A stretch of 64,000 nucleotides of DNA from Pseudidiomarina insulisalsae (lineage in GTDB: Bacteria > Pseudomonadota > Gammaproteobacteria > Enterobacterales > Alteromonadaceae). The position numbers and the translations under genes were made by a program. The notes under the pieces are model-generated. The model was not told the DNA's origin. It saw only the letters and a list, made by a program, of their open reading frames with translations, and searched no databases. The stretch spans positions 62,001-126,000 of the forward strand of contig NZ_PIPY01000002.1 in assembly GCF_003987065.1 (NCBI RefSeq), read 5' to 3'. Positions 1 through 64,000 of this stretch are shown piece by piece; position 1 is the stretch's first letter; each line of letters starts with the position of its first letter.

Positions 1-341
1 CCTTTGTCGATATCGGCGTGCATCAGGACGGGCTGGTTCATGTCAGTGCCCTGTCATCGAACTTTGTCAGTGACCCACGCGAGGTCGTGAAAGCCGGCGA
101 TATCGTTAAAGTGAAAGTACTGGACGTCGACGTCGCCCGCAAACGCATCAGCCTGACCATGCGCCTTAATGATGAAGTGACCGCAGCCCCGGCTTCGGCT
201 CCGGCAAAAGGCGAGCGCAAGCCAAAGCCAGCGTCAGGAAAGTCAGCGAAAAACAAGCCAGCTGCGCAGAAACCACAGCCCGCTGCTAATTCAGCCATGG
301 GATCGGCCTTCGCTGAAGCCTTTGCGAAGGCAAAGAAATAG
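1..341 (+). CDS. tex: Tex-family transcription accessory protein, C-terminal end (5' truncated)
   Basis: The reading frame is already open at the window edge (codons begin at base 3), so only the last ~112 residues are present. The first ~55 residues form the end of an S1 RNA-binding domain: [18 protein letters not shown] followed by a basic strand typical of the S1 domain that closes Tex proteins. After it comes a low-complexity tail rich in Ala, Lys and Pro, as is usual at the Tex C terminus. Tex is a cytoplasmic nucleic-acid-binding protein linked to transcription. The catalytic-like core lies outside the window, so the Tex call rests on the S1 segment and tail alone; another S1 protein is possible but less likely. 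Confidence 0.8.
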
Positions 342-344
342 CAC

Positions 345-384
345 AAAAAAAACCGGCCGCCTGAGGACAACCCCAGGCGGCCGG
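345..384. terminator. Bidirectional rho-independent terminator between tex and the desaturase gene
   Basis: An 11-bp perfect stem pairs 353-363 (CCGGCCGCCTG) with 374-384. It is preceded on the plus strand by eight A residues (345-352), which become a U-run for transcripts of the minus-strand desaturase gene. It lies exactly between two convergent genes. The plus-strand side has only a weak T-rich tail, so termination should be strongest for the desaturase. Confidence 0.85.
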
Positions 385-414
385 CTACTTCTTACTACGC
401 TAACGATTCAGTCG

Positions 415-1551
415 TCAGGCAAGTTGCGGGCGACGCAGTGATGCTTTAAACGCCCGTTTGTGCTCCTCAAATGCAGCGCGCAACTCACTTACCTTGCTCT
501 GCATTTCATCCAGTTTTGGCATATGATCTGTTAATGCCTTGGCTTTGCTGTCGAGCAGCTGCTTGCGTGCCTGATAGTATTCGCGCAAGCGTAAGATCAG
601 TGCGTCATATTCATCATGCAACTTCTGTAGGGTGGTATCACAACTGATCGATGCTTTCGCTTTCGCGTTCTTAAACTGCATTTCCAGCTTTGCTTTTTCG
701 ACCTGATAGCCGTTCGTACGCTTCAGGTTTGACGTCAATCCCAACCACGAGCAGGTACGGATCAGCCATTTAGTCGGGTCGAAGTGCCACCAGCGAATAC
801 CGTTACGGTAATCGGCCGAAAAAATATGGTGGTAGTTGTGGTAACCCTCACCAAAAGTTAAGAACGCCAACACGCCGTTGTCGCGAGCAGTATTACGATC
901 GGTGTAGGTCTGCTTACCCCAGATATGCGCCAGCGAGTTAATAAAGAACGTGGTGTGGTGATTAATCACCAGTCGCGCGAAGCCGACCAGGATCACCGCG
1001 CCCCAGACATCGCCTAGCATCAGGCCAATCAATACCGGCCAGCCAATGGTTGTCAACAACGTCAGCGTTAAGTAATGGCGGTGCTGCCACATGACCACAG
1101 GATCATTCTGTAAGTCTTTAACGTTATTATAGTCGTGGTAACGCGACGCCTGGTACTCGCGCAGCATCCAGCCAATGTGTGAATACCAGAAACCGCGTTT
1201 AGCCGAATACGGGTCATGATCGTTATCGTCGACATGCTTGTGGTGCTCACGGTGGTCAGAAGACCAGTGTAAAGCACTGTTCTGTACCGCTAACGCGCCA
1301 CCTAAAGCAAATAAAACACGTAGCGACCAATGGGCATCATAAGCCCGGTGTGACCACAGGCGATGATAGCCCGCCGTAATTGAGATGCCGGCAAAAGCAA
1401 TGGTACCGATTAACGCAAACCATAGTCCGCTTGAGAAACCGTGGGTGAGACCATACCAGGGCACACCTATGGCAGCGACTGCGAAAGTAATGGCAAAAAC
1501 GAGGGTATTGAGCCAAATGATTTTTGGCTTAACAACAGAAGACTTGGACAT
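415..1551 (-). CDS. Acyl-CoA/acyl-lipid fatty acid desaturase (delta-9 type) with C-terminal coiled coil
   Basis: Integral-membrane di-iron desaturase that puts a cis double bond into saturated acyl chains using oxygen. All three histidine boxes are present: HRLWSH (residues 63-68), HREHH (100-104) and HNYHH (238-242). Two hydrophobic hairpins lie around 12-60 and 160-210. At 378 aa it is longer than the usual core: residues ~285-370 are charged and helical, predicted to be a coiled coil. The gene is divergent from fabR and shares a 186-bp control region with two palindromes, so repression by FabR when unsaturated acyl chains are plentiful is likely. A strong terminator follows it. Exact substrate (CoA, phospholipid or ACP ester) cannot be read from the sequence. 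Confidence 0.9.
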   Translation of the reverse strand: MSKSSVVKPKIIWLNTLVFAITFAVAAIGVPWYGLTHGFSSGLWFALIGTIAFAGISITAGYHRLWSHRAYDAHWSLRVLFALGGALAVQNSALHWSSDHREHHKHVDDNDHDPYSAKRGFWYSHIGWMLREYQASRYHDYNNVKDLQNDPVVMWQHRHYLTLTLLTTIGWPVLIGLMLGDVWGAVILVGFARLVINHHTTFFINSLAHIWGKQTYTDRNTARDNGVLAFLTFGEGYHNYHHIFSADYRNGIRWWHFDPTKWLIRTCSWLGLTSNLKRTNGYQVEKAKLEMQFKNAKAKASISCDTTLQKLHDEYDALILRLREYYQARKQLLDSKAKALTDHMPKLDEMQSKVSELRAAFEEHKRAFKASLRRPQLA

Positions 1552-1596
1552 ATAAAACCTACTTAATAAAACGGCATATTCGCAGCTAAAAATTTA

Positions 1597-1614
1597 AGCG
1601 AACATGTGTACGCT
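1597..1614. promoter_or_regulatory. FabR-like operator just downstream of the desaturase -10 box
   Basis: AGCGAACATGTGTACGCT is a near-perfect 18-bp palindrome. From memory it closely resembles the FabR operator of E. coli fabA/fabB (AGCG(T/A)ACA..TGT(T/A)CGCT). It covers the expected start point of the desaturase transcript, a classical repressor position. Confidence 0.7.
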
Positions 1615-1615
1615 G

Positions 1616-1644
1616 AATTTACGCATATTTACCGCCGGATGCAA
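1616..1644 (-). promoter_or_regulatory. Sigma-70 promoter of the desaturase gene
   Basis: On the minus strand TTGCAT (1639-1644) is followed by a 17-bp spacer and TAAATT (1616-1621). The FabR-like palindrome begins two bases downstream of the -10 box. Confidence 0.6.
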
Positions 1645-1669
1645 CCTTTATTTGCCTTTTCGCGATAAA

Positions 1670-1698
1670 TTGCGTGAACAGGCGTTCACTGACATAAT
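1670..1698 (+). promoter_or_regulatory. Probable fabR promoter
   Basis: TTGCGT (1670-1675), a 17-bp spacer and CATAAT (1693-1698). The -35 box is a weak match, but the spacing is ideal and the second palindrome (1673-1690) fills the spacer, which would give autoregulation. Confidence 0.45.
1673..1690. promoter_or_regulatory. DesT-like operator within the fabR promoter
   Basis: GTGAAC-AGGC-GTTCAC (1674-1689) is a perfect 6-bp inverted repeat with a 4-base centre. Read on the minus strand, AGTGAACGCCTGTTCAC resembles the Pseudomonas DesT operator as I remember it (AGTGAACG..TGTT.AC). DesT and FabR are related TetR-family fatty-acid regulators. Confidence 0.6.
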
Positions 1699-1737
1699 CG
1701 CTTTTTAAGGCAACATTTCTTGTAGGAAGTTCAAATC

Positions 1738-2361
1738 ATGGCGGGTGTAAGAGCGGCGCAAAAAGAAAAAACCCGACGCGCGTTAATTCAGGCGGCGATG
1801 AATCAGTTAAGTGCAGAGCACGGCTATGCCTCATTAAGCCTACGCGAAGTGGCCCGCGAGGCGGGTATCGCGCCGACGTCGTTCTATCGCCACTTTCAGA
1901 ATATGGAAGAACTGGGCCTGACGCTGGTTGACGAAGGCGGTCTGGCACTGCGGCAACTGCTACGCCAGTCGCGCCAGCAAATCGCGAAGGGTGGATCCAT
2001 TATTCGCTCGTCAGTCACCACCTTTATGGAGTTTGTCGCCAATAACACCGCTATTTTTCGCTTATTACTGCAGGAAAAATCCGGCAACTCACGTGAGTTT
2101 CGTCTTGCAGTGCAGCGCGAGGTTGAGCATTTTACTGCTGAGCTGGTCGACTACCTGGTGGACGAACAAAAATTTGACCGTACCATTGCCGAGTTACATG
2201 CTGATGCCATTGTTCGCATTGTCTTCAGCGCCGGTGCCGACGCGCTGGACGCTTCGCCGGCGGAACGCAAAGAACTGCTGGAAACGACGATCGCCCAGGT
2301 ACGTATTGTGGCTCGTGGTGCCGAAGCTACCCGTACATTGGCCAGGTCACAGAAATCATAA
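1738..2361 (+). CDS. fabR: TetR-family repressor of unsaturated fatty acid synthesis
   Basis: Transcriptional repressor that senses the ratio of unsaturated to saturated acyl-ACP/CoA. The N terminus ([17 protein letters not shown], then [20 protein letters not shown] at residues ~36-55) is the helix-turn-helix and is nearly identical to E. coli FabR as I know it. The ligand-binding half ([18 protein letters not shown]) also matches FabR. Length 207 aa is normal. AGGAAG lies before the ATG. The gene is divergent from a desaturase and its stop overlaps the convergent transporter gene by 35 bp. It probably controls the desaturase and itself through the two palindromes in the shared promoter region. 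Confidence 0.92.
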
Positions 2362-4105
2362 TTAAGGCCACCACCGACATGACAATCGAGAGTGGCAAGC
2401 CGAGCCGCCAGTAATCGGCAAAACGATAGCCCCCCGGACCCATGACCAGAATGTTTGACTGATGCCCGATAGGCGTTAGAAACGGTAATGCAGCCCCTAA
2501 AGCCACTGCCATCAGAAACGGATCCTGCGATGCTTCCAGAGTGCCAGCCATGCTGATACCAATCGGCGCCATCAGCACTGCCGCGGCAGCATTGTTAATG
2601 ACATTCGAGAGTAGCATGGTGACCACCAGTAGCAGACCGATCGCCATCATCCCTGGCGCGTCCTGGCTGACCCACAGCGCTAAATTGGCAATAGTGTCGG
2701 CTGCACCGCTGCGCTCGAGTGCTCCACCCAAAGGAATCGTCGCGGCCAATAGCACGATAATCGGCCATTCAATATACTGATAGAGCTCACGTATCGGAAT
2801 AACATCAGCGATGACCATCAAGCCCGCTGCTAATGTGAAAGCGACCGGCACGCTGAGAAAATCAAGGGCACTCATGGTGATAGCGCCAGCAAAAATGGCA
2901 ATGGGTAAAATCAGCTGCCGTTTTTTACCCAGCCGTAAGCTACGCTGTGCCAACGGAAAGCAACCAAAACGGTTAAATACATCGTTTAAGACTTCGGCAT
3001 CACCCTGCAACAGCAGCACGTCGCCCGGCTTAAAGCGCACATCCGAGAGACTGGGCCGCAACGGCTGTCCCTCGCGGGCGACTGCCAGTACATTCACGCC
3101 AAAACGATGGCGTAAGCGCAGATCAGCGGCCGAGCGGCCGATCAGGCGTGAGTCATGCCCGACAATTCCTTCAATGACTTTAATCTCATCAGAAACCAAA
3201 AAGCGGGTATCGATTTTCTCTTCGGCATTGAGCTCAAATTTGGTTAAATCGAGGATCTCCTGCAAGGTTGCCGCGTCGGCCTCGACAATGAGCACGTCCT
3301 CCGCGCGCAAACGCAGGTACCTTGGCGGGGCGCTGATGGTTTGTTTGCCCCGTTTTAATGCCACCACGGCAAAGTTTTCTTTGATTTTCGATTCAAATTC
3401 AAACAGCGTATGCCCGACCAGGCTCGCCTCTTCAGGCAGATAAAGCTCCGTCAGGTAAGCACTGACATCATAAGGCGAACTTGAGGTGTCGCGACTTTTA
3501 CTGCGCGGCACCAGCCAGTGGGCGGTCAGCCACATGGTGATAAGGCCTGCTACCGCTACCACCAGACCCACCGGGGTAAAGTCAAAAATACCAAAGGGTT
3601 CGGCGCCATGACTGGCGCGGATATCGGAAATAATAATATTCGGCGGGGTACCGATCATGGTGATGGTGCCACCCAATAAGGAACCAAACGCCATGGGCAT
3701 TAGCATTAATGAGGCATGTCCGGCGCCATTACGCGACAACTGCAGGGCGACCGGGATCATAATCGCCATTGCCCCGGTGTTGCTGATAAAGGCGGAGACG
3801 AAGGTCGTCAGGCTGGTGAGCACAATCATTTGCAACCAGACCCGATCACCCATTTGCTTAACGCTACTGGCCATTTTATCAACCACGCCCGAGCGCCACA
3901 GTGCGTGACTTATCACCAATACCGCGGCGACCGTGATGACAGCTGGGTTACCAAACCCGGAGAAAACTTCCTGGCGCGGGATAAGGCCGACAATATAGGC
4001 GGCAAACAGCGCGCCCATTGCCACGAAGTCATAGCGCCAGCGTTCTATGACAAAAAGCACCAAAGCTGTGATTAGGATAATTCCAATCCAGATTTGATCT
4101 GCCAT
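2327..4105 (-). CDS. SLC13/CitT-ArsB superfamily permease with two TrkA-C (RCK_C) domains
   Basis: Inner-membrane, probably sodium-coupled, anion transporter of 592 aa. Both halves of the membrane domain carry the signature loops of this superfamily: SNTGAM (108-113) with GTPPNI (152-157) in the first half, and SNVINNAAA with TPIGHQSN in the second. Between them (about 205-385) lie two soluble RCK_C-type domains (for example [14 protein letters not shown] and [18 protein letters not shown]), which in this subfamily sit between the membrane halves and may sense a ligand. The substrate (dicarboxylate, sulfate or other anion) cannot be told from sequence. Its end overlaps the 3' end of fabR by 35 bp, tail to tail; nothing else links it to lipid metabolism. 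Confidence 0.85.
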
Positions 4106-4216
4106 ACTTAAGGTCCCTTGTTATCCTAAGTATTGTTTAGAGTGGCCTGATTTCGTGGGAAGTCAACCGTTTTACTGCTACTATGTTGAAGAAAAATAAC
4201 ACTATAGGAGATAAAG

Positions 4217-6229
4217 ATGTTCCTTCGACTAGGTCTAACCGCACTTTGCGCGACCCTTAGTTTAGCGGCCTCGGCGCGTGATATTACGCTGCAGGAAACC
4301 GTAACCACGCAATCCATTAACAGCGTTTCGGTCAGCAACGACGGTCAGGTGGCCGCGTTTACCCGGGTCAAGCCGCGTACTCCCTATGTGGACGAAGACG
4401 GCAGCAGTTTTATTGAACTGTTAGTCGTTCGTGGCGAAAAGGACCCGGTGCCTTTTATCACCGACAAAAACAGCGTCAGTGATGTCACCATTCATGGCGA
4501 TTTCATTTATTTCACCAGCAAACGTGAAGGTGACGATCACACCAGCCTGTATAAAATCTCATTAAGTGGTGGTGAAGCGCAGAAGGTATTTAGCCATGAC
4601 AATAGCATTTACAGCTACGCCCTGAGTGCTGATGGTCGTTATCTGGCGTTCCGTGCGCGCGAAGAAGCCGACAAGGCCAAAAAAGATCTTGCCAAAAAAG
4701 GCTTTAAAGCTGAGGTCTATGAAGAACAACTTGAGTTCACGCATGCCTGGCTGGTAGATCTGAGCAACGAAGCGCCGATTGCCGCGCAAATCACTGATGA
4801 CCGTCAGGTCCATTCCATCGCGTTTCGTCCGGGCCACGAGCAGTTATTGCTACGCACCGCGCCAACGCCTTTGGTTGATGACAGCTACATGAGCAGCCAG
4901 TACGAGCTGGTCTCTTTTGCCGGTGCCCAGGAGAGTGCCTTTGAAACCGTAGGTAAGCTGGGCAAAGCCGAGTTCTCGCCGGATGGCCGCTACCTGGCGG
5001 TGATTGGTTCAGCTGATTACAATGACCCGGCTGACGGTCGCTTGTTCGTGTTTGATTTGCAGAACCAGAACACTGTTCGTGAAGTACTACCTGATTATCC
5101 GGGTCACGTGCAGGACATCGACTGGCGTCGCAACGACGAGCTGATTTATCTGGGTCATATTGGCACTGAAAGTGAAGTACGCGCGATCACCATGCAGTGG
5201 TTGGAAACGCGCACCTTGCTTGAGCCAGGTCAGGCCATCGTGGTCGATATTGAAGCAACACCCGAGCAACCAGGCGTTTACGCTCGCGCGCATCGCGCAA
5301 CCCATCCCACCGAATTATTCCGGATTGAAAACCAAAGCCTGATCCGCTTAACCAACTCTAACCCATGGCTTGACGAAATCACTATGCCGCGCCAGGAAAC
5401 CATAGAGTACGCAGCTCGTGACGGCTTAATGCTACAGGGTATTCTGGTCTATCCGACGGATTATCAGGAAGGTACCCGCTATCCGCTCATCACTGTTGTC
5501 CACGGTGGCCCTGAGTCGCATTACAGCAATGGCTGGCTGGACCGCTATGGTAGCCCGGCGAAATACGCGGCACAGCAAGATTACGTGCTATTTTTCCCTA
5601 ACTATCGTGGCAGCACGGGCCGCGGTGTTGAATTCTCAAAATTGGGGCAGAATGATTATGCCGGTAAAGAGTTCGATGACATCGTCGACGGTAAGAACCA
5701 CCTGGTCGAACTGGGACTGGTCGACACCGAAAAGGCCGGTATCACCGGTGGTTCATACGGTGGTTTTGCCTCAGCCTGGGGTGCGACAGCGCAGACTGAG
5801 CACTGGGCAGCCAGCGTGATGTTTGTTGGTATCAGCGATAATATCTCCAAGTTTGGTACCACCGATATTGCCAAGGAAATGCATGCCGTTCACGCGCGCA
5901 GCTACCCATGGGAAAAGTGGCAGTGGTACCTGGAGCGCAGCCCTATTTATCATGCCGAGAAAGCGCGTACGCCAATTCTTATTATGCATGGTAAAGAAGA
6001 TACGCGGGTGCACCCAAGCCAGTCGATGGAGCTTTATCGCTACCTGAAGACCCATGGCAACGTTCCTGTGCGGTTAGTGCTGTATCCGGGTGAAGGACAT
6101 GGCAACCGTCGTGTCGCGGCACAACTTGATTACAGTATGCGACTGATGCGCTGGATGGATACCTTCCTTAAAGAAGGCGCAGAAGAAGCTCCTGATCACG
6201 AACTCCCACATGCGGAACAACTTAAATAA
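4217..6229 (+). CDS. Exported S9 family (prolyl oligopeptidase type) serine peptidase
   Basis: Secreted peptidase of 670 aa. An N-terminal signal peptide (MFLRLGLTALCATLSLAASA) is followed by a beta-propeller of PD40/WD40-like repeats (for example FSPDGRYLAVIG) and a C-terminal alpha/beta-hydrolase domain. The catalytic triad is visible: Ser513 in GGSYGG, Asp595 in HGKEDTRVHP and His628 in PGEGHGNR. Such enzymes clip short peptides (dipeptidyl- or acylaminoacyl-peptidase type), probably in the periplasm. The start is supported by AGGAG seven bases upstream. The following GGDEF gene starts inside its last codons, suggesting a transcript and translation shared with it. Confidence 0.92.
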   Translation: MFLRLGLTALCATLSLAASARDITLQETVTTQSINSVSVSNDGQVAAFTRVKPRTPYVDEDGSSFIELLVVRGEKDPVPFITDKNSVSDVTIHGDFIYFTSKREGDDHTSLYKISLSGGEAQKVFSHDNSIYSYALSADGRYLAFRAREEADKAKKDLAKKGFKAEVYEEQLEFTHAWLVDLSNEAPIAAQITDDRQVHSIAFRPGHEQLLLRTAPTPLVDDSYMSSQYELVSFAGAQESAFETVGKLGKAEFSPDGRYLAVIGSADYNDPADGRLFVFDLQNQNTVREVLPDYPGHVQDIDWRRNDELIYLGHIGTESEVRAITMQWLETRTLLEPGQAIVVDIEATPEQPGVYARAHRATHPTELFRIENQSLIRLTNSNPWLDEITMPRQETIEYAARDGLMLQGILVYPTDYQEGTRYPLITVVHGGPESHYSNGWLDRYGSPAKYAAQQDYVLFFPNYRGSTGRGVEFSKLGQNDYAGKEFDDIVDGKNHLVELGLVDTEKAGITGGSYGGFASAWGATAQTEHWAASVMFVGISDNISKFGTTDIAKEMHAVHARSYPWEKWQWYLERSPIYHAEKARTPILIMHGKEDTRVHPSQSMELYRYLKTHGNVPVRLVLYPGEGHGNRRVAAQLDYSMRLMRWMDTFLKEGAEEAPDHELPHAEQLK

Positions 6230-7274
6230 CAATCCTCAGGACCCGCTTTACCGGCGGGTCCAATTTCTCTGGGCCCTGCTCTGGGTCATGTTCATCACGT
6301 TTTCGCTGATGGGCTTTATTAACCATTTTCTGATTGCTGAATCCGCTATTGCCGTGCTGCATTTCAGTATTGGCCTTATCAGTCTGGCACTTATCGTTTG
6401 GCATGCGCGGCGACCGCAAGATACTATTTTGATCTCCTGGCTGGTAGCGGGTGTAAACGCCGCCGTCCTGATTATTTACGTTGTTGCCGCACAGGGGCAG
6501 CATTACGCCCTGTACTGGCTGGCGATTTATCCACCCATTACTTTTTTCCTGCTGGGCCGTAAATGGGGTTACCTAACCAGTATTCTGGTCATTGGCAGTT
6601 GCCTTATTTACGTGAGTCAGGTGTCGCCACAATGGCAACCGGCGCCGTTTACGGCACGTTCACTGGCCAACATTGTCATCGCCACCGCAGCGCTACTGAT
6701 CATTTTACGTCACATCGAAAAAACCCGCTCCGAAGCATTTCAGTATCTTGAGGAGCATGGTGAACGGTTGGAATATATCGCCAGTACCGACCCACTGACT
6801 GGTCTGGTGAATCGCAGCAAACTGGATAAGGCGTTGAGTCAGGGCTTACGCAAGGCACGGCAGGAGCGCCAGGACTTTTCGGTTATTCTGCTCGATATCG
6901 ATCACTTTAAACGCATCAACGACACTTATGGTCATCAGACCGGCGACAGCATTCTGGTTGAGCTAGCACAGTTATTGCGCAGTAACACGCGCGGTTCAGA
7001 CACCCTCGGACGCTGGGGCGGCGAAGAGTTTCTACTGGTGGCAGAGGCCTGCTCGCGGCAACAGAGCAAGGTACTTGCAGAAAAGATCAGGCACGCCATC
7101 GAAGCCTATAGCTTTCACGATAATATTCACATTACCGCCAGTTTTGGCATCGCATCTTTTCAACCCGGCGACGATGAAACGACGCTGGTGCGGCGTGTCG
7201 ATAAAGCGCTGTACGCAGCCAAAGGCCAGGGCCGAAATCGTACGGTTACGGATGCCGACATCAACGCGGAATGA
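6210..7274 (+). CDS. Membrane-bound diguanylate cyclase (GGDEF)
   Basis: Makes cyclic di-GMP from two GTP. Residues 1-170 hold about six hydrophobic helices forming a membrane sensor of no recognised named type. A short helical linker (170-190) leads to the GGDEF domain, which begins STDPLTGLVNR. The active site is GGEEF (270-274) and a product-inhibition I-site, RGSD (261-264), lies five residues before it, so the enzyme should be active and feedback-controlled. Metal-binding LDIDHFKRIND is intact. The start overlaps the upstream S9 peptidase gene by 20 bp; coupling is likely, though a shorter start cannot be excluded. A bidirectional terminator follows. Confidence 0.92.
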   Translation: MRNNLNNNPQDPLYRRVQFLWALLWVMFITFSLMGFINHFLIAESAIAVLHFSIGLISLALIVWHARRPQDTILISWLVAGVNAAVLIIYVVAAQGQHYALYWLAIYPPITFFLLGRKWGYLTSILVIGSCLIYVSQVSPQWQPAPFTARSLANIVIATAALLIILRHIEKTRSEAFQYLEEHGERLEYIASTDPLTGLVNRSKLDKALSQGLRKARQERQDFSVILLDIDHFKRINDTYGHQTGDSILVELAQLLRSNTRGSDTLGRWGGEEFLLVAEACSRQQSKVLAEKIRHAIEAYSFHDNIHITASFGIASFQPGDDETTLVRRVDKALYAAKGQGRNRTVTDADINAE

Positions 7275-7300
7275 AAAAAGCCCCGCAATGCGGGGCTTCA
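7274..7300. terminator. Bidirectional terminator between the GGDEF gene and pckA
   Basis: Stem AGCCCCGC (7279-7286), loop AAT, then GCGGGGCT (7290-7297). Six A residues precede it, giving a good U-run for the minus-strand pckA transcript; the plus side is followed by a short T-poor tail. Confidence 0.85.
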
Positions 7301-7318
7301 GAATTACCAGACGAAAAC

Positions 7319-8920
7319 TTACAGTTGCGGGCCAGCCGCGACCAATGCTTTGCCTTCTTCGTTATCGGTAAACTTCTCGAAGTTCGCCACAAAACGACGG
7401 GCCAGGTCCTGCGCTTTGATGTCCCACTCCTGCACGTCTGCATAGGTGTTGCGCGGATCGAGAATTTGCATGTCTTCAACCGCTGGCAATGACGTTGGCA
7501 TCGCCAGGTTAAAGTACGGCAAGTTCAAAAATTCAGCATCTTCAATGCTACCGTCCAAAATCGCGTCAATGATGGCGCGGGTGGCTTTAATTGAAATCCG
7601 CTTGCCAGTACCGTTCCAGCCAGTATTGACCAGATAAGCTTCGGCGCCGGCAGCTTCCATACGCTTCACCAGTACTTCCGCGTACTGGGTCGGGTGCAGA
7701 CTCAGGAAGGCCGCACCAAAGCAGCTTGAAAACGTTGGCGTTGGCTCAGTAATACCACGTTCAGTACCAGCCAGCTTTGCGGTGAAGCCCGACAGGAAGT
7801 GATACTTGGTTTGCTCTTTGGTCAGCTTCGATACCGGTGGCAATACGCCAAACGCGTCGGCAGTTAGAAAGATAACTTTTTTCGCGTGACCGGCCTTCGA
7901 GACTGGTTTGACGATATTATCAATGTGGTAAATCGGGTAAGACACACGGGTATTTTCGGTTTTCGAACCGTCGTTGAAATCTACGGTACCATCTTCGAGC
8001 ACAGTGACGTTTTCTAACAGCGCGTCACGACGAATGGCATTGTAGATATCCGGCTCTGCTTCTTGCGAAAGGTTAATGGTCTTCGCGTAACAACCGCCTT
8101 CAAAGTTAAATACGCCGTCATCATCCCAGCCATGTTCATCGTCGCCGATCAACTGACGCTTCGGATCGGTAGACAGAGTTGTTTTACCTGTACCCGACAG
8201 ACCAAAGAAAATAGCCACGTCGCCATCTTTACCGACGTTGGCCGAGCAGTGCATAGAGGCGATGCCCTGCAGCGGCAAAAAGTAGTTCATCATTGAGAAC
8301 ATACCTTTTTTCATTTCGCCGCCGTACCAGGTGCCACCGATCAGCTGAATGCGCTCAGTCAGGTTAAAGGCAACAAAGTTCTCTGAGTTCAGGCCGTGCT
8401 CCTGCCACTTCGGGTTGATGCACTTCGCACCATTCATCACCACGAAGTCTGGCTTGAAGGTTTTTAACTCTTCTTCAGTGGGGCGAATAAACATGTTCTT
8501 GACGAAATGCGCTTGCCACGCAACTTCAGTGATAAAGCGCACCGACAGACGCGTGTCTTCGTTCGCGCCACAGTAGGTGTCAACCACAAACAGACGTTTA
8601 CCCGACAACTGCTCAGTAACAGTACCTTTCAGGTCAGCCCAGATAGCTGGTGAAATTGCTTTGTTATCATTTTTGCCCTGGTCGGCCCACCACAGGGTGT
8701 TTTCAGTGGTTTCGTCGCGAACAATATATTTATCTTTCGGCGAGCGACCGGTGAAAATACCGGTATCAACCGCAACTGCGCCTAGATTGGTTACGACACC
8801 TTTCTCGTAGCCTTGAAGATCGCTACGGGTTTCCTCTTCAAAGAGCAAATCATACGAAGGGTTGTGGACAATTTCAGTGACGTCTGTAATGCCATACTGG
8901 CTTAAATCCAGATCAGTCAT
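7319..8920 (-). CDS. pckA: Phosphoenolpyruvate carboxykinase (ATP)
   Basis: Cytoplasmic gluconeogenic enzyme turning oxaloacetate and ATP into phosphoenolpyruvate, CO2 and ADP. The 533-aa length is typical of the ATP-dependent family. The kinase P-loop [11 protein letters not shown] is at residues 240-250, and the metal- and substrate-binding region ([19 protein letters not shown], 195-213; [20 protein letters not shown], 257-276) is intact. AGGAG lies nine bases before the ATG. The gene is monocistronic, with coaD upstream on the same strand behind its own terminator-like hairpin. Presence of this enzyme fits growth on amino acids and organic acids. Confidence 0.97.
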
Positions 8921-9009
8921 GTGGTGGACTCCTGCGGGTCTGGTCTGAGCAAAAATAATTAAGAAACGAAAACGGGCGGCGATTTTAACTTGAAATCTAT
9001 AAAATTGGT

Positions 9010-9031
9010 AGCCTAAGCCGAGGCTTAGGCT
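9010..9031 (-). terminator. Probable terminator of coaD
   Basis: Perfect 10-bp inverted repeat AGCCTAAGCC-GA-GGCTTAGGCT, 18 bases past the coaD stop on the minus strand. The downstream tract (ACCAATTTTATAG) is only moderately T-rich, so efficiency is uncertain. Confidence 0.5.
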
Positions 9032-9048
9032 CTAACTTAACGGTTTGT

Positions 9049-10850
<1,802 letters not shown>

Positions 10851-10877
10851 TTCGCTGGTTGATTGCGGAGGAAGCTG

Positions 10878-11906
10878 ATGAAAGCTTTAGCAAAACTACA
10901 TGCCGAACCAGGTATCTGGATGACCGACGCCGAGAAACCTGAGTACGGTTATAACGATATTCTGATCAAAATTAAAAAGACTGCGATTTGCGGTACCGAC
11001 GTACACATTTACAAGTGGGACGAATGGTCACAGAAAACCATTCCAGTGCCCATGGTCGTCGGCCACGAATACGTGGGTGAAGTTGCCGCCATGGGCGATG
11101 GCGTGCGCGGCTTTGAAATTGGCGATCGGGTTTCCGGTGAAGGCCATATTACCTGTGGCCATTGCCGTAACTGTCGTGCTGGCCGCCGCCATTTATGCCG
11201 TAACACTGTCGGTGTCGGCGTCAACCGCCCCGGCGCGTTCGCCGAATATCTGGTGATTCCGGCTGAGAATGCGTTCAAGCTACCTGATGATATTAGCGAC
11301 GACTTAGCCGCGATTTTTGACCCCTTTGGCAATGCGGTGCACACCGCACTGGCTTTTGATCTGGTCGGTGAAGACGTGCTGATTACCGGTGCTGGCCCGA
11401 TTGGCATTATGGCTGCCGCCGTTGCCCGTCATGTCGGTGCCCGCCACGTGGTGATTACCGACGTAAACCCTTACCGCCTTGAGCTGGCAACCAAAATGGG
11501 CGCCACCCGTGCGGTGGACGTTAGCAAAGAAAAGCTGACCGACGTCATGCAGGAGCTAGGCATGAAAGAAGGCTTCGACGTGGGTCTGGAAATGTCAGGT
11601 GTACCTTCTGCCTTCGCCCAAATGCTGGAAACCATGAATCATGGCGGCAAAATTGCCATGCTGGGTATTCCACCGCAAAGCGTCGCAATTGACTGGAACC
11701 AGGTGATCTTCAAAGGACTTACCATTAAAGGTATCTACGGACGTGAAATGTTCGAGACCTGGTACAAGATGGCCAGCCTGCTACAGTCCGGTCTTGACCT
11801 GTCCCCTATTCTGACTCACCACTTACCGGTGGATGAGTTTGAAAAAGGCTTTGAAATTATGACCTCTGGTCAATCAGGCAAAGTCGTGCTGGACTGGGAA
11901 AGCTGA
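10878..11906 (+). CDS. tdh: L-threonine 3-dehydrogenase
   Basis: Zinc-dependent medium-chain dehydrogenase oxidising L-threonine to 2-amino-3-ketobutyrate with NAD+. Catalytic zinc residues are C38, H63 and E64; the structural zinc is held by C93, C96, C99 and C107. The Rossmann motif is GAGPIG. The ATG at 10878 follows GGAGGAAG and gives the E. coli-like N terminus [17 protein letters not shown]; an in-frame TTG five codons upstream would swallow that ribosome site and is rejected. 342 aa. Its stop overlaps the glpE start by one base, so glpE and glpG may be co-transcribed. Confidence 0.97.
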
Positions 11907-12229
11907 TGAGTGAGTTTACCCGCATTAATATTGCTACCGCTTATGAGTTGTGGCGTAAAGGCGATACGGCATTTGCCGATATTCGCGACGCCCGCTCCTT
12001 TGCGGCCGGCCATATTCCCGGCGCGGTTCATCTTACCGACGCAACACTCAATGACTTTCTGGCTGAGCTGGAAGATGAGCAGCCGGTAGTAGTGGTCTGT
12101 TATCACGGCCATAGCAGCCAGGGTGCGGCGCAGTATCTGGCGCATCAGGGCATTGAACCCGTTAGCAGCCTCGACGGCGGTTTTACCGCCTGGGCGCATG
12201 AACATCCTGATGTGGTGGAGCGTAACTAA
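11906..12229 (+). CDS. glpE: Thiosulfate sulfurtransferase, single-domain rhodanese
   Basis: Small cytoplasmic rhodanese of 107 aa. The active-site loop is CYHGHSSQ with the sulfur-accepting Cys65, the same residue number as in E. coli GlpE. It moves sulfane sulfur from thiosulfate to cyanide, thioredoxin or other acceptors in vitro; the cell substrate is unclear. The start overlaps the tdh stop by one base (TGATG) and glpG follows after two bases, so it sits inside an apparent kbl-tdh-glpE-glpG run. Unlike in E. coli, no glpR follows. Confidence 0.93.
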   Translation: MSEFTRINIATAYELWRKGDTAFADIRDARSFAAGHIPGAVHLTDATLNDFLAELEDEQPVVVVCYHGHSSQGAAQYLAHQGIEPVSSLDGGFTAWAHEHPDVVERN

Positions 12230-12231
12230 CC

Positions 12232-13083
12232 ATGCAAAAACTACTGGCAACCCGCAATGAAGAAATGATGAAGCGCTTGCACCATTATTTACAGCAGCGC
12301 GGGGTGCCAGTCACGGTTACCGAGCATGGGAATCAGCTGGAACTATGGGTCACCCAGTCGAGCTACGTGGCTCTGGCAAAAGATCTCATCGCTGAGTTTA
12401 AGGCTGACCCCGACGGCGTCGAAGCCGAGTTACAACGCCAGGCCGCAGGCACCGACCCGACCACGGCACCACCGCCCAATGCCAGTATTGGCCGCCAGCT
12501 GTTGCAGCAGGCCGGCATCGTCACCATTGCCTTCGCGGCTCTGGTCAGTCTGGTGTTCCTGGCACTCAACACGCAACTGGCAATGGGCATGTTTGAAGCC
12601 CTGCGTATCAGTGATACCTTCACCGACTTGCCCTGGCAGCAGCCCTGGCGCTTACTGACACCGGTGCTACTACATTTTAGTCTGCTGCACTTTTTCTTTA
12701 ATGTGTTCTGGTGGTGGTATCTGGGGGGTCGCTTCGAGCGCACTTATGGCTCAAGCTATTTGCTCGTCGCCCTGGTCGTGTGCGGTGTTTTTTCAAACGT
12801 CATGCAGTTTATGGTCAGCGGCCCCTATTTCGGTGGCCTGTCCGGCGTTGTTTACGGTTTGTTTGGTATCGCTCTGGTCGTTGCCTGGCAACGCCCGGGA
12901 CATCCCTTGTTTTTACCCATGGGGCTTATCGCCTTCATGTTGGTCTGGTTGCTGCTGGGTTACACCGACCTGCTTTGGGTGAGTGTTGCCAATACCGCGC
13001 ACTCGGCCGGTCTTATTTCCGGACTATTTCTGGGTATCGCGCTACGTATTATCGAACATTATAAAAAGCTGAATAACGCATAG
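12232..13083 (+). CDS. glpG: Rhomboid intramembrane serine protease
   Basis: Integral-membrane protease cutting substrates inside the lipid bilayer. Residues 1-70 form the small cytoplasmic domain found in GlpG; about six membrane helices follow from residue 92. The catalytic dyad is Ser204 in GLSGVVYG and His257 in NTAHSAG, and the HFFFN helix (153-157) supplies the oxyanion-side residues. The 283-aa length fits. It is two bases after glpE and one base before ubiC, so all may be read from one transcript. Confidence 0.95.
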   Translation: MQKLLATRNEEMMKRLHHYLQQRGVPVTVTEHGNQLELWVTQSSYVALAKDLIAEFKADPDGVEAELQRQAAGTDPTTAPPPNASIGRQLLQQAGIVTIAFAALVSLVFLALNTQLAMGMFEALRISDTFTDLPWQQPWRLLTPVLLHFSLLHFFFNVFWWWYLGGRFERTYGSSYLLVALVVCGVFSNVMQFMVSGPYFGGLSGVVYGLFGIALVVAWQRPGHPLFLPMGLIAFMLVWLLLGYTDLLWVSVANTAHSAGLISGLFLGIALRIIEHYKKLNNA

Positions 13084-13084
13084 C

Positions 13085-13666
13085 ATGGCAAACTTTCCCT
13101 TGATCCAGTTCCCGGTCGTGCGACAGGGCGGCGAAGCGTGCTGGCACCAGCCAGCGACATCCGCCTGGTCCGAATGCGCCCGTGATTGGTTGCTTGACCC
13201 CAGCTCGCTTACCGCCAAGCTGAAAGCACGCAGCCAGAGCTTTCAGGTCCAGCTACTTGGCCAACATGAGGCGCCGCTATTAGCCGACGAGCGCCACTGG
13301 CTCGGTGCTGCGCAAAGCGGCATTGTGCGCGAAGTTATTCTTTGGTGTGACGAGCAGCCCTGGGTCTTTGCCCGTAGTGTATTTCCGTTTAGCGCGCTGG
13401 CACAGCAACGCTTACGCCTTGATGAACTTGGCGATAAACCACTCGGTGAGCATTTATTTAAACAACCGGATCTGGTGCGCAGTGAACTTGAAGTTTCCAG
13501 TTTTGCGTCCACCTCAAAGGTCGGTCAGCTGCATCAACAACTTGGCTTTGCCGCTGCTACACTTTGGGGACGCCGCAGTCGCTTTACAGCAGCCAACCAG
13601 CATGTTTTGGTTGCCGAAGTATTCATTGGGGCTTCCACACTGGCACAGGAGCAAATTCATGGCTAA
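13085..13666 (+). CDS. ubiC: Chorismate pyruvate-lyase
   Basis: Splits chorismate to 4-hydroxybenzoate and pyruvate, the entry step of ubiquinone synthesis. The call rests on length (193 aa), family-like features such as REVILWCDEQPWVFARSVFP and GRRSRF near the C terminus, and direct overlap with ubiA. UbiC is poorly conserved, yet the context is the same as in E. coli (ubiC-ubiA next to plsB and lexA). Its last eight bases overlap the ubiA start. Confidence 0.92.
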   Translation: MANFPLIQFPVVRQGGEACWHQPATSAWSECARDWLLDPSSLTAKLKARSQSFQVQLLGQHEAPLLADERHWLGAAQSGIVREVILWCDEQPWVFARSVFPFSALAQQRLRLDELGDKPLGEHLFKQPDLVRSELEVSSFASTSKVGQLHQQLGFAAATLWGRRSRFTAANQHVLVAEVFIGASTLAQEQIHG

Positions 13667-14507
13667 TCCCTATTGGCGACTCATGCGCGCCGACCGTCCC
13701 ATTGGTACCTTATTGCTCGCCTGGCCCATGCTGGCAGCCTTGATCATTGCCGGTGCCGGTGATCCGCCGTTAAAAGTGGTGGTGTTATTTTTACTCGGTG
13801 CCTTTGTCATGCGCTCGGCAGGCTGCGTGATTAATGACTTTGCCGACCGCAATATTGACGGTCATGTCAGCCGTACCCGGCAACGCCCCCTGGCGGCCGG
13901 TGAACTCAAAAGCTGGCAAGCGCTCGCCTTATTCGCCGGCTTATTGCTCATTGCCTTCCTGATTGTGCTGCAGTTCAATAAGGCAACTATTTTATTAAGC
14001 ATCGCTGCGGCAGGCGTGGCTATCTTATATCCCTTTTGCAAGCGCTTTACGCAACTGCCGCAAGTGGTGCTGGGGGTGGCTTTTAGCTTTGGTATTTTAA
14101 TGCCATTTACCGCGCTAGATCAGGGTCTGCCGTTAGTGGCATGGGTATTGTTTGCTGCCAATATTTGCTGGACCGTGGCGTACGATACCGAGTATGCCAT
14201 GGCCGATCGCGCCGATGACCTGAAAATTGGGGTGAAGTCGACTGCCATTTTATTTGGTGGCTTCGATCGACTCGCTATCGCCGTGCTGCAACTGGCGACG
14301 CTTGCGCTGCTGGTAGTATTGGGTCACTTGCTGAGCTTTGGGCTCATTTACTGGCTTGGTTTAATAGTGATTGCAGGGTTATTTATCTGGCAGCACGGGC
14401 TTATCTGGTACCGCGAACCACAACGCTGTTTCCGTGCGTTTTTACACAACAATCATGTTGGTTGGGTGCTCGCGGCAGCGGTTGCCGCGAGCTACTGGTA
14501 TCGCTAA
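13659..14507 (+). CDS. ubiA: 4-hydroxybenzoate polyprenyltransferase
   Basis: Membrane prenyltransferase attaching the polyprenyl tail to 4-hydroxybenzoate in ubiquinone synthesis. About eight hydrophobic helices. Both aspartate-rich, magnesium-diphosphate motifs are present: INDFADRNIDGH (58-69) and YDTEYAMADRADD. The frame is open more than 100 codons upstream, but the ATG at 13659 gives the family N terminus (NPYWRLMRADRPIGTLLLAWP) and a normal 282 aa. It overlaps ubiC by 8 bp and ends 3 bp before the convergent plsB stop. Quinone made here serves the respiratory chain encoded at 18-27 kb. Confidence 0.96.
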   Translation: MANPYWRLMRADRPIGTLLLAWPMLAALIIAGAGDPPLKVVVLFLLGAFVMRSAGCVINDFADRNIDGHVSRTRQRPLAAGELKSWQALALFAGLLLIAFLIVLQFNKATILLSIAAAGVAILYPFCKRFTQLPQVVLGVAFSFGILMPFTALDQGLPLVAWVLFAANICWTVAYDTEYAMADRADDLKIGVKSTAILFGGFDRLAIAVLQLATLALLVVLGHLLSFGLIYWLGLIVIAGLFIWQHGLIWYREPQRCFRAFLHNNHVGWVLAAAVAASYWYR

Positions 14508-14510
14508 GCG

Positions 14511-16958
14511 TTAATCCTCAGGATGGGTCCGGCGCTGCACCGACTGGCGGATGGTCTGTACGACCGGCGCTTCAAGCAAACGGTCAATAATGTCACTGAG
14601 CTTGCCGACGCTGGCGTGAGCGACGAAATTACCATCGCTGTTGACTTCAATGTAGTCCTCACGCTTGAGCGTCGAGATCAGCGCACTTAGTAACTTCTTA
14701 TCGAAGAATTCGGGCGCGTTCACCCCATGCATGGCACTCAGGCGCTCAGCCAATTCTACCGATGCCTGTTCCAATTGCGCCCGGCCCTGCGGTCCACCTT
14801 GTTGCAGCAGCTCGAACAAAATTGCGTACCGTTGCAAGGTTTCGCTGGCAGCGCGTGATAATAGCTGCAGTTGGAAAAACGCCTCACTCTCGCGCGTAGC
14901 ACTGCGATAGCTACCGTCCTCCAAAACTTCTACCATATCTACGCTGACCAAATGCTCAACAATGGCCTGCACCCAAAGCGCCATGCTGTCAGCTTCATGA
15001 CTGATAAAGAGTTCTTCTTTCAAGAGCGGGTGTAATTGCTCAAGCAAGCTGGCAATACGCTCTACCTTAAAGGTCGGATGCGCACAGGCATAGGCGGCCA
15101 CAATTGCCGGCACAATCATCATATGCATGATGTTGTTACGGTAATAAGTCATTGCAATCGCTGTGGTGCCGTCCAAACGAATCAGTTCGCCCATAGTGTC
15201 ACTGACGACAGTGAACTTGTCGTGTCGCTTCGCTAACTGCCATAACTCTTCGCCTGACTCCGCCGGTACATAGGCAAACTTACTGTAAGGAACCTCACGC
15301 AGCAGATGCGTATAGACATTCAGTTGCGCGACTAACTCTTCGCGTGACAAGGTATGCTGCTCAGCACTCAACAGTGCCAGAGCGGTAAGGTTCACACTGT
15401 TGAGGCCTGCCGAGTCGTTGATACGTTGCATAATCTGGTCGGCAAACAGGTTGACCGTTGGCGTCAGCCAACGCGGCCGCGCCGGCTCTTCAGCACCTAC
15501 GGTAACCGATTCACGCCAGTCCGGGGTCAGTTTGTCGAGCGTCTGGCCCACATTAATCGGCTCGCCGAAGGTTACATAACCGTGGCCAAAATTTCGTAGG
15601 TGACGCAGGCTTGAAACAACCTGCCACATTGACTCTTTTTCTTTCGACTTGCCTTTTAACTCTTTTAAGTAAGTACCCACTTCCATGACGTGCTCGTAGC
15701 CAAGGTAGACGGGTACAATTGACATAGGGCGTTGCTGGCCGCGGAGCATGCCCTGGATGGTCATCGCGATCATGCCGGTTTTTGGCTGCAGCAGACGACC
15801 GGTGCGACTGCGCCCACCTTCGGTGAAGTATTCGACCGGATAGCCTTTTTGAAATAGCCGGTCCAGGTATTCCCGGAACACCGCCGAATAGAGCTTATTC
15901 CCTTTGAAGCTGCGGCGAATGAAAAAGGCGCCGCCACGGCGGAATAATGGACCTGCCGGGAAGAAGTCGAGGTTCACACCGGCGGCAATATGCGGCGGTA
16001 CCAGACCCTCTTTATAGATGACGTAACTCAACAGCAAGTAGTCCATATGACTACGATGGCAAGGGGCATAAATAATCTCGTGCCCGGCCTGGGCCAATTC
16101 GCGAATGCGCTCACCGCCCTCGACGTGAATGCCATTGTATATACGGCTCCACATCCAGCCCATAAAGCGATCGAGCACGCGCACCAGCGTATCGCTGTAG
16201 TTCGCAGCAATCTCATCCAGATAGCCGTAAGCGCGCTTATGCGCTTTCTCGAGCGTAATTTTCTTGGCACGCGCCTCATCAGCGATTGCTTTTTGTAAGG
16301 CAGCGCTCCGCAGCAGCTCCTGGATCACCCGTTCACGGTTAGCAATCTTCGGTCCCGCGACCGCATGACGTAACCGCACAAAGTGAACCCGCGCGACCCG
16401 CGCCAATTTATGCGCGACTTTGCGTTCAGCGCCAAATTGATCGTTCATTTGCCGCAGGCTGACCGGTCGGCTACCACGCACCAGAATATTGCGCCCGGAA
16501 AACAACACCAGCCAGAACTTGCGCCAGTGACCGGGGTTGTCGAGATCAGACACCATGGTACTACCTTCGCGACGTTCCTGGCCGGGTTTGCGGCCCCAGA
16601 ACAAACCTAACGGCACCAGTTGTACGTCCAATGAGCGATCCTTTTCATGGCTTTTCAGCAGGTGCAGAAACTCATCAATGGCCGCTTCACTGGTTTGCGC
16701 CTTCGCCTGTTCCAGATACATGACACGAGCGTGGCGCTCACCATTTAACAACAGCGGCTCACTTAACTCCGGTAGACCCGCACGCTTTAATGCCCGCTCT
16801 GCTACCAGTTGATCGGTTACGGATGTCGAACGCATTACGTAAACCACGTGCTGAGGGTCACCTACCGCACTGATGGTCTCATCAAAAATTGTCTCGAATC
16901 GCGTCAGCCAGCGCACCGGCCAATATAAAATTTTAGCGACGAAGCCTCTCCAACTCAT
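14511..16958 (-). CDS. plsB: Glycerol-3-phosphate 1-O-acyltransferase
   Basis: Inner-membrane enzyme making lysophosphatidic acid from glycerol-3-phosphate and acyl-CoA or acyl-ACP, the first step of phospholipid synthesis. 815 aa, the size of the gamma-proteobacterial PlsB. The acyltransferase blocks are visible: HRSHMD (HX4D, H301-D306), then GAFFIRRSF and FTEGGRSRTGR, the glycerol-3-phosphate-binding block. It is convergent with ubiA and divergent from lexA, as in E. coli. Its substrate is produced by GpsA, encoded at 40.3 kb. Confidence 0.97.
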   Translation of the reverse strand: MSWRGFVAKILYWPVRWLTRFETIFDETISAVGDPQHVVYVMRSTSVTDQLVAERALKRAGLPELSEPLLLNGERHARVMYLEQAKAQTSEAAIDEFLHLLKSHEKDRSLDVQLVPLGLFWGRKPGQERREGSTMVSDLDNPGHWRKFWLVLFSGRNILVRGSRPVSLRQMNDQFGAERKVAHKLARVARVHFVRLRHAVAGPKIANRERVIQELLRSAALQKAIADEARAKKITLEKAHKRAYGYLDEIAANYSDTLVRVLDRFMGWMWSRIYNGIHVEGGERIRELAQAGHEIIYAPCHRSHMDYLLLSYVIYKEGLVPPHIAAGVNLDFFPAGPLFRRGGAFFIRRSFKGNKLYSAVFREYLDRLFQKGYPVEYFTEGGRSRTGRLLQPKTGMIAMTIQGMLRGQQRPMSIVPVYLGYEHVMEVGTYLKELKGKSKEKESMWQVVSSLRHLRNFGHGYVTFGEPINVGQTLDKLTPDWRESVTVGAEEPARPRWLTPTVNLFADQIMQRINDSAGLNSVNLTALALLSAEQHTLSREELVAQLNVYTHLLREVPYSKFAYVPAESGEELWQLAKRHDKFTVVSDTMGELIRLDGTTAIAMTYYRNNIMHMMIVPAIVAAYACAHPTFKVERIASLLEQLHPLLKEELFISHEADSMALWVQAIVEHLVSVDMVEVLEDGSYRSATRESEAFFQLQLLSRAASETLQRYAILFELLQQGGPQGRAQLEQASVELAERLSAMHGVNAPEFFDKKLLSALISTLKREDYIEVNSDGNFVAHASVGKLSDIIDRLLEAPVVQTIRQSVQRRTHPED

Positions 16959-17041
16959 GCAAATCCCCCGCGTATATCAGTCTGTTAAAGGATACCATTG
17001 ATTCCTCACCTTTGCTGACAGAAAAAAGTTGAACAAAAAAG

Positions 17042-17069
17042 TTGCGATCTGAAAACACCTGTATATACT
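17042..17069 (+). promoter_or_regulatory. lexA promoter
   Basis: TTGCGA (17042-17047), 16-bp spacer, TATACT (17064-17069). The -10 box lies inside the first LexA box, so bound LexA would block RNA polymerase. Confidence 0.7.
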
Positions 17070-17074
17070 CACAG
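17059..17074. promoter_or_regulatory. LexA (SOS) box 1
   Basis: CTGTATATACTCACAG matches the consensus CTGT-N8-ACAG exactly and, as I recall it, is the same as the first lexA operator of E. coli. Confidence 0.95.
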
Positions 17075-17079
17075 TATCA

Positions 17080-17095
17080 CTGTATGAATAAACAG
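17080..17095. promoter_or_regulatory. LexA (SOS) box 2
   Basis: CTGTATGAATAAACAG is a second full CTGT-N8-ACAG box, 21 bp centre to centre from box 1, two helical turns, on the same face of the DNA. It ends 8 bp before the lexA ATG. Confidence 0.93.
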
Positions 17096-17103
17096 GTACA
17101 CCG

Positions 17104-17724
17104 ATGCGACCTTTAACACCCAGACAGCAAGAGATATTGGACCTGATCAAGGACACTATTGAAGCCACAGGTATGCCACCGACCCGTGCAGAAATTGCAC
17201 AGCGTCTCGGTTTTCGCTCGCCCAACTCCGCCGAAGAGCATTTAAAGGCGCTGGCGAAAAAAGGCGTTATCGAAATGCTACCGGGCATGTCACGGGGCAT
17301 CCGTCTGATTGGTGCGAACGATGAAGAAATTCCTGAAGGACTGCCGCTGATCGGTCAGGTCGCCGCGGGTGAACCGATTCTGGCGCAGCAGCATATTGAA
17401 AGCCATTACCAGGTCGATCAAAACCTGTTTCGCCCCCATGCCGACTTTTTACTACGGGTTAATGGCATGAGTATGAAAGATATCGGTATTTTGGATGGCG
17501 ACTTGCTCGCTGTACACAAAACCCACGAAGCCCGAAATGGTCAAATTGTGGTCGCCCGGGTAGAAGACGAGGTGACGGTAAAACGTTTCGAGCGTAAAGG
17601 AAGCATGGTGCTGTTGCATCCGGAAAATGAAGAGTTTTCACCCATTCAGGTCGATCTAGCCCATCAGTACTTCACTATCGAAGGTCTGGCCGTCGGCGTG
17701 ATACGAAATGGAGCATGGTTATGA
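17104..17724 (+). CDS. lexA: SOS repressor LexA
   Basis: Repressor of the DNA-damage response that cleaves itself when RecA is activated. The N-terminal winged helix ([20 protein letters not shown] onward) is followed by the S24 peptidase domain. The cleavage bond is Ala88-Gly89 in VAAGEP; the catalytic dyad is Ser123 (NGMSM) and Lys160. 206 aa. Two LexA boxes upstream show autoregulation. It overlaps sulA, so both are induced together. Confidence 0.98.
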
Positions 17725-18137
17725 GATACAACTACCCACACGCAAACCGCGAGTTCGTCGCTGATACATTCGCATGGGGCGACGAAACTACCTTATCCAG
17801 CACCGAGTTCGCGGTAATGATTCCCCGTATCCAGTCCCTGGCGTTACGCACGAAGCAATGGGTCACCGTGATCGGTGGTTCGCGTGATATTGTCCGACAA
17901 CTGGTTAATGCCGGCGTTAGCCGCTCACGTATTCGCTGGGTTGGTGGGCGCGATGCCGATCAGCGTGAATGGGCCACTGAGCAAGCTTTACTTGCCGGTA
18001 CTTCAAGCGTCGTCCTGAGCTTCCTCGATGGCCTGTCATCACCGCGTGTATCACAGCGTTTGAAAATGGCCAGTAAAGTCAGCCAGACGCACAGTTTCGT
18101 ATTTCAGTCTCTACCTTCTCAATCCCCACTCCACTAA
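17715..18137 (+). CDS. sulA: SulA-like cell division inhibitor
   Basis: A 140-aa protein with a SulA/RecA-superfamily look: the central segment [29 protein letters not shown] resembles the conserved core of SulA, which binds FtsZ and stops division during SOS. Identification is supported strongly by context: it overlaps the end of lexA and has no LexA box of its own, so it depends on the lexA promoter. Two starts are possible, ATG 17715 or ATG 17721; the latter makes the common ATGA overlap with the lexA stop. A strong terminator follows. Confidence 0.82.
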
Positions 18138-18156
18138 AATTGGGAAGGTTCCCTGC

Positions 18157-18182
18157 AAGGCTGCTTCGGCAGCCTTTTTTTT
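18157..18182 (+). terminator. Rho-independent terminator of lexA-sulA
   Basis: AAGGCTGC-TTCG-GCAGCCTT with a stable UUCG tetraloop, running into eight T residues (18175-18182). Confidence 0.95.
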
Positions 18183-18435
18183 ATTCTGTCACCAAAAAAT
18201 TCTTAACTTTAGCGGTGGCTTTTTCAGCTACGCGTGGTATTTTGGAGTAGCAGCTTACTGCTAACACAATAAATAAAAATAATTATTGATACATAACAAC
18301 AAAGGGTTAGTGGGGAAAGCGATTTTTCTAACCGGAAATGCTGTTCCTTTTTCTGCTCACCTCTTTGTTCTTCAGGCACGCACTTCGGTGTACTCGCGGT
18401 AAAGTCCGCGTCGGAAGAATGAGAGGAGATGTCGC
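18183..18435 (+). promoter_or_regulatory. Leader/promoter region of the cytochrome oxidase operon
   Basis: A 253-bp gap, one of the longest in the window, upstream of coxB. It contains an AT-rich block (about 18261-18300) that probably holds the promoter, although no clear -35/-10 pair stands out. It is followed by a loose hairpin with GGTTAG and CTAACC arms (about 18306-18335), and a GC-rich structured stretch (about 18375-18415) just before GAGAGGAG. No open frame here looks like a gene. Confidence 0.4.
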
Positions 18436-19557
18436 GTGAGTATTAGACTCATCACCGCGCTAATGGCTATGCTTCCCATGGCTAGTCAGGCACGCTCGCA
18501 ATTTAACCTAACTCAGGGCGCTACTGAGATTAGTCAGCGCGTTTACGACCTGCACATGACGATTTTTTATATCGTTTGTGTGATTGGCGTTGTCGTATTC
18601 GGGGCCATGTTCTGGTCCATGATCCGACACCGCAAATCAAAAGGCCGTAAGCCCGCACAATTCCACGAAAACGTTAAAGTTGAAATTATCTGGACGGCAA
18701 TACCCTTTCTGATCCTGATCGGAATGGCTATACCGGCCACTTCAACGCTCATTGCCATGGAAGACACTTCAGAAGCTGACGTGACCGTTTTAGTCACTGG
18801 CTCACAGTGGAAATGGCATTACAAATACTTCGACAGTGATGTTGAGTTTTACAGCTTGCTGGCGACCTCGCGCGACGAGATCGACAATAAACTGGAAAAA
18901 CGAGAAAACTATCTGCTTGAAGTGGACCGTCCTTTGGTTATCCCTACCGACCGCAAGGTACGTTTCTTAGTCACCTCAGACGATGTTATCCACTCTTGGT
19001 GGGTACCTGACTTTGCCGTCAAAAAGGACGCCAACCCGGGCTTCATTAATGAAACCTGGACCCAGGTTGACGAACCAGGCATTTACCGTGGGCAGTGTGC
19101 TGAGCTTTGCGGTAAAGACCATGGTTTCATGCCGGTGGTGGTCATAGCCAAAGAACCTGCCGAGTTTGACGCCTGGTTGGCCGAACAGGAAGAAATTGCC
19201 CGCCAGGAAAAAGAAGAAGAACAACGCCTGTTGGCCATGTCGATGGACATGGACGAACTGATGGAAGTTGGCGAGCGCGTTTATCTGGGAAGTTGCGCAG
19301 CCTGCCACCAAGCCAACGGTGAAGGTATTCCCGGCGTATTCCCGGCATTGAAAGGCTCCGAAATGGCGCTTAACGACATGCAGGGGCACATCGATATTGT
19401 CGTCAATGGTAAATCCGGCACCTCGATGCAAGCCTTTGGAAATCAACTCAGCCTGAAAGAACTTGCTGCCGTTATTACCTACGAGCGTAATGCCTGGGGT
19501 AACAATACCGGCGAAACCGTGCAAGCGGCTGATGTTAACGCGTACATGAACGAATAA
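18436..19557 (+). CDS. coxB: Cytochrome c oxidase subunit II with fused cytochrome c domain (caa3 type)
   Basis: Electron entry subunit of a haem-copper oxidase. An N-terminal signal-like segment and two membrane helices (about 43-62 and 84-105) precede the periplasmic cupredoxin domain. The CuA ligands are all present: H186, C221, E223, C225, H229, M232. After an acidic linker (~250-275) comes a C-terminal class I cytochrome c with CAACH (287-291) and the likely axial Met331. The fusion marks a caa3-type enzyme. The start is GTG after GAGGAG; the nearby ATG at 18429 runs into a stop. First gene of coxB-coxA-cox11-coxC. Confidence 0.96.
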   Translation: MSIRLITALMAMLPMASQARSQFNLTQGATEISQRVYDLHMTIFYIVCVIGVVVFGAMFWSMIRHRKSKGRKPAQFHENVKVEIIWTAIPFLILIGMAIPATSTLIAMEDTSEADVTVLVTGSQWKWHYKYFDSDVEFYSLLATSRDEIDNKLEKRENYLLEVDRPLVIPTDRKVRFLVTSDDVIHSWWVPDFAVKKDANPGFINETWTQVDEPGIYRGQCAELCGKDHGFMPVVVIAKEPAEFDAWLAEQEEIARQEKEEEQRLLAMSMDMDELMEVGERVYLGSCAACHQANGEGIPGVFPALKGSEMALNDMQGHIDIVVNGKSGTSMQAFGNQLSLKELAAVITYERNAWGNNTGETVQAADVNAYMNE

Positions 19558-19571
19558 GGGGAGACCTGACT

Positions 19572-21179
19572 ATGAGCACTGTTGTTGGCGAGATGGATCA
19601 CAACGATCATCACCATCATGCGCCGCCGGGTATCACCCGTTGGCTATTTACCACGAACCATAAAGATATCGGTACTTTATACCTATGGTTCTCTTTTATT
19701 ATGTTCCTGGTGGGCGGTTCAATGGCTATGGTCATTCGTGCCGAGCTATTCCAGCCTGGCTTACAGCTGGTAGAGCCCCACTTCTTTAATCAGATGACCA
19801 CGGTGCATGGTCTGATCATGGTTTTCGGTGCGGTCATGCCGGCCTTTACCGGCCTGGCCAACTGGATGATTCCAATGATGATCGGTGCGCCGGATATGGC
19901 GTTGCCACGCATGAATAACTGGAGCTTCTGGATTCTGCCGTTCGCTTTTGCAATCCTGTTAGCGTCACTGTTTATGGAAGGTGGCGGCCCGGCATTCGGC
20001 TGGACCTTCTATGCCCCGCTGTCAACCACTTACAGCAGCGACTCAACGGCGTTGTTCGTGTTCTCAGTGCATATTATGGGTATTTCATCCATTATGGGTG
20101 CAATTAATGTCATCGTCACCATTATGAATATGCGGGCGCCGGGCATGACCTATATGAAAATGCCGCTGTTCTGCTGGAGCTGGTTTATTACTGCGTTTCT
20201 GCTGATCGCGGTCATGCCGGTACTGGCGGGTGCTGTCACTATGGTATTGACCGACAAGTACTTCGGTACCAGCTTCTTTGATGCCGCAGGGGGCGGCGAC
20301 CCGGTATTGTTCCAGCATATTTTCTGGTTCTTTGGCCACCCCGAAGTTTACATCATGATTTTGCCGGCATTTGGCGTCGTTTCAGCAATTATTCCAGCCT
20401 TTGCGCGTAAACCACTGTTTGGCTATGCCTCAATGGTTTATGCCACCGCTGCGATTGCTGGCTTGTCGTTCCTGGTTTGGGCGCACCATATGTTTACCAC
20501 TGGTATGCCGGTGTTCGCTGAGCTCTTTTTCATGTACTGCACCATGCTGATCTCGGTGCCCACTGGCGTCAAAGTGTTTAACTGGGTAGCGACCATGTGG
20601 CGCGGTTCGATGACCTTTGAAACGCCCATGCTGTTCGCCCTGGCTTTTGTCATTCTGTTCACCATTGGTGGTTTTTCGGGCCTGATGCTGGCAATTACTC
20701 CGGTCGACTTTCAGTATCATGACACCTACTTCGTCGTGGCCCACTTCCACTATGTACTGGTCACCGGTGCCATCTTCTCAATTATGGCCGCCGCCTACTA
20801 TTGGCTGCCGAAGTGGACCGGTCATATGTATGACGAAAAACTCGGTAAACTGCACTTCTGGGCCTCGCTGATTTCGGTCAATGTATTGTTCTTCCCAATG
20901 CACTTTGCCGGCCTGGCGGGGATGCCGCGGCGTATTCCGGATTACTCGCTGGCGTTCGCTGATATCAATCAGATCGTCAGTATCGGCGGCTTTGCCTTCG
21001 GTCTGTCGCAACTGATCTTCCTCTGGGTTGTTATCAAGTGCATTAAAGGCGGTGAAAAAGCCCCGGCGAAACCATGGGACGGCGCGGACGGCCTGGAATG
21101 GGAAGTTCCATCACCGGCGCCGTATCATACCTTCGATACGCCACCTGACGTTTACGATGTCCCACCTGAGGCGAAATGA
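19572..21179 (+). CDS. coxA: Cytochrome c oxidase subunit I
   Basis: Catalytic membrane subunit carrying haem a, haem a3 and CuB; reduces O2 to water and pumps protons. 535 aa with 12 hydrophobic helices. Key motifs: the early haem a ligand region TVHGLIMVFGA, FFGHPEVYIMILPAFG with the cross-linked His-Tyr pair and the D-channel glutamate of A1-type oxidases, WAHHMFTTG for CuB, and VVAHFHYVL for haems a3 and a. GAPDMALPRMNN matches the D-channel entry. It starts 14 bp after coxB and ends one base before cox11. Confidence 0.98.
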   Translation: MSTVVGEMDHNDHHHHAPPGITRWLFTTNHKDIGTLYLWFSFIMFLVGGSMAMVIRAELFQPGLQLVEPHFFNQMTTVHGLIMVFGAVMPAFTGLANWMIPMMIGAPDMALPRMNNWSFWILPFAFAILLASLFMEGGGPAFGWTFYAPLSTTYSSDSTALFVFSVHIMGISSIMGAINVIVTIMNMRAPGMTYMKMPLFCWSWFITAFLLIAVMPVLAGAVTMVLTDKYFGTSFFDAAGGGDPVLFQHIFWFFGHPEVYIMILPAFGVVSAIIPAFARKPLFGYASMVYATAAIAGLSFLVWAHHMFTTGMPVFAELFFMYCTMLISVPTGVKVFNWVATMWRGSMTFETPMLFALAFVILFTIGGFSGLMLAITPVDFQYHDTYFVVAHFHYVLVTGAIFSIMAAAYYWLPKWTGHMYDEKLGKLHFWASLISVNVLFFPMHFAGLAGMPRRIPDYSLAFADINQIVSIGGFAFGLSQLIFLWVVIKCIKGGEKAPAKPWDGADGLEWEVPSPAPYHTFDTPPDVYDVPPEAK

Positions 21180-21180
21180 T

Positions 21181-21759
21181 ATGAGTCAGCATCCAACTCA
21201 ACCCGATAATTCCCGAATCGTCCGTCGGCTTTTGCTGACGGTCGTCGGCATGTTTGCTTTCGGCTTTGCGTTGGTGCCACTGTACAACGTGTTCTGTGAT
21301 ATCACTGGTTTTAACGGCCGCTTTAACGATGGTCAGGCGGCCGCGAATACTAAGGCAGTGGATACCAGCCGCACGGTCAATGTGCAATTTATTACCCGTG
21401 TGAATAAAGGGATGCCCTGGGGGTTCGAACCTGAAGTGCGCTCGGTTCGGGTACACCCAGGTGAGACCAAAGTGGTCAACTTTCTTGCCCGTAACCCTAC
21501 CGGCAAGAATATGGTGGCTCAGGCTATTCCATCGGTTGCTCCAGGGGAGGCTTCCCTCTACTTAAATAAAGTCGAGTGCTTTTGCTTTAACCAGCAACCT
21601 CTGGCCGCGGGTAGCGATACCGCTATGCCGATGCAGTTTTATCTTGACCCTGACATTCCCGAACATATTCATACGGTCACCCTGTCATATACGATGTACG
21701 ACATGACAGAAAAAGCTACACCTGATGCACTGGCTGCCCTCGCGCAGCCGGTGAACTGA
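21181..21759 (+). CDS. ctaG: Cytochrome c oxidase assembly protein, CuB chaperone (CtaG/Cox11)
   Basis: Single-pass membrane protein that delivers copper to the CuB site of subunit I. 192 aa from the ATG at 21181: one N-terminal helix (about 14-32) and a periplasmic immunoglobulin-like domain with the copper-binding motif KVECFCFNQQ. The frame is open 51 codons upstream inside coxA, but the ATG directly after the coxA stop gives the usual Cox11 start. Lies between coxA and coxC, the standard place. Confidence 0.96.
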   Translation: MSQHPTQPDNSRIVRRLLLTVVGMFAFGFALVPLYNVFCDITGFNGRFNDGQAAANTKAVDTSRTVNVQFITRVNKGMPWGFEPEVRSVRVHPGETKVVNFLARNPTGKNMVAQAIPSVAPGEASLYLNKVECFCFNQQPLAAGSDTAMPMQFYLDPDIPEHIHTVTLSYTMYDMTEKATPDALAALAQPVN

Positions 21760-21770
21760 GGATTTTTGCA

Positions 21771-22652
21771 ATGGCAGAACAAAAACACGAAAAATATTAT
21801 GTGCCTGCATCGAGTCCGTGGCCTATTGTCGGTGCCATTGGCTTAGGCCTGATCGCTTTTGGCGCTGGACATACCGTCATCGATATGAAAAACGAAGCCG
21901 ACGGTTGGGGACTTAACGTCCTGCTGGCCGGTATCGCCGTAATTCTGGTGATGCTGTTTGGCTGGTTCCGTGATCAAATCAACGAGTCAATGTCCGGTTT
22001 CTATAGCTCGCAGTTAGGGCACTCCTACCGCCAGGGCATGGCATGGTTTATCTTCTCTGAGGTTATGTTCTTCGCAGCTTTTTTCGGCGCACTCTTTTAT
22101 GCACGGGTGATCGCCGTTGAGTGGCTGGGCGGAGCGAGTAATAACCTGATGACCAATGAGATTTTATGGCCCGGTTTCGAAGCGATTTGGCCACTAACCG
22201 AAACGCCGGGTGGTATTCGATCCGGTGAAATGGGCTGGTATGGTCTGCCGCTGTATAACACCATCATCCTTATCACCTCTTCATTTACCTGCCACTTTGC
22301 CCATGTGGGGCTGGAAAAAGGCAACCGGACCCAACTGAAAGTCTGGCTCGGTATTACCATTCTGCTGGGTTGTATTTTCTTGTACCTGCAAGGTGCTGAG
22401 TACGTGCATGCCTACCAGGAACTGGGACTGACGCTCGACTCGGGTATTTATGGTAATACCTTCTATATGCTGACCGGCTTCCACGGCTTGCATGTGACCT
22501 TAGGTACCATCATGCTTATCGTCATGTTTCTGCGAGTACTCAAAGGTCACTTCACTCCGGACAGTCACTTTGCCTTCCAGGCCACCAGTTGGTACTGGCA
22601 CTTTGTTGACGTGGTCTGGGTATGTTTGTTTATTTTTGTTTATGTACTTTAA
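21771..22652 (+). CDS. coxC: Cytochrome c oxidase subunit III
   Basis: Seven-helix membrane subunit that stabilises the oxidase and its proton uptake. 293 aa. Family stretches include YYVPASSPWPIVGAIGL at the N terminus, FIFSEVMFFAAFFGALFYAR, GFHGLHVTLGTIMLIV and SWYWHFVDVVWVCLFIFVYVL at the C terminus. It is 11 bp after cox11 and closes the structural-gene part of the cluster. A hairpin follows, then the convergent DUF2909 gene. Confidence 0.97.
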   Translation: MAEQKHEKYYVPASSPWPIVGAIGLGLIAFGAGHTVIDMKNEADGWGLNVLLAGIAVILVMLFGWFRDQINESMSGFYSSQLGHSYRQGMAWFIFSEVMFFAAFFGALFYARVIAVEWLGGASNNLMTNEILWPGFEAIWPLTETPGGIRSGEMGWYGLPLYNTIILITSSFTCHFAHVGLEKGNRTQLKVWLGITILLGCIFLYLQGAEYVHAYQELGLTLDSGIYGNTFYMLTGFHGLHVTLGTIMLIVMFLRVLKGHFTPDSHFAFQATSWYWHFVDVVWVCLFIFVYVL

Positions 22653-22669
22653 GACCTGATCCAGCTTCC

Positions 22670-22702
22670 GACCGACTAAGTGCCAAGGCACTTAGTACGG
22701 TC
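22670..22702. repeat. Imperfect hairpin between coxC and the DUF2909 gene
   Basis: GACCG-A-CTAAGTGCC (22670-22684) pairs with GGCACTTAG-TA-CGGTC (22687-22702) around an AA loop. It spans the DUF2909 stop codon. No T-run follows on either strand, so it may be a weak terminator or a 3' stabiliser of the coxBAGC message. Confidence 0.6.
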
Positions 22703-22907
22703 GCGGGTTCGGCTCAAGTACACCAGACAGTAATAAGATCACAATAATAGCGATGGCCAGAGCGGAGGCTCCTACCCGGCGGCCTAAGTAACGGGTCATT
22801 GGCGGTTTGGTCGGGTCATTGCGTAGCATTGCGATTAGCGCCTGCGCAAGATTGAAGACCATGTAGAACATGAGTAGTACTAAAATGATTTTTGCAGTAA
22901 TAACCAT
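22692..22907 (-). CDS. DUF2909 twin-transmembrane protein
   Basis: A 71-aa protein made of two hydrophobic helices (about 4-27 and 45-64) joined by a short basic, polar loop (RNDPTKPPMTRYLGRRVG). This fits the small twin-transmembrane DUF2909 family commonly found beside surf1 in oxidase clusters of Gammaproteobacteria. It is on the opposite strand, between coxC and surf1, and its ATG is 27 bp from that of surf1, so the two share a promoter region. Function unknown; a role in oxidase assembly is only suggested by place. Confidence 0.8.
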   Translation of the reverse strand: MVITAKIILVLLMFYMVFNLAQALIAMLRNDPTKPPMTRYLGRRVGASALAIAIIVILLLSGVLEPNPRPY

Positions 22908-22934
22908 TCTGTCATCCCTTTTTGGTAGAAGCTG

Positions 22935-23660
22935 ATGCGCATCGGCACCATTTTGATAACTTTACTCACTGTGCTGGCATTTGGCTTTTTGGTCAAGTTA
23001 GGATTTTGGCAGCTTGACCGTGCCGCCGAAAAGCAGCGCCTGTTCGATGACTTTGCCAGCGCCCGGCAACAGGCCGATAGCGCCAATTTTACGCCGCTTC
23101 CTGTCAATACCGATGGCCTGGAACGTTATCAACCAGTACAGGTCAGCGGCCAGTTTCTGAATGCTTACCTATTGCTCGATAATCAGATATTCCAACGCGA
23201 AGTCGGCTATCAGGTCATCGGCTTATTACAGGTAACCGACCGTAAACAGCTGATACCAGTTAACATGGGCTGGGTACCCGTTGGTCCAGACCGTCGCCAG
23301 CTACCGCAGCTTGAGGTGCCCGCCGGCACTGTCACGGTGACAGGCTGGTGGTATCCCGCAAATCAACATGCTTTTTCGCTGGCCGATCACATTGTCGAAC
23401 CCGGTGGCCCACCCTGGCGGGTGCAGCAGTTACGCTTCAAAGAAATTAGTGAAAGCGTAGCGCTTCCCATCGCTACAAGTGTGGTGCTACTCTCAGAAAA
23501 TGCAAATTATGGCTGGCCGCGACACTGGGAACCACAGGTGATGTCGCCCGAGAAGCATCAGGCTTATGCGCTGCAATGGTTCTCGCTGGCGGTCGTTGGC
23601 TTAATTATCGTTCTGCTGGTCCGACGCTCCATAACAAAAACAAAAAAGGAAAGCGCATGA
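22935..23660 (+). CDS. SURF1-family cytochrome oxidase assembly protein
   Basis: Assembly factor thought to help place haem A into oxidase subunit I. 241 aa with membrane helices at both ends (about 4-22 and 211-230) enclosing a periplasmic domain, the SURF1 layout. Family features are FWQLDRAAEKQRL near the start, YQPVQVSGQF, LLDNQIFQREVGYQVI, NMGWVPVG and HQAYALQWFSLAVVGL near the end. It begins the second half of the oxidase locus; its stop overlaps the next start as ATGA. Confidence 0.94.
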   Translation: MRIGTILITLLTVLAFGFLVKLGFWQLDRAAEKQRLFDDFASARQQADSANFTPLPVNTDGLERYQPVQVSGQFLNAYLLLDNQIFQREVGYQVIGLLQVTDRKQLIPVNMGWVPVGPDRRQLPQLEVPAGTVTVTGWWYPANQHAFSLADHIVEPGGPPWRVQQLRFKEISESVALPIATSVVLLSENANYGWPRHWEPQVMSPEKHQAYALQWFSLAVVGLIIVLLVRRSITKTKKESA

Positions 23661-24202
23661 CGTCTGTAAAAAAATCCCGCGCCACCTTCATCGGTGTCAT
23701 TTTAGCTTTCGCGCTGCCGGTGATCGGCGCTAAATTTGTCCTCGATCAGAGCTGGTACCAGGGGGCAGCAACCAATAAGGGCACTATGCTTGTGCCACCG
23801 ATTGAGCTGGGTGAAACACTGAATCAGCGGTTGCCTGAAGGCTGGAATGTCGCCTTGATTGCAGACAATGAATGTGGCACCCCTTGCGAACAAGCACTGT
23901 ATGCAATGAACCAACTTGATATCGCACTGGGCAAAGAGACCGACCGGGTCACGCCTCTGGTATTTAGCAAAGAACCTCTTGCTTTTAATCTCGACAATAC
24001 CCCAATGGTTCAAGCTGTCTACGACAGCGCCATTATTGCCAGGCTGAGTGACTTACCGCCGCATCAGCTGTTCATTATTGACCCGCTTGGCAATGTAATG
24101 CTGCATTATGAAACCTACGCCAACGAAGAACAAATGCGCGCCGAAGCGAAAGACCTGTTAGCCGATTTACGCACCTTGTTGAAGCTCTCGCGAGTAGGAT
24201 AA
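23657..24202 (+). CDS. SCO-like membrane-anchored thioredoxin-fold protein, function unassigned
   Basis: A 181-aa protein with one N-terminal membrane anchor (about 9-28) and a soluble domain that looks like a diverged thioredoxin/SCO fold. It has a CxxxC pair, C73-GTP-C77, where SCO copper chaperones carry theirs, and the later strand PPHQLFIIDPLGNVMLHYE corresponds to the SCO segment before the conserved proline. The nearby His136 is two residues closer to that proline than in SCO, so copper binding is uncertain. The ATG at 23657 overlaps the surf1 stop; earlier in-frame starts lie inside surf1. Its place between surf1 and ctaA points to oxidase assembly, perhaps thiol reduction of CuA. That role is inferred. 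Confidence 0.75.
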   Translation: MTSVKKSRATFIGVILAFALPVIGAKFVLDQSWYQGAATNKGTMLVPPIELGETLNQRLPEGWNVALIADNECGTPCEQALYAMNQLDIALGKETDRVTPLVFSKEPLAFNLDNTPMVQAVYDSAIIARLSDLPPHQLFIIDPLGNVMLHYETYANEEQMRAEAKDLLADLRTLLKLSRVG

Positions 24203-24207
24203 ATACC

Positions 24208-25191
24208 ATGCGTCTATTAGTGAATCTTAGTATTGTTCTCGCTCTTATTGTGATTGTACTGGGTGCTTATACCCGCCTTACCGATGCCGGCTTAGGCTGT
24301 CCTGACTGGCCCGGCTGTTACGGCCACTTAACGGTGCCAACTGACGTCGATAAGGTTGCTGCTGCCCAGCAGTTATTTCCAGACGCTCCTCTTGAGCACC
24401 ACAAAGCCTGGAATGAAATGATTCATCGCTATGCCGCAGGCTTGTTGGGTCTGGCGATTTTTGTTATCGCCGTGCTGGCCCTGGTGCGCCAGCGTAAATA
24501 TCCGGAAACACCACTGAAACTACCGCTATTCTTGTTGCTATTGGTGATATTCCAGGCGGCATTGGGTATGTGGACTGTAACGCTTAACCTTCAGCCGTTG
24601 ATTGTTATGGGCCATTTATTAGGCGGCTTCACCACCTTGTCGCTGCTCTATCTGTTACGTCTGCGACTGAAGCGTATTCATTTACCTATGGGCGATCCGA
24701 AAGCCCGCCAACTTGCCAACCTGGCCATGTTTGCCTTGCTGGTGGTTGTACTGCAGATAGCCTTAGGTGGTTGGGTGGCCGCAAATTATGCAGCGCTGGC
24801 CTGCACTGAGCTGCCCATCTGTGAAGGTAACTGGAGCGCGAATCTTGATATTGCCGGTGCTTTCTCGGTACCAGAGGCGGTCACCTACCAGTATGGAGCG
24901 CACGATTACCCCGAGCGCATGACCATGCATGTTGCGCACCGCTTTGGCGCGCTGGTCACCACATTAGTCGTCGGCTTGTTATTGTGGCGCGGCTACGTGA
25001 AAGCACACTCCACCGTGATTCGCACCAGCCTGAACTGGGTCGCCCTGGCGCTGATACTGCAACTAGCGCTCGGTATCAGCAACGTGGTGCTAATGCTGCC
25101 ACTTGCCGTAGCTGTGTCGCATAATTTAATGGGTGCATTGCTGCTGTTAAGTCTGGTAGGGTTAAACTATAAAATCGCACGCCACGCTTAA
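24208..25191 (+). CDS. ctaA: Haem A synthase (CtaA/Cox15)
   Basis: Membrane enzyme oxidising the C8 methyl of haem O to the formyl of haem A. 327 aa with eight hydrophobic helices. Typical parts are GAYTRLTDAGLGCPDWPGCYG (cysteines 31 and 37), EMIHRYAAG with a haem-ligand His, the second Cys pair in CTELPIC, and MHVAHRFGALVTT and AVSHNLMGALLLL with the further His ligands. Follows the SCO-like gene by 5 bp and precedes ctaB, the enzyme before it in the pathway. Confidence 0.95.
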   Translation: MRLLVNLSIVLALIVIVLGAYTRLTDAGLGCPDWPGCYGHLTVPTDVDKVAAAQQLFPDAPLEHHKAWNEMIHRYAAGLLGLAIFVIAVLALVRQRKYPETPLKLPLFLLLLVIFQAALGMWTVTLNLQPLIVMGHLLGGFTTLSLLYLLRLRLKRIHLPMGDPKARQLANLAMFALLVVVLQIALGGWVAANYAALACTELPICEGNWSANLDIAGAFSVPEAVTYQYGAHDYPERMTMHVAHRFGALVTTLVVGLLLWRGYVKAHSTVIRTSLNWVALALILQLALGISNVVLMLPLAVAVSHNLMGALLLLSLVGLNYKIARHA

Positions 25192-25227
25192 AACAACAAT
25201 AACTGCGTGTGAGAGGAAGTAAGTTGT

Positions 25228-26124
25228 ATGACAGAGATGACCTATAAAGCGCACGCACATTGGCGTGACTACCTTGAATTGACGAAACCGCGGGTCGTAT
25301 TACTACTATTACTGACCGCGCTGGTCGGCATGTGTCTGGCAAGTCCAACCTGGGTCGGCTGGGACGTGTTCATTCCCGCTATGGCAGGCATCGGACTAAT
25401 GTCTGGCTCCGCGGCAGCGGTGAACCATCTGGTCGATCGTCACATTGACGCGCGCATGGCCCGCACCCTGCGCCGACCGCTGCCATCGGGCAGCCTTTCA
25501 CCACGTCATGTGCTTGGCTTTGCTGCAGTAATCGGTACGCTCGGCTTTATTGTGTTAGCCCTGTGGGTGAACATGCTAACCGCCTGGCTGACGCTGACCT
25601 CGCTGGTTGGTTATGCCATTGTCTATACCATGTATCTGAAGCGCGCCACACCGCAGAATATCGTTATCGGCGGACTTGCCGGAGCGGCACCTCCTCTGCT
25701 GGGCTGGACGGCGGTTACCAACGAAATTCACCCCCACGCCATCTTACTGGTGATGATTGTCTTCACCTGGACGCCGCCGCACTTCTGGGCATTAGCCGTA
25801 CATCGCGCCAAAGACTACGCCAAAGCTGAGATTCCGATGCTGCCGGTGACCCATGGCATTGAATTTACGAAAACCTGTATTTTCCTGTACACCATTTTGC
25901 TGGCAATGATTTGTCTGCTGCCGTACATCGTGGGCATGTCCGGACTCATTTATTTAGTCGGCTCAAGCATTCTGAGTCTCTGGTTCCTGGGCTATGCCTG
26001 GAAGCTGAAGTTTGCCCCTGAAAAGCATACTGCTTATCGCATGTTTGGCTTTTCTATCTGGCAATTGATGGCGCTATTTGTGCTATTGTTAGTAGACCAT
26101 TACGTGGCTACACCCGCTATTTAA
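25228..26124 (+). CDS. ctaB: Protohaem IX farnesyltransferase (haem O synthase)
   Basis: UbiA-superfamily membrane enzyme converting haem B to haem O with farnesyl diphosphate. 298 aa, about nine helices. The first aspartate-rich motif is [20 protein letters not shown] (66-85) and the second region is [19 protein letters not shown]; both are diagnostic of CtaB/CyoE. HFWALA marks the haem side. It lies 36 bp after ctaA, with GAGAGGAAG upstream. Haem O made here goes to CtaA. The symbol cyoE is also used. Confidence 0.96.
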
Positions 26125-26143
26125 ACGGCCAAGGGAGTACAAA

Positions 26144-26767
26144 ATGCAGAAATTATTAATATCAGTGGTTGCAATTATTGCCTTGGTTGCCGGTGTGGTT
26201 ATTTTTAATAGCTTGCCCAAGCCACAGCCGCAGGCGCTGGTGTATGATCCGCCGCGTGAACTGAATCCTTTCATTCTTGAGGGGCACACCGGGGCGCAAC
26301 TGACCAATGCAGACCTGACCGGTCAGTGGACTTTTCTGTTTACCGGCTATACTTCCTGCCCGGATATTTGCCCGACCACTATGGCCGATCTACGTAAGGC
26401 TCTGCCGCAGTTAGCATCACTGGCAGAACGTCCGGTACGGGTGTGGATGATTAGCGTCGACCCGAAACGCGATACCATCAAAAAGCTAGCAGACTACAAC
26501 ACCTACTTTGGTAGCGAGTTCATGGGCGTACGCGCCGACCATCAGCAGCTCTACCCATTCGTCAACGGCCTTGGGCTGATGTACTCCATTCCCGCGGCCG
26601 ATGAGACCGACTATCTGGTCAATCACAGCTCAGCTATTGTGCTGGTCAATCCCGACGGCGAGCGCCACGCTATTTTCAAGGCGAGCCACCAACCGGGTGA
26701 GTTGCCCACGGTCGACATGGATCAAATGATCCGCGACTTCCAGCTGATCATCCAGCAGTACGACTAA
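26144..26767 (+). CDS. SCO1/SenC-family copper chaperone
   Basis: Membrane-anchored thioredoxin-fold protein that matures the CuA site of subunit II. 207 aa: N-terminal anchor (about 5-22), then the copper motif C72-PDI-C76-P and the conserved His161 in NHSSAIVLVNPDG. VDPKRDT is the usual central motif. It ends the oxidase assembly run and stops 4 bp before the convergent deacetylase gene, leaving no room for a terminator. Confidence 0.95.
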   Translation: MQKLLISVVAIIALVAGVVIFNSLPKPQPQALVYDPPRELNPFILEGHTGAQLTNADLTGQWTFLFTGYTSCPDICPTTMADLRKALPQLASLAERPVRVWMISVDPKRDTIKKLADYNTYFGSEFMGVRADHQQLYPFVNGLGLMYSIPAADETDYLVNHSSAIVLVNPDGERHAIFKASHQPGELPTVDMDQMIRDFQLIIQQYD

Positions 26768-26771
26768 GAAC

Positions 26772-27833
26772 TTAATCCGGCCAACGCCCGACGTCATTTG
26801 GGCGTACCAACGGCACTGAATACCAGTAAAAACGTCCCGGTTCACTTTTACTGGGTACCGTACAGTTCACCCGCGAACGTCCTATCGGTAATTGCTCCAG
26901 CTGTAACGCAAAGGTCAATTCCTGCCATTTTGGCGCGACCCGCTCACCTTGATAAAAGCAGCCCAGCTGCGTGGCGTCAAAGTCATCGGTATGTTTCAGA
27001 CGTACCTGAACTGTAATGCCGTCTGCAGCTTCTTCCGCGTCCAGCACCATCGATGCCGGCGCATGACTGAGCACAGGAAGCGGTAAACTTGCCAGCTTGG
27101 TCGCCAGGGTCTTCAGATTGGCGTACTGAGCCGATGCCGGGAAGCGCGGAATTTCAGTCAGGGGCGTTTCGGGTCCCCACGGTCCGCTATGTTGACCAAA
27201 GGCAATAAAGTCTTGCTCCGCCAACATTTCCGCGAGCTCCGGATTATACTCGCCGTAAGGATAAGCAAAGTGGCGCGGCTGTGCGCTTCCCATGCCATGC
27301 ATCAGCGCGGCCTGTGCCGCCAGCACATCCTGTTGTTGCCGTGCCAGCCATTCCCCGGTCGACTCATCGGGTGCCTGCCAGGTCATATGCTGATGATGAT
27401 TCGAGTGGTTGGCTACGGTCGCGCCGTAATTTTCCAGCTCTTTTAACTGCTCCCAGTCCATATACAAACGCGGCGTTTCTGCCATCAACTGCGGGTTAAC
27501 AAAAATGGTAAACGGGTACTCATAACGCTTGAACACCGCAAGACCATTGTCATAAACATTGCGCCAGCCGTCATCGAAGGTAATGGCTACCAATTTGTCA
27601 GGTACTTCGCCACTGGCGATATACTGCTGCGCCTGCTGCAATGACACCACCTGATAATCGTGTTCCTGCAGGTAAGCAAAATGTGCCTCAAGTTCTGCGG
27701 CTGTAATCGAGGTGACGCGCGGTGTATCATCACCCACATGATGGTACTGTAAAATTACAACACCGTGTTGCGCCGCTGCGCCTAGCACAGGGAAGCTCAT
27801 GAGCCAAAGTAAAGCGAACAACCACCAACGCAT
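26772..27833 (-). CDS. Exported polysaccharide deacetylase (NodB homology, CE4)
   Basis: Probable periplasmic or secreted deacetylase of 353 aa. A signal peptide (MRWWLFALLWLMSFPVLGAA) precedes the NodB domain. Motif 1 is TFDDGW (85-90, Asp87/Asp88) and motif 2 is HSNHH (143-147), giving the metal triad. The C-terminal ~100 residues are a beta-rich region (QLEQLPIGRSRVNCTVPS) of unknown role. The substrate may be peptidoglycan or an exopolysaccharide such as PgaB-type poly-N-acetylglucosamine, but no pga genes are near. GGAG lies 7 bases before its ATG. Its 5' end overlaps the 5' end of the divergent MATE gene by 35 bp. Confidence 0.88.
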   Translation of the reverse strand: MRWWLFALLWLMSFPVLGAAAQHGVVILQYHHVGDDTPRVTSITAAELEAHFAYLQEHDYQVVSLQQAQQYIASGEVPDKLVAITFDDGWRNVYDNGLAVFKRYEYPFTIFVNPQLMAETPRLYMDWEQLKELENYGATVANHSNHHQHMTWQAPDESTGEWLARQQQDVLAAQAALMHGMGSAQPRHFAYPYGEYNPELAEMLAEQDFIAFGQHSGPWGPETPLTEIPRFPASAQYANLKTLATKLASLPLPVLSHAPASMVLDAEEAADGITVQVRLKHTDDFDATQLGCFYQGERVAPKWQELTFALQLEQLPIGRSRVNCTVPSKSEPGRFYWYSVPLVRPNDVGRWPD

Positions 27834-29166
27834 AGTTCATCTCCGGAAATTCTGGGGCACCTGGCCGGCACATAAAAAGATCTTCGCCATTGCCTTGCCG
27901 ATGATCATTTCCAATATTGCCGCGCCATTGCTCGGTCTTGTTGATACCGCAATCATAGGGCATCTGCCTGATTCGATCTACCTCAGCGCCGTCGCACTCG
28001 GCGCCATGGTGGTCAGTTTCGTCTTTCTGCTGGCAGTGTTTTTACGAATGACCACGACCGGTGAAATTGCCCGCGCCTTTGGCCGTAACAAACGCGATGA
28101 ACAACGTCAGATTGCCTTGCATGCGCTAAGTTTTGCGGTGGTACTAGGCGTGCTGTTAACCCTCAGCACCCCCTGGCTATTGCAACTGGCCTGGTGGCTG
28201 ATTTCCCCAAGCGCGGATCTGCAACACTATGCCGCCAGTTATATTGGCATCCGCATGTGGGCAGCGCCCGCAGCGTTGGTGAATCTGGTGGTACTGGGCA
28301 TTCTGCTGGGGCGCCAGGAAAGTCGCAAGGCCATGTTACTGGTTATTTTCACTAATGCGGTCAATGTTATTGCCGACCTGATCCTTATCGTTGGCCTCGA
28401 CTTCAACGTTCGCGGCGCTGCCTGGGCCTCTGCTACTGCCGAGGTCAGCACTGCGCTGTTAGGCCTGTTTATGTTGCGCAAGGTGCTGATGCTACGCCAT
28501 CACTGGCAATTACAGCGTCACTACTTTGCGCGCTTTTTGGGTATGAATCGCGATGTGTTTATCCGCTCGCTGGTATTGCAGCTATGCATGGCGACAATGA
28601 CAGGCTACGCCGCGCGCTTTGGCGATTTATACGTTGCGGTCAATGCGGTGTTAATGCAGTTCCTTATGCTGATTTCACTGGGGCTTGATGGCATCGCCTA
28701 TGCCGTAGAAGCACTTGCAGGCGCGGCGGTAGGACGCCAGCGCCGGGCGGAAGTGCGCTACTGGCTGCGTCTGACGCTGTTATGGTCGGGATTCTTTGCC
28801 GTCATCTACAGTCTGGTGTTCTGGCTGGCGGGCGCCGGCATTATACGGCTGCTGACCGACTTGCCGGATGTCATCCAAACCGCAAGTGTTTATCTGCCAT
28901 GGGTTTACTTTCTACCGTTATTCGGTCACTGGAGCTATTACTTTGACGGTGTCTACATTGCGCTGGGTTGGGCGCGCGCCATGCGCGACACTATGGTGAT
29001 CAGTGCGGTACTGGTGTTTTTGCCGGGCTGGTATCTGGGCCAGACCTTGCTTAGTAAAGAAAATGCCAACCACGGATTGTGGCTGGCATTGAGTGCGTTC
29101 TTACTCGCCCGGGGCGTTAGCCAATGGGTCTATTTATTGCGCCGGCGGCGCCAGATCGTCGAGTAA
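27799..29166 (+). CDS. MATE-family efflux protein, DinF-like
   Basis: Twelve-helix membrane antiporter of 455 aa, likely sodium- or proton-driven, exporting cationic or lipid-like compounds. The start of the core, ALPMIISNIAAPLLGLVDTAIIGHLPDS, closely matches DinF of E. coli. The ATG at 27799 has AGGGAAG just upstream; no other ATG exists before the first membrane helix, so a 35-bp overlap with the 5' end of the divergent deacetylase seems real. Unlike E. coli dinF it is not next to lexA, and I see no LexA box. Its 3' end overlaps the DUF4397 gene by 33 bp. Confidence 0.9.
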   Translation: MSQSKANNHQRIVHLRKFWGTWPAHKKIFAIALPMIISNIAAPLLGLVDTAIIGHLPDSIYLSAVALGAMVVSFVFLLAVFLRMTTTGEIARAFGRNKRDEQRQIALHALSFAVVLGVLLTLSTPWLLQLAWWLISPSADLQHYAASYIGIRMWAAPAALVNLVVLGILLGRQESRKAMLLVIFTNAVNVIADLILIVGLDFNVRGAAWASATAEVSTALLGLFMLRKVLMLRHHWQLQRHYFARFLGMNRDVFIRSLVLQLCMATMTGYAARFGDLYVAVNAVLMQFLMLISLGLDGIAYAVEALAGAAVGRQRRAEVRYWLRLTLLWSGFFAVIYSLVFWLAGAGIIRLLTDLPDVIQTASVYLPWVYFLPLFGHWSYYFDGVYIALGWARAMRDTMVISAVLVFLPGWYLGQTLLSKENANHGLWLALSAFLLARGVSQWVYLLRRRRQIVE

Positions 29167-30534
29167 GATAAGTTGCGGTGGCAAACCACCACCTGTCGCA
29201 TCGACTGCTGCGGCGGTATAAATACCACCCCCCTCAAGCGTTAGCGGAATCGGGCCGATTGCCGCAGTTTTGGTGCCCGTGGCCGTGACCGTCACGACAT
29301 AATCGCCCGGTAGCAATGAAACATAACCGGTCGACACCAACGCAGAGGCATTAAAGGGGACATCGCTAAAGGCCGGATCCGCGTTGCTAATGTTATCGCT
29401 CGCGGTAACGTAGATATCGACGTTACCGGCACTGGGTGAAGCATGCACCAGTTGCAATTGCGCTTCGGTCGTAATTCGGCGTTGCATATCGCTGACCGCC
29501 GCCAACGTCAGCGAACTGTCGCCCAAGGCGCCCACCGCATAGATGCTGAGCATGTCGCTGGTTGCAAGCGCCAAAGGCACGTCGTCAAGTACCACGGGCG
29601 AGCCTCCTGCAGCAGCTACATCAACCAGATAGTCCCCCGCCGGCAGATTAACAAAGCCAGTAGCTTCTAAAAATGCCAAATCGGCAATGGCCGGTGACGC
29701 AGCATTATTCAGAGTGACATCAACCGCTGGCGCGTCGGCGCTGGCATGCACGACCCGAATATCGGCGCCGGCGTTCACGTCAGGCACGATTACCGCGCCT
29801 TCACCATTGGCCACCTGTAGCATGACCGGTGAGCTGCCAGTCATGGTATTGGTGATCGCAGCAACGACCAGGTCGGCACCATCAACCAGATTCAGGGTAC
29901 CGCTATCGTACACCACCGTCGCTGGTTCGCCGGCTACGGTAATACGTACCTGATAATCACCTGCAGGGACTTCAACCTGCCCGGAATTATCAGTAAAGGC
30001 CAGCGTGGTGACCGCAGTCTCGGCCGTTAAATCGGCGCCGGGAGCGGTCACAAAGACATCCACCAAAGGTGCGTCAGGCGCCGCATGCACGACTTCAACG
30101 CGCGCATTGCCATCAGTGACCTCGGTGGTCTGATTGGCAAAAATTAGCGGCGCAATGGAACCGTCACTCACTTTACCGACGGCAAAAATCTCATAGCGTA
30201 AGTTATCGCCCAGGTTTTCATCGCTGGGACCGATAACGGTTGCGGTTGAACCATCTGGCAATATGCCGTCGACCTGAATGCTATAGGAGCCCTCGTCGAG
30301 CTCAAGTACCGCGGACGAAGCGCCAAAGGGTACGCCCTCAAGTGCTGCATTGCCGTCTACTAAAACATTAACGTCAGGCGCGTCGGCCACGCTATGGTGA
30401 ACGCGCAGGTAAGTGGAGGCAGGCGGAGGGGGTGGTGGCGTGACAATTGGATCAGGGTTGTCGTTGTCACTGCCACAGGCTGCTAGCATTAGCACCGCCA
30501 GCGCGGGTATACTGAGTTTTCTGATCCCGTTCAT
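29134..30534 (-). CDS. DUF4397 repeat lipoprotein
   Basis: Surface or periplasmic lipoprotein of 466 aa, function unknown. The signal peptide ends in the lipobox LMLAAC (Cys20), followed by an acidic stretch and a poly-proline spacer (33-38). Four copies of a DUF4397 beta-sandwich unit follow, starting near residues 42, 145, 259 and 358; each opens with (R/Q)(V/L)xHxSxDAPxVDV and later has LPAGDYxVxV. Such repeats occur in surface proteins and may bind matrix or mediate adhesion, which is inference. Monocistronic; its 3' end overlaps the MATE gene by 33 bp. Confidence 0.88.
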   Translation of the reverse strand: MNGIRKLSIPALAVLMLAACGSDNDNPDPIVTPPPPPPASTYLRVHHSVADAPDVNVLVDGNAALEGVPFGASSAVLELDEGSYSIQVDGILPDGSTATVIGPSDENLGDNLRYEIFAVGKVSDGSIAPLIFANQTTEVTDGNARVEVVHAAPDAPLVDVFVTAPGADLTAETAVTTLAFTDNSGQVEVPAGDYQVRITVAGEPATVVYDSGTLNLVDGADLVVAAITNTMTGSSPVMLQVANGEGAVIVPDVNAGADIRVVHASADAPAVDVTLNNAASPAIADLAFLEATGFVNLPAGDYLVDVAAAGGSPVVLDDVPLALATSDMLSIYAVGALGDSSLTLAAVSDMQRRITTEAQLQLVHASPSAGNVDIYVTASDNISNADPAFSDVPFNASALVSTGYVSLLPGDYVVTVTATGTKTAAIGPIPLTLEGGGIYTAAAVDATGGGLPPQLILLDDLAPPAQ

Positions 30535-30579
30535 AAGAAGTTCCTCGTTGTGTTATTGGCAAATTACACATACGGAACC

Positions 30580-30603
30580 AAAAAGTGTTCGGGATCACTT
30601 TTT
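30580..30603 (-). terminator. Probable terminator of nfuA
   Basis: Perfect 8-bp inverted repeat AAAAAGTG (30580-30587) and CACTTTTT (30596-30603) around an 8-base loop, 10 bases past the nfuA stop. On the minus strand the hairpin ends in five T residues. Confidence 0.6.
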
Positions 30604-30612
30604 CACCACTTG

Positions 30613-31191
30613 TTAATAATACGAGTGCTCACCGGGTTGGTGCTCGGTGACATCTTTCACGCCTTTAAGCTCACCGGGGAAGCGTTGCAGAAGTTCTTTC
30701 TCGATGCCTTCTTTTAGCGTGACATCGACCATGCTACAACCGTTACAACCGCCGCCAAACTGTAAAATGGCATAACCATCTTCAGTGATCTGGTTAATCG
30801 CGACCCGACCGCCGTGGTTGGCCAGTTGTGGATTGATCTCAGCCTGGATGACATACTCGACACGCTCAATCAGTGGTGCATCGTCATCCACTTTACGGGC
30901 TTTCGCATTCGGTGCTTTCAGGGTCAGTTGCGAGCCAAGTTCCTGCTCTTCAAAGTCAATCACTGCATCTTGTAAAAATGGCGCACTGCCCGAGTCGACC
31001 ACGGCATCAAAACCGGAAAACGGCAGCAGCTCATCGTCAGGCTCAACCGAATCGGGTGGACAATAGGAAACACCGCACTCTGCTGACGGCGTGCCCGGGT
31101 TCACCACGAACACCCGGATATTGGTGTTATCCGGCTGATCGGCAAGCAATTTGCGAAAATGCGCCTGGGCGCTTTCAGTAATACGAATCAT
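30613..31191 (-). CDS. nfuA: Fe-S cluster carrier protein NfuA
   Basis: Homodimeric carrier that delivers [4Fe-4S] clusters to client enzymes, important under oxidative stress or iron limitation. 192 aa, as in E. coli. Residues 1-95 are a degenerate A-type carrier domain; residues ~105-190 form the Nfu domain with the cluster-binding C149-xx-C152 in [11 protein letters not shown]. An IscR-like palindrome lies just upstream, matching its known control by the Fe-S sensor IscR in related bacteria. Confidence 0.97.
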
Positions 31192-31211
31192 GGGCTTACC
31201 ACCTCACTGCT

Positions 31212-31236
31212 ATACTTGAGTAATTTAGTAGGGTAT
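31212..31236. promoter_or_regulatory. IscR type-1-like binding site upstream of nfuA
   Basis: A 25-bp palindrome with half sites ATACTTGAGT and TAGTAGGGTAT around an AT centre. Compared with the IscR type-1 consensus I remember (ATASYYGACTRWWW then YAGTCRRSTAT) it matches at 23 of 25 positions. It lies 20 bp upstream of the nfuA ATG, where it could block transcription. Confidence 0.75.
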
Positions 31237-31335
31237 ATCTTATCGCAAAAATCGGTCATTGCATAGTAACCAGCTTGGGCCAGGCCCGCTATTTTGCTAG
31301 CTTGTACCGATGTCTCATTTACTCAGGAAGGTATT

Positions 31336-33948
31336 ATGCGCTTGCTTAAGTTATTCGCGGCGGCTCTACTGCTGGTAACATTCAGTGCCCACAGTGCTTC
31401 GCTGCAAGATTATTTACCCGATGACGTGACTTACGACCCAAGTATCCCAACGCCGAAGGAAGTGTTGGGCTATGAAGTGGGTGAATGGCACGTACGCCAT
31501 GACCAACTGGTCCGTTATATGGAAATACTGGCCGAAAAAAGTGACCGTTTTGAACTGGAAGTCACTGGCCGCACCCATCAGGCGCGTCCATTGCTGCTGG
31601 TGACGATCACCACGCCAGAGAATCACAAAAACATTGAAGCATTGCGCGATGCGCATCTCGCTATTGCCGATCCGGCCCGCAAAGGCGATCCGGAAACCGC
31701 GCCGCTGGTACTCTACATGGGTTACAGTATTCACGGTGACGAGCCAAGCGGCAGCAACGCCGCACTGCTCTACGCCTATTACCTTGCCGCAGCACAGGGC
31801 GAAAAAATTGAGGCCGTGCTACGCGACTCCATTATTCTGTTAGACCCAAGCTTAAACCCGGACGGTCTGGCGCGTTTCGCGCACTGGGCGAATCAGCACC
31901 GCAGTGAAAACCTGGTGGCCGATCCGCAGCACCGTGAACATGTGCAGGGTACGCCACGCGGACGGGTGAATCATTACTGGTTTGACTTAAACCGCGACTG
32001 GTTATTGTTGCAGCACCCGGAATCGCGCGCCCGTATCGCGAACTTCCAGAAGTGGAAGCCAAATGTGCTGACCGATTTCCACGAAATGGGTACCAACAGC
32101 ACCTTCTTCTTCCAACCAGGTATTCCTACGCGTCGTAATCCTTATACCCCGGATGAAAACGTGACACTTACCGGAAAGCTGGCTGACGATCACGCCGCAG
32201 CTCTGGACGAGCAAGGTCACTTGTACTTTACCGAGGAAGCGTTTGACGATTTCTATGTAGGTAAAGGCTCGACCTATCCAGACGTACAAGGCGCAATTGG
32301 TATTTTGTTTGAGCAAGCCTCAAGCCGTGGTCATGCGCAGGATTCCATTAACGGCGTGGTGAAATTTCCGTTCACCATTCAAAACCAGCTCACCACCTCC
32401 TTAACAACCATGTATGGGGCACACGCCAGCAAAGCAGCGTTTCTCGATTATCAGCAGCGCTTCTTTGATGAGGCGCTGGAGCTGGCTGATGACGCTGACT
32501 TCAATGGTTACCTGATCGGCGAAAACAACGATCCGGCACGCTTGGCCGGGTTACTGGAAATCCTCGATCAGCACGATATTCAGGTGTACCCAATCACTTC
32601 TAAGGTGACCGAAAACGGCGTAACTTACACTCCGGGCAGTAGCTATTACGTGCCACTGGAGCAGCCTCAGTACCGCCTGATTCGTGCCATTTTCAGCACT
32701 CAGCAGAATTTCCGCGACAATACTTTCTATGACGTCTCAGGTTGGACCTTACCGCTGGCCTTTAACGTTAATTTTGCCAGCACCGACGCCCGCGTACGTC
32801 ACAGCGACCAGCGCTGGCAGGATCCGGAAACTACGTCTGTCGCACTGGCTGCTAACGCTTATGCCTACGGCTTTGACTGGCACAGTTATTTTGCCCCTCG
32901 TGCGCTGCAAGAGCTATTGGCTGCCGGCGTGTATGTCCGCCAGGCGGACGAGAGTTTCACTGCGAAAGTCAGCGATGGTACCCATGCCTTTGCCCAGGGC
33001 GCTGTGGTCGTGACGCGTGCCAATCAGCAAAAGAGTTGGCAAGAAGTGCAAGAGCTAGTGCTTGAAGTCGCAACTCGAAACAATATAGCGATCCACAGTA
33101 TCACTTCAGGTCTGACACCCGAAGGTATCGACTTAGGTAGCCGTAACCTGCGTCCGGTTGAACCGGTGAAGGTCATGATGCTGGTGGGTGATGGCGCTAA
33201 CATGTACGAAAATGGCGAAGCCTGGTATTACCTCGATCGCCACGTCAGCATTCCGCTTTCGATGATCGATACGGACCGTTTTAACCGCATCGATTTACAG
33301 CGCTACACCCATATTATTATGGTGGATGGCAGCTATCGTACCCTTAACGACCGCAGTGTCAGTCGCCTACGCGACTGGGTACGTGACGGCGGTACCGTGA
33401 TTGGCCAGCAAGGTGGTGCAAAATGGCTGGCAGAAAATGAACTGCTGGCAGCAAGCTTTGTTGACGACAGCGTTTTCGACGAGAAATTCGACAGCAGCGA
33501 GTTAAGCTACGCTGACCGCGATAGCTATTATGGCAAGCGTCGTGTTGCCGGTGCGATTTTTGGTACTGAGCTCGACTTGAGTCATCCACTAACGTTTGGC
33601 TTCCCACGTAGCAAACTGCCGATCTTTAAAGATAGCCTGAATGCTATGGAAGTACCCGAATCACCGTTCATTACCGTGGCGCGTTACCTTGAGGAGCCGC
33701 TGTTAAGTGGTTACGCGGCGAAAGAAAACCGCGAAGTGATCAGTGAGAAAGCAGCGATTGTCGCCCATCGTTATGGTGGTGGCCGGGTCATTGGTTTTGC
33801 TGACGACGTTAACTTCCGCGCCTTTTTCTGGGGTACCGCGAAGCTGTTAAGCAACGCTATTTTCACCTCGCCGGCGATTGACGCTTATCCACAGCGTGAT
33901 GAAGATGAAGCGGCGGCAGCTGCCGAAGCGGCAGAAGCAGCCCACTAA
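31336..33948 (+). CDS. Exported M14-family zinc carboxypeptidase with C-terminal glutamine-amidotransferase-like domain
   Basis: Secreted metallopeptidase of 870 aa. Signal peptide (MRLLKLFAAALLLVTFSAHS), then an M14 domain: zinc ligands His133 and Glu136 in SIHGDEPSG, the NPDG motif, DLNRDW, a third His in TDFHEMG and the likely catalytic Glu in ILFEQASSRGH. The last third (VKVMMLVGDGANMYENGEAW onward) resembles a class-I glutamine amidotransferase-like fold seen in large M14 proteins; no catalytic residues were identified in it. The tail is a run of Ala and Glu. The frame is open 14 codons earlier, but ATG 31336 follows AGGAAGG and starts the signal peptide. Substrate unknown. Confidence 0.9.
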   Translation: MRLLKLFAAALLLVTFSAHSASLQDYLPDDVTYDPSIPTPKEVLGYEVGEWHVRHDQLVRYMEILAEKSDRFELEVTGRTHQARPLLLVTITTPENHKNIEALRDAHLAIADPARKGDPETAPLVLYMGYSIHGDEPSGSNAALLYAYYLAAAQGEKIEAVLRDSIILLDPSLNPDGLARFAHWANQHRSENLVADPQHREHVQGTPRGRVNHYWFDLNRDWLLLQHPESRARIANFQKWKPNVLTDFHEMGTNSTFFFQPGIPTRRNPYTPDENVTLTGKLADDHAAALDEQGHLYFTEEAFDDFYVGKGSTYPDVQGAIGILFEQASSRGHAQDSINGVVKFPFTIQNQLTTSLTTMYGAHASKAAFLDYQQRFFDEALELADDADFNGYLIGENNDPARLAGLLEILDQHDIQVYPITSKVTENGVTYTPGSSYYVPLEQPQYRLIRAIFSTQQNFRDNTFYDVSGWTLPLAFNVNFASTDARVRHSDQRWQDPETTSVALAANAYAYGFDWHSYFAPRALQELLAAGVYVRQADESFTAKVSDGTHAFAQGAVVVTRANQQKSWQEVQELVLEVATRNNIAIHSITSGLTPEGIDLGSRNLRPVEPVKVMMLVGDGANMYENGEAWYYLDRHVSIPLSMIDTDRFNRIDLQRYTHIIMVDGSYRTLNDRSVSRLRDWVRDGGTVIGQQGGAKWLAENELLAASFVDDSVFDEKFDSSELSYADRDSYYGKRRVAGAIFGTELDLSHPLTFGFPRSKLPIFKDSLNAMEVPESPFITVARYLEEPLLSGYAAKENREVISEKAAIVAHRYGGGRVIGFADDVNFRAFFWGTAKLLSNAIFTSPAIDAYPQRDEDEAAAAAEAAEAAH

Positions 33949-34643
33949 CTATCTCCAGCATGAAGCGGTTCGGTGTAGCATAATGTCCAAGCATCGACCG
34001 CCTTCGCACCTCGCCGCTGCAATGCCGCAGCGGCGGCGGTGACTGAAGCCCCGCTGGTCAACACATCGTCGACCACCGCAACGGTTAGCCCTCCTACACT
34101 GCGCGTGCAGTGCATTGCGTTCTCCATGCTTTGCCAACGTTGTCGACGACTTAATTTATGTTGTCGCTGTTCATCGGTCAGGCGCCGTAACAGGCCCGGT
34201 GCATAAGGTCGTTGCAGCTGTTCAGCCACGGCTTTGGCAAGTAAACTGGCCTGATTGTAACCCCGTTGTCGCCAGCGCTTTGCCGTCATTGGCATCGCCA
34301 CAACACAATCGGGCAGTGCCACCCCATAGCTCTGATAACAAGCCATGACTTGCGCGCTTAACAATGGCGCCAACCAACGTACCAGCTCCGGACTTCGCTG
34401 AAACTTAAGACAGGTGACAAGCTGCCTGCTATCCCGTTGCCAGGCAAGCGCCGCGAACCAATAGCGGCCATGGCGTTGAGCCTGAATACTACCGCGCCAG
34501 TGCAGGCAGCGCGGCGGTAGACGCGGTAGATCGGCAAAGCAGGCCCGGCAAAAACCGCTCGCCTCCGTGGCCTTAAGTGGCAACAGACAGAGCCAGCAGC
34601 AGCCGCCCGGCAACTTGGCAAACATCTGCTCCAGCGGTACCAT
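33945..34643 (-). CDS. ComF/GntX-family phosphoribosyltransferase-like protein
   Basis: Cytoplasmic protein of 232 aa in the ComF family, linked in other bacteria to DNA uptake. The N-terminal zinc-ribbon-like region has CWLC and CRAC; the C-terminal half has the phosphoribosyltransferase loop VAVVDDVLTSGAS. In E. coli the counterpart is GntX (YhgH), also beside bioH and nfuA. AGGAGG precedes the ATG. It is divergent from bioH with only 32 bp between starts, and overlaps the end of the M14 peptidase gene by 4 bp. Confidence 0.9.
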   Translation of the reverse strand: MVPLEQMFAKLPGGCCWLCLLPLKATEASGFCRACFADLPRLPPRCLHWRGSIQAQRHGRYWFAALAWQRDSRQLVTCLKFQRSPELVRWLAPLLSAQVMACYQSYGVALPDCVVAMPMTAKRWRQRGYNQASLLAKAVAEQLQRPYAPGLLRRLTDEQRQHKLSRRQRWQSMENAMHCTRSVGGLTVAVVDDVLTSGASVTAAAAALQRRGAKAVDAWTLCYTEPLHAGDS

Positions 34644-34675
34644 AGCTCCTCCTTGAGTCGTAATGAGACAGGTAA

Positions 34676-35458
34676 ATGGTAGCTAAGGTTTGGTCGCAGG
34701 TCAGTGGTAGCGGAACGGATATTGTTGTACTCCATGGCTGGGGGTTGAATGCCAATATCTGGACCCCGGTGCTACCAGCACTGGAGGCGGTGGGCCGGGT
34801 GACCCGCATCGATTTACCCGGTTATGGCGAGTCCCCCTGGCCGCAAGAACTGCCACTTAACTTTGCGAATTTGTGCGATTTGACGCTGCAGGCCTTACCA
34901 GAGCGATGTCATCTGGTCGGCTGGTCGCTCGGCGGGCTGGTCGCCACCCAACTGGCGCTGCAGGCGCCGCAACGCTTTCATAGCCTGACCACGGTGGCGT
35001 CCTCACCTTATTTCCCCGCAGCTGCGCCTGACTGGCCCGGTATTGAACCGGCTATTCTGACGCAATTTGGCAAGCAACTAAGTAAGGACTTCCGGCGTAC
35101 CGTGGAGCGTTTTCTGGCGCTACAGTCGTTGGGCAGCCCCCATGCAAAGCAAGACGTCAAAATGATTAAAGAATGGCTGTTCAGCAAGCCAATGGCCGAA
35201 GTGAGCGTGCTGGATGCTGGTCTTGATATGCTGGCGAGTGTCGATTTACGCGCCGAATTAGCGCGTCTGAGCATGCCATTTTTACGCATTTACGGGCGCC
35301 TTGACGCCCTGGTACCGAGCAAAGTCGTGCCCCGGGTCGATGCACTCACGCCGCAAAGCGAGAGCTATATTGCGCCGCAATGTAGTCACGCGCCTTTTAT
35401 CAGTGATCCTGAGGCATTTATGCAGGCCCTGGCCAACTTTATTAGACGGGTTGATTAG
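34676..35458 (+). CDS. bioH: Pimeloyl-ACP methyl ester carboxylesterase
   Basis: Alpha/beta hydrolase that frees pimeloyl-ACP methyl ester in biotin synthesis. 260 aa. The catalytic triad is Ser84 (GWSLGG), Asp210 (GRLDALVP) and His238 (CSHAPF), and the oxyanion region is [11 protein letters not shown]. Context (divergent from comF, near nfuA) is as in E. coli. No other bio genes are in the window. Its end overlaps mutM by 4 bp, tail to tail. Confidence 0.93.
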
Positions 35459-36270
35459 CGCTGGCAGCGCTTGCAATAGACGGTACTGCGCTGACCTAAA
35501 CGGATCTCACTTAGCTCGGTTTTACAAACCATGCACTGCTTACCGCCACGACCATACACGTTCAAATGCTGTTTAAAGTAGCCAGGTTGTCCGTCAGCCT
35601 GAGTAAAGTCCTGCAAGGTGGTGCCGCCCTGCGCAATCGCTTCGGTCAGCGTCTCTTTGATAATCGGTACCAAGCGCTGATAGCGCGCCAGACTTACGTT
35701 ACCCGCCGCGCGTTTGGGATGAATGCCCGCTTTAAATAGCGCTTCGTTTGCGTAAATGTTACCCACTCCGACGACCACATGGTTGTCCATAATGAAGGTC
35801 TTAACGGCCTGTTGCTTGTTACGTGAACGTTCATATAAATAAGCGGCAGTAAAAGCGTCAGTCAGGGGCTCAGGACCCAGTTCAGCCAGCAACGGGTGCG
35901 CATCGCCAGGGTGATTCGGGCTATACAGAACGCAGCCAAAGCGACGCGGGTCGTTAAAACGTAAACACTGGCCATTGCTCAGTTGCAGGTCGACATGATC
36001 GTGTTTGACCACCAGACTGTCGCTGGGCACAATGCGCAGCTTGCCTGACATACCCAGATGGAGGATTAAGTAGCCCTTATCGGTATGTAAAATCAGATAT
36101 TTCGCCCGTCGTTCCACTTTAGCGATACGCGCCCCGGCAAGACTTTCAACCGACGCGGGCACCGGCCAGCGCAAGCGCCGATCACGCACCACGACGCGCG
36201 CAATTTGCTCACCTTCAAGGTGGGGCGCAATGCCCATGCGGCTGACTTCAACCTCGGGTAATTCTGGCAT
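35455..36270 (-). CDS. mutM: Formamidopyrimidine-DNA glycosylase
   Basis: Base-excision repair enzyme removing 8-oxoguanine and ring-opened purines and nicking the strand. 271 aa. The N terminus [11 protein letters not shown] supplies the catalytic Pro2 and Glu3. The C-terminal zinc finger has CMVC and [17 protein letters not shown] is the conserved DNA-contact strand. In E. coli mutM follows rpmG directly; here a 2OG oxygenase gene on the other strand separates them. Confidence 0.97.
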
Positions 36271-36280
36271 TTGAATTCTC

Positions 36281-36309
36281 TTGTATTTAAGCTAAGTGTT
36301 CATTATATT
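36281..36309 (+). promoter_or_regulatory. Promoter of the 2OG oxygenase gene
   Basis: TTGTAT (36281-36286), 17-bp spacer, TATATT (36304-36309). A small hairpin, CCGAA-AAA-TTCGG (36312-36324), lies at the expected transcript start. Confidence 0.65.
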
Positions 36310-36338
36310 CGCCGAAAAATTCGGAGCCCTGCTATACC

Positions 36339-37004
36339 ATGAGATCTGAGCCGCATACCGACGCAGCATTGCATGTTGACGACTTCGCCACAGAAGCGAT
36401 CGATCTCGAGCTGTTGGCCACTCAGGGTTATGTCATTGTACCGAACTTTCTCGCCCGCGCTCAATGTCAGCAGCTGTACGACTATGCTTTAGGCTTGCCG
36501 TCACAGGCGTGGTACCAGGCAGGCATTGGCCGTGCCGACAAATTTACCACCAATACCGCAGTGCGCCAGGACAAAATTCGTTGGTTACAGGCTGAACAGC
36601 CCTACGAAAATGCCTATCTGAAAATGATGGATCGGCTGCGGCTGGAGATAAACCGTAGCTTGTTTATGGGTCTGTTCGATTACGAATGTCACCTTGCCCA
36701 CTACCCGCCGGGTGCTTTTTATCGCAAGCATCTGGACGCCTTTAAAGGACGTAGCAACCGTATTCTGACCACGGTATTTTACCTGAATCCGCAATGGCAG
36801 GAAGCCGATGGCGGACAGCTGGTTATTTATGGCGAGCGCGGTGAAGTGCTGGAGACGGTACTACCTGAAGCAGGTAAGCTGGTGGTTTTTCTCAGTGACG
36901 TTTTTGTGCACGAGGTGCTTGCCGGCTTACGCGATCGTTACAGCATTACCGGCTGGTACCGGCTCAACGCCAGTATTGGCGGGCTGGTGGATCCCACCCA
37001 TTAA
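36339..37004 (+). CDS. 2-oxoglutarate/Fe(II)-dependent oxygenase, prolyl 4-hydroxylase-like
   Basis: Cytoplasmic dioxygenase of 221 aa. The iron triad is His131-x-Asp133 (YRKHLDAF) and His191 (FVHEV), and Arg200 (R-Y-SITGW) should bind 2-oxoglutarate. The FYLNP and DGGQLVIYG strands are typical of the prolyl hydroxylase fold. Bacterial relatives of this size hydroxylate elongation factor Tu (the PPHD enzyme of Pseudomonas); that substrate is possible here, and the gene sits next to rpmG-rpmB, but this is inference. It has its own promoter and terminator. Confidence 0.85.
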   Translation: MRSEPHTDAALHVDDFATEAIDLELLATQGYVIVPNFLARAQCQQLYDYALGLPSQAWYQAGIGRADKFTTNTAVRQDKIRWLQAEQPYENAYLKMMDRLRLEINRSLFMGLFDYECHLAHYPPGAFYRKHLDAFKGRSNRILTTVFYLNPQWQEADGGQLVIYGERGEVLETVLPEAGKLVVFLSDVFVHEVLAGLRDRYSITGWYRLNASIGGLVDPTH

Positions 37005-37029
37005 AAAACCCGGCCGGAGCCGGGTTTTT
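37004..37029. terminator. Bidirectional terminator between the 2OG oxygenase gene and rpmG
   Basis: AAAAACCCGGC (37004-37014) pairs with GCCGGGTTTTT (37019-37029) around a 4-base loop. The flanking A- and T-runs make it symmetrical, serving both convergent transcripts. Confidence 0.92.
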
Positions 37030-37053
37030 GCGTTCTGCTTTAGGAGGCAAAAA

Positions 37054-37209
37054 TTACTTAATTTTCGCTTCTTTAAACATGACATGCTTACGAACAACTG
37101 GATCGTACTTTTTGATTTCCATTTTTTCTGGCATGTTACGCTTGTTTTTGTCGGTAGTGTAGAAGAAACCAGTACCGGCAGAAGAAACTAGACGAATCTT
37201 ATCACGCAT
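37054..37209 (-). CDS. rpmG: 50S ribosomal protein L33
   Basis: Small basic protein of the large ribosomal subunit. Translating the minus strand from ATG 37209 gives 51 aa: [20 protein letters not shown], then a Lys/Arg/Asn-rich stretch, ending [11 protein letters not shown], the classical L33 pattern. This is the zinc-free form, without Cys pairs. It lies 11 bp after rpmB and is co-transcribed with it. Confidence 0.97.
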
Positions 37210-37220
37210 GGTTCAGCTCC

Positions 37221-37457
37221 TTACACTTTTTCGCCACGTGCGCGCAGGTCTGCGAGCACAGAGTCGATACCGTTTTTATCAATAATGCGCATACCTTTAG
37301 TAGAAATACGCAGCTTCACCCAACGCTTTTCTGATTCTACCCAGAAGCGGTGAGATTGTAGGTTCGGCAGGAAACGACGCTTGGTCGCATTGCGCGCGTG
37401 AGAACGGTTATTACCGGTAACCGGACGCTTTCCTGTAACTTGACATACTCGTGACAT
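37221..37457 (-). CDS. rpmB: 50S ribosomal protein L28
   Basis: Large-subunit ribosomal protein of 78 aa, starting [20 protein letters not shown] and with the conserved [20 protein letters not shown]. This is the Cys-poor form of the family. First gene of the rpmB-rpmG operon, behind a clear sigma-70 promoter with a leader of about 70 bases. Confidence 0.98.
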
Positions 37458-37531
37458 CGTTTTTTACTCCAAAAATTGCTTCAAGCTCGCCTGTCGCCCA
37501 TCGCGGCCTTGCCTTGAATCCGAGGGCGCAT

Positions 37532-37560
37532 TTTATACAGCAATCCGGCTCGGTAATCAA
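37532..37560 (-). promoter_or_regulatory. Promoter of rpmB-rpmG
   Basis: On the minus strand TTGATT (37555-37560), a 17-bp spacer, and TATAAA (37532-37537): the best sigma-70 promoter in the window. It separates the ribosomal-protein operon from radC upstream. Confidence 0.88.
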
Positions 37561-37617
37561 GTGATCGACGTATTTTTTTGATCTTTTGCTGATCATCTGG
37601 ATGGTGGCGCTACTCTA

Positions 37618-38295
37618 CTACAACAGCCCGCGTTCGGCAAATGAAACCGGCTTGCCGCTGCCGATCACAAAGTGATCCAGCAGCGCCACGTCGATCATGC
37701 CCAGGGCTTTTTTCAGCCGTTCGGTAACCCGTTGATCGGCCTGGCTGGGTTCTGCCACACCTGACGGGTGATTATGGGCCAGAATCACCGCCGCCGCATT
37801 GTGTTGCATCACCAGCTTTATGATTTCGCGCGGGTATACCGGCGCAGCGTTTATCGTACCGTGGAATAGCTCAACATATTTGAGCAGCCGGTGCTGACTA
37901 TCGAGCAATAACACCACAAACACTTCACGCTGCTGATGGCGGAGCTGCGCGGTCAGGTAGTCGCCCACCATTGACGGTTGCGTGAATCCCGCGTCACGTT
38001 GCAATTGCCAGGCCAGATAACGGCGTGAGATCTCCATCACCACTTGCAACTGCATAACCCGTGCCGGTCCCATACCCAACTGCTGTAATAAATCACTGGC
38101 GGGCGCCGCAAGTAATCCGCCAATCCCATCATAACAAGCCAGCAGGTCGCGGGCGTAGGTCACCACATCCTTGCCGCGTATGCCGGTGCCGAGCAAGATG
38201 GCCAGCAACTCCGCGTCACTTAGCGCGGTCACCCCCATCTCAGCCAGTTTTTCCCGTGGCCGCTCGCAACTGGGCCATTGTTTCACTGTCGCCAT
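37618..38295 (-). CDS. radC: RadC-family (JAB/MPN domain) protein
   Basis: 225 aa. A helix-hairpin-helix-like N-terminal region (ALSDAELLAILLGTGIRGKDV) precedes a JAMM metalloprotease-like domain with HNHPSG and the later acidic residue in EPSQAD. Once thought to be a recombination protein, RadC's actual role is not settled. Gene order radC-rpmB-rpmG is as in E. coli, and it is divergent from coaBC. Confidence 0.95.
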   Translation of the reverse strand: MATVKQWPSCERPREKLAEMGVTALSDAELLAILLGTGIRGKDVVTYARDLLACYDGIGGLLAAPASDLLQQLGMGPARVMQLQVVMEISRRYLAWQLQRDAGFTQPSMVGDYLTAQLRHQQREVFVVLLLDSQHRLLKYVELFHGTINAAPVYPREIIKLVMQHNAAAVILAHNHPSGVAEPSQADQRVTERLKKALGMIDVALLDHFVIGSGKPVSFAERGLL

Positions 38296-38467
38296 GATTC
38301 CTCCCTGAACCCTGATAGTCCTATAAAGTTTGGCCGAAGCAGCTTAACATGCGCAGGAGCAAGTTGCCGGTCAGCGGCTGGCTCGCCGCCGTAAGACATC
38401 GATTAAATTCGCAAAAATATCCCGCCTCATGGTATCTTAGCCGGTAAAGATTACGTAAGGACTCACT

Positions 38468-39712
38468 ATGACGGAAAGCCTTTCTACAGCGTTATCGGGA
38501 CGCCATGTACTGGTTGCAGTAAGTGGTGGTATTGCTGCTTATAAAAGCCCTGACCTGGTGCGCCGCTTGCGCGAAGTGGGCGCTATTGTGCGGGTAGTGA
38601 TGACTTCTGGTGCGCACGCGTTTATTACCCCATTAAGTTTACAGGCGGTATCCGGTCATCCCGTACATGATGATCTGCTTGATCCTGCGGCAGAAGCAGC
38701 GATGGGCCATATTGAGTTAGCCAAATGGGCTGATGTTATTCTGGTGGCTCCGGCCAGCGCCAATACGCTGGCCCGGCTCGCCCATGGCTTTGCTGATGAC
38801 CTGCTCAGCACGCTGTGCCTTGCTACCACCGCACCTATTATGTTGGCGCCAGCAATGAACCAGCAAATGTGGTCGGCCTCGACGGTGCAGGACAATATGA
38901 ATCGTCTTGCCGCACTTGGTTTTCATATTATTGAGCCCGATAGTGGCTCCCAGGCCTGTGGTGACGTGGGCGCCGGGCGCATGCCTGAACCGGTTGCGCT
39001 GCGCGACGCCGTGGTCGAGCTACTGGCCCCGCAGCAGGGTCCTTTTCGCGGCCAACATATTGTCATTACTGCCGGCCCTACCCGTGAGCCCATTGATCCG
39101 GTGCGCTACCTGAGTAATCACAGCTCGGGCAAAATGGGCTATGCGCTGGCCGCGCAAGCGCGGCGCCTGGGCGCGCGGGTGACTTTGGTCAGCGGCCCCA
39201 CGCAACTCGCAGCCCCCGAGGGCGTGCAACGCGTCGATGTTGAAAGTGCAGAGGAAATGCTCGAGGCCGTGCAAGCAGCCGTTACCGACGCCGATGTCTT
39301 TATTGCTTGTGCTGCTGTTGCTGATTATCGTCTGGCGACAGTTGCCGAACAGAAAATTAAAAAATCAGCAGATCGCACGCAACTCGAACTGGTCCGTAAC
39401 CCTGATATCCTCGCCACCGTCGCGACCAGCGACAATGCACCGTTATGCATTGGGTTCGCAGCCGAGACGCAAGAGGTTGCACACTATGCCGAAGACAAAT
39501 TAAAGCGCAAAAAGTTAGCCATGATAGCGGCAAATGACGTCAGCGATAGCAGCATTGGCTTTAACAGTGACGCCAATGCCATGACCTTGTTCTGGCACGA
39601 TGCGCAGGGGCAGTTGCAGCAAAAAGATCTGCCGCGTGCGGCCAAATCCCACATCGCCGAAGCCATTTTACGCCAGCTGGCACAATTACAGAGCCACACC
39701 AGGGCGAGCTAA
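38468..39712 (+). CDS. coaBC: Bifunctional phosphopantothenoylcysteine decarboxylase / phosphopantothenate-cysteine ligase
   Basis: Second and third steps of coenzyme A synthesis. 414 aa. Residues 1-190 are the FMN-containing CoaC domain: GGIAAYKSPDLVRRLRE, APASANTLARLAHGFADDL, PAMNQQMW and the substrate clamp ACGDVGAGRM. From ~192 the CoaB domain starts with ITAGPTREPIDPVRYLSNHS and uses CTP. slmA follows 46 bp later. In E. coli dut lies between them; no dut is present here. Confidence 0.97.
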   Translation: MTESLSTALSGRHVLVAVSGGIAAYKSPDLVRRLREVGAIVRVVMTSGAHAFITPLSLQAVSGHPVHDDLLDPAAEAAMGHIELAKWADVILVAPASANTLARLAHGFADDLLSTLCLATTAPIMLAPAMNQQMWSASTVQDNMNRLAALGFHIIEPDSGSQACGDVGAGRMPEPVALRDAVVELLAPQQGPFRGQHIVITAGPTREPIDPVRYLSNHSSGKMGYALAAQARRLGARVTLVSGPTQLAAPEGVQRVDVESAEEMLEAVQAAVTDADVFIACAAVADYRLATVAEQKIKKSADRTQLELVRNPDILATVATSDNAPLCIGFAAETQEVAHYAEDKLKRKKLAMIAANDVSDSSIGFNSDANAMTLFWHDAQGQLQQKDLPRAAKSHIAEAILRQLAQLQSHTRAS

Positions 39713-39758
39713 GCCTGCTGTTGCGCCCTAATGAGAGAGTACGGAGATAACAACAACA

Positions 39759-40343
39759 ATGACAACGCAAAAACCCAACCGCAAAGAACAGATTCTTGGC
39801 ACCCTGGCGCACATGCTGGAAACCAGCCCGGGCCAGCGCATTACTACCAAGAATCTGGCGGCGGAATTAGGCGTATCAGAGGCGGCCTTATACCGTCACT
39901 TCCCTTCGAAGGCACGGATGTTTGAGGGCTTAATTGAGTTTACCGAAGAAGCGGTTCTGACCCGCATTAATCAGGTAATGGAAGTCGAGAAAGACACCCT
40001 GGTGCGCTGTGAAATGATGTTGCGCGTGGTGCTGACCTTTATTGAGCGTAACCCGGGCATTACCCGTATTCTGACCGGCGATGCATTAATGGGCGAACAT
40101 GAGCGCCTGCGCTCACGGGTGCAGAACCTGTTCACCAAAATTGAATCGAACCTGAAACAGGCGCTACGTGAGCGTCGCTTGCGGGAAAATGTACAGAGTC
40201 GTTTAGATGAGGCGGTACTGGCGAATCTGCTGATGGCTTATGCTGACGGTAAAATCGCGCAGTTTGTGCGTTCTGAGTTCAAACAAACCCCGACCAGTGA
40301 ATTCGATGCGCAATGGCAGACCATCGCGCACCAGTTACTCTGA
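39759..40343 (+). CDS. slmA: Nucleoid occlusion factor SlmA
   Basis: TetR-like DNA-binding protein that blocks FtsZ ring formation over the nucleoid. 194 aa; the helix-turn-helix is [20 protein letters not shown] (residues ~27-46), followed by [13 protein letters not shown], close to E. coli SlmA. It follows coaBC, its usual place. The end overlaps the convergent gpsA by 9 bp. Together with SulA (17.7 kb) it gives two FtsZ inhibitors in the window. Confidence 0.95.
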
Positions 40344-41336
40344 GGTTTTTGCCCGGCTCAGCAGGTTCATCGCCGCCTGCTGAGGCGTGGTGTCACCGTA
40401 CAGCACGTCATAAATCTGCTCGCAGATCGGCATCTCAACATCGTTGCGACGCGCCAGCATGACCACTTCTTTGGTATTGCGGTACCCTTCCACCGCCTGA
40501 CCAATCTCTTGCATGGCCGCGTCAACACTTTTGCCTTTGCCAAGTGCCAGACCCAGACGTCGGTTACGCGACTGATTATCGGTACAGGTCAGAATAAGAT
40601 CGCCTAATCCGGCCATACCGGTAAAGGTTTCTGGTTTCGCGCCCAGTTTCAGTCCCAGCCGGGTGAGTTCAGCAAGCCCACGGGTAATCAACGCCGTACG
40701 TGCATTCGCACCAAAGCCAATACCATCTGCCATACCGGCGCCGATGGCGATGACATTCTTCACCACACCACCTAGCTGCACACCAATAAAGTCGTCATTG
40801 GTATACACCCGGAAGCTGCGATCACAGTGCAAAAGGTCAGAGAGCTCATGCACAAAGTCAGGATCGGTCGATGACATAGAAATAGCCGTAGGAAGCCCTT
40901 TTGCCATTTCCATCGCGAAGGTGGGCCCTGAGAGCACCGCAAGGGCGTGATCCTGACCTAAAATCTCGCGCGCTACCTCAAACAGGAGTCGTCCACTACC
41001 TGGCTCAAGACCTTTGGTCGCCCAGGCCACACGCGCGTGCTCAGGCATTAAAGGCTTGATTTCGTTGAGTACTTCAGCAAAACCACTGCTCGGCACCACC
41101 ACCACGATGTTTTGCGAATCGCGCACCGCATCGGCAAGGTCATCGGTTACGGTCAGTGAGTCAGGTAAAGAAATGCCAGGCAGGTAGCGTTTGTTCTCAC
41201 GTTGCGAAGCCATTGCCTGCACCTGCAGGGAGTCACGGCCCCATAAGCAGACGGGCGTTCCTTTGCGCGCAAAACAAAGTGCCAGGGCAGTTCCATAGGA
41301 ACCGGCACCTAGCACTGTTACTTTAGCTTGAGTCAT
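40335..41336 (-). CDS. gpsA: Glycerol-3-phosphate dehydrogenase [NAD(P)+]
   Basis: Cytoplasmic enzyme reducing dihydroxyacetone phosphate to sn-glycerol-3-phosphate for phospholipid synthesis; supplies PlsB. 333 aa. The Rossmann motif is [10 protein letters not shown] (residues 10-19), and the active-site region [16 protein letters not shown] carries the catalytic Lys. Third gene of rhodanese-secB-gpsA on the minus strand, 22 bp after secB, as in E. coli. Confidence 0.97.
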
Positions 41337-41358
41337 TAGTGGTTTATCAACCAGCTAA

Positions 41359-41862
41359 TTAAGCGTCAGCTTGCTCAGACGCCTGCTGTTGACGCTGTTG
41401 CAGGTGTTGTGCAAATACCGCGTCAAAGTTAACCGGAGCAAGGTTCAGTTGTGGGAACGTTGCACGGCTTACCAGGCTTGACAAGCACTCACGCGCATAA
41501 GGGAACAGGATGTTCGGGCAGAAAGCGCCTAACAGCTGTGCACGCTGTGCTTCTTCAATTGAATCAGCAATAGTGAAAATACCGGCCTGATGAACTTCAG
41601 CCAAGAACGCAACATCGTCACCCACTTTGTTGGTCGCAGTGATTTTCAGAACCACTTCATAAGTGTTGTCTTCGAGCTTGGTGTTCTTAACGTTCAGGTC
41701 AAGATTCAGCTCTGGCTTCCACTCTTTGCGGAAAATTTCTGGTGCATTTGGAGACTCAAAAGACACGTCTTTGGTGTAGATGCGCTGGATTGCGAATGCT
41801 TGTTGCTGTTGGTCTTGTGCGTCGCCTTGTGCGGCGCCATTTACTTGCTGTTCGTCAGCCAT
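41359..41862 (-). CDS. secB: Protein-export chaperone SecB
   Basis: Tetrameric cytosolic chaperone that keeps preproteins unfolded and hands them to SecA. 167 aa, slightly longer than in E. coli because of Gln-rich ends. Family stretches are [30 protein letters not shown] and [20 protein letters not shown]. Central gene between the membrane rhodanese and gpsA. Confidence 0.97.
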
Positions 41863-41899
41863 GGTCTTACTTCCTATTAACTATCTAATTGATTGAATT

Positions 41900-42328
41900 T
41901 TATTTTTTAACGAGCGGAAAACTGGCGCCTTGCCAGGCAGAGATTCCACCTTGTAATAAGGCAACGTTCTCGTAACCCGCTTTGGTAAGCTGCTGAGCAG
42001 CTGCTTTGGCGGTCATACCGGTTGCACATACCACAACGATGGGGACCGATTTGTATTTATCAAGTGCCGCGGTGTCATTTTTCCGGATCCGCTCAGCAGG
42101 AAGGTGAATCGCGCCATGGATGTGTCCTTTGCGAAATTCATCAACTGAGCGAATATCAACAAAGACACCGTCGTTACGGTTGACCAGTAAGGTCGCTTCT
42201 TGCGCTGTTAACGCTTTAACCTTTGAGGTTGCTGCTGAAAGATAAGAAACGATAATCGCGATCAGCAAAACCACCCATAAGATGCTCATCAAATAGTGGT
42301 CGGCGGCAAAAGCAAGAAGTTGCTCCAT
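41900..42328 (-). CDS. Membrane-anchored rhodanese-like protein (YibN type)
   Basis: 142 aa: one N-terminal membrane helix (about 12-32) and a rhodanese domain with active-site Cys101 in CATGMTAK and the GHIHGAIHLPAERI motif. Equivalent to E. coli YibN, which also precedes secB. Sulfur transfer is likely from the intact Cys, but no substrate is known. First gene of the secB-gpsA operon, divergent from gpmI. Confidence 0.9.
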   Translation of the reverse strand: MEQLLAFAADHYLMSILWVVLLIAIIVSYLSAATSKVKALTAQEATLLVNRNDGVFVDIRSVDEFRKGHIHGAIHLPAERIRKNDTAALDKYKSVPIVVVCATGMTAKAAAQQLTKAGYENVALLQGGISAWQGASFPLVKK

Positions 42329-42503
42329 GGTTATTCACTGCTCCTACTGAAAAAATCAAGCACCAGAGTATACCGTCTGAAATGGCAGTTACCAGCAAAA
42401 TTTGCCGGCATTTCGACCGACAGCGGGTGCGCTATGGCAGAAAATCGCATAAACTAATGACAGATCAAGCACAACCCAAACCTAACAAATTTGAGGATGT
42501 TCA

Positions 42504-44036
42504 ATGGCTAAACCACATACTCTATTAGCCCTGTTAATTCTAGACGGTTGGGGCTACCGTGAAGCAGCGGACGACAATGCCATTGCTGCGGCGCATACAC
42601 CGCACATGGACAAGCTTTGGGAAAAGTATCCGCATACACTCATTGACGGCTCCGGCGCAGCCGTTGGCCTGCCCGACGGACAAATGGGCAATTCCGAGGT
42701 CGGTCATGTCAACCTCGGGGCCGGCCGGGTGGTTTATCAGGAGTTCACCCGTATTAGCAAAGCCATTGCCGACCGCGAGTTTTTCAGCAACGAAGTGCTG
42801 GTTAACGCGGTCGACAACGCGCTGGCACATGACGGCGCGGTTCATATTATGGGCTTAGTTTCTCCCGGTGGCGTGCACAGCCACGAGGATCATCTGCTGG
42901 CCATGGTCGAATTGGCCGCGTTGCGTGGCGCCAAGCGCGTTTATGTACATGCCTTCCTGGACGGCCGCGACACGCCGCCGCGCTCGGCCAAGCCTTCGCT
43001 GGAGCGCTTTGAACAACAGTTCAGTAAATTAGGCGTGGGCCGCTTTGCAACGCTCTGTGGTCGTTACTACGCTATGGATCGTGACAAACGCTGGGATCGC
43101 ATTGAAAAAGCCTGGCAACTCATTGTCGAAGGCAACGCAGAACATCATTACGACAGCGCGGCTATCGCACTTGCCGAAGCCTATGAGCGCGACGAAAGTG
43201 ATGAGTTTGTCGAACCAACCCGCGTTGGCGACGCTGCGCCAGTCGCGGACGGTGATACCGTGGTATTTATGAACTTCCGTGCTGACCGTGCGCGACAGCT
43301 GAGTCACGCCTTTGTCACCGATGACTTTGACGGCTTTGACCGCAAGCGCCGCCCTGATTTGGCCGACTTTGTGTCACTGACCGAATACGCCAAAGATATC
43401 GATTGTAAAGTAGCTTTCCCGCCACAGGAACTTACCAATGTGCTGGGGGAGTACCTTGCGAACAAAGGCTATTCGCAACTACGTATTTCTGAAACCGAAA
43501 AATACGCCCATGTCACCTTCTTCTTTAGCGGTGGACGTGAGCAGGAGTTTGACAACGAAACCCGTATTCTGGTGCCCTCACCCGACGTCGCAACTTACGA
43601 TCAGCAGCCGGAAATGAGCAGTGAAGAGCTGACCGACAAGCTGGTCAAAGCCATCGAAAGCGGTGAGCAAGATGTCATTATCTGCAACTATCCGAACGGT
43701 GATATGGTTGGCCATACTGGTGACTTTGATGCTGCTGTTAAAGCTATCGAAGCGGTGGACCGCTCCATTGGCCGCGTCGTTGAGGCACTGGAAAAAGTAG
43801 GCGGCGAATGTCTTATTACCGCTGATCATGGCAACGCCGAACAGATGCAGGATCATAGCACTGGGCAGTCGCATACCGCGCATACCAGCGAACTGGTTCC
43901 CTTTATTTACGTCGGTCGCGACGCTGAACCGCGTGACGGGGGGCAATTATCCGATGTAGCACCCACTATGCTGCACCTGCTCGGACTGGAGATTCCTGCC
44001 GAAATGACAGGTACCCCTATTGTTCGACTGAAATGA
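42504..44036 (+). CDS. gpmI: 2,3-bisphosphoglycerate-independent phosphoglycerate mutase
   Basis: Glycolytic and gluconeogenic enzyme interconverting 3- and 2-phosphoglycerate through a phosphoserine and two manganese ions. 510 aa. Catalytic Ser64 is in [15 protein letters not shown]; further metal-site motifs are [20 protein letters not shown] and [10 protein letters not shown] with its HTAHTSE partner. Followed by envC with a 4-bp overlap, the E. coli order. Confidence 0.97.
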
Positions 44037-45199
44037 CCGTAGTTGCCTTGCGTAGCCTGATACTGCTTGCACTGTTGCTTCCCGCGACAGCAGGCTACGC
44101 TGGGCCAGCGTTAAACATTGCGACACAGGCCAGCGAAGAAAGCGCCGCACAAACGCAGGCCCGCATTGATGCTATTGCCCGCGAGCTCGAACGCCGTCAG
44201 ACTGCGATGCAGCAGCGCGCACGTGAGCTCAGCGCTACCGAGCTCAAGTTACAGCAACTTGATCAACGCATTGCCGATGTTGCCAGTCAGCTGTCGCAGC
44301 TCGAACAGTCGCTGGCGGCAACGCTCGCGCGCATTGCCACTCTTGAGCAACAACAACGTCAGTTGCGCGCCGAACAGCAACAGCAGCAAAAGTGGCTGGC
44401 GCGGCAAATTGACATGGCCTATCGCATTGGCGAGCACGATCTGCTCAAACTCATTCTCAATCAGCAGGACCCGGCAGCTTTTGAGCGCCTGCACGGCTAC
44501 TACGGTTATTTCAATCGCGCCCGGTTGCAGAAACTTGCTGAGCTTAAGGCCACCGCAACAGAGCTTGAACAGGTAACTGCTGAGGTTGCGGCAGAGCAGC
44601 AAGCCCTGGCCAGCCAAAAGCGTGCGCAAGAGGCGCAGCGGCAGCAGTTACAACAACAAAAGGCCGAGCAACAACAGCTGGTCCGCCAACTGCACCAACA
44701 GCAACAACAAGACGAGTCCCGCATCGCTCAGCTCGAGCAGGATCAACGTGAGCTTGAAGAAGTACTCGCCGCCATTATTGCGGCCTTGCGCGACGAGCCA
44801 CAACTTGAGGGCTTGAGCAAGCTCAAAGGTAAGCTAAGCTGGCCCGCACAAGGCAGAGTCCAGCGCCTGTTCGGCCGTGCGCGCAGTGGTGGCGTAAAGT
44901 GGAAAGGCGTGGTGATTGATGCTGCCGAAGGTACGCCGGTGAAAGCTCTTGCCGACGGTCGCGTCATTTACGCCAATTGGATGCGTGGTTTTGGCCTGCT
45001 GCTGGTACTTGATCATGGCGATGGTTATATGAGCTTATACGGTCACAATCAAACCATCCTGCCGAATGTCGGTGAGGTGGTGCGCCGGGGTGAGGACATC
45101 GCCCGGGTGGGGCAAAGTGGCGGCCGTGAAACGCCTGCGCTTTACTTCGAAATCCGGGTGAAGGGCGACCCGGTCAATCCGACCCGGTGGGTGCGCTAA
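44033..45199 (+). CDS. envC: Murein hydrolase activator EnvC
   Basis: Periplasmic protein that switches on amidases AmiA/AmiB at the division septum, under control of FtsEX (encoded at 47.3-48.9 kb). 388 aa: signal peptide (residues 1-22), a long Gln/Glu-rich coiled coil (about 30-245) and a C-terminal LytM domain. The LytM zinc residues are mostly replaced ([10 protein letters not shown] instead of HxGxD; LYFEIR instead of HxH), as in known EnvC, so it should not cut murein itself. ATGA overlap with gpmI; the next gene starts directly after its stop. Confidence 0.95.
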
Positions 45200-46009
45200 A
45201 TGATGCGCTTCGGTGTTTTGCTAAGCGGGCTACTGCTCACTGTTCAGGCGTGGGCCGCCAGCGATCAAGGCAGCGGTAATATGCCACCGGCTGAAGCCAT
45301 TAAGCCATTGCCCCGCATTGCCATTGTGATTGACGACCTCGGCCATAATAGTGGCCATACCGCTTTTACTGAGCTTAGCTTTCCCGTGACACTTGCCATT
45401 CTGCCTTTTACCCCCAGCGGGGAACGCCTGGCCCAGCAGGCATACGCCGCCGGTCATGAAGTCATGATCCATATGCCCATGCAGCCGGAAGGCATGACCG
45501 AGCAAACACAGGAAGTGCTCGATCGCTTTGACAGTAAAGCTCAGTTCATTGCTACCCTGGGGGCTGCATTCTCGCGCCTGCCGCAGGCGCGCGGACTGAA
45601 CAATCATCAAGGCAGCTTATTAACCGCCCAGCCACAGCAAATGGATTGGCTGATGCAGGAGCTCAAAAAGCGCAGTCTGTATTTTCTCGACAGCCGAACG
45701 ACCACAGCGACGGTAGCGGAAGCCGCCGCCCGTACCGCGGGCATTCCCAGTAACCGGCGCCACGTGTTTATTGATAATGCCCCCTCCCTGGAGGCGATCC
45801 GCGCACAATGGCAACGCGCGCGTTTGATCGCCGAAAATCAAGGCTATGCCATTGTTATTGGGCATCCTCACACGAGTACCCTGACATTTTTGCAACAGCT
45901 CGCCAGCATGCCGAATGAAGACATTGAGCTGGTTTATTTCTCTGAGTTACTTTGCGAAGGGAAAGAAAAAATGGGCAGCACCACTATGATCGGTGACTAC
46001 TGCTGGTGA
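45200..46009 (+). CDS. Divergent polysaccharide deacetylase family protein (YibQ)
   Basis: Exported protein of 269 aa with a signal peptide (MMRFGVLLSGLLLTVQAWAA) and the divergent NodB-like domain seen in YibQ: AIVIDDLGHNSGH (Asp pair), HEVMIHMPMQPE, LNNHQGS and IVIGHPH. The enzyme activity of this subfamily is unproved. It abuts envC with no gap, which suggests a linked envelope role, as in E. coli. Confidence 0.92.
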   Translation: MMRFGVLLSGLLLTVQAWAASDQGSGNMPPAEAIKPLPRIAIVIDDLGHNSGHTAFTELSFPVTLAILPFTPSGERLAQQAYAAGHEVMIHMPMQPEGMTEQTQEVLDRFDSKAQFIATLGAAFSRLPQARGLNNHQGSLLTAQPQQMDWLMQELKKRSLYFLDSRTTTATVAEAAARTAGIPSNRRHVFIDNAPSLEAIRAQWQRARLIAENQGYAIVIGHPHTSTLTFLQQLASMPNEDIELVYFSELLCEGKEKMGSTTMIGDYCW

Positions 46010-46010
46010 A

Positions 46011-46262
46011 TCAGGTCGTTTCCTGTTCCAGACGTGTTAATAAAATCAGCGCTTCATCGCGACTTGTACCGCACACCGATGGCTCGGCGGCAAAAGCAGC
46101 GCAAACCTGCGGGCGTTCGGGGTGTTCGAAAATGCCGCAGAGATTCTTTTCAGTCAGGTGAATACAACGAATGCCAGCGGGTTTCCCGGCTGGCATTCCT
46201 GGTATGGGGGAGCTGATGGACGGTGCGATACAACAAGCACCGCAACCGACACGACATTGCAT
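46011..46262 (-). CDS. YkgJ-family cysteine cluster protein
   Basis: Small 83-aa protein with seven cysteines arranged CRVGCGACC near the start, then single Cys in RCIH, LCGIF, QVCAAF and SVCGT. This matches the zinc/iron-chelating YkgJ/UPF0153 family of unknown role. Its ATG is 3 bp after the rpoH stop, so it is probably made from the rpoH transcript. Convergent with yibQ. Confidence 0.85.
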   Translation of the reverse strand: MQCRVGCGACCIAPSISSPIPGMPAGKPAGIRCIHLTEKNLCGIFEHPERPQVCAAFAAEPSVCGTSRDEALILLTRLEQETT

Positions 46263-46265
46263 GAC

Positions 46266-47132
46266 TTACGCCATTGCCATGCGCAGCTTTTTCATCGCAT
46301 TCGCTTCTAACTGGCGCACACGCTCTGCAGACACCTGATACTTATCAGCAAGTTCCTGCAACGTCGACTTATTATCTTCATCTAACCAGCGCGCACGAAC
46401 GATGTCCTGGCTACGCTCATCGAGGGTTTTAATGGCTGAGAACAAACGCTGCTGGGTATGTGCCTGCCACTCTTCCTGCTCGACTTCTTCCGCAAGATCA
46501 GAGCGCTTATCTTCCAGATACTGCGCCGGTGAATACGTGCTATTTTCACGTGCGTCATCGTCATCAGAGCTAAGCTCAAAAGCTTGGTCATGGGCACTCA
46601 TACGCGCTTCCATTTCCATCACTTCGTCGGTGCTGACGCCAAGTGTCTCGGCCACGGTATTCACTTCTTCCTGAGTGAACCAACCCAGACGCTTTTTCAT
46701 TTTGCGCAGATTGAAGAACAGTTTACGTTGCGCCTTGGTGGTCGCAATCTTCACTAAGCGCCAGTTCTTGAGCACATACTCATGAATTTCGGCTTTAATC
46801 CAATGCACCGCAAAAGACACCAGACGCACGCCCACCGAAGGGTCGAAGCGACGGACAGCTTTCATCAAGCCAATATTGCCTTCCTGAATCAGGTCAGCCT
46901 GCGGCAAGCCATAACCTGAATAACTGCGCGCCACATGCACAACAAAACGCAGGTGCGACATAATCAGCTCGCGCGCAGCTTCTAAATCGTTTTCTTCAGT
47001 TAACCGAACTGCCAGCTCATGCTCTTTCTCAGCAGTAAGCATTGGAATGCGGTTGACCGACTGAATATAGGCCTCAAGACTGCCACCGCTCTGCGGTACT
47101 GCTAACGCCATGTTTGTAAGTTCAGTGCTCAT
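46266..47132 (-). CDS. rpoH: RNA polymerase heat-shock sigma factor RpoH (sigma-32)
   Basis: Directs transcription of chaperone and protease genes after heat or misfolding stress. 288 aa. Region 2 includes [17 protein letters not shown] and [19 protein letters not shown]; the RpoH box QRKLFFNLR (135-143), specific to this sigma factor, is complete; region 4 helix-turn-helix is [24 protein letters not shown] 47132 follows GAGAGGA and gives the family start [14 protein letters not shown]; a longer in-frame start is rejected. It is downstream of ftsX but has its own promoter and a structured leader. Confidence 0.97.
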
Positions 47133-47154
47133 GCAACAACATCCTCTCTTGCTG

Positions 47155-47190
47155 GTGACAGTCTTTTTCAACGTGGTTTTTTTCTGTCAC
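47155..47190 (-). promoter_or_regulatory. Hairpin in the rpoH leader
   Basis: GTGACAG (47155-47161) and CTGTCAC (47184-47190) form a 7-bp stem with a 22-base A-rich loop in the rpoH 5' untranslated region, 22 bases from the ATG. It could influence translation; a heat-sensing role is only suggested by analogy with E. coli rpoH. Confidence 0.5.
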
Positions 47191-47225
47191 ACACTCAGAC
47201 TGTTTCAAGCCTGATAAGTTCCCTC

Positions 47226-47253
47226 ATTCTAGCAAATCTGACGCTGCTGACAA
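47226..47253 (-). promoter_or_regulatory. rpoH sigma-70 promoter
   Basis: On the minus strand TTGTCA (47248-47253), a 16-bp spacer and TAGAAT (47226-47231), in the gap between ftsX and rpoH. It predicts a leader of about 85 bases. Confidence 0.8.
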
Positions 47254-47293
47254 TGGGATCGAATGATCTTCCTATAAGGTACATGGGGCTGTT

Positions 47294-48274
47294 TTAATGG
47301 GGTTCAATAGCACTGACATGTTTTCTTACAGCTATATACGAACCGACCAATCCCAGACCTATCGCCAGGCCCCAGACGACGCCCATTTCAGCTAAATTCA
47401 GTCCGCTTAAACGAAATTGACTGGCATAAAGATCAGCAATGTCTGCCACCGCATCGCTTAACCACCATAGTAACAGTGCCGTCGCCAACCAGGTAATGAT
47501 ACCGCCAACCAGACCGTACCATAAGCCGGTGTAGAGAAACGGCCGCTGAATATAGGCGTCGGTCGCGCCAACCAGCTTCATCACCATAATCTCATCGCGT
47601 TTACTGCTGATATTCAGGCGGATGGTGTTACCGACAATCAAAACGACAGCAATACACAGTAACAGTGCCAGCCCCAGGAAGCCGTCCCGGATCAGCTGCA
47701 CAATCGCCTGAAAACGTTGTAACCAGCCAAGATCCAGCCGTGCCTCATCAACCTCCCGTTCCTGCGCCAACTGCTGCTGCAGTTGTTCGGCCGCGGCCGG
47801 GCCACGGTGTCCTGCGGCGGGGGTTACCAGCAACACATCGGGCAGCGGATTTTCGGCCAGCGTATCTAGAGCTTCGCCGAAACCAGAACGTTCACGAAAT
47901 TCAGCCAGCCCCGCTTCTTTATCGATAAGCTCGACTTGCGCAACGGCTTCAGACAGCTGCAGCCGGCGACTGAAGGTAGCAACCTCTTGCTCGCTCAGCC
48001 CCTGCTTAAGAAACAGAGTGATTTCCGACGCCTGTTGAAAGTTGGCGCCGACGGCATCGGTGTTTTTGACAATCACATAGAGGGTTGCCGGCAAGGTCAG
48101 GCTCAGGCCCAGAACCGCCATGGTCATCAGTGACGCAAACGGATAGCGCGCCAGCTCACCAAGACTGCCGATACATTGCTGCGCATGGTGCAGCCAGAAA
48201 GTAACGAAACGGCGCCAGGCGGAAATTCTGACCTGCTTGGCGCCCTGCTGGCGGCCACGGAATAACACACTCAT
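47294..48274 (-). CDS. ftsX: Cell division protein FtsX (permease subunit of FtsEX)
   Basis: Four-helix inner-membrane protein of 326 aa forming the FtsEX complex, which recruits and activates EnvC at the septum. First helix near 50-70 (FASLMTMAVLGLSLTLPATL), a periplasmic loop of ~100 residues that would contact EnvC, then helices at about 195-215, 250-272 and 295-315. The conserved segment EIMVMKLVGATDAYIQRPFL is typical. Its start overlaps ftsE by 4 bp. Confidence 0.95.
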   Translation of the reverse strand: MSVLFRGRQQGAKQVRISAWRRFVTFWLHHAQQCIGSLGELARYPFASLMTMAVLGLSLTLPATLYVIVKNTDAVGANFQQASEITLFLKQGLSEQEVATFSRRLQLSEAVAQVELIDKEAGLAEFRERSGFGEALDTLAENPLPDVLLVTPAAGHRGPAAAEQLQQQLAQEREVDEARLDLGWLQRFQAIVQLIRDGFLGLALLLCIAVVLIVGNTIRLNISSKRDEIMVMKLVGATDAYIQRPFLYTGLWYGLVGGIITWLATALLLWWLSDAVADIADLYASQFRLSGLNLAEMGVVWGLAIGLGLVGSYIAVRKHVSAIEPH

Positions 48275-48948
48275 GCTGTGACCTCCGCCAGACCGTCATC
48301 AATCATACGGCCGTCTTTTAACGTCAGGGTGCGGTAGCGCATGCGTGCAATCAGGCTTAAGTCGTGGGTTGCAATCAGCACCGAAACACCGACCCGGTTG
48401 AAGTCTTCAAACAGCTTGATAATTTCGGCAGAGAGTTTGGGATCAAGATTCCCGGTCGGTTCATCGGCCAGCAGTAACGGCGGCTTGTTGACCACGGCGC
48501 GGGCAATACCCACGCGTTGCTGCTCGCCCCCCGAGAGCATCATCGGATAGTGCCTTACTTTGTCCAGCAAACCGACTTTTTCCAGCGCGGCATGCACCCG
48601 TTTGCGGGCCTCCCCCAGACTGTAGCCTTCAATTAACAGGGGCAAGGCGACATTGTCAAAAACGGTGCGGTCCATCAGCAGCCGGTGATCCTGAAAAATC
48701 ATGCCGATGTCACGCCGCGCATAGGCAATCTGTTTACGTTTAATACGCTTCAGGTCATGACCGTTAATCAGCACGCGTCCCGCGGTCGGACGTTCCATTA
48801 AACTAATGAGCTTAAGTACAGTACTTTTACCGGCGCCGGAATGGCCGGTTAGAAAGGCCATTTCGCCCGGCTCAATGGCAAAGCTGACATTCTTTAAAGC
48901 CTGAAAGCCGCCCGGATAGGCTTTACTGACCTGCTCAAATTTAATCAT
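48271..48948 (-). CDS. ftsE: Cell division ATP-binding protein FtsE
   Basis: ABC ATPase of 225 aa partnering FtsX. Walker A GHSGAGKST (35-43), signature LSGGEQQRVGIARA and Walker B LLLADEPTGNLDP are intact. Middle gene of ftsY-ftsE-ftsX, overlapping both neighbours by 4 bp, so the three are translated as a unit. Confidence 0.97.
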   Translation of the reverse strand: MIKFEQVSKAYPGGFQALKNVSFAIEPGEMAFLTGHSGAGKSTVLKLISLMERPTAGRVLINGHDLKRIKRKQIAYARRDIGMIFQDHRLLMDRTVFDNVALPLLIEGYSLGEARKRVHAALEKVGLLDKVRHYPMMLSGGEQQRVGIARAVVNKPPLLLADEPTGNLDPKLSAEIIKLFEDFNRVGVSVLIATHDLSLIARMRYRTLTLKDGRMIDDGLAEVTA

Positions 48949-50189
48949 TCCGCTTGCGGCTCCTCAATGGCCTTCTGAAATAATGCCTGGACAAAAGGCT
49001 CGGCGGCAAATGGCCGCAAATCGTCAATGCCCTCGCCGACGCCAATGTAGCGAATAGGCAGCTTAAACTGATCAGCAATGGCGAAAATGACGCCGCCTTT
49101 GGCGGTGCCGTCCAATTTAGTCAGGGTAATACCGCTCACTCCGACCGCTTCGGTGAACAGCTTGGCCTGGCTAATCGCATTTTGCCCAGTTCCGGCATCC
49201 AGGGTCAACATCACTTCGTGAGGTGCGCTCTCATCAAGCTTTTTCATTACCCGCACCACTTTCTTCAGCTCATCCATCAAGTGCGCTTTGTTCTGTAATC
49301 GTCCGGCGGTGTCGGCAATCAGTACGTCAACATTACGGGCTTTTGCTGCAGCCACGGCGTCATAGATAACCGACGCACTGTCGGCACCGGTATGCTGGGC
49401 AATGACCGGAATCTCGTTGCGCTCGCCCCAGACCTGTAACTGCTCGACCGCGGCAGCGCGGAAGGTATCACCCGCCGCCAGCATCACTGACTTGCCCTGA
49501 CGCTTAAATTGTTGTGCCAGCTTACCGATGGTGGTGGTTTTACCGACACCATTCACGCCAACCATCAGAATAACGAACGGCCCTTCCTGCTGTTGCGGAA
49601 GTTCAAGCGGCTGCTCAACCTCCTGCAGAATTTCAACCATATTGTCCTGTAACAGCTGATACAGTTTTTCCGCATCTTTTAATTGCCGGCGGTCCGCCTG
49701 CTCGGTGAGTCGCTCAACAATGCGCATGGTCGTGGGCACGCCGATATCAGCAGTGAGCAACTGTGTTTCGAGTTCTTCGAACAGATCATCGTCAATTTTC
49801 TTGTCTTTGAATACGCCCCACAGGCCGTCACCGATGGCAGTGGAGGTCTTTTTCAGGCCACGGGTCAAACGTTGCCACAGTCCCGGTTTTGCCTGCTCTT
49901 GCGGAGCTTTTGCAACTTGCGGAGCTGGTTCTGGCTCCGGTTCTGGCTCCGGCTCGGCGGGGGTCTGCTGGGCCTGGCTTTCGGCGGTCACCTGCGCACA
50001 AATTTCCGCGGCATCAGGCGCAACAACTTCAGCGACAGATGGGCGCTCTTCTTGAGCTTCTTCTTGAACGTCTTCTTGTTGCTCTTGTTGTTGCTCTTCT
50101 TGTTGCTCTTGTTGTTCACTATCCTGCTGTTGCTCTTCCTTTGCTTCGTCTTTTTTAAAGAGCCGCGAAAAAAATGATCCTTTAGCCAT
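48945..50189 (-). CDS. ftsY: Signal recognition particle receptor FtsY
   Basis: Membrane-associated GTPase that receives ribosome-SRP complexes for co-translational insertion. 414 aa. Residues ~15-100 are an acidic A domain of unusual composition, almost only Gln and Glu at 18-48 and a PEPEPEP run at 80-88. The N domain begins near 105; G motifs are GVNGVGKTTT (211-220), DTAGR and TKLDGTAKGG. First gene of ftsYEX; divergent from rsmD. Confidence 0.97.
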   Translation of the reverse strand: MAKGSFFSRLFKKDEAKEEQQQDSEQQEQQEEQQQEQQEDVQEEAQEERPSVAEVVAPDAAEICAQVTAESQAQQTPAEPEPEPEPEPAPQVAKAPQEQAKPGLWQRLTRGLKKTSTAIGDGLWGVFKDKKIDDDLFEELETQLLTADIGVPTTMRIVERLTEQADRRQLKDAEKLYQLLQDNMVEILQEVEQPLELPQQQEGPFVILMVGVNGVGKTTTIGKLAQQFKRQGKSVMLAAGDTFRAAAVEQLQVWGERNEIPVIAQHTGADSASVIYDAVAAAKARNVDVLIADTAGRLQNKAHLMDELKKVVRVMKKLDESAPHEVMLTLDAGTGQNAISQAKLFTEAVGVSGITLTKLDGTAKGGVIFAIADQFKLPIRYIGVGEGIDDLRPFAAEPFVQALFQKAIEEPQAE

Positions 50190-50312
50190 GCCTTGTTTAC
50201 CTTTGGAAGTTCACTGCGAGTCAGTTTACAATGGCGCCAGTTTAACACGTACGCTGGCCGACGGCACCTGCGCTTGCCGCTCGCGACAGTCTGAATTGAG
50301 GGCTACTTTAGC

Positions 50313-50948
50313 ATGCGACGGCAGGCACACAAGCAGAAAAAAGTACCACGCCAGGGCACGAGCCAGTTACGCATTATTGGTGGCACCCTGCGCGGCCGCA
50401 AACTGGCCATTGCCGATTTGCCAGGCTTGCGCCCCACTACGGATCGGGTGCGGGAGACCTTATTCAACTGGCTGCAATTTGACATTGCCGGCCAGCGTTG
50501 TCTGGACCTGTTTGCCGGTACCGGCGCGTTGGGCTTTGAGGCACTGTCACGAGGCGCTGCTGAAGTTATAATGCTGGAGCAACAGCAAGCAGCAGTGAAT
50601 ATGCTGCGCCAACATGCCCAGCAGCTGAACCCGCAATGCCAGGGCACGCTGGAAGTGGTGCCCGCAGATGCACTGCGTTACTTACAGAGCCCTGCAGCAA
50701 AACCATTTGATATTGTCTTCGTTGACCCGCCCTTTCGCAGTGACCTGGCCACCCGCAGTTGCCAGTTACTCAATGACAAAGGCTATCTCGCCGCTGGGGG
50801 CTGGGTCTATCTTGAAACAGAAAAAGAGTGGCCCCTTACAGTGCCCGAAAACTGGTCGTTGGCGCGAGAAAAAATAGCCGGCCAGGTTTGTTATCGACTC
50901 TTTCAGGTGAGCGAGGCTCACCCGCAATCACATGAGGCTTCATCATGA
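50313..50948 (+). CDS. rsmD: 16S rRNA (guanine(966)-N(2))-methyltransferase
   Basis: SAM-dependent methylation of G966 in 16S rRNA. 211 aa. RIIGGTLRGRKL and GLRPTTDRVRETLFNWL are family hallmarks; SAM binds at DLFAGTGALGFEAL and the N6/N2-methylase motif is DPPF. Divergent from ftsY, as in E. coli; the stop overlaps the next start by 4 bp. Confidence 0.96.
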   Translation: MRRQAHKQKKVPRQGTSQLRIIGGTLRGRKLAIADLPGLRPTTDRVRETLFNWLQFDIAGQRCLDLFAGTGALGFEALSRGAAEVIMLEQQQAAVNMLRQHAQQLNPQCQGTLEVVPADALRYLQSPAAKPFDIVFVDPPFRSDLATRSCQLLNDKGYLAAGGWVYLETEKEWPLTVPENWSLAREKIAGQVCYRLFQVSEAHPQSHEASS

Positions 50949-51226
50949 GTGCATTAGTTTGGGTAGGGCGCTTCGTCTTTGCCATTATCTGGGGTGCCAT
51001 GCTGGCCAACCTGGTCTGGCCGTTTCCGGGTAAAGGCTTTGCCTTGTTCTTGATTTTATTATTTATTCTGATTGCGCTGCACTTATTGCAGCTGATGATG
51101 TTCGCCACTGTCTACCGTGAGCATATTCAGTGGCGACGAGGCGATTACTGGCAAATTCTGTTGTTTGGGGTCATCGGCTGGCTGGCGATTGTGCAAGCGC
51201 AGCCACAGCGCAAAGCACAGTCTTAG
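50945..51226 (+). CDS. DUF1145 membrane protein (YhhL-like)
   Basis: 93-aa protein with three hydrophobic helices (about 5-25, 33-53, 70-85), joined by WPFPGKG and a basic YREHIQWRRGDYW loop. It matches the DUF1145/YhhL family by size, pattern and position after rsmD. Function unknown. Overlaps the 3' end of the DUF416 gene by 4 bp. Confidence 0.85.
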   Translation: MSALVWVGRFVFAIIWGAMLANLVWPFPGKGFALFLILLFILIALHLLQLMMFATVYREHIQWRRGDYWQILLFGVIGWLAIVQAQPQRKAQS

Positions 51227-51840
51227 CTTTCGCTGTCACGCTCCATACCAATATTGGTAATACCTTCGGTCACGACCATTTCCTGCAACTGCCGGACCAT
51301 CGCCTGATTCGGCGTTGCCTGCGTTGCCTGCATGGCTTCCAGAAAGTCAATCAACGCTTGTTGCACTTCAATTTCATAAACCGCCAGCTCATGCTCCCGC
51401 AGCAATTGGCGCCGCGCTTCCGCGTCCATTTCAGCGCCTTCAGTCAACTCCAGGAACTTGGCAACGCCCGCCTGTGACACCTTTGCCACACTCACCAGAT
51501 CGGCGCTGTTAGTATCAATAAAGCCCTGCAACATAATACTGATAGCGGTGCAGGCATCCATTGCCGGGTACACCCCAAGCATATCGTGTCCATGCTCGCT
51601 GGGGGTCACATCGTCGACTTTCTCTTGCCAGCGGGCAAAGTTCACTTTCACCTTTTTGCCCTGCCAGGCCCAGTCCCAACAAGCGTTTAAGGCTCCGCGC
51701 AGCGGTTGCGGGTCACCAAAACCTGTCACCTGGTGGAATAATTCATAATTGGGATACATGCGCTCGCTCAAGTACAAAGCGGCCAGAACCTGATAACCAA
51801 ACTCCAGATCGCGTAGTCGTTGAAAGGTGTTCAGTGCCAA
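51223..51840 (-). CDS. DUF416 (YjaG-family) protein
   Basis: Soluble, mostly helical protein of 205 aa, starting MALNTFQRLRDLEFGYQVLA. Conserved-looking parts are LYLSERMYPNYELF, ALNACWDWAWQGKKVKVNF and YPAMDACTAISIMLQG, which fit the DUF416 family as I know it. No catalytic motif recognised. Ends against the DUF1145 gene; the divergent dehydratase is 130 bp upstream. Confidence 0.85.
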   Translation of the reverse strand: MALNTFQRLRDLEFGYQVLAALYLSERMYPNYELFHQVTGFGDPQPLRGALNACWDWAWQGKKVKVNFARWQEKVDDVTPSEHGHDMLGVYPAMDACTAISIMLQGFIDTNSADLVSVAKVSQAGVAKFLELTEGAEMDAEARRQLLREHELAVYEIEVQQALIDFLEAMQATQATPNQAMVRQLQEMVVTEGITNIGMERDSES

Positions 51841-51973
51841 ATTTCTTATCCTTTTGTTATGCCCTAGCTAAGGCCACACAGTATAGCAACTGGCGGGGAT
51901 TGTATCGTGCTATTTTCGCCAGTACACTCGCTCAGTATCATTGTTCTTGTTTTTACTGATGAGTAAATTATCC

Positions 51974-52903
51974 ATGTCTGACGTTGTTGCTGATTTTGGT
52001 GCCGTTACTGCCGCCGCTGATCGTATCGCTGCTCGCGCCCTGCGCACGCCGGTCAAACAAAGCGAACGCCTGAATCAGGCATTGGGTTGCCAGGTCTATT
52101 TAAAATGCGAGAACCTGCAACGCAGCGGTTCGTTTAAGTTTCGCGGGGCCTGCAATGCGCTGTTACAGCTTTCACCTGAGCAACGCGCTCAGGGCGTAGT
52201 GACAGTATCATCGGGTAACCATGGCGCTGCGCTGGCCGCCGCCGGACAATTACTCGGCGTGCAGGTCACGGTCGGCGTCGCGAACAATGCGTCACCAGTA
52301 AAACGCAGCAATATGCTCAAACATGGCGCCAGAATCATACCCATCGAGCCGGGCATGGCAGCACGCGAAGCCTTTCTTGCGGGGCAACAGGCGCAGAACG
52401 CCATTATCATCCCGCCTTATGATCACCCCGATATTATTGCCGGTCAGGGCTCGGCGGCACTGCAGTTGCTCGAGGAATATCCTCAATTATGGGGGGTGGT
52501 AACGCCGCTGGGGGGCGGTGGTTTATTAAGTGGCAGCGCGCTGGTGGCCGAACATTACGGCGCGTTCTGTTACGGCATAGAGCCCGAACTTGCCAGCGAC
52601 GGCAAACAGTCCCTGATCAAGGGTGAAATACAACCTGCGATGCCACCCACCAGCATTTGCGATGGCCTGCTCACCAGTCTGGGCAAGCATACCTTCGCCA
52701 TTATCAAAGAAAAGGTAAGTGATATTTTAGTGGTGAGCGATGCGCAGGTAACAGCGGCGCAGGAACTGGTCGAAGCGACCACGGGCATGTGGATTGAACC
52801 GAGTTCCGCTACCGTCATTGCCGCCTTACAACGCTACCCGGAGCTGTTCTGCGACAAATCCGTCGGCGTCATCCTCTCCGGCGGCAACGCAGCTCTTCGC
52901 TAA
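51974..52903 (+). CDS. PLP-dependent threonine/serine dehydratase (or serine racemase)
   Basis: Fold-type II PLP enzyme of about 309 aa. PLP lysine Lys55 is in SGSFKFRGA; the cofactor phosphate loop is GGGGLLSG and the substrate loop [10 protein letters not shown]. No regulatory ACT domain follows, so it is like catabolic threonine dehydratase, threo-3-hydroxyaspartate ammonia-lyase or serine racemase; sequence alone does not decide. Starts at 51959 or 51974 are possible, neither with a strong ribosome site. The stop overlaps the convergent VOC gene by 4 bp. Confidence 0.85.
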
Positions 52904-53334
52904 CTAGCGAAGAGCTGATTCAAGTCGGCAAAAGCTTTGAATTCCAACGCATTACCGCTGAAATCATAGAAAAACATCGTCGCCTGCTCACCTGGCTTGC
53001 CTGCAAACCGAATGTGCGGCTCAATGACAAACTCAATACCCGCCGCAGCGACACGATCAGCCAGTGCGCGCCAGTCTTCCATGGTGAGTACCACACCAAA
53101 ATGCGGTACCGGCACGGCATGACCGTCAACAGGGTTATGGTGGGCGACCCCGGTCTGTTCCGGAGCAAGATGGGTCACTAACTGATGGCCATAAAAATTC
53201 CAGTCGACCCACTCCTCAGCAGAGCGTCCTTCACTGCAGCCCAAAATGCTGCCGTAAAACTCGCGGGCACGTGAAATGTTGTCGACAGGAATTGCCAGAT
53301 GAAAAGGTCGTACTGCTGAATTGCCTGAACTCAT
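52900..53334 (-). CDS. VOC-superfamily (glyoxalase-like) protein
   Basis: 144-aa protein with the paired beta-alpha-beta-beta-beta layout of vicinal oxygen chelate proteins. Likely metal ligands are His12 (RPFHLAIPV), a second His in PHFGVVL and the Glu in NALEFKAF. The N terminus ([20 protein letters not shown]) is typical. The fold covers glyoxalases, dioxygenases and resistance proteins, so the substrate is open. It is 12 bp downstream of a small membrane protein gene. Confidence 0.85.
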
Positions 53335-53346
53335 GGTGGTCTATCT

Positions 53347-53556
53347 CTAGTGTTTGAGTGTCATCACGGCTGCCGGGCGACGCCACATACGCACGCCCAC
53401 GGCAACCAATAGCAACATCCAATTGACGGGTGGAATCATTCCACACATTAGTACGGCAAGCATACTCCACAATGGCTGACGGTGGTGTTGCCCCACCAGC
53501 ACATAAAACAACAATGCCGCCACTAAACCTTGTAATAAAAGAAGGCTAAGAGGCAT
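53347..53556 (-). CDS. Small hypothetical membrane protein
   Basis: 69 aa with two to three hydrophobic segments (about 2-22, 30-40 and 46-58) and a basic end (RMWRRPAAVMTLKH). I do not recognise the family. It precedes the VOC gene by 12 bp on the same strand, giving a plausible two-gene unit. No strong ribosome site is seen (GGATAACCT region before the ATG), so it could be spurious, although the membrane pattern supports it. Confidence 0.5.
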   Translation of the reverse strand: MPLSLLLLQGLVAALLFYVLVGQHHRQPLWSMLAVLMCGMIPPVNWMLLLVAVGVRMWRRPAAVMTLKH

Positions 53557-53649
53557 AGGATAACCCTTGTTTAGTTCTCTGTTTTAATTGTCGGATTAGC
53601 CTACCGTAACTTCATGCAATTGTAAAAAAATGTAAATGACCCTTGAAGA

Positions 53650-54813
53650 TCAAGCGTTTAACGCCTGATCCAGATCAGCGATCAAGTCATCCACATCTTC
53701 AATACCGACCGAAATACGGACGAAATTATCTAAGATGCCTAACTTTTCGCGGTTCTCTTTTGGAATCGAAGCATGGGTCATAATGGCTGGATGCTCGATC
53801 AAGCTTTCCACCCCACCGAGGCTCTCGGCCAGGGCAAAAATCTCAACGCTTTCCAGGAAGCGACGCGCTTTTTCGATGTCGCCTTTCAGCAAAATCGAAA
53901 TCATGCCACCAAAGCCTGACATCTGGCGTTTTGCCAGCTCGTGCTGAGAATGGCTGCTGAGCCCAGGGAAAATGACTTTTTCAACTTGGGGATGCTGTTC
54001 CAGCCACTTGGCAATGGTCATTGCTGCTTCATTATGTGCTTTCATACGCAGCGCCAGTGTTTTCAAGCCGCGCAGCGCAAGGTAGCTGTCAAATGGCCCG
54101 GCGACAGCACCGACTGAGTTCTGCAAAAAGGCCATTTGCTCGGCCAGTTCCTCATTATCACCCACCACAGCAACGCCGCCGACCATATCGGAGTGACCGT
54201 TCAGGTACTTGGTGGCCGAGTGCATGACAATGTCGGCACCCATTTCCAGCGGACGCTGGTTATAAGGCGTGGCAAAAGTGTTATCCACCACAACGATAAT
54301 ATTGCGATCTTTGGCGAGCTTCACAATCGCCTCAATATCCACCAGCTTGAGCATCGGGTTACTTGGCGTTTCAACCCAGATCATGCGGGTTTTGTCGGTA
54401 ATGGCGTCGGCCACCGCGTCAATATCGCTTAAATCAACGTAGGAAAACTCAAGTCCGGCAGAGCGACCGCGTACTTTATCAAACAAGCGGAAGGTACCGC
54501 CGTACAGATCGTCCATTGCTACAACATGGTCACCACTGTCTAACAGCTCCATAATGGTCGACGTAGCGGCCATTCCCGAGCCAAAGGCAAAACCACGGCT
54601 ACCGCCTTCAAGGCTGGCGATACCCCGCTCCCAGGCAAATCGCGTTGGGTTGTGCGAGCGCGAGTATTCAAAGCCTTTGTGGACACCCGGGCTTTCCTGA
54701 ATATAGGTCGAGCTGGTGAAAATAGGTGGCATCACCGCACCGGTTGCCGGCTCGGGTGACTGCCCGCCATGAATCGTTTTGGTTGCGAATTTCATTTTCT
54801 TAGCGTCTGCCAT
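53650..54813 (-). CDS. Cystathionine gamma-lyase/gamma-synthase family PLP enzyme
   Basis: Fold-type I PLP enzyme of 387 aa. The cofactor lysine is Lys202 in MHSATKYLNGHSD; FGSGMAATST and VDNTFATPYNQRPLEMGAD are family blocks. It lies 3 bp downstream of a cystathionine beta-synthase-like gene, so it most likely acts as the lyase of reverse transsulfuration, releasing cysteine, 2-oxobutyrate and ammonia. The gamma-synthase (MetB) reaction cannot be excluded because the two activities share these motifs. Confidence 0.88.
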   Translation of the reverse strand: MADAKKMKFATKTIHGGQSPEPATGAVMPPIFTSSTYIQESPGVHKGFEYSRSHNPTRFAWERGIASLEGGSRGFAFGSGMAATSTIMELLDSGDHVVAMDDLYGGTFRLFDKVRGRSAGLEFSYVDLSDIDAVADAITDKTRMIWVETPSNPMLKLVDIEAIVKLAKDRNIIVVVDNTFATPYNQRPLEMGADIVMHSATKYLNGHSDMVGGVAVVGDNEELAEQMAFLQNSVGAVAGPFDSYLALRGLKTLALRMKAHNEAAMTIAKWLEQHPQVEKVIFPGLSSHSQHELAKRQMSGFGGMISILLKGDIEKARRFLESVEIFALAESLGGVESLIEHPAIMTHASIPKENREKLGILDNFVRISVGIEDVDDLIADLDQALNA

Positions 54814-54816
54814 GAC

Positions 54817-55788
54817 TTACTCCTCCAGCAGATTCTGAGCGGCCATCCACTCATCGTTATAAAGTTTTGACAGGTAACGGTTGCCGGTGTCACAGGCCAG
54901 CGTTACCACGCGTTTCGGTTCAGTTTGCTCGCGGCAATAGCGCAGCGCTGCCGCAATCAGGGTGCCACTCGACGACCCCACCATGACGCCTTCTTTGACC
55001 AGCAGTTCCCGTGCCGTATGGAAGGCCTCTTTGTCAGAAATTGCGTACGCTTTATTGGCAAGATCAATGTCACAAATATCAGGAATAAAGTCTTCACCGA
55101 TACCTTCAACCAGCCAGCTGCCTGCTTCGACTTTCTCGTTACGGTTTACCAAAGGTTCCAGAATAGAGCCATCCGGATCGGCCAGTACCAGATCGATATC
55201 AGCTTGCTGCTCGCGCAGATAACGTCCCACACCCGAGAGCGTACCGCCAGAGCCGACGCCACAGACGAAAGCGTCCAGGTTGCCTTCCATCTGATTCCAG
55301 ATCTCCGGACCCGTGGTTTCATAATGCGCGGTCACGTTCGCTTCATTGGCAAACTGGTTCACGTAAAAGTAGCCATTTTGTTCGGCAAGGCGCGCGGCCA
55401 TGTCCTGATAATACTCCGGATGACCTTTTTGCACGTCAGAACGGGTACGCACAACATCGGCACCCATAGCTTTAAGGTTATTGACCTTTTCCGCAGACAT
55501 TTTATCGGGCATGACGATTTTCAACGGATAGCCTTTACTGGCTGCGACCAGCGCCAGCCCCAGGCCGGTGTTACCAGCGGTTGCTTCAATAATCGTCATA
55601 CCGGGTTTGAGCTTGCCTTGCTGCTCAGCAACTTCAATCATCTTCACGGCAATACGATCTTTAATCGAACCGCCCGGGTTCATCAGTTCCAGCTTTAAAT
55701 AAAGCTCACACGGACCTGTGTCCATATTGCTGACTTTGACCATCGGCGTGTTGCCAATCATTTCCAGTACGTTTTGATAAACTCGCAT
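54817..55788 (-). CDS. Cystathionine beta-synthase-like / cysteine synthase family enzyme
   Basis: PLP fold-type II enzyme of 323 aa. The PLP lysine is Lys43 (NPGGSIKDRIA), the phosphate loop GSGGTLSG, and the asparagine loop EATAGNTG. The stretch MPDKMSAEKVNNLKAMGADVV and the C-terminal YNDEWM are more like cystathionine beta-synthase than O-acetylserine sulfhydrylase. It lacks the CBS regulatory domains found in animal enzymes. With the next gene it forms a serine plus homocysteine to cysteine route. Confidence 0.87.
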   Translation of the reverse strand: MRVYQNVLEMIGNTPMVKVSNMDTGPCELYLKLELMNPGGSIKDRIAVKMIEVAEQQGKLKPGMTIIEATAGNTGLGLALVAASKGYPLKIVMPDKMSAEKVNNLKAMGADVVRTRSDVQKGHPEYYQDMAARLAEQNGYFYVNQFANEANVTAHYETTGPEIWNQMEGNLDAFVCGVGSGGTLSGVGRYLREQQADIDLVLADPDGSILEPLVNRNEKVEAGSWLVEGIGEDFIPDICDIDLANKAYAISDKEAFHTARELLVKEGVMVGSSSGTLIAAALRYCREQTEPKRVVTLACDTGNRYLSKLYNDEWMAAQNLLEE

Positions 55789-55950
55789 GCTGTTTCGTCC
55801 ATTGTCTTTCGAAGTTGTCGCATTATTGCACGAGCGGGCCCTATGATGCCAATTTGTGCCTGTTCGTGCCTCATGCTTTTTGGCATAAGTTATGGCACAT
55901 TAGAACAACTTTCACGACACTGATGCCCTTATCGGCACCAAGGATTCACT

Positions 55951-56556
55951 ATGCACGTACATCGAAGCCGCGCGCAAAAGCTGGGCGCAGCCGCTACCGC
56001 GCTCTTTGCGACATTATTTGTCGCAGCCTGCCAACCTCAGGCGGAGACCCCGCACGATGCCTTTCTGGCAACGTTTAAGCCTTACTGTGGCAATGCTTAT
56101 GCCGCTAACGTCGTCACCGATAATCAACCAAGCGCTGCCTGGCAGCAAGAACTGGTAGTGCATATTCGCGACTGCGAAAAGGATACCATTCGTATGCCTT
56201 TGCATGTGGGTGAGGATCGCTCGCGCACCTGGGTACTGACCCATACCGGACAAGGTATTGATTTCCAGCATATACACCTGCACGAAGATGGCACCCCCGA
56301 TGCGATATCGCCGTACGGCGGTCATACTGCCGCGGCAGGCGCTGCCAACCGGCAGGCATTTCCGGTGGATGAAGCAAGTAAGGCCTTGTTTATCGCAAAT
56401 GGTCTTGATGTTTCGACCGCGAACACCTGGATCATCTCGTTCGACGGCGACACCATGTATTATGAGCTTAGCCGTCCCGGACGCGAATTCGTCGTCGCTG
56501 TCGATCTGTCGCAACCTATTGCTGAACCGCCCGCTGCCTGGGGCTACAACCTGTAA
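55951..56556 (+). CDS. Hypothetical lipoprotein with a histidine-rich core
   Basis: 201 aa. A basic N terminus and hydrophobic stretch end in lipobox FVAAC (Cys27). The mature part has two further cysteines (46 and 74), which could form a disulfide, and a cluster of histidines (98, 107, 109, 111, 125; DFQHIHLHEDG), which might bind a metal. I recognise no named family. It is divergent from the cystathionine enzymes and 20 bp before the threonine aldolase gene on the same strand, possibly co-transcribed. Confidence 0.75.
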   Translation: MHVHRSRAQKLGAAATALFATLFVAACQPQAETPHDAFLATFKPYCGNAYAANVVTDNQPSAAWQQELVVHIRDCEKDTIRMPLHVGEDRSRTWVLTHTGQGIDFQHIHLHEDGTPDAISPYGGHTAAAGAANRQAFPVDEASKALFIANGLDVSTANTWIISFDGDTMYYELSRPGREFVVAVDLSQPIAEPPAAWGYNL

Positions 56557-56576
56557 ATTAATGTGAGGAGTTATCT

Positions 56577-57593
56577 GTGATTTTAGATTTACGCAGTGAT
56601 ACCGTGACCCAGCCAACCGCCGCGATGCGCGAGGCCATGGCCGCCGCCCCGGTTGGCGATGATGTCTTTGGTGACGATCCGACCATTAACGCCTTGCAAC
56701 AGCGGGTGGCGGAAATGACTGGTAAAGAAGCGGCGCTCATTGCCAGTAGCGGTACGCAGACCAACTTATTGGCATTACTAAGCCACTGTCAGCGCGGCGA
56801 AGAGTATCTGGTCGGTCAGGAGTACCATACCTACCGTTATGAAGCTGGCGGCGCCGCCGTGCTTGGCGGTATTGTCCCGCAACCCTTTGAGATTGAATCG
56901 GACGGCACCCTCGATTTGCAAGCGGTAGAGAAGCGCATTAAACCCGACGACCCGCATTTTCCGATCACCCGGTTGCTGGCTCTGGAAAACACTCATACCG
57001 GTAAAGTCATGCCGCAGGATTTCATTGCGCAAGCCCGACAGTTCGTCGACAAGCACGGCCTGAAGCTGCACTTAGACGGAGCCCGCATATTCAATGCTGT
57101 GGTCGCCACTGGCCGCTCGCTGGCCGAGTTAAGCGCGCCGTTTGACAGCGTGTCGATTTGCTTTTCAAAAGGTTTAGGCACGCCCATTGGTTCCGTGCTG
57201 GTCGGCGATCAGGCGTTCATTAAGCGGGCGCACCGCTGGCGTAAAATGCTCGGTGGTGGCATGCGTCAGGCCGGCATTGTCGCCGCTGCGATGGACTACG
57301 CGCTGGATCATCATGTTGAGCGGCTGGCCGAAGATCACGCCAACGCGCTTCGATTGGCACAAGGGTTAAGCAAGCTCGAAGGCTTAGCTGTCGAACCGGC
57401 ACAAACGAACATGGTGTATGTTAACTTTAACTCTACGGAGAAGGCTCACAATGTAAGTGAGTACTTACGTAAGCGTGACATTATCGTCGGTCGCACCCAA
57501 CGCCTGCGACTGGTAACGCACCTGGGTATACCAGCTAATGCTATTGATCAGATTGTTGCAGCCTTTGCCGAAGCTCTGGCAGATGAGTCCTAA
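56577..57593 (+). CDS. ltaE: Low-specificity L-threonine aldolase
   Basis: PLP enzyme splitting L-threonine or allo-threonine into glycine and acetaldehyde. 338 aa. The start is GTG after GAGGAG. Family motifs: [11 protein letters not shown] at the N terminus, [21 protein letters not shown] and the PLP lysine Lys198 in [12 protein letters not shown]. It adds a second threonine-to-glycine route to Kbl-Tdh at 9.7 kb. Its stop directly abuts the comM stop. Confidence 0.95.
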
Positions 57594-59144
57594 TCACAGT
57601 TCCTGTAATTGTTGCATCAAGCGGTCGAGCGCGCGGTAGCTAAGCGCCTCGGCCAGGTGTGTTTTGTTAATCTTTTCCGCGCCAGCGGCATCAGCAATGG
57701 TGCGCGCCAGGCGCAATACCCGGTGGTAAGCGCGGTGCGACAGCTTAAAGCGTTCGATCGCCGAGACTAAAAAAGCATGGTCGTCGTCGCTCAGGCGACA
57801 GTGCTCGGCCAGCTGCGCGGTTTTCAGCTCGCTATTAAGGCATTTCTGGCGCTGTCGTTGCAGTGCACGTACCTTGGCAACCTGGGTGCGCAGCGCAGGC
57901 GTCTGCGGCTCTTGCGTCTGATGCTGCTGTTTCAGCACGTCGGGCTGACGCGGTACCGCGACCTGCATGTCCAGCCGATCCAGTAAAGGACCCGAAAGTT
58001 TACCCAGATAGCGACTGATTTGATCGGGCGTGGCCCGTGCGCTGGCCAAAGTGCCATCAAAGTGTCCGCACGGCGATGGATTCAGCGCGCATACCAGTTG
58101 AAACTGTGCCGGAAACGTTGCCTGATAACCGGCACGGCTAATCGACACCTGTCCTGACTCTAACGGTTCGCGGAGCGAGTCGAGTACATGGCGGGAGAAC
58201 TCCGGCAACTCATCAAGAAAGAGCAGTGATTTATGTGCCAGTGAGATTTCTCCCGGTTGCGGCGGCGACCCACCACCCACCAATGCTGCCGCCGAGCAGG
58301 AATGATGTGGCGAACGCAGACTACGCTCCAGCCAGGCGGTCGGATGTTCAGCGTTGTAGTTATGCCCGGCGACACTGCGAATCGCTGCCACTTCAAGACC
58401 TTCGGTGTCAGTTAATGGTGGTAACAGGCCGAGTAAACGCTGCGCCAGCATGGTTTTGCCCGTGCCCGGTGGCCCGACAAAGAGCACATGATGACCGCCC
58501 ATTGCAGCAAGGATTAACGCGCGTTTTGCCTGCTCCTGACCAATGACATCGGCCAGATCACCAACAGGCTGCTGCGCTGCGGACTCTTGCAGCGCGCTCA
58601 GATGCGGTAGTTGATGTGGTCCACGCAGGTGCTCAGTCACATCGCGCAGACTTTCCGCGGCCACACACTGTTGCTCGCGCACCACGCGTGCCTCGTTCTG
58701 ATTCGCTAACGGGATCACGGCTTCACGTCCCTGTTCGCGACACGCCAGCATAGCCGGTAAAATACCGGGCACACCGCGTAACTCGCCATTAAGGGTCAGC
58801 TCACCATAAAACTCGCGGGTAATCACCGCGCGCTCACTTAACTGGCCATCGGCTACCAAAATACCAATAGCGATGGCCAGATCATAACGCGCGCCGTGCT
58901 TGGGTAAGTCGGCCGGAGCAAGGTTTACGGTTATTTTCTTGGCCCGGGGGAACTCAAATTCACTGGCCTGGATTGCTGAGCGCACCCGGTCGCGCGCTTC
59001 CCGCACCCCCGCCTGCGGCATACCGACCACAGCGAAGGCCGGTAAACCCGCAGCCAGACAAACCTCGACCGTCACCAACGGCGCATCCATGCCGTACAAG
59101 GCTCGGGTATAAACCCGCGCCAGCGATATCACATTCCCTGCCAT
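57594..59144 (-). CDS. comM: YifB/ComM-family Mg-chelatase-like AAA+ ATPase
   Basis: 516 aa: N-terminal Lon-protease-like (S5) domain (1-170), AAA+ core with Walker A GPPGTGKT (224-231) and Walker B LLFLDELPEF, and a C-terminal Mg-chelatase domain. In Vibrio, ComM is a hexameric helicase promoting branch migration during natural transformation. With ComF at 34 kb it hints at competence, but no uptake pilus genes are seen here. Confidence 0.95.
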   Translation of the reverse strand: MAGNVISLARVYTRALYGMDAPLVTVEVCLAAGLPAFAVVGMPQAGVREARDRVRSAIQASEFEFPRAKKITVNLAPADLPKHGARYDLAIAIGILVADGQLSERAVITREFYGELTLNGELRGVPGILPAMLACREQGREAVIPLANQNEARVVREQQCVAAESLRDVTEHLRGPHQLPHLSALQESAAQQPVGDLADVIGQEQAKRALILAAMGGHHVLFVGPPGTGKTMLAQRLLGLLPPLTDTEGLEVAAIRSVAGHNYNAEHPTAWLERSLRSPHHSCSAAALVGGGSPPQPGEISLAHKSLLFLDELPEFSRHVLDSLREPLESGQVSISRAGYQATFPAQFQLVCALNPSPCGHFDGTLASARATPDQISRYLGKLSGPLLDRLDMQVAVPRQPDVLKQQHQTQEPQTPALRTQVAKVRALQRQRQKCLNSELKTAQLAEHCRLSDDDHAFLVSAIERFKLSHRAYHRVLRLARTIADAAGAEKINKTHLAEALSYRALDRLMQQLQEL

Positions 59145-59256
59145 ACCTTGCGCCCTTTTCCCTGGCTAAAACACCAAGTCTAGCGCAACTTATCAAAGCC
59201 TTGTTGTGCGTCAGGGCGTCACTTGCTGTCAGCGATGACCTCAGCGCGGAAGGTTT

Positions 59257-59595
59257 TTAGTCGAGTTTCGCAATAAACCGGCGCACCTCGTCAACTTTTA
59301 ACGGCCGCACCAGACGCGCTACTTCTTTACCGTCGTGTAGCAGTATCAAGGTCGGCCAGAGCTTCACCTTGAACGCGCGCCCGAGTCGTTTGCCCTTGCC
59401 GTCGTATATTCTGATATGACGCAGTCCTGAGCGCTCAGCTACGGCTTCTTTTATCGCGGGGGTTGCTGCCTGACAATGTCCACACCAGGGCGCACCAAAC
59501 TCAAGCACAGTGTCGCCGGATAACTCGCTAATCTCTTCAAATGTAAATGATTCCTCGGTGTACTCGGCGTTAGATCCAATAGGGTTGGTTTTCAT
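59257..59595 (-). CDS. Thioredoxin-like protein
   Basis: 112 aa, no signal peptide, so cytoplasmic. The active site is WCGHC (Cys38, Cys41), like protein disulfide isomerases rather than the WCGPC of thioredoxin 1; the cis-proline is in KLWPTLIL. The N-terminal extension SNAEYTEESFTFEEISEL is acidic. It lies 14 bp downstream of the ferredoxin reductase gene on the same strand, implying an operon and possibly a reductant link; that is inference. Confidence 0.87.
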   Translation of the reverse strand: MKTNPIGSNAEYTEESFTFEEISELSGDTVLEFGAPWCGHCQAATPAIKEAVAERSGLRHIRIYDGKGKRLGRAFKVKLWPTLILLHDGKEVARLVRPLKVDEVRRFIAKLD

Positions 59596-59609
59596 TGCGT
59601 TTTCTCCGC

Positions 59610-60353
59610 TTACCAGTAGTGCTCGACGGTGACATTGCCGGGTTTGCGGCGCAGGTTTTTCGGCAAGCCTTTATCGGCCAGCACCTGCCTGGCGTCGCGG
59701 ATCATGTCCGGATTACCGCAGAGCATGACTTGTGCGTTGTTGTTGAGCGTGTCGTTCAGCGCAGCTTCAAGCTTGCCTTCTAAAATCAATGCCGGAATCC
59801 GGCCGCGCAGTGCGCCGATCGCGTCTTCGCGGCTGACAACGGGCTGATAGGACAGCTGGCCCGGGTGCTTAGCAACCCAATCCAGTATTTGCGGCTGATA
59901 AGCCAGATCATTGGCGTACCGCACGGCATGAATTAAGTGAATACGTGCAAAACGCTCGTAAGGAATTTGCGTCGTCAGCATCGACAAGTAAGGCCCGATG
60001 CCGGTGCCAGTCGCTATCAGCCACAAGCTCTCGCCTTCCGGGACTTCATTCAGGGTGAAAAAGCCGGTGGGAGGCTGGCTTACCTGAATGGCCTGGCCCG
60101 GGCGCAGGTCATGCAGACGTGGCGAAAACTCACCGTCGTGGACACGGTTCACAAGGAAGTCGAGCGTCGGATCTTGCGGGCCGTTTACCAGCGAGTAGGC
60201 ACGTTGAAAACGCTGCCCACCCTCTTCCAGACCTAACCGAACAAATTGCCCGGCAATAAACTCAAATGGCTCTGGTACTTTCACCCGCAGGCTGAACAGC
60301 TCGTTATTCCAGGCGTAGTTTTCAACCACTTCGCCGGTCATCCATTGTGCCAT
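59610..60353 (-). CDS. fpr: Ferredoxin/flavodoxin-NADP+ reductase
   Basis: FAD enzyme moving electrons between NADPH and ferredoxin or flavodoxin. 247 aa. FAD binds at FQRAYSLVNGP (RxYS motif); NADP(H) at LIATGTGIGPYLSML and VMLCGNPDMI; the C terminus ends VTVEHYW, as in bacterial Fpr with an aromatic lid. Followed by the thioredoxin-like gene; divergent from a lipoprotein gene. Confidence 0.94.
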   Translation of the reverse strand: MAQWMTGEVVENYAWNNELFSLRVKVPEPFEFIAGQFVRLGLEEGGQRFQRAYSLVNGPQDPTLDFLVNRVHDGEFSPRLHDLRPGQAIQVSQPPTGFFTLNEVPEGESLWLIATGTGIGPYLSMLTTQIPYERFARIHLIHAVRYANDLAYQPQILDWVAKHPGQLSYQPVVSREDAIGALRGRIPALILEGKLEAALNDTLNNNAQVMLCGNPDMIRDARQVLADKGLPKNLRRKPGNVTVEHYW

Positions 60354-60433
60354 AACGTCCTCTTTTGTGTTTCGTGTATCACTGCGCTAGCTTTATTGAT
60401 AGAGTACGCTTTTCTTCGATTCGAGGCCAGTTT

Positions 60434-61090
60434 ATGGGGTTTAAAAAGTGGTGGGTGCCGTTGCTGTTGACGCTTACCATCAGCGCTTGTGGTGAGCAAA
60501 AGCAAGCCGAAGTCGTGCGCTATTCGCATCCACAAGTGTGTGAGTTTGCCGATGCCATGGCTGCTTTGGATGCAACGCAACCTGACCCAAAACAATTACG
60601 CTTTTTAAATGAAAGCTGGCGCAGTTTGAAAAATGATGAGCTGTTCCGCCCGGCGGAGGCACCTATTGCCGCGCAACGCATGACCAAGCTGAACTATTAT
60701 CTCGCGCAGGACACCCTGCAATTGCTGGATGAAGTGCTGGCATTAACGGCCGCAACCTATGAAGAAATTGAAGCCCTGCGTCGTTTCAGCAGTAACCCGA
60801 AAGAAATGAAAGTGCCCGAATCGATGATTCGCAATTATCGCAATGCGGTGCAGGCTTGCTGCGCTGACGCATTAAGTCGTAACGCGACGGCGCTGGTGCG
60901 CGCCGATAAAGAGTCAGGCCTTTATGCAGTCGGCCGCCGCGCATACTTTATGCAGCGCGACGTCAACGCCTTGCTCGACAATGAAATGTCGTTTGCCGAT
61001 TACCGCGAAAAACTTGGCGCGGCGCGCGCAAAACTGCCCGCGAGCGCACCGCAACTTAACTTAGCCAGCGACTGGGTCACCTGCCGCTAA
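60434..61090 (+). CDS. Hypothetical lipoprotein
   Basis: 218 aa with a lipoprotein signal ending LTISAC (Cys19). The mature part is mostly helical and has further cysteines in HPQVCEFAD, AVQACCADAL and the C-terminal WVTCR, possibly forming disulfides. I do not recognise a family with confidence. ATG 60434 is chosen because it starts the signal peptide; earlier starts add a non-signal leader. Convergent with ubiK, 6 bp apart. Confidence 0.75.
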   Translation: MGFKKWWVPLLLTLTISACGEQKQAEVVRYSHPQVCEFADAMAALDATQPDPKQLRFLNESWRSLKNDELFRPAEAPIAAQRMTKLNYYLAQDTLQLLDEVLALTAATYEEIEALRRFSSNPKEMKVPESMIRNYRNAVQACCADALSRNATALVRADKESGLYAVGRRAYFMQRDVNALLDNEMSFADYREKLGAARAKLPASAPQLNLASDWVTCR

Positions 61091-61096
61091 GATAAC

Positions 61097-61354
61097 TTAC
61101 AGCTGTTCAGGCTTGTCCTGGTCCTGCTGTAACTGTTGCACTTGCTGTTCAAGTTGTTCGACGCGCTGACGAAGACGCAGCAACAGTTGTTGCTGCACGT
61201 CAAGCTCTTCATGGGTTACCACATCGAGCTTTGCCAGCTGCTGCTGTAAAATTTGTTTAATGCGGTTTTCCATATTGCCAGCAAGATCTTTCACGCCGGC
61301 AGGAATGCTGTCGTTAATTTGTTTGGCAATGTCTTCAATTTTTTTCGCATCCAT
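61097..61354 (-). CDS. ubiK: Ubiquinone biosynthesis accessory factor UbiK (YqiC/BMFP family)
   Basis: 85-aa membrane-fusogenic-type protein: N-terminal amphipathic helix (KKIEDIAKQINDSIPAGVKD) and a C-terminal Leu/Gln coiled coil. This matches YqiC/UbiK, which assists the late Ubi complex under aerobic growth by binding UbiJ and lipids. AGGAG precedes the ATG. Divergent from rep. Confidence 0.88.
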   Translation of the reverse strand: MDAKKIEDIAKQINDSIPAGVKDLAGNMENRIKQILQQQLAKLDVVTHEELDVQQQLLLRLRQRVEQLEQQVQQLQQDQDKPEQL

Positions 61355-61457
61355 TTCAAACTCCTGGGACGAATGACCGATTAGTCTTTTAGCTTAGCAG
61401 GAGTTTAGGCTAAAATCTGCTGTTCCATTGAACCCTCTTTGCCCTGACAGGAACGCC

Positions 61458-63470
61458 ATGCAACTGAATCCGCGCCAGCAAGAAGCCGTACACGCCATTA
61501 GCGGACCTGTCCTCGTGCTGGCCGGTGCAGGCAGTGGCAAAACCCGGGTCATTACTGAGAAGATTGCATACCTGATCACCCGGTGTAACTATCAGGCGCG
61601 CCATATCGCTGCAGTTACCTTTACCAATAAAGCCGCACGGGAAATGAAAGAGCGCGTGGGTCAGACCCTCGGCAGACAACAGACGCGCGGCCTGACGGTC
61701 TCGACCTTTCATACCCTTGGGCTCAATATTATCCGCAAGGAAGTCACGCAACTGGGCCTGAAGTCCGGATTTTCCTTGTTTGATGATCAGGACTCCTTCG
61801 CACTTCTAAAAGCGCTCACCGAGCCCGAACTTGACGGCGACAAAGACAGCCTCAAGCGCCTGCAAAGCCAGATCAGCAACTGGAAGAATGCCATGTTGTC
61901 GCCACAACAGGCACTTTCCCACGCAAGCACACCTGACGAAGAAGAGTTCGCCGAATTTTACCGTCGCTACCAGCAAAATATGCGCGCCTGCAATGCGCTC
62001 GACTTTGATGATCTGATCTTGTTGCCGACGCAGTTGCTAGCCGCAAACGAACACTCCCGTCAGCGCTGGCAGAAGAAGTTTCAGTACTTGCTGGTGGATG
62101 AATATCAGGACACCAACACCTCGCAGTATCAGTTAGTGAAACTGCTGGTGGGCGAGCGCGCCCGCTTTACTGTGGTCGGCGACGATGACCAGTCCATTTA
62201 TTCCTGGCGGGGCGCGCAGCCGCAAAACCTTGCCCTGCTGCAAAAAGACTTTCCGCAGTTACAGGTTATTAAGCTTGAGCAGAACTACCGCTCGCACGGT
62301 CGTATACTGAAAGCAGCCAACATACTGATTGAAAATAATCCCCACGTCTTTGACAAAAAGCTATTCTCCGAAATGGAATACGGGGTGCCTCTGCGGGTCA
62401 TCTACGGTCGCAATGAGGAGCATGAAGCCGAGCGCGTGGTTGCTGAAATCGTGCGCCGTCGCTTTTTGGAGCGCACGCCCTATTCGCAGTTTGCCGTGCT
62501 ATACCGCGGCAATCATCAGTCACGTATTTTTGAAAAAGCGCTGCTGACCAACCGCATTCCGTATCGGATGACCGGCGGGCAGAGTTTCTTTGCCCGCGCC
62601 GAAGTTAAAGACATCATGGCTTATCTGCGCCTGCTGGTGAATCCCACTGACGACACCGCATTTATCCGGGTCGTGAATGTGCCCAAACGGGGTATCGGTC
62701 CACATACGGTCGAGCGTATTGGCGAGCTGGCGCACGAGCTGCACTGCAGTATGCTTGAGGCCGCGCAGCATCAGGCTTTGAAAACCCGGCTTGGCAGTCG
62801 CGAGTATCAGTCAGTGCAACTGTTTACCCACTTACTGGGACAAACCGCACGGCGCTGCGATGACCCGCGAGATGTCATGCCAGCGCTCTATCACCTGGTG
62901 AAAGAAGTCGGCTACGAAGAGTGGCTCTATGAAATGAGCCCTAGTCAGGCGGCCGCCGAAATGCGTTATAAAAATATCAGCGAGCTGCTGCGCTGGGTGG
63001 GCGAAATGCTCAAAGGTGACGATGAGTATGAGCCGCTCAATCTTGAGCAAGCGGTGGCCAAACTGTGCCTGCGCGATCTGATGTCGCGTAATGAGGAGGA
63101 AGATGTCGGCGATCAGGTGCAATTGATGACCTTGCATGCATCCAAAGGTCTCGAATTCCCGCACGTATTTCTGGTCGGCATGGAAGAGGGTCTGTTACCG
63201 CACCAGTCGAGCATTGACGACAACATGGTCGAAGAAGAACGCCGACTGGCCTATGTCGGCATTACCCGTGCCCAGCAGTCGCTGATATTTACCATGGCCA
63301 AAGAACGCCGTCAGTATGGCGATGTGATCCGTCCGGAACCAAGTCGCTTTTTGTTTGAGTTACCTCAGGACGATCTGGAATGGGAAGGCAAAACACCGGT
63401 AACGCCTGAGCGCGAAGAAGCCTCGCGCGCCAGCGGCCTGGCCATGCTGCGCAATGCGCTAAAAGGCTAA
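61458..63470 (+). CDS. rep: ATP-dependent DNA helicase Rep
   Basis: Superfamily 1A 3'-5' helicase that clears proteins ahead of the replication fork. 670 aa. Motifs: Q motif LNPRQQEAV, Walker A GAGSGKT (23-29), Ib TFHTLGLNI, II VDEYQDTN, III GDDDQSIYSWRGA, IV QNYRS, V LMTLHASKGLEF and VI VGITRAQ. ATG 61458 gives the Rep-like start MQLNPRQQEAV; an in-frame start ten codons earlier is rejected. Rep, rather than UvrD, is indicated by length and N terminus. Confidence 0.96.
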   Translation: MQLNPRQQEAVHAISGPVLVLAGAGSGKTRVITEKIAYLITRCNYQARHIAAVTFTNKAAREMKERVGQTLGRQQTRGLTVSTFHTLGLNIIRKEVTQLGLKSGFSLFDDQDSFALLKALTEPELDGDKDSLKRLQSQISNWKNAMLSPQQALSHASTPDEEEFAEFYRRYQQNMRACNALDFDDLILLPTQLLAANEHSRQRWQKKFQYLLVDEYQDTNTSQYQLVKLLVGERARFTVVGDDDQSIYSWRGAQPQNLALLQKDFPQLQVIKLEQNYRSHGRILKAANILIENNPHVFDKKLFSEMEYGVPLRVIYGRNEEHEAERVVAEIVRRRFLERTPYSQFAVLYRGNHQSRIFEKALLTNRIPYRMTGGQSFFARAEVKDIMAYLRLLVNPTDDTAFIRVVNVPKRGIGPHTVERIGELAHELHCSMLEAAQHQALKTRLGSREYQSVQLFTHLLGQTARRCDDPRDVMPALYHLVKEVGYEEWLYEMSPSQAAAEMRYKNISELLRWVGEMLKGDDEYEPLNLEQAVAKLCLRDLMSRNEEEDVGDQVQLMTLHASKGLEFPHVFLVGMEEGLLPHQSSIDDNMVEEERRLAYVGITRAQQSLIFTMAKERRQYGDVIRPEPSRFLFELPQDDLEWEGKTPVTPEREEASRASGLAMLRNALKG

Positions 63471-64000
63471 ATCGCTTCTTGCTGTGCCTTAAGTTGCAGC
63501 CAGGTAGGTTCACCTAGTTGCTCACCAACACCTACCTGTACCCCGGCAGCCCGCAACGCCTGCAATTGCTCAGGTGTATCAACCCCTGCAGCAGCGATGG
63601 TAATGCTCAGCTCAGCACAAAGATTGACGACATTGCGCACCATCACCTTGGCACGCTCAGAACGTGTGGTCTCGCTGACAAAGCGAGGATCTAATTTGAC
63701 ATGGGTGAAGGGATAATTCAGCAGGTACTGCAATGCTCCGGCACTACGGCCAAACTCATTGAGAGCAAGCCCGACCCCGGCTTCGGCCAGGGTACGCAGC
63801 GCTGTTAGCTGCCGTTTCGAGTTATCACTAAGCTCGGTCTCACTGAATTCAAATACCAGCTTGCCGGGTTTTATCCCGGCGCGTTTAACGATCTCAAGCA
63901 AGGCCTTCACGTCGGCCAACTTATAAAGATGACGTGTCGACAGGCTGACATAAATGGGCACCTGCAATTGCTCTTCACGGACAATCTCGCAACAGCGCGT
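63467..64000 (-). CDS. Degenerate EAL-domain protein, C-terminal part (5' end beyond window)
   Basis: About 177 residues from the window edge to the stop; the frame continues past base 64000. The fold of an EAL domain is clear (VPIYVSLSTRHLY, VFEFSETEL, FTHVKLDPRFV, IAAAGVDTPEQLQAL), but key metal and catalytic positions are changed: the usual DDFGTG is NEFGRS, AEGVET is AAGVDT, and the QGY block reads VGVGEQLG. It probably does not hydrolyse cyclic di-GMP and may be a binding or signalling protein. Any N-terminal sensor or GGDEF domain is outside the window. Overlaps the end of rep by 4 bp. Confidence 0.85.
   Translation of the reverse strand, partial: TRCCEIVREEQLQVPIYVSLSTRHLYKLADVKALLEIVKRAGIKPGKLVFEFSETELSDNSKRQLTALRTLAEAGVGLALNEFGRSAGALQYLLNYPFTHVKLDPRFVSETTRSERAKVMVRNVVNLCAELSITIAAAGVDTPEQLQALRAAGVQVGVGEQLGEPTWLQLKAQQEAI

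Follow-up and report, generated by a model that had tools for sequence, protein, structure and literature searches.

The 64-kb stretch of DNA analysed here (hereafter, the window) contains, between mutM and rpmG, a complete gene of a 2-oxoglutarate (2OG)-Fe(II) oxygenase, whose product appears from its sequence to be an unexceptional bacterial homologue of the Pseudomonas EF-Tu prolyl hydroxylase (PPHD), that is, an enzyme of a kind already known. We consider it probable that this protein is a PPHD-type prolyl 4-hydroxylase (P4H) whose most likely target is the switch I proline of EF-Tu, that its gene is transcribed singly, and that a single insertion or relocation event in the Idiomarinaceae ancestor brought this gene to its place.

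Table 1. Features of the oxygenase gene and its surroundings in the window
Feature	Position	Strand	Basis
2OG-Fe(II) oxygenase, PPHD-type prolyl 4-hydroxylase, 221 aa	36339..37004	+	ORF, ATG...TAA
Promoter-like site TTGTAT-N17-TATATT of the oxygenase gene	36281..36309	+	sequence and genus-wide pattern
Bidirectional terminator-like hairpin of the oxygenase gene and rpmBG	~37003..37029	both	CCCGGC/GCCGGG, flanked by A and T runs
mutM, formamidopyrimidine-DNA glycosylase, divergent neighbour	35455..36270	-	ORF, synteny; name by recognition
rpmG, ribosomal protein bL33, convergent neighbour	37054..37209	-	ORF; E. coli annotation of match
rpmB, ribosomal protein bL28	37221..37457	-	ORF; E. coli annotation of match
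radC	37618..38295	-	ORF; E. coli annotation of match

The oxygenase ORF is separated by 68 bp from the start of the divergent mutM and by 49 bp from the stop of the convergent rpmG, beyond which rpmB and then radC follow on the minus strand. The gene is thus located on the strand opposite to both mutM and rpmBG and does not belong to the rpmBG unit. An earlier note on this DNA, whose coordinates for the feature started with the promoter-like site, had described an oxygenase gene breaking the common rpmB-rpmG-mutM order, and on both points it was right: the reading frame is intact, and in all four loci read outside the genus (L069-L072) the order is the same with no oxygenase gene in between, the spacing of rpmG and mutM being 600-800 bp in three of them.

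The same note ascribed to the gene its own promoter and terminator, and comparison within the genus agrees with this as far as sequence signals can. The pattern TTG...TATATT occurs upstream of the oxygenase gene in 24 of 25 loci of the genus (the window genome and 24 relatives; the exception is L021), compared with 1.8% of 5000 190-bp windows drawn at random from the same loci. An equivalent of the hairpin is present between the convergent stops in all 23 loci of the genus that have both flanks (counted by eye, with L022 and L023 omitted as incomplete), and its stem bases, also as judged by eye, change together among these loci (CCCGGC/GCCGGG, CCCAGC/GCTGGG, CCCGAC/GTCGGG). A scan of the region at a threshold of 9 of 12 listed neither of these two signals; it reported two promoter-like sites, about as many as in shuffled sequences, neither of them at the oxygenase gene. 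The search of the window against Rfam gave no match. We suppose that the oxygenase gene would be transcribed singly from this promoter and that its transcript would end at the hairpin, which could serve the rpmBG transcript alike.

The assignment of the product to the 2OG-Fe(II) oxygenases is provided by a match to the Pfam family PF13640 (80.3 bits against a cut-off of 27), while the search against NCBIfam yielded no model above its cut-off. The intact His-Asp-His/Arg site ascribed to the protein is indeed there: the iron ligands H131, D133 and H191, the 2OG-binding R200 and the P4H-type Y128 and R141 are all present and do not vary in any row of the two alignments (26 and 39 rows). In the PHD2 row of the phmmer alignment Y128 and R141 correspond to Tyr310 and Arg322, whose places were counted from what we take to be the PHD2 numbering. 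These are the tyrosine and arginine common to P4Hs, according to the available text of PMC4396695. By analogy, Fe(II) held by the three ligands and 2-oxoglutarate anchored by R200 would activate O2.

Among proteins of solved structure, the closest to the window protein is PPHD. The best phmmer match against PDB sequences was 4iw3_A (E 3.4e-40, 141 bits), followed at a distance by Trichoplax PHD (59 bits) and human PHD2 (56 bits), all HIF prolyl hydroxylases having E-values of 7.2e-15 or weaker. In the reverse direction, the 152-aa piece of 4iw3 matched one gene of the window genome, with 50% identity over 148 aa (piece residues 4-151), and no second match was obtained in this genome at E-values up to 10. 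The AlphaFold model built from the 39-row alignment (mean pLDDT 87.8, pTM 0.85) led to the same protein: ranks 1-9 of the Foldseek search were all 4iw3 or 4j25, and in VIA-align 4iw3_A was superimposed with Z 28.0 and rmsd 1.8 over 197 aligned residues (41% identity), whereas the best protein other than PPHD, among the best 50 of 1000 chains, was human PHD2 with Z 23.6. No other solved structure among the matches listed is therefore as close to the oxygenase as 4IW3/4J25, either by sequence or by predicted fold. This is the structural comparison that the earlier note had recommended, and, on the predicted model, it bears out the note's view of this protein as a relative of enzymes that modify EF-Tu.

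The finger loop of PPHD comprises A53-D70 (PMC6235002, in the part available), to which residues 61-78 of the window protein align at the same length and without a gap. The residues at the ends of this loop (A61, G64, R65, R76, D78) are invariant or conserved in at least 90% of the rows in the 26- and 39-row alignments. However, only 6 of the 18 loop residues are identical to those of PPHD, and hence the middle of the loop, which faces the substrate, is unlike that of PPHD.

As to the substrate, the window genome encodes two EF-Tu copies scoring above the TIGR00485 cut-off, and the copy that was read carries the switch I target DNAPEEKARGIT, the proline of which the enzyme would most likely trans-4-hydroxylate, as P. 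putida PPHD does. On homology only, our best guess for the annotation of 36339-37004 would be an EF-Tu hydroxylase. Conservation of the target proline was considered as evidence of the substrate and rejected. The comparison covered 125 genomes with 129 loci; an EF-Tu match had been obtained in 153 genomes, own included, from which the own genome and the 89 listed with the best scores were used, while 8 further listed ones and those not listed were omitted. With the enzyme counted as present at E 1e-25 or better, this proline is invariant in 53 of 53 genomes having the enzyme and in 72 of 72 lacking it, and is therefore uninformative. The residue two positions before it, i.e., preceding Ala-Pro, varies in both sets alike, being other than N in 11 of the 53 genomes that have the enzyme and 15 of the 72 that lack it. 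Near a tuf gene outside the window (L073:1110-1145), short tandem repeats of the TTATTCG type were observed.

The earlier note proposed that the modification is sensitive to oxygen, a point in dispute even for PPHD, and any regulatory role of the enzyme is putative. The available text of PMC5701443 attributes oxygen sensing by Pseudomonas partly to PPHD and reports that the apparent Km of PPHD, compared with that of PHD2, is lower for O2 and higher for Fe(II); according to the part of PMC6235002 at hand, a role of PPHD in hypoxia sensing, if there is one, still awaits identification. In the accessible part of a review (PMC4682802), hydroxylation of Pseudomonas EF-Tu is stated to leave GTP hydrolysis and the global translation rate unchanged, and the Pseudomonas mutant to grow less in the presence of iron chelators. 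Our literature searches found nothing joining Idiomarina with prolyl hydroxylase, and nothing related on rpmG or mutM together with oxygenase or prolyl.

Three other explanations of the gene were weighed. The idea of a small-molecule 2OG oxygenase, closer similarity to which would have told against the proposal of the earlier note, can be connected with a weak, sub-threshold NCBIfam match to FlmC (28 bits, where the cut-off is 240), but the best 50 of 1877 Foldseek matches and the best 50 of 1000 VIA-align chains are all protein prolyl hydroxylases, and the P4H-type Tyr and Arg are in place, which makes this idea scarcely credible. An enzyme that has kept the PPHD-type fold and chemistry and acts on another protein, for instance a ribosomal one, is a better candidate, though in our opinion still an unlikely one. 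It accords with the unlike middle of the finger loop and with the fact that, in the available text of PMC4682802, PMC7864055, PMC5701443 and PMC6235002, the sole bacterial member whose substrate has been tested is the Pseudomonas enzyme; on the other side, the closest sequence and fold belong to an EF-Tu hydroxylase, and the genome does encode the target loop of EF-Tu. A particular case is bL33, whose N-M-P-E-K stretch is faintly like the N-A-P-E-E-K of switch I. It was rejected as a substrate, since M-P-E-K is found with or without the enzyme (without it in L061, genome G021, and in L072, genome G033), and the stretch reads M-P-G-K in L071 (G054), where the enzyme is present; in three of the 47 loci (L069, L070, L090) the L33 pattern used for this comparison gave no match. 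That the Idiomarinaceae enzyme has a second, ribosomal substrate (such as this stretch of bL33) and so marks both EF-Tu and the ribosome seems to us extremely improbable.

The remaining explanation concerns the position of the gene, which may be functional in itself, through local coupling to rpmG-rpmB expression by, e.g., antisense effects or the shared terminator. In favour of such coupling, all 17 Idiomarinaceae loci read (Pseudidiomarina, Idiomarina and Aliidiomarina) have the gene between mutM and rpmG, and the hairpin is conserved. However, the gene is on the opposite strand and has a promoter-like site of its own, and unrelated genes enter the interval: a cysNDC-like sulfate-assimilation set lies between the oxygenase gene and rpmG in two genomes of the same genus (G013, locus L319, and G001, locus L320), and a gene of a DUF418-like membrane protein separates them in four Aliidiomarina loci (L093-L096), both named by recognition. 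In 80 loci from outside the family (63 named ones and 17 of relatives beyond the genus), the oxygenase gene had neither mutM nor rpmG in its vicinity within the flanks covered, which extended up to 6 kb, were shorter in some loci and amounted to about 1.5 kb in five of the 17. Local coupling is, in view of this, very improbable. For the same reasons (a gene outside the rpmBG unit, a position seen only in Idiomarinaceae, other genes in the interval) nothing about function can be deduced from the position, and the proposal of the earlier note that placement next to ribosomal-protein genes suggests modification of the translation machinery found no support.

Some further features of these neighbourhoods were recorded. 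The mutM-rpmG interval seems to accept insertions, as the cysNDC-like set illustrates, and an ORF for a small membrane protein (by recognition) separates mutM from the oxygenase gene in several loci of Idiomarina and Aliidiomarina. In L090 and L097 (Aliidiomarina taiwanensis and A. celeris) coaBC and radC differ in order and orientation from those of the other Idiomarinaceae loci. In the remaining Gammaproteobacteria, the neighbours of the oxygenase gene vary by lineage. When the flanking ORFs of the 80 loci were grouped, 21 of these loci had DEAD-box helicases and 18 had ABC ATPases, some of these proteins being probably translation factors; these groups are loose, represent large superfamilies joined by single BLAST links, occur at varying distance and orientation and have no null comparison, so that the neighbourhood carries no weight either for or against a link to translation. 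In Marinobacterium and Nitrincola (L098-L103) a DbpA-like helicase gene adjoins the oxygenase gene or is near it, and in Methylophaga (e.g., L104, L105, L118, L122) a peptide-deformylase-like gene follows it (both by recognition). DbpA-like helicases and peptide deformylase are translation-related proteins.

The distribution of the gene points to its long residence in the family. Matches to the oxygenase at E 0.001 or better were found in 44 of 59 genomes, the own one included (weak ones in G034 and G037), and the gene is present in 24 of 25 other genomes of the genus. The PPHD piece matched 56 of 274 genomes of the class (own included), and in 47 of these the E-value was 1e-25 or better. Among named genomes, the nearest are those of Pseudidiomarina species (up to 85% identity), and the window itself therefore probably derives from Pseudidiomarina or a close relative within Idiomarinaceae. 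In the phylogenetic tree, the 18 Idiomarinaceae rows form one group with support 100/98, which makes a single origin at the mutM-rpmG locus the simplest reading; the gene has probably occupied this position since the ancestor of Idiomarinaceae, having arrived there by one insertion or relocation and being inherited thereafter. All bacterial rows are separated from the two PHDs at 100/100 in this tree, which includes the PHDs and PPHD as partial sequences; the composition of both PHD rows is odd. The fork holding P. putida PPHD is open, and strict orthology with it is therefore not proven.

The single genome of the genus without the gene is G021 (locus L061, also L321), where 97 bp separate mutM from rpmG and the hairpin is kept. 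Since the gene is otherwise general in Idiomarinaceae, its loss is the likely reading, and G021 is probably, as far as the locus can tell, a natural knock-out. The lack of the gene in one of 25 genomes of the genus means that the function of the oxygenase is dispensable. The tuf copies of G021 encode DKAPEE rather than DNAPEE; we rejected this as a sign of relaxed constraint, for a residue other than N occurs at this place in genomes with and without the enzyme.

Of the known systems, the closest to the window protein are P. putida PPHD (4IW3 with EF-Tu, and 4J25) and P. aeruginosa PA0310, with which it shares fold, size, the HxD...H site and the P4H Tyr and Arg. The likeness to PPHD includes the finger-loop length with the AGxGR...RxD frame and a switch I substrate loop available in the own genome; the differences are half of the residues over the region compared, the middle of the finger loop, and the place of the gene between mutM and rpmG. 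The HIF prolyl hydroxylases (human PHD2 and Trichoplax PHD) have the same fold and catalytic residues, but their identity to the window protein is about 24-29%, and they stand apart on a long branch of the tree. HIF-alpha is, to our knowledge, absent from bacteria. The prolyl 3-hydroxylases of uS12, OGFOD1 and Tpa1p, belong to the same 2OG oxygenase superfamily and have a target in translation, yet they matched at E 0.00074 only. They possess tandem domains, and Leu replaces the P4H Tyr (PMC4396695, available text), unlike the window protein, which is single-domain and retains the Tyr.

The finding is mainly a gain in annotation: a marine family with small genomes carries a PPHD-type gene at a fixed place. 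In addition, the presence and absence of this gene within one genus provide a pair of organisms that could help to show the purpose of EF-Tu hydroxylation.
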